Origin: an uncultured Actinomycetes bacterium
GTDB taxonomy: Bacteria > Actinomycetota > Thermoleophilia > Miltoncostaeales > Miltoncostaeaceae
Assembly (NCBI GenBank): GCA_937871165.1
Contig: CALMXK010000188.1
Span: 1-39,453, forward strand
DNA: 39,453 nucleotides
Direction: 5' to 3'
Shown here: positions 1 through 39,453 of the stretch, in pieces
Numbering within the stretch: the first letter of the stretch is position 1
How the letters are laid out: the number at the start of each line of letters is the position of its first letter
Program-made: the position numbers and the translations under genes
Notes under the pieces: model-generated
What the model was told of the DNA's origin: nothing
Databases searched by the model: none
The model's input: the letters and a program-made list of their open reading frames with translations, nothing else

Positions 1-1803
1 GTCAAGATCCTGTCCGATCGCTACGCCTCCGACCCCGGGTTCGTGGAGCGGTTTCGTCGCGAGGCGTCCGCCGCCGCAAGCCTGTCGCACCAGAACATCG
101 TCACCGTCTACGACCGGGGCGAAGCAGCCGGCAGCTACTACATCGTGATGGAGCATCTGCCCGGCCCCGACTTGAAGGCGATCATCCGCCAACACGGTCG
201 GCTCGAACCGCGCCACAGCGTCGACGCGGCCTTGCAGATCCTGGCGGCGCTCAGTGCCGCACACCGTCGCGACCTGATCCATCGCGACATCAAACCGCAG
301 AACGTGCTCGTGTCCCACGACGGCCATCTGAAGGTCACCGACTTCGGCATCGCGCGCGCCGGCGACGAAGCCGACGTCACCGAGGCCGGATCGGTGATCG
401 GCACCGCCCAGTACCTCTCGCCGGAACAGGCGCGTGGCGCCGACGTCACCACGGCGAGCGACTGCTATTCGGTCGGTGTGGTGCTGTACGAAATGTTGAC
501 CGGGCGCGTGCCCTTCGATGGAGACAAGCCGGTGGCAATCGCCATGCGGCAAGTGCACGAGCCGCCGATCGCGCCGAAGCTGATTGTGCCGACGATCCCC
601 GACGAGCTGAACGCCATCGTCATGAAGGCGCTCGAGAAGCGGCCGAGCAGTCGCTACCGCACCGCCGAGGAGTTCACGCAGGCGCTGCTCGCGATCCGCC
701 CGACACTCGCCGCTCCGGCGCAGCCGACGCAGGTCTTGCCGGCGGTTCCGGAACAACGGACCGAGATGCTGAATCCGTCGGCGCCGGAGCCGGTGCCGGT
801 CCAGGCGCGCGGTGAGCGTGCGACGCGGACCGTCATGCAGACGGGACGACCCGTCCCGCCACCCCCGGCCGCCAAGCCGAAGCGCCGTGGATTGTGGATG
901 GCGGCGATCATCGCGGCACTGGTCGTTGCGACCGGGCTTGGGCTTGCGCTGTTCACCGACCTCGGCCGGGCCGGGATCTCCGTTCCACCCGTGTCGGGAC
1001 TCACCCCCGACGCCGCCAAGCTGGCACTGATCGAACAAGAACTGAAGGTCTCGGCCGACACCGAGACACGTGCCGATCCAGCGGTGGCTGCCGGATTTGT
1101 GATCGGCACCGATCCGCCGGAAGGCTCGACGGTCAAGAAGAACACGCTGATCCGACTCATCGTCAGTTCCGGGCCCAAGCTCGTCGTCGTGCCCGATGTG
1201 CGCGGCAAGACGCGCAAGGTCGCAGCCGAAATGCTGCAAGCGGACGGGTTCAAAGCCAAGTTCACCGAAGAGTTCAGCGCCGACGTGGAGAAGGGACTGG
1301 TGTCGGATCAGACCCCGGCCGGCGGCGAGTCGTTCGCGGACGGTGGAACGGTCAACGTGGTGGTCAGCAAGGGCGCGGACCTGGTGAAGGTGCCGAATCT
1401 CAAGTTGATGTCGCAATCCCAGGCCGAGGGTGCGCTCAGCGACGCCGGGCTGAAGCGCGGGACGGTGACCACCCGCGTGACCACCCAGCGCGACCCGGGA
1501 ACGGTGCTCGATCTGTCGCCGGGCGCAGGGAAGATGGTGCCGCGCGGCAGCTCGGTCAACATCGTCGTCGCGGCGGCGCCCACCACGATCGCGATGCCGA
1601 CGCTGATCGGCCTGACCAGCACCGAGGCGAATGCCAAGCTCACGCAACTGGGCTTGTCGGCCACGAGCAGTGAGCAGTCGAGCACCGAACCCGAAGGCAC
1701 GGTCATCGGGCAGGATCCACCCGCGGGACGCCAGATCGATCCGTCGAACGTGGCGATCAACATCGTCGTCTCCACCGGCCCACCCACAGTCTCGACCCCG
1801 TAG
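1..1803 (+). CDS. pknB: PASTA-domain Ser/Thr protein kinase, PknB type (5' truncated)
   Basis: The reading frame is open from base 1, so the start lies outside the window. The first residues (VKIL) hold the ATP-binding lysine, so only the glycine-rich loop and a few N-terminal residues are missing. HRDIKPQN lies at residues 94-101 and DFG at 114-116 (counted from base 1), followed by APE-like SPEQ. A proline-rich juxtamembrane linker leads to one membrane helix near residues 298-318. Four PASTA repeats follow at about bases 970-1185, 1186-1377, 1378-1575 and 1576-1790, with PP-G and VVVS-type strand motifs. In the family, PASTA repeats sense muropeptides or lipid II outside the cell and the kinase regulates cell-wall synthesis and division. 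A D-Ala-D-Ala ligase starts 8 bp downstream, which fits this role. Confidence 0.95.
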   Translation, partial: VKILSDRYASDPGFVERFRREASAAASLSHQNIVTVYDRGEAAGSYYIVMEHLPGPDLKAIIRQHGRLEPRHSVDAALQILAALSAAHRRDLIHRDIKPQNVLVSHDGHLKVTDFGIARAGDEADVTEAGSVIGTAQYLSPEQARGADVTTASDCYSVGVVLYEMLTGRVPFDGDKPVAIAMRQVHEPPIAPKLIVPTIPDELNAIVMKALEKRPSSRYRTAEEFTQALLAIRPTLAAPAQPTQVLPAVPEQRTEMLNPSAPEPVPVQARGERATRTVMQTGRPVPPPPAAKPKRRGLWMAAIIAALVVATGLGLALFTDLGRAGISVPPVSGLTPDAAKLALIEQELKVSADTETRADPAVAAGFVIGTDPPEGSTVKKNTLIRLIVSSGPKLVVVPDVRGKTRKVAAEMLQADGFKAKFTEEFSADVEKGLVSDQTPAGGESFADGGTVNVVVSKGADLVKVPNLKLMSQSQAEGALSDAGLKRGTVTTRVTTQRDPGTVLDLSPGAGKMVPRGSSVNIVVAAAPTTIAMPTLIGLTSTEANAKLTQLGLSATSSEQSSTEPEGTVIGQDPPAGRQIDPSNVAINIVVSTGPPTVSTP

Positions 1804-1811
1804 GAGCCAGC

Positions 1812-2831
1812 ATGAGCAAGATCCGGATCGCCGTGCTGATGGGCGGGCGCAGTGGAGAGCACGAGGTGTCGCTCGTATCGGGCGCGAGCGTGGCCAAGGC
1901 GCTCGACCCCGAGCGGTACGACGTCATGCCGATCCTGATCGCCAAGGACGGCGAGTGGTCGCTCGATGGCGAGCCGGTCGCGCTGGTGCCGGGCTCCGAC
2001 GGCGTCGGGTTGATCGCGTCGCTGTCGGGCGGCGTGAACCGCGTGGTGGACGTGGTGTTCCCGGTGCTGCACGGCCCGTTCGGCGAGGACGGCACGGTTC
2101 AGGGCGTGTGTGAGATCGCCGGCGTGCCGTACGTCGGCGCGGGTGTGGGCGCATCGGCCATCGCCATGGACAAGGCGATGTTCAAGACGGTGGCGCGGTC
2201 GCTGCACATCCCGGTGGTCGAGTCGATCGAGGTCTACGCGCCGCAGTGGCGCGCCAATCCCGGCGCCATCCGCGACGAGATCAACGGCGCGCTGCCCTAC
2301 CCGGTGTTCGTGAAACCCGCACGCCTTGGCTCCAGCGTCGGCATCTCACGGGTCACCGGCCCGGATGAGCTCGACGCGGCGATCGACGAGGCGCTGAAGC
2401 ACGATCGGAAGGTGCTCGTGGAGCGCGGCATGAGCGGCCGGGAGGTCGAGGTCGGCGTGCTCGGCAACGACGACCTGCAGCTGTCGCCGGTCGGCGAGAT
2501 CAAGTACGACAACGACTGGTACGACTACGACACCAAGTACCTGCCCGGACGCATGGAGCTGCATGTGCCGGCGGACGTCTCCTTGGATCTTTCGGACCGT
2601 CTGCGCGACGTCGCCCGACGCGCGTTTGTGGCGATCGGGTGCGAGGGCATGGCGCGAATCGACTTCTTCGTCGAGGACTCCGGCGACGTGCGCGTCCTTG
2701 AGATCAACACGATCCCGGGCTTCACCCCGACGAGCGTGTACGCCAAGCTGTTCGAGGCGCACGGCATCGGCTACAACGACCTGGTGGAGCGACTGGTGCA
2801 GCTGGCGCTGGAGCGCGGCGCGCCGGCCTGA
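1812..2831 (+). CDS. ddl: D-alanine--D-alanine ligase (first of two paralogues)
   Basis: A 339-residue ATP-grasp ligase that joins two D-alanines for the peptidoglycan pentapeptide in the cytoplasm. Visible motifs are GGRSGEHEVSL (the N-terminal Glu that binds the first D-Ala), HGPFGEDG, the ATP-grasp segment VKPARLGSSVGI, and EINTIPGFTPTS near the C-terminus. The omega loop reads YDYDTKYLPGR; its Lys-Tyr pair is the form seen in D-Ala-D-Ala rather than D-Ala-D-Lac ligases. The length is normal. The ATG is 8 bp after the kinase stop, and GGAGC just upstream serves as ribosome binding site. A shorter second Ddl lies at 22576-23523 on the other strand. Confidence 0.95.
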   Translation: MSKIRIAVLMGGRSGEHEVSLVSGASVAKALDPERYDVMPILIAKDGEWSLDGEPVALVPGSDGVGLIASLSGGVNRVVDVVFPVLHGPFGEDGTVQGVCEIAGVPYVGAGVGASAIAMDKAMFKTVARSLHIPVVESIEVYAPQWRANPGAIRDEINGALPYPVFVKPARLGSSVGISRVTGPDELDAAIDEALKHDRKVLVERGMSGREVEVGVLGNDDLQLSPVGEIKYDNDWYDYDTKYLPGRMELHVPADVSLDLSDRLRDVARRAFVAIGCEGMARIDFFVEDSGDVRVLEINTIPGFTPTSVYAKLFEAHGIGYNDLVERLVQLALERGAPA

Positions 2832-2833
2832 GC

Positions 2834-3463
2834 GTGCGCGTCGGCGTCGTCACCGACACGCACGTCGGCGAGTACCTGGAGACCCTGCCGACGGGCGTGA
2901 CCGCGGCGCTCGCCGGTTGCGACCACATCATCCATGCCGGTGACATTTCACGCGCGTGGGTGCTTGACCAGTTGCGTGCGATCGCTCCGGTGAGCGCGGT
3001 TCAGGGTGATCACGACACCTTCGGCGACATCGACCTGCCGCGCACGCAGGTCATGACGTTCGACGGTGTGCGCGTCGGAGTGACCCATGGCAGGCGCTGG
3101 TATCCACTCGAGGTGGCCGTCACGCTGGTCACGGTCCTGTCAAACGGGCACATCCGGTGGACCGGCCGTCTCGACCGGTCGCTCCTTCGCCGGACCGGTC
3201 CTGTGGACATCCTGATCTTCGGGCATTGGCACGCGCCGGTGACCCGTCACATCGGACGCACACTGGTCTTCTGCCCCGGTGCGGTCTGTCCGTGGGGCAG
3301 CATGCAGAACGGGCGTGCGGCGCGACGTGGTTTCGGCGGCGTGGTCGACCGGACGGTGCGCCGCTTCCGGGTCCTTCAAGGCGTCGACGCCATGCGCCCC
3401 GCGATCGGCATCCTCGACATCGTCGACGGTGGTGTCACCGCACACCGAATCGTGCTCGACTGA
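2834..3463 (+). CDS. Metallophosphoesterase, YfcE/MJ0936-like
   Basis: A 209-residue protein with the calcineurin-like two-metal motifs in order: DTH near the N-terminus, HAGDI, GDHD (in place of the usual GNHD), THG, and GHWHAP. This is the small single-domain group of YfcE/MJ0936-type phosphodiesterases; the natural substrate cannot be read from sequence. It starts with GTG 2 bp after the ddl stop, so it is probably translated from the ddl transcript. The length fits the family with a C-terminal extension of a few tens of residues after GHxH. The Asn-to-Asp change in GNHD is a metal-ligand position and could shift metal preference. Confidence 0.85.
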   Translation: MRVGVVTDTHVGEYLETLPTGVTAALAGCDHIIHAGDISRAWVLDQLRAIAPVSAVQGDHDTFGDIDLPRTQVMTFDGVRVGVTHGRRWYPLEVAVTLVTVLSNGHIRWTGRLDRSLLRRTGPVDILIFGHWHAPVTRHIGRTLVFCPGAVCPWGSMQNGRAARRGFGGVVDRTVRRFRVLQGVDAMRPAIGILDIVDGGVTAHRIVLD

Positions 3464-3527
3464 CGCGCGGCCCTGACTGCGGCGGGAAGGTTAAGCGGGA
3501 CCGCTGACACGTCGATGTCTGTGGGGC

Positions 3528-5840
3528 GTGAGCGACGAACAGCATCAGGACGGGCCCGAGCCGCGGCAGCAGTCGAAGCCGCTTCACTGGCGCCTGGGCG
3601 AACGCCCGATGCAGTTCGGCTACATCTTCATCTGGATCTTCGTGTTCGTCGTCGCCGGTGTGCTGTCATCCGGAGCGGGATTGACCTTCATCTTCAAACA
3701 TCCCCCGGCGGAGCGCCAGGGCGGCGGTCAGCCGATTCCAAGTCGCGGGACTGCGCCGACACTCGCGCGCGAAGCGGGCTTGCAGATGCCGGCGAAGGTC
3801 GTCGGCGAACAGATCAAGATTTGGCGAAATGGCCGGTACACGTCCAAGTTCCTGATGGGGGTGAACCTCGGGTCGGCGGTGCCGGGCGAAGACCCTGGCG
3901 GACTTGCGGCAACCCGCGGCGACTATGAACGCTGGTTCAGTCAGATGGGCGAGCTCGGTGTGCAGCTGCTTCGCATCTACACGATCCAACGCCCGGAGTT
4001 CTACGCGGCATTTCGCGGATACAACCTGAACCATCCGGATGCGCCGATCCTGTTGTTGCACGGCGTCTGGATCCCCGAGGATCGCTGGTATGAGACCGGC
4101 AACGCATTCGATCCGCAGGTGATGGGCGACATGCGAAACGAGATTCGCGATGCTGTCGCCGCAAGTCACGGGCACGGGACGATCCCCGCCGTCCCGGGAC
4201 ATGCGGCGGGCCAGTACTCCGACGACATCTCTCCGTGGATGCTCGGGTGGTCGTTCGGCATCGAGTGGGACCCCACCACGGTGATCGAGACCAACACGAA
4301 GAACGCGCACCGCCGCCCGTACACGAATGGCACGTACATCACCGCCACCGCGGCGGCGTCACCGATGGAGAGTTGGATCGCCCAGTGGATGGATGAGCTC
4401 GCCAAACAGGAGGTCGCCAACGGCTCAAGCGTTCCGTTGACGTTCACCAACTGGGACACCACCGATCCGCTGCACCATCCCGACGAGCCGTTTGATCTGG
4501 AGGACGCCGTCTCCCTCGACGCGCGGCACCTGCGTGCCACCGAATCGTGGCCGGGCGGCTACTTCGCCAGTTTCCACGCCTATCCGTACTACCCGGACTT
4601 CCTCAGCCATGAGCCGGGTCTGCTGAACTACCGGCGCGCGGACGGGGTCGTCGATCCGTACGCCGGCTACATCAATGCGCTGCGCAAACATCATCGGGGA
4701 ATGCCGCTGATGATCACAGAACTCGGTCAACCGACCGCGCTCGGATGTGCCCACCGTGGGCCGCTCGGTCGCGACCAGGGCTGCCACTCGGAGCAGGAGG
4801 CCGCGCAGTACCTCATCGACATGATGCGCGACATCCAGCAAGAGGGCGCCGTTGGCGCGGTCGCGTTCATGTGGATCGACGAGTGGTTCAAGTTCACCTG
4901 GAACACGATCGACTACGAGCTGCCGCATGAGCGTCGCTCCAAGTGGCGCAGTCCACTGACCAACGAGGAACACTTCGGGTTCATCGCCGCCGAACCCGGA
5001 CCATCGCCCACGGCCATCCTTGACGGCAAGGACGACGAATGGGAGACGGCCGAGGTCATCGCGAACGGCACCGGTCCAGTGCGCGAGGTACGTGCGCTCC
5101 ACGACGCCGAGCACCTGTACCTGCGTCTCAAGGTTGCGCCGAACCTGTGGCAACGCGAACGCATCGTGATCGGCCTGGACGCACACACGGCCGGCAACGC
5201 CGGCTTGCCGGGCCTTCCCGGGGTCGATCCGGGCGCAGATGTCGCCGTGGTGATCACGCCCGGCAACAAAGCGCGCATGATGCACGCCGGATTTCTGGAC
5301 GTCATCGGCGCCCGCCTCGGAGGGTTCGCCGATCCCGAACGCAACTGGGTGAGGGTGTCACGGCGCTCACTGCAACCCGGCAGCGGCGTGTGGGTGCCGC
5401 TCCGCCAAGTCCTCAGCTATCCGTTCGTCGTTCGGAGCACCGGCAAGAAGATGCCCATCGACATCCGTGACGCCTCCGAGATGCCATGGGGGACGACCGA
5501 TCCGAAGTCACCGAACTTCGATGATCGGCACCTGATCGATGGCGAGGGTGAGGTGCTCGAGGTCGCGATTCCCTGGGGCATGGCCACGTTCGCCGATCCG
5601 TCGACCCACAAGGTGTTCGAGCTGCGGCTCGTTCCGCAGCGCGACAAGCAGGTGGTTGCGCGACCCATCGAACGCCTTGGCATCTCCGTGGCCGCCGGCG
5701 GGCGTCTTCTGAAGACCTCCGGCTACACGTGGGACGGATGGGACGCGGTCATCTGGCACGAGCGCAAGAAGGCCGGATGGTCGATCCTTCTCGCCGGGTT
5801 CAACGAGCTCGGCAATGCGCCCATACTGGGGCGTCCCTGA
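3528..5840 (+). CDS. Membrane-anchored glycoside-hydrolase-like protein with CBM9-like domain
   Basis: A 770-residue protein starting at GTG 3528. A polar N-terminus is followed by one helix at residues 31-56, which should anchor a large extracytoplasmic part. Residues about 105-480 look like a (beta/alpha)8 hydrolase: an N-terminal MGVNLG strand, GELGVQLLRIYT, FGIEWDP, an acidic strand MITELGQP that could carry a nucleophile, and FMWIDEWFKFTW. From about residue 495 (AILDGKDDEW) there is a beta-rich domain resembling CBM9-type carbohydrate-binding modules (EVRALHDAEHLYLRLKV). The family cannot be assigned further, and the catalytic residues are proposed by position only. The gene ends 6 bp from the convergent recombinase gene, with no obvious terminator between them. 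Confidence 0.65.
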   Translation: MSDEQHQDGPEPRQQSKPLHWRLGERPMQFGYIFIWIFVFVVAGVLSSGAGLTFIFKHPPAERQGGGQPIPSRGTAPTLAREAGLQMPAKVVGEQIKIWRNGRYTSKFLMGVNLGSAVPGEDPGGLAATRGDYERWFSQMGELGVQLLRIYTIQRPEFYAAFRGYNLNHPDAPILLLHGVWIPEDRWYETGNAFDPQVMGDMRNEIRDAVAASHGHGTIPAVPGHAAGQYSDDISPWMLGWSFGIEWDPTTVIETNTKNAHRRPYTNGTYITATAAASPMESWIAQWMDELAKQEVANGSSVPLTFTNWDTTDPLHHPDEPFDLEDAVSLDARHLRATESWPGGYFASFHAYPYYPDFLSHEPGLLNYRRADGVVDPYAGYINALRKHHRGMPLMITELGQPTALGCAHRGPLGRDQGCHSEQEAAQYLIDMMRDIQQEGAVGAVAFMWIDEWFKFTWNTIDYELPHERRSKWRSPLTNEEHFGFIAAEPGPSPTAILDGKDDEWETAEVIANGTGPVREVRALHDAEHLYLRLKVAPNLWQRERIVIGLDAHTAGNAGLPGLPGVDPGADVAVVITPGNKARMMHAGFLDVIGARLGGFADPERNWVRVSRRSLQPGSGVWVPLRQVLSYPFVVRSTGKKMPIDIRDASEMPWGTTDPKSPNFDDRHLIDGEGEVLEVAIPWGMATFADPSTHKVFELRLVPQRDKQVVARPIERLGISVAAGGRLLKTSGYTWDGWDAVIWHERKKAGWSILLAGFNELGNAPILGRP

Positions 5841-5846
5841 CGCAGG

Positions 5847-6875
5847 TCAGCCGGCGCGTCGGCTGCGCGGATGCGCCCGGTCGAAGTCTTCGCGCAAGTG
5901 TGCCGCGGTGACGTGGGTGTAGATCTCCGTCGTTACCGGGCTCGCGTGGCCAAGGTGCGCCTGCACGTAGCGGATGTCGACGCCGGCTTGGATCAGGTGG
6001 GTGCCGCACGAGTGGCGCAAGGCATGGGGGAACACGCGCTGACCGTCGGCGACGAGGCCTGCGCGCTCCGCGACCGCCTGCACCTCCCGCCACACCGACG
6101 TGCGCCCGATCCGGCGTCCACGCGGTGTCAAAAACACGGCGTCCGCGTCGCGGTGGCGTGCCTGATCGGCGCGCGGCTTCACGTCGCGTGCACGGAGCTC
6201 CGGCCGTCCGATGCGCAGGTAGGCGAGCAGGACGCTTCGGGCGACGGTCGGCACGGCCACGGCGCGTTGGCGTGCACCCTTGCCGTGCACGACGACGAAG
6301 GGGTCGTCCGGATCGTCCAGGTGCAGGTCCGAGACGTTGAGTGACGCCGCTTCGCTCGCCCGAAGCCCCATCCCGTAGAGCGTCTCGATCAGGGCGTGCC
6401 GGCCCGCTCCTTCCGGCCCGCCGGACCTGGCCGCCGCCTCGCACATCGCGCGGATCTGCGCCTGGTCGAGGGCCACCACCTCACGCCCCAGCTGGCGTTT
6501 GGCATCGGCGACGCCACCTGGCGGGCTGAGATCCTCCACCGGATTTCGCAGCGCGAGCAGCTTGCTCCACCAGCGGCAGAAGGCGCGAACGCCTGCGACG
6601 CGGCGGCGGCGGCTTGCGGCGGTACCGGGCAGGCCGTCGCGCCACGCCTGCCACCACTGCGGGGCGATGGCCGCCAGATCGCTCGCGGCCTGTCGCGCCG
6701 ACGGGTCGTCTTCCACGCCGAACACGGCGCGCGGCGCATGATCGGATGCCGGCAGTCCAAGTGCCTCGGCGAGGACGATCAGGTCGCGTCGATATGCGGC
6801 GCGGGTGTTCGGGCTCGCCCGACCGGCGAGGAATGCGTCGACCAGCGTCCAGTACCCCTGGCTGGACACGTTCAT
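5847..6875 (-). CDS. Tyrosine recombinase, XerC/XerD-like (distal gene of pair)
   Basis: A 342-residue site-specific recombinase. An N-terminal SAM-like core-binding domain (about 7-110) precedes the catalytic domain. All canonical catalytic residues can be placed: Arg172 in GLRASE, Lys199 in HGKG, His284 and Arg287 in HALRH, His310 in LGHAS and the nucleophile Tyr319 in EIYTH. The size and the YTHV ending match chromosome-dimer resolution Xer proteins better than phage integrases, which are usually longer. It starts ATGA on the stop of a second recombinase, so the two are translationally coupled. Which would act as XerC and which as XerD is not clear. The gene is convergent with the glycoside-hydrolase-like gene. 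Confidence 0.9.
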   Translation of the reverse strand: MNVSSQGYWTLVDAFLAGRASPNTRAAYRRDLIVLAEALGLPASDHAPRAVFGVEDDPSARQAASDLAAIAPQWWQAWRDGLPGTAASRRRRVAGVRAFCRWWSKLLALRNPVEDLSPPGGVADAKRQLGREVVALDQAQIRAMCEAAARSGGPEGAGRHALIETLYGMGLRASEAASLNVSDLHLDDPDDPFVVVHGKGARQRAVAVPTVARSVLLAYLRIGRPELRARDVKPRADQARHRDADAVFLTPRGRRIGRTSVWREVQAVAERAGLVADGQRVFPHALRHSCGTHLIQAGVDIRYVQAHLGHASPVTTEIYTHVTAAHLREDFDRAHPRSRRAG

Positions 6876-7810
6876 CCGCGGGGGTGTCCGCGTCGAAGGA
6901 CGCCCTGCATGGCTTTCGTGGTCACGCCGGTATAGCGCTGCGTGGTCGCGAGACTTTCGTGGCCGAGGATCTCCTGGACCACACGCAGGTGGGCGCCGCC
7001 CTCGCCGTCAGGCCCTTCCAGCAGGTGGGTGGCGGCGGCATGGCGCAGCAGATGTGGTCCCCCGGCGCGACCGGCGTGGCGAAGCTCCCGGCTCACCACG
7101 CGGTAGACGGCGCTGCCGTCCATGGGAGCGCCCGAGCGGGTCACGAACACCGGCTCGCGCGTCGCAGCGGTCGGTGGTCGGGTGACCACCTTCGATCGAC
7201 CTTCGGCCAGCCACGTTCGCAGTGCGTCGACGGCCGGTTCGGTGAGCGGCACGGTGCGCGCCTTGCCGCCCTTTCCGATCACCCGGATCGTCTCGTGTTC
7301 GAAGTCGACGCCGGCGAGCACCAGATCACAGACCTCCTGGCGCCGCAGCCCGCTGCCGTACAGCACCTCGAGCATCGCATGGTTGCGCAGTGCGAGCGCC
7401 GCGGCGACGGGTGTTGCGGTGGGTGGCGCCGGGGCGCCGAGAATGGCTGCCGCGTCGGCTTGGGAGAGGCGGGGCACCGGTCCTGGAATGACCTTTGGCG
7501 AATCGATCAGGTCGGCCGGTGAGCGGCTGGGCGGAAACAACGGGGCCAGCCAGTCGCCAACCGCGACCAGCGCGCGTCGGCGGGTCGGCGCCGACCACTC
7601 CAGATCCAGGAAGCAGGCCTGGAGTGCACTCGCCGTGATCGCGGACGGGTCCGCCACCCCGTGCGCGCTCATCCAGCGGGCCACCCGCCTGCAGTCGGCG
7701 ACGTACTGCTCCTTCGTTCGTGGCGCAAGTTCACGGCGCCGCGCGCCTTGGCGTTCCAGGCGGTCGGCGAATTCGGTGAGCGAGACCTGCCAGCGCGTCG
7801 CGAGAGTCAC
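6872..7810 (-). CDS. Tyrosine recombinase, XerC/XerD-like (proximal gene of pair)
   Basis: A 312-residue recombinase. GTG at 7810 is chosen because it overlaps the upstream kinase stop as GTGA and the protein then begins at the normal core-binding domain (LTEFADRLERQ). Catalytic residues are Arg156 (GLRRQE), Lys180 or Lys183 (GKGGK), His253 and Arg256 (HLLRH), His284 (LGHES) and Tyr293 (RYTG). Between the HxLRH helix and LGH there is a short acidic/glycine insertion (GPDGEGGAH) not seen in its neighbour, so the two are distinct paralogues and not a recent duplication. Its own stop overlaps the start of the next recombinase as ATGA. A role in chromosome dimer resolution is likely but not shown; no dif site was recognised in the window. 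Confidence 0.9.
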   Translation of the reverse strand: MTLATRWQVSLTEFADRLERQGARRRELAPRTKEQYVADCRRVARWMSAHGVADPSAITASALQACFLDLEWSAPTRRRALVAVGDWLAPLFPPSRSPADLIDSPKVIPGPVPRLSQADAAAILGAPAPPTATPVAAALALRNHAMLEVLYGSGLRRQEVCDLVLAGVDFEHETIRVIGKGGKARTVPLTEPAVDALRTWLAEGRSKVVTRPPTAATREPVFVTRSGAPMDGSAVYRVVSRELRHAGRAGGPHLLRHAAATHLLEGPDGEGGAHLRVVQEILGHESLATTQRYTGVTTKAMQGVLRRGHPRG

Positions 7811-9273
7811 CCGGAGGAGTTCGCCGCCCCCATCACCGTGACCTGCCCGACCTCCGCGCGGTACCCGCCGTCGATCAGCTCGTCCCCAGGGCGGGTGAAC
7901 CACACGACGATTCCCGCTTGCGCCTGCTCGGTGGTGATCGCAATGACCGTCTCGTCACTGCTGATCGTGGTGGCGGCGCTGATCACCCGACGATTTGCGA
8001 GGGTGCCGCCCTGCCCCAGGATCACCACGACGGCGCCGAGACTGTCCGACGCCAGGCGAACTTCGTTCACCCGGTGGGCTCCCTCGAACCGCAGAAGCAC
8101 TCCCACACCAGCCTTGCCGAACGTGGGTGTGGCAGCGGTGTAGGTCTCGGTGGTCCACTCGGAGAGCAGGTCCGTGTCCGCGACGTTCTGAACGGTGTCG
8201 GGGTGCTCACGCTCGTCGCCGAGCGGGTCGTAGTCGGCCACTGTGAACGTGAGCGGTCCGTTGGAGGATGACGCCCCCGGCTTCTGATCGCTCAGCAGCT
8301 TCGGGCTGATGAAGCCTGCGAGCGCGGCGAGGACGACGATGCCCGCGAACCATGCGATCGCGGTGCGCCGGCCGCGCTGCGGCGCCGGCCCGCGGATCGC
8401 TCGCATCCGTGAGGTCGTCTCCGAGTTGTCCGGCTGCCCTGCGGGTTCCTCCACGTCGCCGCCCATGAGCGCTTCTGCGAGCGCGTCACCCGTGGTGAAC
8501 CGCCGGCGGGGATCCTTGGCAAGTGCGCGGACACAGGTTTGGGCGAGCGACTGGGGGATCTCAGGGACATAGTCGCGCGGATCGGGCGGGTCGTCGTAGA
8601 CATGCTTGGTTGCGACGGCGACCGGGTTTTCGCCGGTGAACGGCAACTTGCCGGTCAGGGTTTCGAAGAGGACCACCCCGAGCGAGTAGATGTCGCTGGT
8701 GGCGTCGAGCGGTTTGCCTTCGGCTTGCTCCGGCGACAGATAATCGCTTGAGCCGATCACGATCCCGGTGCGTGTCAGGTCGCCGTCACTCTCCATGATC
8801 CGTGCGATGCCGAAGTCGGTGAGTTTGGCGATGCCCTCTTTGGTGACGAGGACGTTGTGGGACTTGATGTCGCGGTGGATGACGCCGGCCCGGTGGGCGA
8901 CGGCGAGTGCGCGCGCGACCTGCGCACACACCGAGGCGGCACGTTCGAACGGCATCCGTCCGTGTTGGCGAAGGATCGTTTTGAGGTCCTGGCCGTCGAC
9001 GAGTTCGAATACGAGGAACGGCTCGTCGTCTTCGCCGCCCTGATCGAGCAACCGAACAAGGTTCGGATGGGTCAGGTTGGCGACCAGACGCCCTTCACGT
9101 CGGAAGCGTTCCTCGAGCTCCTGGTCGCCGTGCAGGCGGGCGTGCAGACGCTTGACCGCCACCTCGCGATCGAGGATGGTGTCGTGGGCACGCCACACGG
9201 TGGCCATGCCGCCACGGCCGATCAGCCCGTCGATGCGGTACCGCCCGCCGAGCATGCGTTGCGAGGTGCTCAT
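7807..9273 (-). CDS. Receptor-like Ser/Thr protein kinase with discoidin-like extracellular domain
   Basis: A 488-residue transmembrane kinase. The glycine loop is GRGGMATV (19-26), the ATP lysine is Lys41, the catalytic loop HRDIKSHN begins at 133, DFG is at 153-155 and SPEQ follows. One helix spans about 305-323. There are no PASTA repeats; instead residues about 338-488 form a beta-rich domain (TVADYDPLGD, TDLLSEWTTETY, FGKAGVGVLLRF) resembling the carbohydrate-binding-like ectodomain attached to mycobacterial MviN/MurJ and some actinobacterial kinases. ATG 9273 is chosen because the kinase fold begins eight residues later and a -10 like hexamer sits 8 bp upstream with no Shine-Dalgarno. 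The stop overlaps the first recombinase start as GTGA. Confidence 0.88.
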   Translation of the reverse strand: MSTSQRMLGGRYRIDGLIGRGGMATVWRAHDTILDREVAVKRLHARLHGDQELEERFRREGRLVANLTHPNLVRLLDQGGEDDEPFLVFELVDGQDLKTILRQHGRMPFERAASVCAQVARALAVAHRAGVIHRDIKSHNVLVTKEGIAKLTDFGIARIMESDGDLTRTGIVIGSSDYLSPEQAEGKPLDATSDIYSLGVVLFETLTGKLPFTGENPVAVATKHVYDDPPDPRDYVPEIPQSLAQTCVRALAKDPRRRFTTGDALAEALMGGDVEEPAGQPDNSETTSRMRAIRGPAPQRGRRTAIAWFAGIVVLAALAGFISPKLLSDQKPGASSSNGPLTFTVADYDPLGDEREHPDTVQNVADTDLLSEWTTETYTAATPTFGKAGVGVLLRFEGAHRVNEVRLASDSLGAVVVILGQGGTLANRRVISAATTISSDETVIAITTEQAQAGIVVWFTRPGDELIDGGYRAEVGQVTVMGAANSSG

Positions 9274-9281
9274 CTGGCGCG

Positions 9282-9287
9282 ACGATA
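9282..9287 (-). promoter_or_regulatory. -10 element TATCGT for a leaderless kinase transcript
   Basis: On the minus strand TATCGT ends 8 bp before the kinase ATG, which would place the transcription start at or next to the start codon. No ribosome binding site is visible. No convincing -35 was found. The 133-bp gap to the divergent GGDEF gene also holds TATACA at 9332-9337 on the plus strand, a possible -10 for that gene. Confidence 0.4.
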
Positions 9288-9406
9288 GCCCACGCGCCGG
9301 ATTGCGCGCAGGCGCGGCGTCCCTTGTGGTGTATACATCCGCGGGCGTGAACCACTGAGAAAGTGTCCATGATTCCTCAATCTTTGACAGCGTGGAGCCG
9401 ATAGCC

Positions 9407-10948
9407 ATGCGGCATATGCCGCGCGGCGCCTCTACTCCAACCGCCTATCTTGGTGACGTCGAACGCGTTGGTCGCGAGGATCCCCGGCGCGCGCGGCAGC
9501 TTGCGCGTGCGGTTGAGCAGGGTGCGCGTGGCGCCGGTGACCGGGTCGGTTTGCTGCGTGCGATGGCGCTCGGCGGGAAGATGGCGATCGCCATGGGTGA
9601 CCTGGACGACGCCTGTGCCACCGCCGGCCGAATCGAGGGTGCGTCGGTCGGTTTGGATCATCCGTGCGCCGAAGTGGCGGTGCTGACATTCCAGTCGCAG
9701 CTGGCGTTCTTCCTCGGTGCGCACCGGGATGCGCTCGTCAGCGCCACACGCGCGATCGCGATTGCAGACAGCACCAATGACCGGGTGCTTCGTGCCGCGG
9801 CCCGTCGCGGAACCTGCGCGGTGATCGGCACGCTTGAGGCGCCGATGCTGCGGACGGTGCTGCGTGAGCGCCATGAGTTGTGCGACGAAACGGACCTTTG
9901 GGACCGTGGGGTCATTCACAACGACTTCGCGGTGATCGCAATTCAGGACGGCGATATTGCAAGTGCTCGCGACGAGCTGGTGATGGCGTCGGAGGCGGCA
10001 GCCCAGCTCGACGAGTCGGCCGTCTCGCTGCGCACGGTGGTCGATGGGACGTGGGCGGAGCTTCATCTCGCGCTCGGGGCTCCGGATGAGGCGCTGCCGT
10101 ATCTGCACTCGGCGCAGCGTCGTCTTCAAACCGCCGACAGTCAGCACCCGTATTTGTGCGGGATCACGACCTCGCTTGCCATCCAGGTGCACACCGCGCG
10201 GGGTGATCTGCAGCAGGCCGAGCGGGACGGTCGAGCCGGGCTGCAACGGATGCAGCGGTATCTGCCGTGGCTTCAGGCGGCGATTCTCGGGATGCTCGCC
10301 GAAGTGTTGCGTCAACAAGGTCGCGTGGATGAGGCATATGAGGCGCTTCGCGCGAGCATGGAGCTTGATCGCGAGACCAAGCGGCAATTCGTGGAGCTGC
10401 AACACGATCTGACGCACGTCGTGTCGGAGAATGTGGCGGCGCGCACCGAGGCCGAGACGCTGCGGGAGATCGCCGGTCGCGACTGGCTGACGGGGCTGCT
10501 GAATCGTCGCCATCTCGACGGATTGTCGTTTGTCGGGTGTGGCACGGTCGGCGTCGCGGCGATCGATCTGGACGGGTTCAAATCGATCAACGACACGTTC
10601 GGCCACGCGGCGGGTGATCGTGTGCTTGCCAAAGTGGCGGGGGTGCTTCAGGCCAATGCGCGTGAGGGCGACCCGGTGGTGCGTCTGGGCGGTGACGAGT
10701 TCGTGGTGGTGATGCCCGGTGTGGACGCCATCGTCGCCGACATTTGTGCGCGTCGCCTGTTGCGCGCCTTGACGGCCGAGGATTGGGACGCCGTGGTTCC
10801 AGGCGCCCGGGTGGGTGCGAGCATCGGGCACGCGGTCGGAGCGGATACCGACGCCGTGGCGTCGATCCTGGCGGTCGCCGATCGTCGGCTGTACCGCGCG
10901 AAGGCCGGTGGGCGCGGTCGGGTGGTGGGCAACGACCTGAGTGAGTGA
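9407..10948 (+). CDS. TPR-like/GGDEF diguanylate cyclase
   Basis: A 513-residue cytoplasmic protein without membrane segments. About residues 20-340 are alpha-helical with TPR-like repeat character (for example ARDELVMASEAAAQLDE, DEALPYLHSAQRRL, DEAYEALRASMEL), then a short coiled linker, then a GGDEF domain that should make c-di-GMP from two GTP. The active-site motif GGDEF is intact at 428-432. The inhibitory site RxxD (REGD at 419-422) lies exactly five residues before it, so product inhibition is expected. There is no EAL domain. ATG 9407 is preferred over GTG 9392 because GGAG (9394-9397) lies at good distance. An HD-GYP c-di-GMP phosphodiesterase candidate lies 2.7 kb downstream. Confidence 0.88.
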   Translation: MRHMPRGASTPTAYLGDVERVGREDPRRARQLARAVEQGARGAGDRVGLLRAMALGGKMAIAMGDLDDACATAGRIEGASVGLDHPCAEVAVLTFQSQLAFFLGAHRDALVSATRAIAIADSTNDRVLRAAARRGTCAVIGTLEAPMLRTVLRERHELCDETDLWDRGVIHNDFAVIAIQDGDIASARDELVMASEAAAQLDESAVSLRTVVDGTWAELHLALGAPDEALPYLHSAQRRLQTADSQHPYLCGITTSLAIQVHTARGDLQQAERDGRAGLQRMQRYLPWLQAAILGMLAEVLRQQGRVDEAYEALRASMELDRETKRQFVELQHDLTHVVSENVAARTEAETLREIAGRDWLTGLLNRRHLDGLSFVGCGTVGVAAIDLDGFKSINDTFGHAAGDRVLAKVAGVLQANAREGDPVVRLGGDEFVVVMPGVDAIVADICARRLLRALTAEDWDAVVPGARVGASIGHAVGADTDAVASILAVADRRLYRAKAGGRGRVVGNDLSE

Positions 10949-11016
10949 GCGTCACTCGAAAAACGTGGTTTTTGGGCTTGAGCAACGCGAATGATTCGAG
11001 TACCCTGCATCGGCCC

Positions 11017-11098
11017 GGGGGGATGCCCGAGTGGTCAAAGGGAACGGTCTGTAAAATCGTCGGCTCCGCCTACGGAGGTTCGAACCCTCCTCCCCCCA
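11017..11098 (+). tRNA. tRNA-Tyr (GTA)
   Basis: An 82-nt class II tRNA with a long variable arm. The acceptor stem GGGGGGA pairs with TCCCCCC, the discriminator is A, the anticodon stem ACGGT/ATCGT flanks loop CTGTAAA with anticodon GTA, and the T arm is GGAGG-TTCGAAC-CCTCC. CCA is not encoded. It is the first of three closely spaced tRNA genes, probably one transcript. Confidence 0.96.
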
Positions 11099-11122
11099 CT
11101 AGCCGGTTTCGACCGGTGTTGT

Positions 11123-11195
<73 letters not shown>

Positions 11196-11216
11196 CTCGC
11201 CGCGAGGCGAGACTTT

Positions 11217-11290
11217 GGCGGCGTAGCTCAGTCGGTTAGAGCAGCGGAATCATAATCCGCGTGTCGTAGGTTCGAGTCCTACCGCCGCTA
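11217..11290 (+). tRNA. tRNA-Met (CAT), probably elongator
   Basis: A 74-nt tRNA with anticodon stem GCGGA/TCCGC, loop ATCATAA and anticodon CAT. The acceptor stem GGCGGCG/CGCCGCT has a G1-U72 wobble; discriminator A. The anticodon stem lacks the three consecutive G-C pairs of initiator tRNA, so it is an elongator Met or, less likely, a lysidine-modified Ile (CAU) tRNA. It lies 21 bp after tRNA-Thr. Confidence 0.92.
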
Positions 11291-11306
11291 CTTTGCGTTG
11301 TGCTGA

Positions 11307-11486
11307 GGTGTCTGGCACCAGCAGCGCTGAGCGTTACCGTTCGGCACCACAAGGTGCCTGACACCAGCTGTTAAACGCCGTCAGCCTTACTTCAGCACCA
11401 GCGCCGGATCAACTGCACTTACGGCTGGTGTCAGGCACCTTGTGGGTGCAACACGGTCACGCGGTGAGCTGCTGGTGCCAGACACC
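11307..11486. repeat. Nested inverted repeat with four GGTGYCNGRCACC cores
   Basis: Between the tRNA-Met gene and the acyltransferase gene (a 419-bp gap) lie two perfectly matched nested arm pairs: an outer 19-bp pair (11307-11325 with 11468-11486) and an inner 22-bp pair (11347-11368 with 11424-11445), with a 55-nt central loop. Each arm contains a 13-bp near-palindrome: GGTGTCTGGCACC at 11307, GGTGCCTGACACC at 11353, GGTGTCAGGCACC at 11427 and GGTGCCAGACACC at 11474. It looks like a REP/BIME-type element and codes for nothing evident. There is no U-tract to make it a classical terminator, though it could stop read-through from the tRNA operon. Confidence 0.88.
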
Positions 11487-11709
11487 CCGTGACAAGTGGT
11501 GCAAACTCCACTTTCGCATCGTGAACCTTCATACCCCGATAAGTGGCAATTGATACCAACGTAGCGGAGTATGAGCGTGCGTTGCGAGTCGTACAGGTGA
11601 CGCCGCAGCACCCGCATCACCTGACATTGCCACTCGGGCGCCACGCACGCGCCGAGACGCGAACTCCCGGCGTGTGAACGACCACACACATCTTTTCGGG
11701 GGCTTCGCC

Positions 11710-12168
11710 ATGATGATCACGGATCTGTCCAAACGCGTCATTCCGTTCCGCAAGCACGATGCCAAGCACGTGGGCGACGGATGTTTCTACATCGATCAGA
11801 TCGTCTGGTTGAACAGTTCGACCATCGAGATGGGTGACGAAGTCAAGTTCAACTACGGCTGCTGGGTGAACGGCTTCGGCGGGCTGACGATCGGCGACGG
11901 CACGATCTTCGGGCCGCGGGTGATGCTGCACACCGCGAATCACATCACGGACGATCTGGATCATTCGATGGCCGACCAGGGGTGGAAGACGCAGCCGGTG
12001 CACATCGGCAAGAACTGTTGGTTCGGGATGGGCGTGTTGATTCTGCCGGGTGTGACGATCGGTGACGGAGCGATCGTCGGGGCCGGGTCGGTGATCACGA
12101 AGGACCTCGAGCCGATGTCGGTGAGCGTCGGCAACCCGGCCAAGACGATCAAATACCGCGACCGATGA
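11710..12168 (+). CDS. Hexapeptide-repeat (left-handed beta-helix) acyltransferase
   Basis: A 152-residue protein of the maltose/galactoside/CatB-type O-acetyltransferase group. Hexapeptide-like turns are seen throughout (GLTIGDGTIFGPRVML, VHIGKNCWFGMGVLIL, VTIGDGAIVGAGSVI), with HTANH in the position of the catalytic loop histidine, and the usual ending VSVGNPAKTIKYRDR. Such enzymes form trimers and transfer acetyl from acetyl-CoA to a sugar or antibiotic hydroxyl. ATG 11710 is chosen for its G-rich upstream site; GTG 11674 would add 12 residues. The stop overlaps the ATG of the glycosyltransferase, so the two probably act on the same surface glycan or glycolipid. Confidence 0.85.
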   Translation: MMITDLSKRVIPFRKHDAKHVGDGCFYIDQIVWLNSSTIEMGDEVKFNYGCWVNGFGGLTIGDGTIFGPRVMLHTANHITDDLDHSMADQGWKTQPVHIGKNCWFGMGVLILPGVTIGDGAIVGAGSVITKDLEPMSVSVGNPAKTIKYRDR

Positions 12169-13307
12169 GGGTCCTGTTCGTCCATCGCCAACCATGTATC
12201 CGGACGCTCAAGTATGCGACCGCACTGCGCAGCGCCGCGCCGGATATCGACGTGGCGTTCGCCTATCAGGGCAAGACGCTGACGCAGTTTTACGGGTCGG
12301 GGGACGAGTTGTTCTCCGGCTGGTACCAGTTGCCGTACGCGGTCGATCCGGTGACCGAGCTGGAAGCGACGATCGATCGGTTCCGTCCGGATGTCATCCA
12401 CTGTCACAACCTGCCGGACACGCTCACCGTGAGCGCCCAGCAGGCAGCGGCTGGCCGGATCCCGGTGATCCACGATGTGCATGACTTTCAGAGCCTTCGC
12501 AAGACGCCGTACGAGGACGGGTTTCCCGATCCGCCGGATCCCATTGCCGACGAGCGGATCGCCGTTGAGGCAAGTGACGGGCTGATCACCGTCAGTGACC
12601 AGCTGCTTCAGGAGATCGCGGACCGGTACGAGCTTCCGGCACAGCATCGGGTGATCGCCAACTACGTCTTGGCGGAGGATCTGCCGGACCTGTCGGCGCG
12701 CCGTGTGCGTGAGCGGTCTGCGCCGATCCGCATGGTGTACCAGGGGTCGCTGTCGACGTCGCAGGGCCACTACGACTTGCGCGACATCTTCACCGACCTG
12801 GTGGAGTCGGGCATCGAGTTGCATGTGCATCCGGCTCGGCCGGCCGCAGCGGAGTATCGAGCGCTCGCCGATCGGCTGAACGTGCATGGCGTGCGGATGC
12901 ACATCCACGAACCGTGCGCGCCGCGGGAGCTGTTGCGACGGCTCACCGACTACGACGTCGGGTGGGCCGGGTTCAACACCACGCACAATGACGCCCACTT
13001 GAACACCGTGTTGCCGAACAAGGCATTCGAATACGTCGGCTGCGGGCTGCCGGTCGTGTCGCTGCCGCATGACGCCCTTGCCGATTGGATCGATGGGAAC
13101 GGTGTCGGCATCGTGGTCCAGCGTGCGTCGGATGTCGCCGCGGCACTTCAGGGAATGGACCTGGACGCGCTTCGTGACACGGTGCGTGCAAAGCGTCGTG
13201 ACTTCACGATGGAGGCGGCCATCGGTCGGCTTCGTGATCTGTATGGCGCGGTGTCCGGGAGCACGTCGCTCACACCCACGTTGCACATTCCAACCTTGCA
13301 GCCCTAG
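12165..13307 (+). CDS. GT-B glycosyltransferase (family 4-like)
   Basis: A 380-residue cytoplasmic glycosyltransferase. The N-terminal Rossmann half contains RPDVIHCHNLPDT and IPVIHDVHD, and the C-terminal half contains MVYQGSLS and the nucleotide-sugar motif NKAFEYVGCGLPVVS, the usual place of the EX7E glutamates. No signal peptide or membrane segment is present. It overlaps the acyltransferase stop by 4 bp. Donor and acceptor cannot be deduced. Together the two genes look like a small glycan-decoration cassette between the tRNA cluster and the HD-GYP gene. Confidence 0.85.
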   Translation: MRVLFVHRQPCIRTLKYATALRSAAPDIDVAFAYQGKTLTQFYGSGDELFSGWYQLPYAVDPVTELEATIDRFRPDVIHCHNLPDTLTVSAQQAAAGRIPVIHDVHDFQSLRKTPYEDGFPDPPDPIADERIAVEASDGLITVSDQLLQEIADRYELPAQHRVIANYVLAEDLPDLSARRVRERSAPIRMVYQGSLSTSQGHYDLRDIFTDLVESGIELHVHPARPAAAEYRALADRLNVHGVRMHIHEPCAPRELLRRLTDYDVGWAGFNTTHNDAHLNTVLPNKAFEYVGCGLPVVSLPHDALADWIDGNGVGIVVQRASDVAAALQGMDLDALRDTVRAKRRDFTMEAAIGRLRDLYGAVSGSTSLTPTLHIPTLQP

Positions 13308-13671
13308 TGTCGCAATCACCCAAGTCGTACCCGTGAGATCTGGAGCCCGGTCGTCCGCGGCGCGACGTTTGCGAAGTGGTCAGACCGGGCACGAGGAAGG
13401 GGCTGCTCCGGGGGGAGCACACGTGCGCGTGGCCGCCGGTGGCCGAGGGAGGTGACAATGATGCCCGCCAGGCAGCTGTCATCCGCACGAAACGAGGTTC
13501 GCCAACCCCAGTTCAACAATTGCATTTGCATAGTCTCAGGTCAGGGAAATCCCTGCAGATTGGTCAGAAACGCGGAGATGTACGGAGTGCGCGGCTCGCG
13601 CTAGACTCCACCAGCCGTGAACGGATTCGGACGGATCATTTGTCTCAGGTTCAGACAGTGAGTAATACTCG
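13308..13671. other. 364-bp intergenic region with several hairpins
   Basis: No credible gene was found on either strand. Three compact hairpins can be drawn: TGCTCC-GGGG-GGAGCA at 13404-13419; a two-part stem TGACA/TGTCA at 13453-13457 and 13477-13481 enclosing TGCC/GGCA; and CAGGGA-AA-TCCCTG at 13542-13555. The stretch could be the leader of the HD-GYP gene or a separate small RNA. SRP RNA, RNase P RNA, tmRNA and c-di-GMP riboswitch cores were looked for and not recognised. Confidence 0.45.
13640..13668 (+). promoter_or_regulatory. Candidate promoter of the HD-GYP gene
   Basis: TTGTCT (13640-13645) and TAATAC (13663-13668) are spaced by 17 bp, a good match to a housekeeping sigma-factor promoter. 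The -10 ends only 3 bp before the GTG at 13672, so transcription from it would begin at or just after that codon. Either the true start is the next in-frame GTG at 13693, or another promoter is used. Confidence 0.4.
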
Positions 13672-15069
13672 GTGAATCGCGCACAGAAGACTGTGCTTGC
13701 GATTGCGTTGACAATCAGCGCGGCCGCCGCCCTCATCGCGATCCTGTTGGCAAGCAGTGCCGACGAACCTGTCTCGCCTCAGCTGTGGATCGGGCTGCTG
13801 CTCGGTGGCGCGCTCATGGAACTCGCCACCATCCCCGGCGACGAGGAAGAGGCGGAGCACCCGTTCAGCCTTGCCACGAGCTTTCACTTGGCGGCCGTCA
13901 TGCTGCTTCCAGGCGGCTGGGCCGCACTCATTGCCGGTGGCGCCACGCTGCTCGGCGAGACCGCCCGGCGCAAAAGTCCGATCCGCATCGCGTTCAACAC
14001 GGGTGTCGCGATCACAGCGACCCTCGCGGCCAAGCAGGTGTTCACCGGCCTGTCCCAGAGTGCGACCATCAGCGACCCGGGCTGGGGCATCTATGTGCCC
14101 GTGATCGCGATGCTGGTCGTGTACGTGGCGGTCACGGTGTTCGCCGTCGAGGCCATCAGCACGGCGACGACCGGCAACCGGTGGGATGTGCTCTCATGGG
14201 TCAAGCGGCCCGAACTTGTCAGCTACCTGATGGAGGGGTGCCTGGCGGTCGTGCTCGCCGTCCTGATCAAGGGTGCGCCGGAGGTGCTCGCGTTCGCCGT
14301 GATCCTGTTGGGCGCGGTGTTCTTGTCGATGAAACGCCATCGTGCGCTGCGTCGTGAGACCCGCCAGACGTTGAAGGCGCTCGCTGGCGCAGTCGACGCG
14401 CGGGATCCGTACACGGCCGAGCACTCCGAGCGTGTCGGGCAACTTGCGGCGCGGTTCGCCGAGGCGCTGCAGATGTCGGCCAAGGACGTCTCGGACGCGC
14501 GCTGGGCGGGACGGATGCACGATCTGGGCAAGGTTGTCGTCGACAACTCCATCCTCCACAAGGAGGGGGCGCTCGACGAACGCGAGTGGGAGCTGATGCG
14601 CAGCCACCCGAACGTGTCGGCCGACCTGCTGCAACCGCTCAGCCTCACGAGCGACCTGGCGCCCGCCATCCGCTACCACCACGAGCGCCCGGACGGTCTG
14701 GGCTACTACGGGCTGACCCTGGAGAACATGCCGGTCGAGGCGGCCATCATCACACTTGCCGACTCATACGACGCGATGACGACCAATCGGCCGTATCGCA
14801 GCGCCATGACTCATGAGGCCGCATGCAACCGCATCGAGCAGTGCCTCGGCACCCAGTTCCATCCGGTCCTCGGTCGCGCGTTCGTGCAGATGCTTCGTGG
14901 CGAGGCGGTCGACCCGGTCGAACTGCCGCGTCCGACCCGTCCGGAGCGGCGCTGGTTCTGGCAACGCGCCGCCGTGCCCACTGCCATCACGACCGACGAG
15001 GGATGGCAGCCGACGAGTGCGATCGATGCCGAGAAGTCCTCCACGGGCACCCATTCGCTGATACCCTGA
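13672..15069 (+). CDS. Membrane HD-GYP domain protein, probable c-di-GMP phosphodiesterase
   Basis: A 465-residue protein. Residues about 7-230 form a multi-helix membrane sensor region (for example VLAIALTISAAAALIAILLA and VIAMLVVYVAVTVFAVEAI). The HD-GYP domain follows: VDARDPYTAEHSERV, the metal-binding HDLGK at 283-287, RSHPNVSADLL, YHHERPDG, and then GYYG at 344-347 where the family has GYPxG. The metal ligands are present; the Pro-to-Tyr change affects the motif linked to GGDEF interaction and c-di-GMP specificity. The C-terminal tail is unstructured. Substrate hydrolysis is therefore likely but not certain. GTG 13693 is an alternative start. The stop lies just before the cobalamin riboswitch. 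Confidence 0.85.
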   Translation: MNRAQKTVLAIALTISAAAALIAILLASSADEPVSPQLWIGLLLGGALMELATIPGDEEEAEHPFSLATSFHLAAVMLLPGGWAALIAGGATLLGETARRKSPIRIAFNTGVAITATLAAKQVFTGLSQSATISDPGWGIYVPVIAMLVVYVAVTVFAVEAISTATTGNRWDVLSWVKRPELVSYLMEGCLAVVLAVLIKGAPEVLAFAVILLGAVFLSMKRHRALRRETRQTLKALAGAVDARDPYTAEHSERVGQLAARFAEALQMSAKDVSDARWAGRMHDLGKVVVDNSILHKEGALDEREWELMRSHPNVSADLLQPLSLTSDLAPAIRYHHERPDGLGYYGLTLENMPVEAAIITLADSYDAMTTNRPYRSAMTHEAACNRIEQCLGTQFHPVLGRAFVQMLRGEAVDPVELPRPTRPERRWFWQRAAVPTAITTDEGWQPTSAIDAEKSSTGTHSLIP

Positions 15070-15074
15070 GCGGG

Positions 15075-15240
15075 CTTCGGATGGTGGTCGCCGTGAGGCG
15101 CGTTGAGGGAAGCCGGTGCAAGTCCGGCACGGTCCCGCCACTGTAACCGCGAGCGTCACCGCACGGCATTTGCCGGCCACTGAGAAATCGGGAAGGCGCG
15201 GGAGGCGCGACGACCGGGAGTCAGGAGACCTGCCCCCATC
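15075..15240 (+). ncRNA. Cobalamin (B12) riboswitch
   Basis: The conserved cobalamin-aptamer core is clear: AGGGAAGCCGGTGCAAGTCC, then a GGTCCCGCCACTGTAA-type segment, later GGGAAGGCG, and the 3' GGGAGTCAGGAGACCTGCC. It begins within about 10 bp of the HD-GYP stop and ends about 60 bp before the lipoprotein start codon. Adenosylcobalamin-type ligands should switch off the downstream importer operon. Ends are approximate. Confidence 0.95.
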
Positions 15241-15259
15241 CAGAGCACCGCGGTACCCG

Positions 15260-15276
15260 GGGTGGTGTTGCCACCC
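15260..15276 (+). promoter_or_regulatory. Hairpin in the riboswitch expression platform
   Basis: GGGTGG and CCACCC pair around loop TGTTG. It lies between the aptamer and the purine-rich ribosome binding region GAGGAAGAGGAAG (15288-15300). There is no U-tract, so control of translation rather than termination is the simpler reading. This role is inferred. Confidence 0.4.
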
Positions 15277-15302
15277 GCACGACCTCCGAGGAAGAGGAAG
15301 CG

Positions 15303-16262
15303 GTGCACGTCAAATCAGTTTGCGGTTCGATCGGCCTGATGATGGTGATGATTTTGGGCGGCTGCGCTCGCGTGTCCGACGGCACGTCACGCAGCACGAC
15401 CTCCGTCTCTCCGGGCTCCACGGCGACCGTCGCCGGCCCCGTCGCGCTTCCCGAATCCGAGCCGCGTCAGCGCATCAGCGAAGGCTACGGCGCCACCGTG
15501 CTCGTGGACGACCAGCCGGTCGCACCGGGTCGGTCGGCCATGGATGTGCTTCGCGCGAGTACGCCCGTCGAGACGGCGTACGGGGGTGGGTTCGTTGCCG
15601 GCATGTACGGGCGCGTGTCGAGCACGAAACCGCGACGTGACTGGATGTACTTCGTGAACGGTGTGGCCCCCGGGGTCGGGGCCGCCGACTACACCGTCCG
15701 ACCAGGTGACCGGATCTGGTGGGACTTTCGGCGGTGGGACGACACCACTCCGACGCTGCCGGTGATCGTCGGCAGCTGGCCAGAGCCCTTCGTTCACGGG
15801 TACCCGGCGGCTCCCGAATCGGTGCAGGCGGATGCGCCACTTGACGCGGTGCTTTCGCGTCAGGGCGTTCGCGTGTCGTCCCGTCCGAGCTCCTGGCGGG
15901 TCATCGTCGGCGCCAACGCGGACCTGGTGGCCCGCGACGCCGCGTGGCGACGTGCGCTCGCCGACCCCACAGCCGCGGGTCTGCCGGTGCGCATCGACGG
16001 GGGCGCAATCTCGGTGATGGCTGTCGACGGCGGGCGGATGCGACCGGTTGCCGGGGCGGGTGCCGTGGCGGCCATGGTGTTGAGCAACGCCGGCCCCGAG
16101 CAGGGCGGCGTGGTCTTCGTGGTCGCAGGTGTCGATCGAAGCGCAGCCATTGCCGCGGCCCGCGCCATTGCCGCCGGGCCGGCGCTGCTTGCGGGACAGG
16201 TCGCGGTGGTGTTCGACCGGACCGGGCGGCCACTGGCCTCCGCGGGTCACGCCGCGCCGTGA
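15303..16262 (+). CDS. Cobalamin-operon lipoprotein with DUF4430 (transcobalamin-C-like) domain
   Basis: A 319-residue predicted lipoprotein. A short signal peptide ends in the lipobox LGGC with Cys21 as lipidation site, followed by a Ser/Thr-rich linker. Residues about 60-145 match the DUF4430/transcobalamin C-terminal-like pattern: SAMDVLRAS, GGFVAGMYG, RDWMYFVNG and the ending YTVRPGDRIWWDFRRW. Residues about 150-319 form a second region with no recognised family. The start is GTG after a strong purine-rich ribosome binding site, directly under a cobalamin riboswitch and coupled by GTGA to the ECF transporter genes. It probably captures cobalamin or a related corrinoid outside the membrane and hands it to the S component. 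Binding itself is inferred. Confidence 0.85.
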   Translation: MHVKSVCGSIGLMMVMILGGCARVSDGTSRSTTSVSPGSTATVAGPVALPESEPRQRISEGYGATVLVDDQPVAPGRSAMDVLRASTPVETAYGGGFVAGMYGRVSSTKPRRDWMYFVNGVAPGVGAADYTVRPGDRIWWDFRRWDDTTPTLPVIVGSWPEPFVHGYPAAPESVQADAPLDAVLSRQGVRVSSRPSSWRVIVGANADLVARDAAWRRALADPTAAGLPVRIDGGAISVMAVDGGRMRPVAGAGAVAAMVLSNAGPEQGGVVFVVAGVDRSAAIAAARAIAAGPALLAGQVAVVFDRTGRPLASAGHAAP

Positions 16263-17104
16263 TCACCCGCGCCCCGGGGCCGCTGCTCGTTGTCGGCGTC
16301 GGCCTGTGTGCGCTCGCGTTCTCGACGGCACATCCCATGATCATGGCCGCCGTCCTCGTGGTGGCCGTCGCGCTGCTGTTGGCGTCTCGAACGCCGGCGC
16401 GCGGGGTGCTGCTGATCGCCGGGATCCTGGGTGTGGGGGTCGCGGTGCTGAACCCGTTCGTGCAGGCCTCCGGCGACCTGATCCTGTTCCAACTGCCGGA
16501 GATTCCCATCTTCGACATGCAGGTGACGCTCGAGGAGGTGATGGCCGGGCTGACGCTCGGGGCACGGGCGGCGGCGGTGACGATCGTGGTGATGGCCGTG
16601 CTCGCGCTCGCCGACCCGGACCGTCTGCTGCAACTTGCAAGCCGGCTCGCGCCACGCTCGGCGCTCGCCGCGTCGGTGGCGGCACGCATGGTGCCGACCC
16701 TTCGCCGTGACGCCGTCGCACTGGTCGAAACGTCGCGTCTTCGGGGTCGCTCGCCGCGCGTCGGATCATGGGTGGCCCGAGGACGCACAGCAAGCACGTT
16801 GGCCTTGCCACTCGTCGGGTCCGCACTCGAACGCTCGCTCGACGTGGCGGAGGCCATGGCGGCGCGCGGCTACGGCGTCGGCACCCCCACGCGTCGTCCC
16901 CGAGTGGCGTGGGACGCCGTCGACCGGTTCACCATGGCCGTCGGCGTGGGGATGTGTCTTGTGGCGTTCGCCTCGATCGCCGGGTGGCTCGGCCGGTACG
17001 GGTTCTTCCCGACCATGGACCCGCTCATCGACGTCCGGAGCCTGGTCGCGGCCGTCGGCACCGTCCTCGCCGGGATTGTCCTCGCCGGGGCGATTCGTCG
17101 ATGA
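16259..17104 (+). CDS. ecfT: ECF transporter transmembrane coupling protein EcfT
   Basis: A 281-residue membrane protein starting with GTG that overlaps the lipoprotein stop (GTGA). It has several hydrophobic helices (LLVVGVGLCALAF, IMAAVLVVAVALLLA, AAVTIVVMAVLALA, and two near the C-terminus). The CbiQ/EcfT coupling helices carry the two Arg-Gly signatures SRLRG (about 160) and MAARGYG (about 201-207), which dock into the ATPase grooves. Its stop overlaps the ATPase gene as ATGA. It links ATP hydrolysis to movement of the substrate-binding component. Confidence 0.9.
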   Translation: MITRAPGPLLVVGVGLCALAFSTAHPMIMAAVLVVAVALLLASRTPARGVLLIAGILGVGVAVLNPFVQASGDLILFQLPEIPIFDMQVTLEEVMAGLTLGARAAAVTIVVMAVLALADPDRLLQLASRLAPRSALAASVAARMVPTLRRDAVALVETSRLRGRSPRVGSWVARGRTASTLALPLVGSALERSLDVAEAMAARGYGVGTPTRRPRVAWDAVDRFTMAVGVGMCLVAFASIAGWLGRYGFFPTMDPLIDVRSLVAAVGTVLAGIVLAGAIRR

Positions 17105-18483
17105 TCGCCGCCGCGTTGACCGACGTGCGGTTCACCCACACCGGTCGGCAACGTCCGGCGCTTGACGGAGTCTCGTTGCAGGTGCGTGCCGGCGAGATCC
17201 TGCTGGTGGAGGGCCCGTCGGGATCGGGCAAGTCGACCTTGCTGCGGGCGATCGCCGGACTCGCACCGCACTTCACCGGCGGCCGGTTCGAAGGGACGGT
17301 CCACGTCTTCGGCGCCGACACGCGCCGCGCCGGGACCGCCGAACTGGCCCGCGATGTGGGACTCGTCTTCCAGGATCCGGAGACCCAGGCGGTCCGGACC
17401 GGCGTGTCTGCCGATGTTGCGTTCGGGCCCGAGAACCTTGGTGTGGCGGCCGGTGCAATCGGGCCGCGCGTCGAGCGGGCGCTCCGCGACGCCCGCGCGA
17501 CGCACCTTGCCGATCGTGTGGTCACCACCCTGTCCGGCGGCGAGCGTCAGCGCGCGGCGCTTGCCGCCGTCCTCGCCGGGGAGCCCCGCATCCTGCTGCT
17601 TGACGAACCCACCTCACAGCTCGACGGGGCCGCGGTGGCGGCACTCGACGGGATCTTGCGCGATCAAGCGGCACGCGGCGTCGCCGTGGTGATCACCGAA
17701 CATCACGCCCATCGCTTGTCGACCATCGCCGATCGGATCGTCCGTCTGGAGCGCGGACGGCTGGTGGACCGCGTCGACGATGCGGTCCCCTTGCCGGTGC
17801 GGGTGGCCGCACGAGGTCGTGTGGCCGTCGAGGTGCGTCACGTGTCTGCACGATTTGCCGATCGGCCGGTGCTTCGCCGGTGCACCGTGACACTCACCGA
17901 GGGAACCGTCACCGCACTGCATGGCGACAACGGCGCAGGCAAGTCCACGCTGCTTCGGGCGGTGATGGGCCTGCACCCGATCGAGGACGGGGCGATCGTG
18001 GTCGACGGCCGGGACGTCACACGAATGGCGACCGAGGCCCGGGTTCCGACGCTGGGCTTCTTGCCCCAGGACGCCGGCCGGCGCTTGATTCATGAACGGG
18101 TCGCCGACGAGCTGGTCGATGCCGTTCGCGGCGTCGGTGCGCTTGAGCTGGACCGGCGGCTTCGACAGGTGGTGGAGGACCTGGATCTCGGTGCGCTCCT
18201 GGGGCGCCACCCGCTCGATCTGTCCGTGGGTGAGCGTGAACGTGTGGCGCTCGGAGCGGTGCTGATGGCCGACCCGCGCGTGATCTTGCTCGACGAGCCG
18301 ACTCGGGGCATGGACGCGGCCCATCGGGCGACGTTGGTGGCGGCGATCAGGAGGAGAAGCGCTGATGGCGCCGCTGTGCTCGTCGCCACGCATGACCCGC
18401 AGTTCGCGCTCGCGATCGCGGACGAACACATCCGGATCCGCGAAGGGGTGATCGTGGACGAGACGGTTGCGGTGGCCGGATGA
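17101..18483 (+). CDS. Fused ECF transporter ATPases (EcfA-EcfA')
   Basis: A 460-residue protein containing two ABC ATPase domains in one chain. Domain 1 has Walker A GPSGSGKS (38-45), signature LSGGERQR (from 144), Walker B ILLLDEPT (from 164) and switch histidine in ITEHH. Domain 2 has Walker A GDNGAGKS (276-283), the variant signature LSVGERER (from 374), Walker B VILLDEPT and ATHD. In ECF systems the two ATPases are often separate genes; here one polypeptide supplies both. The atypical second signature hints at asymmetric ATP sites. ATGA overlaps join it to genes on both sides. Confidence 0.94.
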   Translation: MIAAALTDVRFTHTGRQRPALDGVSLQVRAGEILLVEGPSGSGKSTLLRAIAGLAPHFTGGRFEGTVHVFGADTRRAGTAELARDVGLVFQDPETQAVRTGVSADVAFGPENLGVAAGAIGPRVERALRDARATHLADRVVTTLSGGERQRAALAAVLAGEPRILLLDEPTSQLDGAAVAALDGILRDQAARGVAVVITEHHAHRLSTIADRIVRLERGRLVDRVDDAVPLPVRVAARGRVAVEVRHVSARFADRPVLRRCTVTLTEGTVTALHGDNGAGKSTLLRAVMGLHPIEDGAIVVDGRDVTRMATEARVPTLGFLPQDAGRRLIHERVADELVDAVRGVGALELDRRLRQVVEDLDLGALLGRHPLDLSVGERERVALGAVLMADPRVILLDEPTRGMDAAHRATLVAAIRRRSADGAAVLVATHDPQFALAIADEHIRIREGVIVDETVAVAG

Positions 18484-19118
18484 GCGGCGCGAGCCTCGTC
18501 ATCACCACCGTGCTCGCGGTGCTCGCCGTCGGGCTGCTCATCGTCGAACGCGGCACACCCGATCCGCGCCGCATCGCGGTGATCGCCGCGTTGGCGGCCG
18601 CCGCCACCGCCGGGCGCCTGCTCTTTGTCGCGATCCCGAGCGTCAAACCGGTGACGGTCATCGTGCTGGTGACAGGCGCGGTTCTCGGTGCTCGCGCGGG
18701 GTTCACCGTCGGCGCACTCACGCCGCTGCTGTCCAACGTGGCGCTCGGACAAGGCACCTGGACGCCCGGCCAGATGACCCTGTGGGGCCTCGTCGGGGTG
18801 ACTGGGGCGCTGCTTGGTCCTGTGTGTCGCAACACCCGTGGTCTGGCGCTCGTCGGCGCCGTGTGGGGAATCCTGTTCGGGTGGGGGATGAACCTGTGGG
18901 ACATGGCCGTGCTCGGGCCCACGTTCACATGGAGCACATTCGTTGCACGGGCCGGTACGAGCCTGTGGTTCGACGTGGCCCACGCAGTCGGCAACATCGT
19001 GTTCGCGCTCGTGATCGGTGGCGGGCTTGCGCGGCTGCTCGTTCGCTACCGCAACCGGATCACCACGCACATCGTCTGGTCGGCCGCGGTCGACGGCGAC
19101 GGTGTGAGGACCGTCTAG
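18480..19118 (+). CDS. ECF transporter substrate-binding S component, probably for cobalamin
   Basis: A 212-residue membrane protein with about six helices. The region RLLFVAIPSVKPVTVIVLVT through GARAGFTVGALTPLLSN, followed by GQGTWTPGQM, is typical of the CbrT-like group of S components annotated for cobalamin. It is the last gene of the riboswitch-controlled operon and overlaps the ATPase stop as ATGA. Specificity for B12 rests on the riboswitch and family resemblance. Its TAG stop shares a CTAG palindrome with the stop of the convergent lyase-like gene, leaving no room for a terminator between them. Confidence 0.9.
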   Translation: MSGASLVITTVLAVLAVGLLIVERGTPDPRRIAVIAALAAAATAGRLLFVAIPSVKPVTVIVLVTGAVLGARAGFTVGALTPLLSNVALGQGTWTPGQMTLWGLVGVTGALLGPVCRNTRGLALVGAVWGILFGWGMNLWDMAVLGPTFTWSTFVARAGTSLWFDVAHAVGNIVFALVIGGGLARLLVRYRNRITTHIVWSAAVDGDGVRTV

Positions 19119-20620
19119 CCGGCGAGCTCCCTGGCGCGTCCGAGCAGGCGGTCGGTCGCGAGGTCCGCGCGGCGGCGGTTGCCGGTGATCCAGGCGCGAT
19201 CGGCGAGTCCTCGGTCCCGGCCGTCGGCCACCATCGCCGCGATCTGCTGCGGGGTTGCCGAGCCGATCTGGGTACGGGCGGCAAGGCACGCGGCCGGGTC
19301 GAGGGCCGCTTCGACGGCCTCGTCGGGAATGTGGACGCGGCCTCCGGCGATCTCCATCCCGATGGTGCGAAGGAGCTCACCGGTGAGTGCGGACGGGGGC
19401 AGACCCTCGTCGCTCAGGCGCCGAACGGATCGGCCGACGATGGTGTGGGCGGTGCGGTAGTCGATGTCGGCCACCTGTGCCACCACGTCGGCCACGTCGG
19501 CGGCCACGGTGAAGCCCTCACGCGCGGCGGCCGCCATCGCATTTTGGTTGACCGTCAGGTCGCTCACAACGGCGGCGCTGAGCGCCGTGGTGCGGACCGC
19601 ATTGCCGAGCAGCGTGGGAATGCCGCCGTTCAACACCTGGTAGTTGTCGGTTCGTGCAGAACCAGTGTGCAGGGCGGTGAGGATCGTGGTGACCATGCCC
19701 GCCGCCTCGGCCGCTGCCGCGCGGATGACCGGCAGCGCGTACGGGTTCTTCTTCTGCGGCATCAGGTCGCTCTGGCGGCTGTGGGCGTCGGCGAGTTCCA
19801 CGGCGCCGAACTCACGGCTGCACAGGATCTCCAGGTCTTGTGCCAATTGTGACTGTCCGGTGAGTGCGATGGCGACGACCGATGCCAGGTCGGCGTATCC
19901 GTCGGCCGCCCACATCGCATCCTTCGTGTGGATGGCGACGGCCTCGCAGCCCAGGTACTCCGCCAGGCGCGCCCGATCGAGTGGCCACCGCGATCCGGAG
20001 CTGCCGCCGCATCCGGCGACGCTGTGGTCGAGCCAGTCGTGAACACGTCGCAGGCGTTCGACATCCCGCCGCACGGCCTCGGCGAACCCCAGCATCAGGT
20101 GGCCGAAGGTCGTCGGTTGGGCCGGCTGCAGGTAGGTGTAGTCGGCGGCAAGCGTGGCCGCGTGGCGCTCACCCTGGTCGGTCAGCGCGTCGGCCAGGTC
20201 GAGCAGTCGGTCCGCCAGGTCGAGCACGCCGCGGCGGGCGACGATCCGCAAAGCGACGCGGAAGGCTTCACGTCGTGGGCGCCCGGCGGTCAGCCAGCCG
20301 GACGCGGCCGGACCAACCCGTTCGCGAAGCACATGCTCGCGTGAATTGAACGCGTCGCCGCGACTGGCGTCCCAGGGGAACTCGTCGGCAGGGATGTCGT
20401 GCAGCTCCAACAGGCCCGCCACGAGGTCGCGACCGGTCTCGCCACGGACGGCGCCCGCGTCGAGCAGCACCACCGCATGGGCGAGGTCCGACAGGGACAG
20501 CGCCTCGGCGAGTGCCTGGCCGTGGGCGATCTCCGCCTGATGTCCTGCCGCCACGAGTTCGGGGGCCGGGCCTCCCGCGAGACGTCCGGTCCGGCCCAGA
20601 TTCACGTCGCCGTCGCTCAT
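19115..20620 (-). CDS. Divergent argininosuccinate lyase-like protein
   Basis: A 501-residue member of the fumarase/argininosuccinate lyase superfamily, cytoplasmic and expected to be a homotetramer. The signature loop is SRQSDLMPQKKNP (281-293): the catalytic serine (Ser284) is kept but GSS has become QSD. The TH-LQPAQP histidine that helps catalysis in ArgH is Tyr163 here (YTYLQPAQP), and the substrate-binding TGRSRND is replaced by AGRPRRE (112-118). The NS-DA loop is also changed (TKDAM). The enzyme may therefore act on another substrate or be inactive as ArgH. No arginine-biosynthesis gene is nearby. Its ATG overlaps the stop of a CopZ-like metallochaperone gene. Confidence 0.8.
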   Translation of the reverse strand: MSDGDVNLGRTGRLAGGPAPELVAAGHQAEIAHGQALAEALSLSDLAHAVVLLDAGAVRGETGRDLVAGLLELHDIPADEFPWDASRGDAFNSREHVLRERVGPAASGWLTAGRPRREAFRVALRIVARRGVLDLADRLLDLADALTDQGERHAATLAADYTYLQPAQPTTFGHLMLGFAEAVRRDVERLRRVHDWLDHSVAGCGGSSGSRWPLDRARLAEYLGCEAVAIHTKDAMWAADGYADLASVVAIALTGQSQLAQDLEILCSREFGAVELADAHSRQSDLMPQKKNPYALPVIRAAAAEAAGMVTTILTALHTGSARTDNYQVLNGGIPTLLGNAVRTTALSAAVVSDLTVNQNAMAAAAREGFTVAADVADVVAQVADIDYRTAHTIVGRSVRRLSDEGLPPSALTGELLRTIGMEIAGGRVHIPDEAVEAALDPAACLAARTQIGSATPQQIAAMVADGRDRGLADRAWITGNRRRADLATDRLLGRARELAG

Positions 20621-20823
20621 TCGGTCTCGTCGACGTCGTAGCCGGCGTCGACGATGGCCGCGGTGATCGACGCAAGCGGTGCGTCACCGTCGATCGTGAC
20701 GGTCTTCGTCGGGACGTCCACAACGACGGAGGCGATGTCGGGCAGCGCCGCGACGGCGCCCTCGATGGCCGCCTTGCAGTGGTTGCAGCTGATTTCCGGG
20801 ACCGAAAGTGTGTGATGTGCCAT
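20617..20823 (-). CDS. Heavy-metal-associated (HMA) domain protein, CopZ-like
   Basis: A 68-residue single HMA domain with a ferredoxin-like beta-alpha-beta pattern. The metal site is SCNHC (Cys13 and Cys16), preceded by VPEI instead of the common MxC methionine. A C-terminal GYDVDE matches the usual HMA ending. Such proteins carry Cu(I) or another soft metal to a P-type ATPase or repressor. Neither is found nearby; instead the gene is coupled by ATGA to the lyase-like gene. A -10 like hexamer 6 bp before the ATG suggests a leaderless mRNA. Confidence 0.88.
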   Translation of the reverse strand: MAHHTLSVPEISCNHCKAAIEGAVAALPDIASVVVDVPTKTVTIDGDAPLASITAAIVDAGYDVDETE

Positions 20824-20829
20824 GGGCGC

Positions 20830-20835
20830 ATTCTA
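20830..20835 (-). promoter_or_regulatory. -10 element TAGAAT for leaderless HMA-lyase transcript
   Basis: Minus-strand TAGAAT ends 6 bp upstream of the HMA gene ATG, and no ribosome binding site intervenes. TTGCAA lies upstream but at a short 14-bp spacing, so the -35 is uncertain. Confidence 0.4.
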
Positions 20836-20959
20836 CGACCCGGGGTCACTTGCAACGGTGTGGTCGGGTGCGGCAGCCTCAACGGCAGGTGGGCGTGCCT
20901 CGAGGGCGGTATTGGGTGTAGGCTTTCGGCCGATTCCACCCACGTCACCCGAGGTTGCT

Positions 20960-21142
20960 GTGCATCGCATCCCCGCTTGGATCCTTCTTTGTCTCGCCGC
21001 CTTGACCGTCACACTCGTGATCGTCGGATGGAATGAACGCCATCACATCGGCCCGCTCCCTGTGGCGCTTGGGATCATGTGGGGTCTGTTCGTGCTTGCG
21101 AGCGCACCGAAAGTGTTCAGCCAGAAGGACCACCAGCACTAG
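20960..21142 (+). CDS. Small two-helix membrane protein of unknown function
   Basis: A 60-residue protein. The start is GTG 20960, preceded by GAGG with 5-bp spacing; the longer frame upstream has no coding character. Two hydrophobic helices (about 4-24, IPAWILLCLAALTVTLVIVGW, and about 30-50, IGPLPVALGIMWGLFVLASAP) are joined by the polar turn NERHH, and the tail KDHQH is polar. It resembles no family I recognise. It stands alone between the divergent HMA gene and the convergent RDD gene. The 96 bp after it holds nothing evident. Confidence 0.6.
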   Translation: MHRIPAWILLCLAALTVTLVIVGWNERHHIGPLPVALGIMWGLFVLASAPKVFSQKDHQH

Positions 21143-21238
21143 ATCGCGATCCGCCGACCGATCCGGTCGGCATGCGGTTCGGGCTGTGCATGACGGGATG
21201 GGCGCCGACGGGAGTCAGCACCGAACGTCAGGCTGCGG

Positions 21239-21673
21239 TCACTCTCCCAGTGCGGGTGTCGGCTCGCCGTCGGCGTGTTCGGCAAGTGGGACGACGACCA
21301 CGGACCGGGCCGCCAGGTCCGCGAAGGTCTGGTGGGCCGGCGAGCGGAAGAACCACAGGTAGCCGACGGGGAGCACGCTGCACACGACGTACTTGACGAT
21401 CCAGCGGATCGTCGAGCGGCCAAAGCCGATCGGTGTGGCGGTGTCGAGGTCGAAGGTGCGAAGTCCGAGCAGCCGTTTGCCCGGCGTTGCGCCCACGTGG
21501 GCCTCGGGCAGGATGGTCCACACGATGCCGATGATGAAGAACGCCGCCAGGGCGAAGATCCATCCGCCGAGCTTGGCCGCGAGGTACGGGGCGACCACGT
21601 AGGGCACGGCGTCGATCAGCCACGCGCCGGTGCGCGCACCGAAGGTGCCGAGACTCGCTCGCGTCGTGCTCAT
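21239..21673 (-). CDS. RDD family membrane protein
   Basis: A 144-residue membrane protein. Residues 12-26 (GARTGAWLIDAVPYV) carry the Arg and Asp positions of the RDD family, and PGKRLLGLR and HQTFADLAARSVVV match later conserved parts. Three hydrophobic helices can be drawn. Function in the family is poorly known; some members are linked to transport. Its ATG overlaps the crotonase stop (ATGA), so it is co-translated with that gene. Confidence 0.88.
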   Translation of the reverse strand: MSTTRASLGTFGARTGAWLIDAVPYVVAPYLAAKLGGWIFALAAFFIIGIVWTILPEAHVGATPGKRLLGLRTFDLDTATPIGFGRSTIRWIVKYVVCSVLPVGYLWFFRSPAHQTFADLAARSVVVVPLAEHADGEPTPALGE

Positions 21674-22473
21674 TCGCCGGAGAACTTCGGGGTGCGTCGG
21701 GCCCGGGCGGCCTGAACGCCTTCGCCGAGATCTTTGGAGCCGAACGCACGAACGCGGTACTGCTGCGCGCGGGCGTCGGCGTGTTGGTCGTCGTCCTGGA
21801 TGGTGCGAAGGACGACACGCATCCCTTCAACGGCAAGCGGCGCGTTGGAGGCGATTGCCGCCGCCATGCGATTTGCCATCGGAAGGAGCTCATCCAGGGA
21901 CGTCAGGTGGTTGACGAGTCCCACCTGATGAGCGTGCGAGGCCTCGAATGCGCGGCCGGTCAGGAAGATTTCGCGGGTGCGTGCCAGGCCGATTTCGCGG
22001 ACGAACCGACGCAGCCCTTCGGCGGTGTACACCAGGCCGAGGCGCGCGGGTGGCATCGCCAGGCGGGCACCTTCACGGGCGAGTCGCCAGTCGCACGCCA
22101 TGGCAAGCTCGAGTCCGCCGCCCACCGCGTCGCCGTTGAGGGCCGCGATGGTGGGAAACGACGCCTTCTGGATTGCGGTCGCGACGGTGGCAAGGCCCTG
22201 TTCGATCCGCTTGATGCGCTCCACCCACGAGGCGATCGCGTCGGTGCCCATCTCGGCGCCGCTTGAGAAGTGCCGCTCACCGCTGCCGGTCAAAATGGCG
22301 GCGCGGATGCCGACGCACTCCTCCGCCTGGAAGTGCTTGGCGAGCGAGGTCAGCATGTTCTCGGTGAGGGCGTTCGCCTTCCCGTCGTGCACCAAGGTGA
22401 GGGTCATCACCGCACCGTCGTCGGTACGTTCGATGCGGTCGGGCGCGGGGGCGGAAACATCGGCTGCGGACAC
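21670..22473 (-). CDS. Enoyl-CoA hydratase/isomerase (crotonase) family protein
   Basis: A 267-residue protein starting at GTG 22473, chosen because it begins shortly before the first crotonase strand. Oxyanion-hole regions are seen in GKANALTENM and SSGAEMGTD, followed by DAVGGGLELAMACDWRLA. Of the two catalytic glutamates of enoyl-CoA hydratase, the one in REIFLTGRAF is present, but the first, normally in a PE motif, is absent (MPPARLG). Isomerase, hydrolase or another crotonase activity is therefore as likely as hydration. It lies downstream of the second ddl, separated by a palindromic repeat, and is coupled to the RDD gene. Confidence 0.85.
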   Translation of the reverse strand: MSAADVSAPAPDRIERTDDGAVMTLTLVHDGKANALTENMLTSLAKHFQAEECVGIRAAILTGSGERHFSSGAEMGTDAIASWVERIKRIEQGLATVATAIQKASFPTIAALNGDAVGGGLELAMACDWRLAREGARLAMPPARLGLVYTAEGLRRFVREIGLARTREIFLTGRAFEASHAHQVGLVNHLTSLDELLPMANRMAAAIASNAPLAVEGMRVVLRTIQDDDQHADARAQQYRVRAFGSKDLGEGVQAARARRTPKFSGE

Positions 22474-22525
22474 ACCGGAAATGTAGCCCGTTCTGCGTGC
22501 ATTGGCCAACGTCCTGACACGATGA

Positions 22526-22566
22526 CAGTTAACCGTTCTGGTGTCTGACACCAAAACGGTTAACTG
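22526..22566. repeat. Palindromic intergenic repeat, copy A
   Basis: A 41-bp inverted repeat. Outer arms CAGTTAACCGTT and AACGGTTAACTG pair perfectly; the core GGTGTC-T-GACACC at 22540-22552 is also a perfect palindrome. A near-identical element lies at 29948-29996. It sits between the second ddl and the crotonase gene, both on the minus strand. No U-tract follows. Confidence 0.9.
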
Positions 22567-22575
22567 CAAACGCCC

Positions 22576-23523
22576 TCAGGAGCCCAGGTCGGCGAGCTCC
22601 AGCACCCTGGCGATCAGGTCGTCGAAGCTCATTCCGGCGGCGGCTGCGGCCACTGGGACGATGCTGGTGTCGGTCAGGCCCGGGATGGTGTTCAGTTCGA
22701 GGACCCAGGGTTCGTCATTGCCGTCAAGCATGATGTCGACCCGACCGAACCCGTGGCAGTCGAGGACCGCGTAGGTCTCGAGCGCCACCTGAACGACCGC
22801 CTCGGTCACCTCGGGCGGCAGATCCGCCGGCGAGCGAAGGTCGGTGGCGCCGGGCGTGTAGCGCGACTCGAAGTCGTAGAACTCGCGGCCGAGCGGGATG
22901 GCCTCCACGATCGGCAGGGCGACCGGGCTGTCGCTGCCCACGATCGCGACCGACAGTTCCCGTCCGGGGACGTACCGCTCCAGCAGCAGTCGTTTGTCGT
23001 AGGCGAGCGCGCCGACCAGTGCGGTGGCGATCTCCGACGGCTCATGGACCAACTTGATGCCGAGGGCGGACCCACCGCGGGCGGGCTTCACCACCAGCGG
23101 CAGCCCGAGCTGCGACTCGATGTCCGTCAGCAGGTCCGCGGCGCCGAGTTCCAGGAACGCTTCTTTGCCGAAGGCGTAGGACTGCGGCGTCGGAACCCCG
23201 GCCGCCTCCAACATGGCCTTCGAAACCACTTTGTCCCACGCACGCTCGGACGCGGACACGCCCGACCCGGTGTACGGAATGCGAAGGATCTCGAGCAGCT
23301 CCTGGACCGTGCCGTCCTCGCCTCCGTTGCCGTGCATCGCAATGAACGCGACGTCGGGACGCTCGGCCTTCAGTTGCTTCACCATGGCCTTGTCGACATC
23401 GAGCGAGGACACGTCGTGCCCCAGACGTCGCAGCGCCGCCTCGACGTTGCCGCCGCTTCGCAGACTCACCTCACGTTCGAATGAACGTCCGCCCTTGAGG
23501 ACGACGACCTTAGACACCGCCAA
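22576..23523 (-). CDS. ddl: D-alanine--D-alanine ligase paralogue
   Basis: A 315-residue ATP-grasp ligase, shorter than the copy at 1812-2831. Motifs are GGRSFEREVSLRSG, HGNGGEDGTVQ, the ATP segment VKPARGGSALGI, FGRVDIMLD and ELNTIPGLTDTS. The omega loop reads FYDFESRYTPG, so the usual Lys-Tyr is Arg-Tyr. The protein is divergent from the first copy along its whole length, so the pair is ancient or one was acquired. Its start overlaps the end of an aminotransferase gene by 14 bp. D-Ala-D-Ala is the likely product, but another D-amino acid partner is possible. Confidence 0.92.
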   Translation of the reverse strand: MAVSKVVVLKGGRSFEREVSLRSGGNVEAALRRLGHDVSSLDVDKAMVKQLKAERPDVAFIAMHGNGGEDGTVQELLEILRIPYTGSGVSASERAWDKVVSKAMLEAAGVPTPQSYAFGKEAFLELGAADLLTDIESQLGLPLVVKPARGGSALGIKLVHEPSEIATALVGALAYDKRLLLERYVPGRELSVAIVGSDSPVALPIVEAIPLGREFYDFESRYTPGATDLRSPADLPPEVTEAVVQVALETYAVLDCHGFGRVDIMLDGNDEPWVLELNTIPGLTDTSIVPVAAAAAGMSFDDLIARVLELADLGS

Positions 23524-24805
23524 GTCCTTCGAACAGGTCCGTCAGCTCGCGAATGACCTCGCCGAGGCGACGAATACCCTCGGAGATGACCTCCGGCGAG
23601 TTCTGTGAGAAGTTCAGGCGCATCTCGTTGGATCCTTGTCCGTCCAGGTAGGCGGCGCCTCCCGGCACGAAGGCGACATCCCGGTCGAGCGCACGGGCGA
23701 GCAGGTCCTTCGTGTCGATGAACTCCGGCAGCCGCGCCCAGACGAACAGGCCGCCGCGAGGCTTGGTCCACGTCGCCGTCGGCGGGAACTCCTCCTCCAG
23801 CGCGGTCAGGAGCGCGTCGCGGCGCTTGCGGTAGATCTCGTTGAGTCGTGCCACATGCTCACGCCAGTCGTAGCGGCGCATGTACTCGAGCACGAACCGT
23901 TGGCTGAGGGTGGACGAGCACAGATCCTCCGCCTGCTTGCCCAGGTTCATCTGGCGAAGCACCGGCGGTGGCGCCGCAACCCACCCCACGCGAAGACCCG
24001 GCGACAGGATCTTGGAGAACGTCGAGAGGTAGATGACCCAGCCCTGCCCCTCATCCAGCTCGTACAGCGACGGCAGCGGGTCGCCCTCGAAGCGCACCTG
24101 GCCGTAGGGGTTGTCCTCAACGATGATGAACCCGCGCCGGTGCGCGATCTCGATCAACTTGCGCCGACGCTCCTCGGACATCGTGACGCCGGCCGGGTTG
24201 TGGAAGTTGGGGATCGTGTAGAGCAACTTGACCGTTCGCCCCTCGGCGGCGACACGGTCGAGCGTCGGCTCCACGAGGTCCACCTTCATCCCGTCGTCGT
24301 CCATCGGGATGTGAACGACATGGGCTTCGTAGGTGGTGAGCGGCGGGACGGCGCCCGGGTAGGTGGGCCCCTCGGCGATCACGACGTCACCGGGGTCCAC
24401 AAACGATCGGATGGACAGCTCGATGCCCTGCTGGCCGCCGCTGGTGATCATGATCTCGTCGGCCGTCGCGGTGGCGCGCTCGTACGCCATGATTTCGACG
24501 ATGCGTTCGCGAAGCTCACGCGACCCCTCGGTCGGGCCGTATTGGAGCGCCGAGGCCAGGTGGTCGCGCTCGATCGCGCCCATCACATCCTGGAAAACCT
24601 CGGTCGGGAAGGATGCGGTGTCCGGGAACCCGCCGGCCAGCGAGATGATCTCGCGGCGCTCGGCGAGGGACATCAAGTCGCGCATCGCCGACGCCTTGAT
24701 GTTGCGCGCGCGCGCCGCGAACCGCTCCTCGTAGCGCGAGGAGTCGCGGGGTGTCACTTTGCTATGGGAGCTTTTGCGTGCCTGGTCGATCGCCACGTGT
24801 CTCAC
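23510..24805 (-). CDS. PLP-dependent class I/II aminotransferase (LysN/2-aminoadipate type)
   Basis: About 431 residues from GTG 24805. Fold-type I features are SLAGGFPDTASFP, LQYGPTEGSRELRE, TSGGQQGIEL, NFHNPAGVTMS, EDNPYGQVRFEG, the PLP lysine in STFSKILSPGLRVGW, and RLNFSQNSPEVI. This group includes 2-aminoadipate and broad-range aromatic or branched-chain aminotransferases and lacks a MocR DNA-binding domain. The start is uncertain: GTG 24805, 24796 and 24757 are all in frame and none has a strong ribosome binding site. It leads a minus-strand unit with the second ddl. Confidence 0.85.
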   Translation of the reverse strand: MRHVAIDQARKSSHSKVTPRDSSRYEERFAARARNIKASAMRDLMSLAERREIISLAGGFPDTASFPTEVFQDVMGAIERDHLASALQYGPTEGSRELRERIVEIMAYERATATADEIMITSGGQQGIELSIRSFVDPGDVVIAEGPTYPGAVPPLTTYEAHVVHIPMDDDGMKVDLVEPTLDRVAAEGRTVKLLYTIPNFHNPAGVTMSEERRRKLIEIAHRRGFIIVEDNPYGQVRFEGDPLPSLYELDEGQGWVIYLSTFSKILSPGLRVGWVAAPPPVLRQMNLGKQAEDLCSSTLSQRFVLEYMRRYDWREHVARLNEIYRKRRDALLTALEEEFPPTATWTKPRGGLFVWARLPEFIDTKDLLARALDRDVAFVPGGAAYLDGQGSNEMRLNFSQNSPEVISEGIRRLGEVIRELTDLFEGLGGV

Positions 24806-24825
24806 TTTGTCATTGCCGCTGCCCG

Positions 24826-24831
24826 ATAGTA
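24826..24831 (-). promoter_or_regulatory. -10 element TACTAT for the aminotransferase unit
   Basis: TACTAT lies on the minus strand 20 bp before the chosen GTG at 24805. An ATG-ACA-AAG-TGA mini-frame lies between them, its TGA overlapping the GTG (GTGA), so a three-codon leader could couple translation. This is suggestive only. Confidence 0.3.
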
Positions 24832-24866
24832 GACACCCTGCGGACTGCGGGCGAATTTGCCTGCTT

Positions 24867-24875
24867 TGGTAGCAT
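24867..24875 (+). promoter_or_regulatory. Extended -10 (TGG-TAGCAT) for leaderless gtrA-like gene
   Basis: TAGCAT ends 8 bp before GTG 24884, preceded by a TGn extension. No ribosome binding site is visible, so the mRNA probably begins at the start codon. It is divergent from the aminotransferase promoter. Confidence 0.45.
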
Positions 24876-24883
24876 CGTTCGTC

Positions 24884-25336
24884 GTGGACCTGCCTGATGC
24901 CTCCCCTCCGCGTGAGTCGCATCGCGCAGTCTTTCGAATTCCCCGCCTCGGGGAGGTCGAACGCGACGACTGGCATCAACTGCTTCGCTTCTGTCTCGTT
25001 GGGACATCAGGCGTCGTCGTCAACCTCGCCGTGTTCTCGGTGCTCGTCACCCGGTGGGACGTGCATCACATGGTGGCGGCCACGATTTCGTTCATCGTGG
25101 CGTGGTCCACGAACTTTTGGCTGAACAAGCACTGGACGTTTCGCCGTCACGGTCTGAGCATCGTGCAGCAGGGCGCCAGGAACCTGGTTGTCAGCCTCGT
25201 GGCCCTCGGTCTGAACCTCGTGCTCCTGTACGTCCTCGAGAAGAACGGGCTCAGCGAGATCCTTGCCCAGCTGATCGCGATCGCCGTGGTCACGCCGGTC
25301 AACTTCTTGCTCAACCGCCGCTGGTCGTTCAAGTAG
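24884..25336 (+). CDS. GtrA-like membrane protein
   Basis: A 150-residue protein with four helices typical of the GtrA/DPMS family: LLRFCLVGTSGVVVNLAVF, MVAATISFIVAWSTNFWLNK, LVVSLVALGLNLVLLYVLE and LIAIAVVTPVNFLLNRRWSFK. The NFWLNKHWTF and NFLLNRRWSF repeats are characteristic. Members are thought to flip or assist polyprenyl-phosphate sugars. It is followed after 2 bp by two polytopic sugar transferase genes, which fits a lipid-linked glycan pathway. GTG 24884 is chosen from the promoter position. Confidence 0.88.
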   Translation: MDLPDASPPRESHRAVFRIPRLGEVERDDWHQLLRFCLVGTSGVVVNLAVFSVLVTRWDVHHMVAATISFIVAWSTNFWLNKHWTFRRHGLSIVQQGARNLVVSLVALGLNLVLLYVLEKNGLSEILAQLIAIAVVTPVNFLLNRRWSFK

Positions 25337-25338
25337 GG

Positions 25339-27102
25339 ATGATCGCGCGGTCACGCACCGGCCTCCGGTTGGTGGTCGCCGTGGCCTTCCTGGTGGCGCT
25401 CTGCGGGTTCTTCGTCCCGCACACCTCGCACGCGGCGACGACAACGCAGACCGGCGCGGCGACCTCCGAACTGTTTCCCGAAGGCAAGCCGTACATCATG
25501 CGCCTCGGCGCGACACGCGCGAAGCGCATCGCCCGCGAGTCGACGTTGCTCAACGAGTGGCGCAAGGACCATCCGGTCAAGAACGTGCAGGTCTCGTCCG
25601 ACTCGAAGGACCACACGTGGACGGTGTCCTACCAGGGCGCCGACAAGAAGACGCACTCGCAGGTCATCATCGACGACAAGTCGGGGCGCGTGAAAGAGGT
25701 GCGAACCGGCGCGCAGGTCGCGTGGCAGATGGCGCGCGGTTACAAGGGCGCGTTCGGGCGCTCACTCACACGTCCGATCATTTGGATCCCGTTGTTCGTG
25801 TTGTTTTTGGTGCCGCTCATCCGGTGGCGGCGGCTGATCAGCCTGCACACCCTCGACCTGCTGATGCTCTGCGCCTTCGCGGCGTCGCTCGTGTGGTTCA
25901 ACCGCGGGGAGATCGAGACGTCGGTGCCGCTCGCCTACCCGCCGCTCGTCTACCTGTTCCTGCGGCTCATCGGAATCGGGTTCTGGCGGGAGCGTCGCTC
26001 GCGGCACGACGAATCCGGCGACCGGCCCCCGCTGCGGCTGCGGCCGAGCCTTGAGAGCGCATTCCCGACCTGGGCGCTCGTCAGCATCATGCTGTTCGCC
26101 CTCGGTTTACGGGTCGGACTGAACGCGTTTGACTCCAATGTGATCGACGTGGGGTATGCGGGTGTCATCGGCGCGGACCGTATCGAGCACGGCCAAACCC
26201 TGTACGGCACGTTCCCGAACGACTGCTCGCAGTGCGACACGTATGGACCGCTCACCTACCTGTCTTACGTGCCCTTCGAGAAGCTGATGCCGTGGACCGG
26301 CACCTGGAACGACCTGCCTGCCGCGCACGTCGCCGCGACGGTCTTCGACATCCTCGCCTTGCTTGGGCTGCTGATCCTCGGCTGGCGGATCGCCGGTCCC
26401 CGACTGGGTGTCGGTTTGAGCCTTGCATGGGCGACGTATCCATTTTCGGCCTATGCGCTCGAATCCAACTCCAACGACTCGCTGGTCGCCGCGATTCTCG
26501 CCTGGGGGCTCGTGGTGGCCCATCGCCCGATCGGGCGGGGCATGGCGATCGCTTTCGCGGCCTGGGCCAAGTTTGCGCCGGGGATTTTGTTGCTGTTGTG
26601 GCTTCGCCACCCGTTCCCACGTGCCGGGTCGCGGAAGCGGTGGCCGGGGTATCTGGCGGGCCTGGTACTCGCCACCGTCCTGTCGGCCTGGCCGCTCCTG
26701 CTCGACGGAGGAGACGGCGTGCGCCGGTTTTGGTCGCGCACGATGGCCTACCAACTTGATCGCGAGTCCCCATTTTCGATCTGGGGCCAGCACCTCGGGT
26801 TGCAGCCGGTCCAACGCGCCGTCGAGGTGGTGGTGGTTCTGATCGCCATCGTCGTCGTCGCGCGACCCAGGGCGCTCGACCTGCGGCGGTTTGCGGCACT
26901 GTCGGCGGCGCTGCTGATCGGTCTGCAGATCGCGATGCCGCACTGGTTCTATCTGTACATCCCCTGGTTCCTGCCGTGTGCACTGGTCGCCATGGTGCCG
27001 ACCTGGCGAGTGGTTCATGACGTGCGCGAGCCTGCGCCGGCCGGTGACCAGGTGGCGACCGGTGAGCCCGACGCCGGTCCCGAGCAGCTCGCACCGGCAT
27101 GA
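25339..27102 (+). CDS. GT-C (GT87/DUF2029-like) membrane glycosyltransferase with N-terminal PepSY-like domain
   Basis: A 587-residue protein. A signal peptide ends at TSHA (residue 32). Residues about 45-115 look like a PepSY domain (KVQV-type strand KNVQVSSDSKDHTWTVSY, then VIIDDKSGRVKEVR). From about 130 it is polytopic with some ten helices; a luminal loop holds DVGYAGVIGADRIEHGQTLYGTFP and YGPLTYLSYVPFE, the pattern of DUF2029/GT87 polyprenyl-phosphate-mannose-dependent enzymes with an acidic catalytic residue in the first loop. The tail is Pro/Ala-rich. The start lies 2 bp after gtrA and the stop overlaps the next transferase as ATGA. The PepSY fusion is unusual; the sugar and acceptor are unknown. 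Confidence 0.75.
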   Translation: MIARSRTGLRLVVAVAFLVALCGFFVPHTSHAATTTQTGAATSELFPEGKPYIMRLGATRAKRIARESTLLNEWRKDHPVKNVQVSSDSKDHTWTVSYQGADKKTHSQVIIDDKSGRVKEVRTGAQVAWQMARGYKGAFGRSLTRPIIWIPLFVLFLVPLIRWRRLISLHTLDLLMLCAFAASLVWFNRGEIETSVPLAYPPLVYLFLRLIGIGFWRERRSRHDESGDRPPLRLRPSLESAFPTWALVSIMLFALGLRVGLNAFDSNVIDVGYAGVIGADRIEHGQTLYGTFPNDCSQCDTYGPLTYLSYVPFEKLMPWTGTWNDLPAAHVAATVFDILALLGLLILGWRIAGPRLGVGLSLAWATYPFSAYALESNSNDSLVAAILAWGLVVAHRPIGRGMAIAFAAWAKFAPGILLLLWLRHPFPRAGSRKRWPGYLAGLVLATVLSAWPLLLDGGDGVRRFWSRTMAYQLDRESPFSIWGQHLGLQPVQRAVEVVVVLIAIVVVARPRALDLRRFAALSAALLIGLQIAMPHWFYLYIPWFLPCALVAMVPTWRVVHDVREPAPAGDQVATGEPDAGPEQLAPA

Positions 27103-28334
27103 ACAGGCGGCGGCAGGCACTCGTCGCTCTCACTGCCATCGCGGCATGGATCGCCGCGGTGAACCTGCCGGTCACGAACCCGCTCACATCGGATGTGGCG
27201 CTGTACGAGGTCGTTGGTCGGGACATGGCGGCCGGGCAGATGCCGTACCGTGACTTCTTCCTGGAGTACCCGCCGGGCGCAGCGTTCTTTTTCTGGCTCG
27301 CGCGGATGGTGCCGGTCTCGTATGCGACGGGCGTCAGCGTCCTGCTGTGCGCCGCACTCGTCGTCACTTCCGTCGCGGTGATGTCGGCCGCACACGGGCT
27401 GGGCTTCAGCCGGCGGCGCCAACTGGCGGCCGGACTTGTTGTGGCCATCTCACCGCTGCTGCTTGGCCGGTTCATCATCGCCGAGCGCTTCGATCTGATT
27501 CTGTCGGCCGCCGTCGCGCTCATGGTGGCGTTTGCAGTTCGCCGGTCGTTCGGGTGGTCGTGGGCCATGCTTGGCGTGGCGGTGCTCGTCAAGCTGGTGC
27601 CGGTGTTGCTCGCGCCCCTGCTGTTCATCTGGCAACGGCGGACGCGTCCACGGACGCTGTGGCGTGACGTCGGTGTGGGGGTCGGCGTGGTGGCTGCCGG
27701 TGTCGTTCCGTTCGTGATGCTGGCACCCACGGGCCTGTGGCGAATGCTCCACTACCACCTGGTGCGCCCGCTGCAGATCGAGTCGCTGGGCGCGTCCTAC
27801 ATGCGTGGGATCACGGTCCTTGCGGGCCATCCAAGCGGCGTCACCTACTCGTTCGGCAGTCACAACCTGGTGGGGACCGGTGCGTCGGTGGTGTCGGCGA
27901 TCACCACGGCGATCCAGGTCGCGGCGATCATCGCCGTAGTGGTCAGCGTGGTTCGGATGCGCACCACCGCCCCGCAGGTCTACGTTGGTGCCATCGCCGC
28001 GACGCTCGCTGTGATCGTGGCGACGGCCAAGGTGCTGTCACCGCAGTTCATGCTGTGGGTGCTGCCGGCCGGGGTGTTGGTGGCTGGGAGGTACGGCCGG
28101 CTCGCGAGCGTGCTTTGCGCGGCGGTGCTCCTTGCCACCCAGTTCGAGTTCCCGTTTCGCTATCTGGATCTGGTGGCGGGCGACGGGGCGGCGGTCGCCC
28201 TGGTCGTCATGCGCAACCTGTTGCTGATCATGTTGGTGGCGGCCTGCTGGCCGCGGCGTGATCAGACGGTGATGCTGAACGAACGGATCCCGGCGGCGAG
28301 CCCGTCGGGTGTCGCGTCGATCACCGCGCCCTGA
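27099..28334 (+). CDS. GT-C (GT87/DUF2029-like) membrane glycosyltransferase
   Basis: A 411-residue polytopic protein with around ten helices. The first external loop has SDVALYEVVGRDMAAGQMPYRDFFLEYPPGA, with acidic residues where GT-C enzymes of this group keep their catalytic Asp/Glu, and YPPG is typical. It starts at ATG overlapping the previous stop and is a second, shorter relative without the PepSY domain. It probably acts in the same lipid-linked glycan assembly. Its last 73 bp overlap the end of the YmdB-like gene on the opposite strand. Confidence 0.8.
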   Translation: MNRRRQALVALTAIAAWIAAVNLPVTNPLTSDVALYEVVGRDMAAGQMPYRDFFLEYPPGAAFFFWLARMVPVSYATGVSVLLCAALVVTSVAVMSAAHGLGFSRRRQLAAGLVVAISPLLLGRFIIAERFDLILSAAVALMVAFAVRRSFGWSWAMLGVAVLVKLVPVLLAPLLFIWQRRTRPRTLWRDVGVGVGVVAAGVVPFVMLAPTGLWRMLHYHLVRPLQIESLGASYMRGITVLAGHPSGVTYSFGSHNLVGTGASVVSAITTAIQVAAIIAVVVSVVRMRTTAPQVYVGAIAATLAVIVATAKVLSPQFMLWVLPAGVLVAGRYGRLASVLCAAVLLATQFEFPFRYLDLVAGDGAAVALVVMRNLLLIMLVAACWPRRDQTVMLNERIPAASPSGVASITAP

Positions 28335-29059
28335 ATCCGGATGTCGGAGTCGGCCGGCTCGAACCGGCCGCTTGAACCGGTCAGGAACCGGCGAAGGATG
28401 ATGTCCGAGCGCACGCCGATGACACCGCCGTGCGGTCCGGTCATCCCGAGGTCGGTCATGTAGGCGCTGCCGCCGGGAAGTACCTGCGCATCGGCGGTCT
28501 GCACGTGGGTGTGGGTGCCGACCACGGCGGTCACCTGTCCATCCAGGTGGCGCCCCATCGCGACCTTCTCGCTCGTCGCCTCGGCGTGGAAGTCCACCAG
28601 GACGTACGGGGTCTCGCGTTTGGCCCGGGTCACCAGGGCGTCGATGACCGCGAAGGGGCTTTGCGCCACATCGAGGAACACCGCGCCCATCAGATTGATG
28701 ACCGCCACGCGGTAGCCGCCGACGATGTCGACGACCACGGTGCCCTTCCCCGGCGCACGTACGGCGATGTTCTCCGGGCGAAGTACGCGTGGATTGGTTT
28801 CGAGCACCTGGTACAGGTCCGTCTGGCGCAGGGTGTGGTTGCCGCCGGTCAGGACGTCGACGCCTGCGTCGAGCAGTTTGGCGGCCTGTTTGGCCGACGT
28901 GCCGGACCCGGACGCGCTGTTTTCGGCGTTGACGACCACCATGTGGGGCTGGTACTCATCCCGGAGTGCGGGCAGCCGATCGATGAGTGCGTCCAGCCCG
29001 CTGCCGGCGAACACGTCGCCGATGGTCATGATCCGAAGATGGTTCGGGGCGTCGCTCAC
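28262..29059 (-). CDS. YmdB/TIGR00282-like metallophosphodiesterase
   Basis: A 265-residue cytoplasmic enzyme with all family hallmarks: GDVFAGSGLDAL, NAENSASGSGTS, TGGNHTLRQ, VDFHAEATSEK and GTHTHVQTADAQVLPGG. In Bacillus the orthologue is a cyclic-nucleotide phosphodiesterase affecting sporulation and biofilm. GTG 29059 overlaps the stop of the upstream LytM-like gene (GTGA), giving the normal family length. The 3' end runs 73 bp into the convergent glycosyltransferase. Confidence 0.94.
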   Translation of the reverse strand: MSDAPNHLRIMTIGDVFAGSGLDALIDRLPALRDEYQPHMVVVNAENSASGSGTSAKQAAKLLDAGVDVLTGGNHTLRQTDLYQVLETNPRVLRPENIAVRAPGKGTVVVDIVGGYRVAVINLMGAVFLDVAQSPFAVIDALVTRAKRETPYVLVDFHAEATSEKVAMGRHLDGQVTAVVGTHTHVQTADAQVLPGGSAYMTDLGMTGPHGGVIGVRSDIILRRFLTGSSGRFEPADSDIRIQGAVIDATPDGLAAGIRSFSITV

Positions 29060-29826
29060 GACGGGACCCGCACCACCTCCAGGTGGACGTGGTTTCCCCC
29101 GTCGGAGGTGTACTTGGCGATCAGCGGGCGCGGGATGTCGCCCAGGTCCGCGGCAACGTCGAGCACCTGGCCGAGGCAGGTCACACCGGCGATCACGACG
29201 GTGCCGACCTTCGGTGCGCCCTTGGTGCGGCACAGCGCGGTGGCGTTTCGATCCAGGGGAACGCCGGTGATCGACTGCACCCGTACGACGACGTCGCTTG
29301 CGGCGTCCGGGCTGATATCCAGCTCATATCCGGCGGTGCGTCCGCCGAGGACGTAGTCGCGCACGCCCGAGACGTGGCCGGTGACCGGCGAGTAAACGAT
29401 GGTGCCGGCCGGGGCTGCGATGTCCATTCCCGCAGTGCGGGGGCCGACGCCGGCAGTGGACCAGACCTCGTGTTTCCACGACTCGTCCGGTGACATGGCC
29501 ACACCGTCGGCGCGGTCGATCGGGCGGAAGAGTGTGACTTTGGCGAACTTGCGGTCGACCGGCAGGTTGATCTCAACGGGGCCGGCGGTCGCGATCGTGC
29601 GCGAGGGCGGAAGCTCGCCCAGTCCGGGGTCGACGGATGCCACCGGCGACGCCACAGCGGCGTTCTGGGTGGTGATCTGCTGACGCAGCTTGATGAGCGT
29701 CACCGCGACAACGGCAAGCACCATGACGAGTGCGACAAGCAATGTCGCACGTCGACGCTTGACCCGCTGATGGCGCCTGTGACGTCGTCCTGCCGTCGCG
29801 AGTCGCTCCTGTGAAACCGCACACAT
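29056..29826 (-). CDS. Degenerate LytM/M23-like membrane protein
   Basis: A 256-residue protein with an Arg-rich N-terminus and one helix (TLLVALVMVLAVVAVTLI), giving an extracytoplasmic C-terminal domain. Residues from TAGMDIAAPAGTIVYSPVTG to GNHVHLEVVRV follow the M23/LytM fold. The first zinc histidine of HxxxD is missing (the His position is Thr in TAGMD), while the Asp and the HVHLE motif remain. It is probably a non-catalytic LytM that regulates or binds, as EnvC does, not an active endopeptidase. ATG 29826 is chosen; an in-frame TTG at 29862 would add 12 residues. It is coupled to the YmdB-like gene. Confidence 0.72.
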   Translation of the reverse strand: MCAVSQERLATAGRRHRRHQRVKRRRATLLVALVMVLAVVAVTLIKLRQQITTQNAAVASPVASVDPGLGELPPSRTIATAGPVEINLPVDRKFAKVTLFRPIDRADGVAMSPDESWKHEVWSTAGVGPRTAGMDIAAPAGTIVYSPVTGHVSGVRDYVLGGRTAGYELDISPDAASDVVVRVQSITGVPLDRNATALCRTKGAPKVGTVVIAGVTCLGQVLDVAADLGDIPRPLIAKYTSDGGNHVHLEVVRVPS

Positions 29827-29947
29827 GTCTGTGGACACTATCGGACCTTTGGCACAGATCAACCATTCCGGCGTGTGCGCAATCGTCGTTGCAGGATGCG
29901 AAACGCCTGCATTTGGGCGCTGCGGGGGTGTGACCGGGGCCGCGGAC

Positions 29948-29996
29948 GGTGCAGTTAACCGTTCTGGTGTCAGGCACCGGAACGGTTAACTGCACC
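29948..29996. repeat. Palindromic intergenic repeat, copy B
   Basis: A 49-bp inverted repeat. The 17-bp arms GGTGCAGTTAACCGTTC (29948-29964) and its complement (29980-29996) match perfectly. The core GGTGTCAGGCACC (29966-29978) pairs with one G-U. It shares almost its whole sequence with 22526-22566. It lies between the divergent LytM-like gene and the small coiled-coil gene; the rest of that 314-bp gap shows nothing else apart from a ribosome binding site. Confidence 0.92.
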
Positions 29997-30140
29997 CGTA
30001 TCCGTCGCGAAGGAGGCGATCGGCGCGCCAGTCCTTCAGAGATTCCACCAAATGACGATACAAACGGTGAAATCGTGGCGTGAGTTTCACCGAGGCGCTG
30101 GACCTGGCAGCATGCCGGTGCTTCAGCAAAGGGGCGTAAC

Positions 30141-30419
30141 GTGCAGGAGATCTTTCGAACGGTGCTTGGTGACGCGGGGTCCGAAGCGGCCCGACTCGCT
30201 GAGCGTGTGGACGATCTGACCGAGCAGCTCTCGGTGGCCGAGGCTCAGCACTCGCTGGTCGCCGACTGGCCCGAGGGACGTATTGCGCTGCTGCGCACTG
30301 CGCTGCGCCAGGATCGCTTCGCCGACGTTGCCGGGTACACCGCTGAGCTTGAGCGTGCAGAGGCGGAGCTCGGTGCGGTTCAGGAGCTTCGACGGCGCCT
30401 TGCCGGCGAGCACACCTGA
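30141..30419 (+). CDS. Small helical (coiled-coil) protein of unknown function
   Basis: A 92-residue acidic, almost fully alpha-helical protein with heptad-like spacing (AARLAERVDDLTEQLSVAEA and GYTAELERAEAELGAVQEL). No signal peptide, membrane segment, Cys pair or known family. GTG 30141 is preceded by AAAGGGGCG, a good ribosome binding site, unlike most genes here. It ends 21 bp from the convergent aat gene. Confidence 0.6.
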   Translation: MQEIFRTVLGDAGSEAARLAERVDDLTEQLSVAEAQHSLVADWPEGRIALLRTALRQDRFADVAGYTAELERAEAELGAVQELRRRLAGEHT

Positions 30420-30440
30420 TCCCTCCCGCGTGAGGTTCCG

Positions 30441-31007
30441 TCAGCGCGGAAGCGCCTCCGCCAGCCGCCGCAGATAGTCGTCCTCGTCGATCTCAATCGC
30501 ACCGAAGCGCTCGGTGTGGGGCGAGGTCATCTGGATGTCCCACAGGGTGTAGCCCTGGAGTGTCAGGTGCGCGTGGCACGCAACCAGGGCGGCGCTTCCC
30601 GCGTTCGAGACACGGTGGAACATGGACTCGCTGGTGAACAGACTTCCGAGCGCGATTCCGAACAGTCCGCCCGCCAGGTGGCCGGAGTGCCAGACCTCGA
30701 CGCTGTGGGCGATGCCCAGCTCGTGCAGTTCGATGTAGCGGGCGCCCAGGCGCGCGCTGAGCCACTCGCCATCATGTCGCGGTCCGCCGCAGGCATCCAC
30801 GATGCGCTCGAAGGCGCTGTTGATCCTGATCTCGAACGCGGTGTCGCGCAGGCCTCTGCGCACCGACCGGGGCACGCGAAAGCCGTCCATCGGGATGATC
30901 GCCCGCGGGTTGCAGGAGTAGAAGCCCACGTGCCCGTCGACATCCATCGGGAAGACGCCGTTCATGTAGCCGACAAGGATTTCGTCGACGGACGGGATGC
31001 GGGTCAT
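30441..31007 (-). CDS. aat: Leucyl/phenylalanyl-tRNA--protein transferase
   Basis: A 188-residue enzyme that adds Leu or Phe to N-terminal Arg or Lys residues, marking proteins for ClpS/ClpAP-type turnover (bacterial N-end rule). Family signatures are LVGYMNGVFPM, YSCNPRAIIPMDGF, WLSARLGARYIELHELGIAHSVEVW, GGLFGIALGSLFTSESMF and LWDIQMTSPHTERFGA. It is shorter than the roughly 230 residues of E. coli Aat, lacking N-terminal sequence, as in many other bacteria. The frame stays open far upstream opposite argS, but ATG 31007 begins the conserved part. GACAAT lies 6 bp upstream and may be a leaderless -10. Confidence 0.93.
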   Translation of the reverse strand: MTRIPSVDEILVGYMNGVFPMDVDGHVGFYSCNPRAIIPMDGFRVPRSVRRGLRDTAFEIRINSAFERIVDACGGPRHDGEWLSARLGARYIELHELGIAHSVEVWHSGHLAGGLFGIALGSLFTSESMFHRVSNAGSAALVACHAHLTLQGYTLWDIQMTSPHTERFGAIEIDEDDYLRRLAEALPR

Positions 31008-31064
31008 ACGACCATTGTCGCCAAGTGGCGGCCTCCGCGTCGGCAAAGGCGCGGTTTGGCCGTC

Positions 31065-31070
31065 TACAGT
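31065..31070 (+). promoter_or_regulatory. -10 element TACAGT for argS
   Basis: TACAGT ends 9 bp before the argS ATG, with no ribosome binding site, suggesting a very short or absent leader. The 72-bp gap to aat also holds minus-strand GACAAT (31014-31019) for the divergent gene. Confidence 0.4.
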
Positions 31071-31079
31071 TCGTCGACA

Positions 31080-32804
31080 ATGACCGCACCAATCGACCAA
31101 ATCGTCGCTCGGGCGACGGCTGCGATCCGCACCGCACTCGGTGAGGACTTCGCCGACGCCGACCCGGTCGTGCGTCCCTCCCAGTTCGCCGACGTCCAGC
31201 TGAACGCACCGCTTGCCCTGGCAAAGCGCGCCGGCCGCCCGCCCCGCGAGATCGCCCAGGCCATCGTCGACGCGCTCGACCAGGCCGGAATCAGTGTCGA
31301 AGTGTCCGGTCCGGGGTTCATCAACATCACGTTCGACGACGGGTTCCTCGCCGCCGCCGCCACCTCCCAGCTGGGCGATGCCCGTCTGGGCGTGGCCACG
31401 CAGCCCGCGCAGACGATCCCGGTGGACTACTCGGCGCCGAACGTTGCCAAAGAGATGCACGTCGGGCACCTGCGCACCACCGTCGTTGGCGACGCCATCG
31501 TGCGCACCTTGGAACATCTCGGCCACCGGGTGCTTCGTGAGAACCACATCGGCGACTGGGGCACGCCGTTTGGCATGTTGATCGAACGGCTGATCGACGT
31601 GGGTGAGGACTCGCCCGAGGCCGCGCTGCTTGAGACCGATCCGAACGCCTTCTACCAGGCGGCGAACGCCGCGTTTGAAGCGGACGCCGACGTGGCGGAC
31701 CGGGCGCGGCGACGGGTCGTTGCCATGCAGGCCGGCGATCCCGAAACGCTGCGTGTGTGGCAGCGCCTGTCGGATCGCTCCAATGTGTACTTCAACCGCA
31801 TCTACCGGATGCTGGACGTCACGCTCACCGACGACCATTTGATGGGCGAGAGCTTCTACAACGACCAGCTCGCGCAGGTGTGCGACGACTTGGAGGCGGC
31901 TGGGATCGCCGTGGTGAGCGACGGGGCGTTGTGCGTCTTCCCGCCCGGGTTCACCGGGCGCGACGACAAACCGCTGCCACTCATCATCCGCAAGTCCGAC
32001 GGCGGGTACGGCTACGCCACCACCGACCTGGCGACGATCCGCCACCGCATCGACGTGTCGCATGCCGAGCGAATCGTCTACGTGGTCGGTGTGACGCAGG
32101 CGATGCATTTCCAGATGGTGTTCGCCGCGTGCCGCATGGCCGGGTGGCTGCCGGACGACGTCCCGGCCATCCATGTGCAGATCGGCTCGGTGCTCGGCGA
32201 GGATCGCAAGCTGCTGAAGACGCGGTCGGGCAGTTCGCTGAAGCTGGTGGCCCTGCTCGAGGAGGCGGTCGACGCCGCGCGCGCGGTCATCGACGAGCGT
32301 CGCCCGGACATGGACGAGGCCACACGTGCGCAGGTGGCGGGCCAGATCGGCATTGGCGCCGTCAAGTACGCGGACCTGTCGGTGGCGCACGACAGCGACT
32401 ACATCTTTGATCTGGACCGCATGCTCGCCTTGTCGGGCAACACCGGTCCATACATGCAGTACGCCGCCGCCCGCATCCGTTCCATCTTCCGCAACGCGGG
32501 TCTCGATCCGGCCATGCAGTCGGCGCCGATCCTGGTGGGTGAGGCGGCTGAACGTGCGCTTGCCCTCAAACTGCTCGACTTCGGCGCCGTCGTGGCGCGT
32601 GTGGGAGACGATCTGGCGCCGCACCTGTTGTGCGCATACCTGTTCGAACTCAGCCAGGCGTTCAGCACGTTCTACGAAACGTGCCCGGTGCTCAAGGCCG
32701 AGGGCGACGTGCGCGCGTCGCGCCTGTCGCTGTGCGCCCTCACCCTGCGCGTCATCGTGCAGGGTCTCGACCTGCTCGGTGTCGCCGCGCCGCAGGAGAT
32801 CTGA
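31080..32804 (+). CDS. argS: Arginyl-tRNA synthetase
   Basis: A 574-residue class Ia synthetase charging tRNA-Arg. The N-terminal Add-1 domain (about 1-105) precedes the catalytic core with the HIGH-type motif HVGHL at 127-131, followed by ENHIGDWGTPFG. The KMSKS loop is degenerate (RKLLKTRSG), as is usual in ArgRS. The C-terminal anticodon-binding domain contains YMQYAAARIRSI, CAYLFELSQAFSTFYETCPVL and the ending VIVQGLDLLGVAAPQEI. Length and order are normal. ATG 31080 is chosen because the Add-1 domain begins there. Confidence 0.97.
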   Translation: MTAPIDQIVARATAAIRTALGEDFADADPVVRPSQFADVQLNAPLALAKRAGRPPREIAQAIVDALDQAGISVEVSGPGFINITFDDGFLAAAATSQLGDARLGVATQPAQTIPVDYSAPNVAKEMHVGHLRTTVVGDAIVRTLEHLGHRVLRENHIGDWGTPFGMLIERLIDVGEDSPEAALLETDPNAFYQAANAAFEADADVADRARRRVVAMQAGDPETLRVWQRLSDRSNVYFNRIYRMLDVTLTDDHLMGESFYNDQLAQVCDDLEAAGIAVVSDGALCVFPPGFTGRDDKPLPLIIRKSDGGYGYATTDLATIRHRIDVSHAERIVYVVGVTQAMHFQMVFAACRMAGWLPDDVPAIHVQIGSVLGEDRKLLKTRSGSSLKLVALLEEAVDAARAVIDERRPDMDEATRAQVAGQIGIGAVKYADLSVAHDSDYIFDLDRMLALSGNTGPYMQYAAARIRSIFRNAGLDPAMQSAPILVGEAAERALALKLLDFGAVVARVGDDLAPHLLCAYLFELSQAFSTFYETCPVLKAEGDVRASRLSLCALTLRVIVQGLDLLGVAAPQEI

Positions 32805-32963
32805 GCAGACTCAGCGGACGATGGCCCGCGCGGAAACGCAACATGTTCATGTGATCACCGAGCGAGCGTGTTTACCGACCTGCGCGCTGCCTCGTCGCGG
32901 TGTTTCAGGGGCACTTCTCCTGACGAGTTTCCCGCGTCTCAGTTAATCCCATTTTGTCCCTCT

Positions 32964-32976
32964 GGTGCCGGGCACC
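32964..32976. repeat. Palindrome core GGTGCCGGGCACC, degenerate repeat copy
   Basis: A perfect 13-bp palindrome (GGTGCC-G-GGCACC) in the 243-bp gap between argS and hemB. CAGTTAA at 32940-32946, 17 bp before it, recalls the CAGTTAAC arm of the copies at 22526 and 29948, but no matching right arm remains. The rest of the gap shows no gene. Confidence 0.6.
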
Positions 32977-33034
32977 TCATACACAATTCATACCGTGGTC
33001 CATGCACCGCCGCGGGAGGTGGCACCCGGGGCGC

Positions 33035-33040
33035 TACACT
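33035..33040 (+). promoter_or_regulatory. -10 element TACACT for a leaderless hemB transcript
   Basis: TACACT ends 7 bp before GTG 33048, so transcription should start on the start codon. No ribosome binding site is present. This also supports 33048 over upstream in-frame codons. Confidence 0.5.
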
Positions 33041-33047
33041 CGCCCGC

Positions 33048-34049
33048 GTGAGCGAGAACACGGTTTCGAACGGCGGGGTGTTCCCCCGCGTGCGCCCGCG
33101 CCGCAACCGGCGCACGGCGACGATCCGCGCCATGGTGCGCGAAACACACCTTCGGGTGGACGACCTCATCCTGCCGCTGTTCGCCGTCACCGGCGCCGAC
33201 GGTGAGCAGGACATCGCCTCGCTGCCGGGTGCCCGGCGCGAGCGGCCGCAGGCGCTCGCCGAACGAGCGAAAGCGGCATATGCGGCCGGCATCCCGGCGG
33301 TGCTGCTGTTCGGCATTCCCGACAGCAAAGATGCTCGGGCCTCCAGCGCATACGCCACCGACGGGGTCGTGCAGAACGCCATCCGGGCCATCAAGGACGC
33401 GGTGCCGGACATGGCGGTCGTCACCGACGTGTGTCTGTGCGCCTACACCGACCACGGCCACTGCGGAGTGCTGCACGACGGGGCCATTGACAACGACGCC
33501 AGCATCGAGCTGATCGCGGCCACCGCGGCAAGCCACGCGGCCGCCGGTGCGGACATCGTGGCGCCGAGCGACATGATGGACGGGCGCGTGGGCGCCATCC
33601 GGTCGGCCCTCGACGCCCAAGGCGCGGTGGACACGGCGATCATGAGCTACGCCGTCAAATACGCCAGCGCGTTCTACGGACCATTCCGCGACGCCGCCGG
33701 TTCCGCGCCGGGCATGGGCGACCGCAAGCACTACCAGATGGATCCGGCCAACCGGCGCGAGGCGCTCGTCGAGATCGCACAGGACATCGCCGAAGGCGCC
33801 GACATGGTCATGGTCAAGCCGGCCGTCACCTACATGGACGTGATCGCCGACGTGCGCGCCAACTGCAACCTGCCGGTGGTCGCCTACCACGTGAGCGGCG
33901 AGTACTCGATGCTGAAGGCCGCCGCCGAGCGCGGCTGGCTGGATGAGCGCGACGCCATGCTGGAGACCCTCGTGTCCCTTCGCCGCGCGGGAACCGACCT
34001 GATCATCACCTACGCCGCCGAGGATGTCGCGAGATGGCTGAACACCTGA
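33048..34049 (+). CDS. hemB: Delta-aminolevulinic acid dehydratase (porphobilinogen synthase)
   Basis: A 333-residue enzyme joining two 5-aminolevulinates to porphobilinogen. Motifs are RPRRNRRTATIRAMVRE, the cysteine-rich zinc-type metal site VCLCAYTDHGHCG, SDMMDGRVGAIR, the Schiff-base lysine region SYAVKYASAFYGPFRDA, and DMVMVKPAVTYMDVI with the active-site lysine. Length is typical. GTG 33048 follows a -10 by 7 bp. The 3' end overlaps hemL by 16 bp, starting an operon for tetrapyrrole and quinone synthesis. Confidence 0.96.
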   Translation: MSENTVSNGGVFPRVRPRRNRRTATIRAMVRETHLRVDDLILPLFAVTGADGEQDIASLPGARRERPQALAERAKAAYAAGIPAVLLFGIPDSKDARASSAYATDGVVQNAIRAIKDAVPDMAVVTDVCLCAYTDHGHCGVLHDGAIDNDASIELIAATAASHAAAGADIVAPSDMMDGRVGAIRSALDAQGAVDTAIMSYAVKYASAFYGPFRDAAGSAPGMGDRKHYQMDPANRREALVEIAQDIAEGADMVMVKPAVTYMDVIADVRANCNLPVVAYHVSGEYSMLKAAAERGWLDERDAMLETLVSLRRAGTDLIITYAAEDVARWLNT

Positions 34050-35302
34050 CCCCCACAAGCGACGCGCTGTACGAGCGCGCGGGCCGCGTGCTGGTGGGCG
34101 GTGTCAACTCGCCGGTGCGCGCCATGCGCTCCATCGGCCGCACGCCGATCTTCATTGACCGCGCCCAGGGTCCGTACGTGTGGGACGCCGACGGCACCCG
34201 CTACGTGGACTACCTGTCCAGCTGGGGGCCCGCCATCCTCGGCCACGCCGACCCGGCGACCCTCGACGCCCTGCGCGACGCGCTGCCGCGCGGCACCTCC
34301 TACGGCGCGCCCACCGAACGTGAGATCGCGTTTGCCGAAGCTGTGGGCGAGATCTTCCCGTCCATCGAGCAGCTGCGGATGACCAGCTCGGGCAGCGAAG
34401 CCGTGACCGGCGCGATCCGCCTGGCGCGTGCCGCCACGGGTCGCGACGCAATCGTCAAGACGATCGGCGGCTACCACGGCGCCATCGACCCGCTGCTCGT
34501 GGAGGCCGGCAGTGGTGCCACCACGCTGGGTCACCCGAACAGCCCCGGTGTGCCCCAGGGTGCGGTGGAGTACACCCGCCTGGTGCCCTACAACGACCTG
34601 GCCGCCGCCGAAGAGGCGCTGATCGGTGCCGCGGCGATCATCATCGAGCCGGTGGCCGGCAACATGGGGACGGTGCTTCCCGCGCCGGGTTACCTGGCGG
34701 GACTTCGCGCCGCATGTGATCGCACCGGGGCGCTGCTCATCCTGGACGAGGTCATCACCGGGTTCCGGCTTGCCCGCGGCGGCGCACAGGAGCGCTTCGG
34801 CGTGGCCGCCGACATCACGTGCCTCGGCAAGATCATCGGCGGCGGTCTGCCGGTCGGCGCATTCGGCGCCCGGCGGGAGATCATGGGCGAGCTTGCACCG
34901 GAAGGTCCCTGCTACCAAGCGGGCACCCTGTCGGGAAATCCGCTCGCCACCGCGGCAGGCCTTGTCACGATCGCGTCACTTGGCAAGCCCGGGGTCTACG
35001 ACGCGCTCGAGGCGAGCGGCGCCGCGCTGGAGGCCGCCATCGTCGACAGTGGCGCACCGGTGCGCATCAACCGCATCGGCTCGATGCTGACGCCGTTTTT
35101 CACCGACACCGAGGTGACGGACTACCGGTCCGCAACCACGAGCGACGCCGACGCCTATGGCAGATTCGCCCGGGCGCTTCTTGCCAACGGCATCTACCCG
35201 CCGCCGTCGCAGTACGAGTGCTGGTTCACCGGACTCACCCACGGGGAGGACGAGCTCGCCGCCACCCGTGAGGCGCTTGCACGCGCCGTGGACAGCCTGT
35301 GA
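34034..35302 (+). CDS. hemL: Glutamate-1-semialdehyde 2,1-aminomutase
   Basis: A 422-residue PLP enzyme making 5-aminolevulinate in the C5 pathway. Conserved parts are LVGGVNSPVRA, YVDYLSSWGPAILGHA, SSGSEAVTGAIRLAR, GGYHGAIDPLLVEAGSG, the PLP Asp in LILDEVITGFR, the Schiff-base lysine in CLGKIIGGGLPVGAFG, and GTLSGNPLATAAG. The use of the C5 route also fits many actinobacteria. It overlaps hemB and is overlapped by the next gene at GTGA. Confidence 0.97.
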   Translation: MAEHLTPTSDALYERAGRVLVGGVNSPVRAMRSIGRTPIFIDRAQGPYVWDADGTRYVDYLSSWGPAILGHADPATLDALRDALPRGTSYGAPTEREIAFAEAVGEIFPSIEQLRMTSSGSEAVTGAIRLARAATGRDAIVKTIGGYHGAIDPLLVEAGSGATTLGHPNSPGVPQGAVEYTRLVPYNDLAAAEEALIGAAAIIIEPVAGNMGTVLPAPGYLAGLRAACDRTGALLILDEVITGFRLARGGAQERFGVAADITCLGKIIGGGLPVGAFGARREIMGELAPEGPCYQAGTLSGNPLATAAGLVTIASLGKPGVYDALEASGAALEAAIVDSGAPVRINRIGSMLTPFFTDTEVTDYRSATTSDADAYGRFARALLANGIYPPPSQYECWFTGLTHGEDELAATREALARAVDSL

Positions 35303-35805
35303 GGGACGCGTTCGCCGCACAGCCGGCGCTGGCGGCCACGCTTGTGGAACCCGACCCGGGGCAGGTGGTGGCGCCGCTCGCTGCACCGGGACTGACCGGC
35401 CGGTGCGCATCGGGCCTCGACCTCATCCTCGAAGGGTTCCTGCTGCACCACGGCCGCCCACGCCACCTGATGGTCGACGACGGCAAGCGCATCCTGGCCG
35501 GGGACTACTGCTACGCCCACGGGCTGGTGCACGTGGCACAGGCCGGTGATCTGGCGGTGATCGCGTTGCTTGCCGATCTGGTCGCGCTGTCGGCCTCCCT
35601 GGTGGCCACCGACGACCACGCATCGCTGCCGGCGCTGTGGCGGACGACGGTCGCGGTGATCGCACATCCCGAGGACCTGGCACAGGAGGCCGCCCTGGCG
35701 GCAGCGAAAGAGTCCCTGCGCGCCGGAGACGTCGAACCCCTTCGCGTGCTCGGCGCCACCCTGCCGTCGACCCCCGAGCTGGACGAGGCCCTGAGTCATG
35801 CGTGA
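35299..35805 (+). CDS. Prenyl-diphosphate-synthase-like fragment protein, function unknown
   Basis: A 168-residue protein starting at GTG overlapping the hemL stop and ending 8 bp inside ubiD, so it is firmly within the operon. The segment RILAGDYCYAHGLVHVAQAG and the following DLAVIALLADLVALSASL resemble the helix pair after the active site of all-trans polyprenyl diphosphate synthases (GD-L-A-A, then GD-V-LLA). No DDxxD motif is present, so it cannot be a complete synthase. It could be a non-catalytic subunit or an unrelated helical protein. The neighbour ubiD, a quinone-pathway gene, makes a link to menaquinone side-chain assembly attractive but unproven. Confidence 0.6.
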   Translation: MRDAFAAQPALAATLVEPDPGQVVAPLAAPGLTGRCASGLDLILEGFLLHHGRPRHLMVDDGKRILAGDYCYAHGLVHVAQAGDLAVIALLADLVALSASLVATDDHASLPALWRTTVAVIAHPEDLAQEAALAAAKESLRAGDVEPLRVLGATLPSTPELDEALSHA

Positions 35806-37231
35806 CATTCGTGAGTGGATCAAAGCGCTGCGCAAGGCCGGCGAGCTGGTTGAAATCGGCGCGCCCGTGGACGCCCACTTGGAGATCACCGAGATCGCCG
35901 ACCGGGTGATGAAGTCTCCGGACGGTGGCAAGGCACTGCTGTTCACCAACGTCGTCGGCAGCCGCATGCCGGTGCTGATCAACCAGTTCGGCAGCTGGAA
36001 GCGTCTGCAGATGGCGCTCGGTGGACGCCACCCGGACGAGCTCGCGTCGCGAATCTCGGAACTGATCGAGCTGCAGCCGCCGCAGGGACTGGTCGAGAAG
36101 GTCAAGGCGCTCGGCAAGCTCAAGGAGCTCGCGTCGTTTTCGGCCAAGACGGTTCGCGAGGCCCCGTGCCAGGAGGTGTGGCTCGCCAAGCCCGACTTGG
36201 ACCTGGTGCCGATCCTGCACTGCTGGCCCGACGACGGCGGCCCGTTCATCACGCTGCCGCTCGTGTTCAGCCACGATCCGCGCACCGGATCGCGCAACTG
36301 CGGCATGTACCGCATCCAGAAGGTCGACAGTACGACGGCCCTGATGCACTGGCAGATCCACAAGGACGGCGCCGCCCACCTGCGCGACAGCGACGGCCGT
36401 GTGCCGGTGGCCGTGGCGATCGGCACCGATCCCATCACCACCTACGCCGCCAGCGCGCCGCTGCCACCGGGTATCGACGAGATGATGCTCGCCGGCTTCA
36501 TGCGTGGTCGTCCGGTCGAGATGGTCAAGTGTCGCACCAACGACGTCGAGGTTCCGGCGAACGCAGAGATCGTGCTCGAGGGCTACGTGGATGCCACCGA
36601 CCTGCGCGACGAGGGGCCGTTTGGCGACCACACCGGCTTCTACACCCCGGTCGACAAGTACCCCACATTCCATCTGACCGGCATGTCCATGCGTCGCGAC
36701 GCGGTGTATTCCACGACGATCGTCGGCAAGCCGCCCATGGAGGACTACTACCTGGGCAAGGCCACCGAGCGCATCTTCTTGCCGCTCATCAAGACGAGCC
36801 TGCCGGACATCCTGGACATGAACATGCCGGTGGAGGGGGTCTTTCACAACTGCGTGATCGTCTCCATCCGCAAGCGCTACCCCGGCCACGCCAAGAAGGT
36901 GATGAACGCGATCTGGGGTCTCGGCCTGTTGTCGCTGTCGCGTCTGGTGGTCGTGGTGGACGAGGACGTGGACGTCCAGAACCTCTCCCAGGTCGCCTTC
37001 TACGCGTTCTCGAACGTGGACGTGGGTCGCGACATGCTCGTGACCGAGGGTCCGGTGGACGCGCTCGACCATGCCGCGCCGTATTTCGCGCTCGGATCGA
37101 AGGTCGGTTTCGACGCCACCCGCAAGTGGGAAGGCGAGGGGATCGTCCGGCCGTGGCCCGCGGAGGCCACCATGAGCGACGAGGTCCGTGCCCGGGTCAG
37201 CGCCCGGTGGGCGGAGTTCGGTATCCGTTGA
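35798..37231 (+). CDS. ubiD: UbiD family decarboxylase, probably menaquinone pathway
   Basis: A 477-residue prenylated-FMN-dependent decarboxylase. Motifs are MRDIREWIKAL, LEITEIADRV, GGKALLFTNVVGS, VLINQFGSWKRLQMALG, the cofactor and catalytic segment RNCGMYRIQ (Asn167, Arg172), IVLEGYVDA and DEGPFGDHTGFYTP carrying the catalytic glutamates, and YPGHAKKVMNAIWG. A UbiX partner that makes the cofactor is not in the window. With a quinol-oxidising complex encoded just downstream and no ubiquinone genes, decarboxylation of a menaquinone precursor is the likely job. Aromatic-acid decarboxylation is the alternative. Confidence 0.92.
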   Translation: MRDIREWIKALRKAGELVEIGAPVDAHLEITEIADRVMKSPDGGKALLFTNVVGSRMPVLINQFGSWKRLQMALGGRHPDELASRISELIELQPPQGLVEKVKALGKLKELASFSAKTVREAPCQEVWLAKPDLDLVPILHCWPDDGGPFITLPLVFSHDPRTGSRNCGMYRIQKVDSTTALMHWQIHKDGAAHLRDSDGRVPVAVAIGTDPITTYAASAPLPPGIDEMMLAGFMRGRPVEMVKCRTNDVEVPANAEIVLEGYVDATDLRDEGPFGDHTGFYTPVDKYPTFHLTGMSMRRDAVYSTTIVGKPPMEDYYLGKATERIFLPLIKTSLPDILDMNMPVEGVFHNCVIVSIRKRYPGHAKKVMNAIWGLGLLSLSRLVVVVDEDVDVQNLSQVAFYAFSNVDVGRDMLVTEGPVDALDHAAPYFALGSKVGFDATRKWEGEGIVRPWPAEATMSDEVRARVSARWAEFGIR

Positions 37232-37272
37232 CGTGCGAATGATCAGCGTCCGCAGAAATCCGCAATGTTGGA

Positions 37273-37334
37273 CCGGTGCTTGCAAAGTCCCCGCAAATGG
37301 GGCCACACCGGGGAACGTGCGCCCGATCTTCGGG
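37273..37334 (+). other. Two hairpins between ubiD and the Rieske gene
   Basis: In the 184-bp gap, CCGGTG (37273-37278) pairs with CACCGG (37306-37311) around an inner CCCC/GGGG stem, and CCCGA-TCT-TCGGG forms a perfect hairpin at 37322-37334. No U-tract follows. They could end the hem-ubiD transcript or form the leader of the respiratory operon. The Rieske ribosome binding site GGAGG is at 37407-37411. Confidence 0.4.
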
Positions 37335-37415
37335 ACATGTGACCCCGGAGGGCGCGTTGCAACCGCAGCCCCGGTCAGGTTGAATCCGAAGTCAGTCTGT
37401 GCGAGCGGAGGTTAA

Positions 37416-38102
37416 GTGGAGCACGAAGAGAAGAACGGGGTGCCTGCCGACCACGGAGACAAGGGTCTCTACGCTGGTCCGCAAGTCGTTGATGTCGTGG
37501 ATGAGGATCACCACGCCGACGATCCGGGATTCCACACCCGTACAAAGTTTCTGTCCATGGTCGCGATGGCCATGGGCGGTGTGATGGGCGCGGCAATCCT
37601 CGTGCCGGTCGTAGGCTTCGCCATCGCCGAGCCCATGAAGGGCGAGGAGTGGCGCTGGATCGACGTCGGTCCATACAGCGGCTTTCCGAAGGGCAAGACC
37701 ACCTCGGTGTCGATGCTCGGTCCGGATCCCGAGGCCCAGCGCCGCGTGTACGTGCGCAACCGCGATGACAAGCTCATCGTCATCTGGAACCGCTGTGTGC
37801 ACCTCGGCTGTCCGATCTCATACAGCGCCGCCGCGGACAACTTCATCTGCCCGTGCCACGGTGGCGCCTACGACAGCAAGGGCTTCGTGAGCAGCGGTCC
37901 GCCGCCGCGTCCGCTCGATCGCTTCGACGTCAAGATCGTCAACAAGGCCGGCGCGACCGTCGACTACGCGAACGCCGGTCCGGACGATCGCGTGCTCGTT
38001 GGCAAGGCGTACTCGATCGACGCCGACGAGAAGCCCTACAAGTTGCACCCGCCCGGTGACCCGGTCACCGGCGTCCTGTCCCACCTCTTCCCGTTCGTCT
38101 AG
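37416..38102 (+). CDS. qcrA: Rieske iron-sulfur protein of quinol:cytochrome c reductase
   Basis: A 228-residue protein. A charged N-terminus (His/Asp-rich) precedes a single helix at about 44-70. The 2Fe-2S site is complete: CVHLGC (Cys127, His129) and CPCHGG (Cys145, His148), with Cys132 and Cys147 for the stabilising disulfide. It has one helix, unlike the three-helix QcrA of Streptomyces and Mycobacterium. TRTKFL before the helix only loosely resembles a Tat motif. GTG 37416 follows GGAGG. The cytochrome b gene begins 6 bp after its stop. Confidence 0.94.
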   Translation: MEHEEKNGVPADHGDKGLYAGPQVVDVVDEDHHADDPGFHTRTKFLSMVAMAMGGVMGAAILVPVVGFAIAEPMKGEEWRWIDVGPYSGFPKGKTTSVSMLGPDPEAQRRVYVRNRDDKLIVIWNRCVHLGCPISYSAAADNFICPCHGGAYDSKGFVSSGPPPRPLDRFDVKIVNKAGATVDYANAGPDDRVLVGKAYSIDADEKPYKLHPPGDPVTGVLSHLFPFV

Positions 38103-38108
38103 GAACTC

Positions 38109-38966
38109 ATGGCGACTACCGACTATCCAGATCCGCCCGCAAAGAAGATCGGGCCCAAGAATCCACTGGTCCAGGCCGGCGAGGGCGTTGTCGAGTTCAT
38201 CGACGAGCGCACCGACGTCGTCAAGGGCGCCAACTGGTTCATGTTCCGCAACGTGCCGAAGGGCATCAGCTGGTTCCAGACCCTCGGCTTCACCGCCATG
38301 GCGGTCTTCGGCCTGCAGGCCATCACGGGAATCATCCTGGCGATGTACTACAAGCCGGATCCCGCGACGGCACACGAGAGCATCCGAATGATCACGGAGG
38401 ACGTGACCTGGGGATGGCTCGTGCGCGGCATGCACAAGTGGGGCGCCAGCGTCATGATCGTGGTCGTGTTCCTGCACATGGGACGCGTCTTCATCTGGGG
38501 CGCCTACAAGTACCCGCGTGAGCTCACGTGGGTCACCGGCGCGCTGCTGCTGTTCATGACGATGATGATGGGCCTGACCGGCTACCTGCTGGTGTGGGAC
38601 CAGAAGGCCTACTGGGCCACCGTCGTGGCGGTCAACATCACGGCGCAGGCGCCGATCCTCGGCCCGTACCTCGGGCAGATCCTTCGTGCGGGACCTGAAT
38701 TCGGGCAAAACACCCTGTCCAGGTTCTATTCCATCCACATGCTCTTGATCCCCGGCGGCATCGCGACATTCATCGCGATCCATCTGGCCCTTGTCTCGAA
38801 GCTCGGCATCGCGGAGACCCCATGGTCGAAGCGTCGCCTGGCCATCGAGGCCGAGGAAGAGAATGCAAAGCGCCGCGCCGCCCGTGAGCGGATCGCACAC
38901 GGACGCACCCCGGTGCCTGCAGGCCAGCCCGCCCCCGACCCGGTGCGGACGGAGGTGGACGCATGA
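38109..38966 (+). CDS. qcrB: Cytochrome b N-terminal subunit (b6-like)
   Basis: A 285-residue membrane subunit with four helices that oxidises menaquinol through two b hemes. Heme ligands are His109/His123 and His210/His225; the second pair has 14 residues between, as in cytochrome b6, rather than the 13 of mitochondrial-type cytochrome b. The protein has no cysteine at all, so it lacks the Cys that binds heme c(i) in b6 and Bacillus QcrB. The chain stops after helix IV with a charged tail; the missing half is the next gene, which overlaps by ATGA. A split cytochrome b differs from the single large QcrB of typical actinobacteria. Confidence 0.94.
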   Translation: MATTDYPDPPAKKIGPKNPLVQAGEGVVEFIDERTDVVKGANWFMFRNVPKGISWFQTLGFTAMAVFGLQAITGIILAMYYKPDPATAHESIRMITEDVTWGWLVRGMHKWGASVMIVVVFLHMGRVFIWGAYKYPRELTWVTGALLLFMTMMMGLTGYLLVWDQKAYWATVVAVNITAQAPILGPYLGQILRAGPEFGQNTLSRFYSIHMLLIPGGIATFIAIHLALVSKLGIAETPWSKRRLAIEAEEENAKRRAARERIAHGRTPVPAGQPAPDPVRTEVDA

Positions 38967-39453
38967 ACAAGGCGCAGAAAGCGGCATACAAGGCGGACTA
39001 CGCCCAGGCGAAGGCTGAAGGCAAGCCCTTCTTCCCGTATGCGGTCTACAAGGACCACATCGTCGCCTCGCTCGTCATCGGATTCATCATCTTCCTCGCC
39101 ATCTGGGCGAAGGTCGAGGTTGGGCCCGAGATCGACCCCGCGACCGAGACCTACGTCCCGCGTCCGGAGTGGTACTTCTTCTTCCTGTTCGAGCTGCTTC
39201 GCATCTTCAAGAACCAGAACGCGCTGCTTCCGGTCATCATGGCGACGTTCCTGGTGCCGAACCTGCTGCTCGGTCTGCTCTTCGCGTGGCCGTTCCTCGA
39301 TCGCGGTCCGGAGCGGCGCATTCACAAGCGTCCGTTCTCGATCATGGTTGCGGTGGCCGTCGTCGCGTTCCTCGGCTTCATGACCTACAAGGGTGCGACC
39401 ACCCCTGAAGGTGCATCCAGCGCGACCCTCCCGATCACGGTGCCGGAGTCGGA
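38963..39453 (+). CDS. Cytochrome b C-terminal subunit (subunit IV-like), 3' truncated
   Basis: An open frame from ATG 38963, overlapping the b6-like stop, runs off the window end, so at least 163 residues are seen. The Q(o)-site motif is PEWYFFFLFELLR, preceded by helix HIVASLVIGFIIFLAIW and followed by VIMATFLVPNLLLGLLF and a third helix (IMVAVAVVAFLGFM). This equals helices V-VII of full-length cytochrome b. The sequence after the last helix (GATTPEGASSATLP) continues past the window and might lead into a cytochrome c domain, as in Bacillus QcrC; this cannot be judged here. Confidence 0.92.
   Translation, partial: MNKAQKAAYKADYAQAKAEGKPFFPYAVYKDHIVASLVIGFIIFLAIWAKVEVGPEIDPATETYVPRPEWYFFFLFELLRIFKNQNALLPVIMATFLVPNLLLGLLFAWPFLDRGPERRIHKRPFSIMVAVAVVAFLGFMTYKGATTPEGASSATLPITVPES

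Follow-up and report, generated by a model that had tools for sequence, protein, structure and literature searches.

A probable ECF operon behind a cobalamin riboswitch

In the window (the whole 39,453-nucleotide stretch of DNA analysed), a cobalamin riboswitch is followed by four genes, encoding a DUF4430 lipoprotein, EcfT, a double EcfA ATPase and an S component. The aptamer (15068..15251, + strand) scores 100.4 bits against RF00174 in cmscan (E 3.9e-24), over the full model (1–189 of 189) and above the gathering score of 31.5 bits, which places it in this family; a preliminary description had put its start at 15075, seven bases within the element. Free-energy folding was set aside as riboswitch evidence in favour of the covariance model, the minimum free energy of the leader being ordinary for its GC content (z -0.47). 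All three gene junctions are 4-base overlaps (GTGA, ATGA and ATGA), so a single translationally coupled operon is very probable, and the preliminary picture of a riboswitch preceding four overlapping genes is borne out.

The GTG start of the lipoprotein gene lies 51 bases 3' of the riboswitch end. A possible expression platform (15283..15297, +) can be read from the sequence of this interval: a CCTCC motif (15283–15287), just 5' of the purine-rich ribosome-binding site GGAAGAGG (15290–15297), may engage in anti-Shine-Dalgarno pairing. Upstream, the window holds a gene for a membrane HD-domain (HD-GYP-like) protein (13672–15069, +), whose stop codon falls at the first bases of the riboswitch, and three tRNA genes in a row (11017–11290, +). 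At the other end, an argininosuccinate-lyase-family gene (19115–20620, -; Lyase_1 E 1.6e-35, and ASL_C2) converges on ecfS with an overlap of 4 bases. A copy of this lyase, 53–61% identical, adjoins ecfS in many loci of the host's family, including in genera whose remaining operon is reshuffled.

The transporter genes were assigned by profile matches. EcfT, the transmembrane coupling component (16259..17104, +; GTG start), matches PF02361 CbiQ (E 2.9e-12) and, under the cut-off, TIGR02454 (E 2.5e-8). The EcfA-EcfA' double ATPase (17101..18483, +; ATG start) is one chain with two ABC_tran stretches (E 6.6e-57), its best NCBIfam matches being TIGR04520/04521. These Pfam and NCBIfam matches confirm the earlier assignments of EcfT and the single-chain double ATPase, as PF14478 does for the lipoprotein. 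The S component (18480..19118, +; ATG start) gives only weak matches to Pfam ECF S-component families (E 0.006–0.008). A profile built from 18 S components of the host's family, searched against the whole PDB, matched a single chain, 6FNP_A (E 5e-17), which is CbrT of the Lactobacillus delbrueckii B12 transporter, and the protein thus belongs by sequence homology to the CbrT type. As the profile finds CbrT alone in the PDB, the label "CbrT-like", already used in the preliminary description, becomes a tested statement that goes beyond resemblance. With EcfT, EcfA/A' and the S component encoded in one operon, the system is a group-I ECF transporter.

The DUF4430 lipoprotein

The first gene of the operon (15303..16262, +; GTG start) encodes a 319-residue protein that is a candidate for corrinoid capture. 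Its predicted signal peptide, MHVKSVCGSIGLMMVMILGGC, carries a lipobox cysteine at residue 21 (ILGGC; 15363..15365, +), marking it as a putative bacterial lipoprotein, and the cysteine is aligned in 21/21 homologues. The DUF4430, or transcobalamin-type beta-grasp, domain spans residues 76–142 (15528..15728, +), where PF14478 is matched with E 1.4e-16 and 61.1 bits against a cut-off of 23.8 bits; the same family is matched by all 21 of the aligned family homologues.

An AlphaFold2 model computed from the family alignment has a mean pLDDT of 88, the mature chain being disordered over its first 29 residues. Foldseek comparison of this model returned 3u7z, a bacterial DUF4430 structure (E 4e-4, probability 1.00), the haptocorrin structure 4kki (E 1.7e-3, probability 1.00) and 5np4, in which the beta domain of human transcobalamin, on its own, is seen with cyanocobalamin bound (E 3.5e-3, probability 1.00). 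Transcobalamin and intrinsic factor were also among the matches, all at 0.99–1.00, and the predicted fold is therefore a beta-grasp of the transcobalamin beta-domain kind. No Pfam match to a periplasmic-binding-protein domain of the BtuF type was found in the lipoprotein. An apparent kinship with interleukin-2 receptor and FlhE, seen when the single protein was searched with phmmer (E 0.014 or worse), was not repeated by the family profile and was put down to chance.

Beyond the DUF4430 domain lies a C-terminal alpha/beta region (residues 150–319; 15750..16259, +), which the preliminary description had left as an unassigned second region. It proves to be a genuine folded part of the protein: the model is confident there (pLDDT mostly above 90), and the family alignment runs through it to the C-terminus, with a mean column identity within the family of 69%, against 71% for the DUF4430 part. 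It has no significant family match, and a resemblance to BcsB was rejected as too weak (Pfam E 0.29–0.041; Foldseek probability about 0.4). Several other families have DUF4430 proteins that share the region, while in others it is apparently absent or strongly diverged, which makes it an optional part of the system.

A second riboswitch locus

RF00174 is found twice in the host genome (2.64 Mb, 94% complete), each time ahead of one of its two DUF4430 genes. On contig C200 (locus L055), the second riboswitch (11844–11710) is followed by the second DUF4430 gene (11661–10537) and, overlapping it, by a gene for a secreted alpha/alpha-toroid (10540–9683). The toroid model comprises 12 helices (pLDDT 95); its best matches are squalene-hopene cyclases and prenyltransferases, and transcobalamin is matched too, though not among the best. 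The toroid profile likewise matches squalene-hopene cyclases, and the protein itself matches SQHop_cyclase_C in Pfam (E 3e-4) and does not match PF01122 (Cobalamin_bind). The system accordingly falls outside the transcobalamin/intrinsic factor family proper, the toroid being a separate gene at another locus and lacking PF01122. Transcobalamin is built from these two domain types, toroid and DUF4430, which the host encodes in separate genes under B12 riboswitches. In another genome, G013, one riboswitch precedes the toroid and lipoprotein genes; an open frame of 678 residues, considered as a possible fusion of the two, was rejected as two overlapping genes in different frames.

Distribution of the system

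Across 42 genomes of the host's family, 36 of the 58 DUF4430 matches lie 187–1069 nt downstream of an RF00174 element on the same strand. In the wider phylum, a CbrT-like S component was found in 66 of 297 genomes and DUF4430 in 53, both being present in 50 (by genome, Fisher p 9e-39, uncorrected for kinship). Counted by family, of which there are at least 61, 14 share both, seven have the S component only and one has DUF4430 only (p 7e-8 or lower). In 40 of the 50 co-occurrence genomes, DUF4430 lies 2.5–3.7 kb upstream of the S gene on the same strand. The co-occurrence of DUF4430 with ECF S genes that the preliminary description had proposed to look for is thus strongly positive. B12 riboswitches recur ahead of ECF-CbrT-like operons, and in other families a recurring order is DUF4430 (often two copies), ecfT, ecfA, ecfS and toroid in one operon; in several DUF4430-ECF operons the toroid profile found no match.

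The arrangement is looser in one genus (g12), where a riboswitch, ecfA and ecfS are at one site and ecfT is elsewhere. The lipoprotein gene of this genus lacks a riboswitch and is found at neither site; its neighbours, as read from the sequence, are tadA and a gene for an ABC permease. A DUF4430-toroid pair stands under a separate riboswitch. Some operons with a divergent S component have no PF14478 match. That these lack a capture protein was considered, and absence is not established: in those examined a toroid gene is mostly present, and in L172 and L180 it is followed by a gene for a secreted protein of no assigned family. One divergent operon (L180) extends into cobU, a gene for a histidine phosphatase, cobT and cobS; cobU, cobT and cobS are genes of cobinamide salvage, and their presence is an independent tie to corrinoid salvage.

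Further secreted proteins were seen in and around these operons. Between toroid and ecfT, L172 (4772–5755, -) and L180 (1461–2405, +) encode a secreted protein without Pfam match, whose sequence, inspected by eye, resembles a highly divergent beta domain of the transcobalamin type. Long open frames (about 1,080–1,940 residues), with up to three DUF4430 domains each, occur in or near the ECF-CbrT operons of L133, L136, L145, L156, L159, L162 and L165, and the two of these that were scanned by Pfam also gave beta-propeller-like matches. In L134, L138 and L144, a secreted protein of about 850–900 residues is encoded between the riboswitch and the DUF4430 lipoprotein gene; its fold, judged by eye, resembles a PQQ-type beta-propeller followed by repeats. 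BtuG of Bacteroides, which binds B12, is a propeller as well.

Proposed role and alternative explanations

Gene content and order, the RF00174 elements, homology, predicted folds and the genome-wide association form the basis of the model proposed here: the operon probably encodes a group-I ECF importer of the CbrT family that takes up cobalamin or other corrinoids and has a capture protein outside the cytoplasm. The host encodes MetH and another B12-binding protein, and no match was found in its genome to CbiC, a corrin-ring enzyme common to both known pathways. The presence of MetH, with CbiC undetected at the completeness given above, suggests that the host depends on external corrinoid, and it probably scavenges B12.

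When B12 is scarce, the riboswitch would permit expression of the operon, and Cys-21 would anchor the lipoprotein on the outside of the membrane. There its DUF4430 domain, of the transcobalamin beta-domain type, may hold the corrinoid, with the toroid protein from the second riboswitch locus on contig C200 as its probable partner; the pair would act like a transcobalamin divided between two chains and would concentrate B12 at the wall. The captured B12 would then be passed to the S component, and EcfT and the double ATPase would drive its movement inwards. This "split transcobalamin", in which lipoprotein and toroid close round one corrinoid at the surface and hand it over to the CbrT-like S component, is put forward tentatively, at somewhat less than an even chance; it would give an ECF importer a functioning receptor outside the cytoplasm, made of the two domain types that the animal B12 carriers use.

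How far the transporter would rely on such a partner can be judged from L. delbrueckii, whose CbrT binds and imports both cobalamin and cobinamide. CbrT alone binds cobalamin at about 9 nM, and the ECF-CbrT complex imports it with no further partner, both in liposomes and in E. coli (PMC5997447). As that transporter works without a capture protein, an obligate role for one is unlikely, and given also the dispersed system of genus g12, the lipoprotein is more likely a capture enhancer than an obligate component.

The same partnerless function, in vitro and in E. coli (PMC5997447), would also fit a system in which the ECF transporter imports B12 unaided and the lipoprotein is an accessory without useful corrinoid affinity, for example one that anchors the toroid or other surface proteins in the membrane, or docks them at the S component. 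An isolated DUF4430 domain is, moreover, only half a transcobalamin, and the lipoprotein has its extra C-terminal region of no assigned family. We nevertheless regard this alternative as unlikely: DUF4430 is retained alongside the CbrT-like S component in 50 of the 66 genomes that have the latter, is there even in operons where the toroid was not found, and the human beta domain with cyanocobalamin (5np4) is among the fold matches of the lipoprotein. Doubtful to a similar degree is that the main cargo is an incomplete corrinoid (cobinamide) or another B12 precursor, a reading compatible with capture by the lipoprotein; cobinamide is bound and transported by CbrT too (PMC5997447) and the L180 operon is joined to cobU, cobT and cobS, but the riboswitch and MetH indicate corrinoids in general only. 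That the S component serves another vitamin, with the riboswitch and DUF4430 context misleading, would accord with its weak Pfam matches but is very improbable, the sole solved relative found being the B12-specific CbrT and B12 riboswitches standing repeatedly ahead of ECF-CbrT-like operons.

ECF importers have been described with the membrane-embedded S component as their sole binding protein. If a corrinoid importer with a capture protein is indeed encoded here, that description would need revising for corrinoids in view of a conserved, B12-regulated capture protein of the transcobalamin type, DUF4430 would gain a function, and the animal B12 carriers would have two-gene counterparts in bacteria. 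The clean operons give concrete sets of proteins for expression and testing.

Comparison with known systems

The preliminary description had suggested that a tethered capture protein beside an ECF importer would be a distinct architecture. That it is distinct and unreported is not supported, as Burroughs et al. 2007 (PMC1796856) predicted such operons; a lipoprotein annotation in PMC9963975 and the DUF4430 gene upstream of cbrT in Lactobacillales also count against it. The kind is already known as a prediction. That paper describes bacterial transcobalamin-like SLBB proteins, toroid fusions and second SLBB paralogues, with operons that include a CbiO-like ATPase and a CbiQ-like membrane protein and a predicted role in B12 scavenging, and places the origin of the animal B12 carriers in Gram-positive bacteria (PMC1796856). 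The present system is alike in its secreted SLBB (DUF4430) protein, sometimes as two paralogues, its toroid domains and its CbiO- and CbiQ-like genes. It differs in that the taxa given there are low-GC Gram-positives, planctomycetes and some archaea; that the toroid is there fused to SLBB, whereas here toroid and DUF4430 are separate genes over two riboswitch loci; and that the text consulted names neither an S component nor a riboswitch, both of which are present here.

In L. rhamnosus, a protein is annotated as an "additional lipoprotein component of putative cobalamin ECF transporter" (PMC9963975), which by this annotation has the same predicted role beside a cobalamin ECF system. Among related Lactobacillales, cbrT is immediately preceded by a DUF4430 gene, probably the cbrS of the cluster named nrdJ-cbrS-cbrT-pduO in PMC5997447. 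This DUF4430 gene looks degraded in L. delbrueckii DSM 20074, and the Lactobacillales DUF4430 proteins have 126–154 residues in the loci examined, against 319 residues and an extra region here. The ECF-CbrT of L. delbrueckii (6FNP; Santos et al. 2018, PMC5997447; CbrTUV type) shares the CbrT-family S component and the B12-linked context. Its ECF module is shared among many S components (group II) and its ATPases are two chains, whereas the present system is a dedicated group-I operon behind a B12 riboswitch, with its two ATPases fused into one chain and a lipoprotein of greater size.

No report of corrinoid binding by a bacterial DUF4430 protein was found in the open-access literature. To the earlier prediction are added the assignment of the S component to the CbrT family, B12 riboswitches as a recurrent form of control, a quantitative association, a toroid encoded by a gene of its own, either within the operon or behind a riboswitch of its own, and the extra lipoprotein region. 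The features that make the system a variant are its unfused toroid gene, its division between two riboswitches and the additional lipoprotein domain. Like BtuG and BtuH of Bacteroides (PMC6143338, PMC8941943), the lipoprotein would be a surface lipoprotein that captures B12 for a transporter, although those proteins have different folds and serve the outer-membrane BtuB system. With vertebrate transcobalamin, intrinsic factor and haptocorrin, the system has in common the alpha/alpha toroid and DUF4430 beta domain types; the vertebrate carriers are each one soluble chain, whereas here the two are encoded by separate genes, one of them for a predicted lipoprotein, beside an ECF importer.
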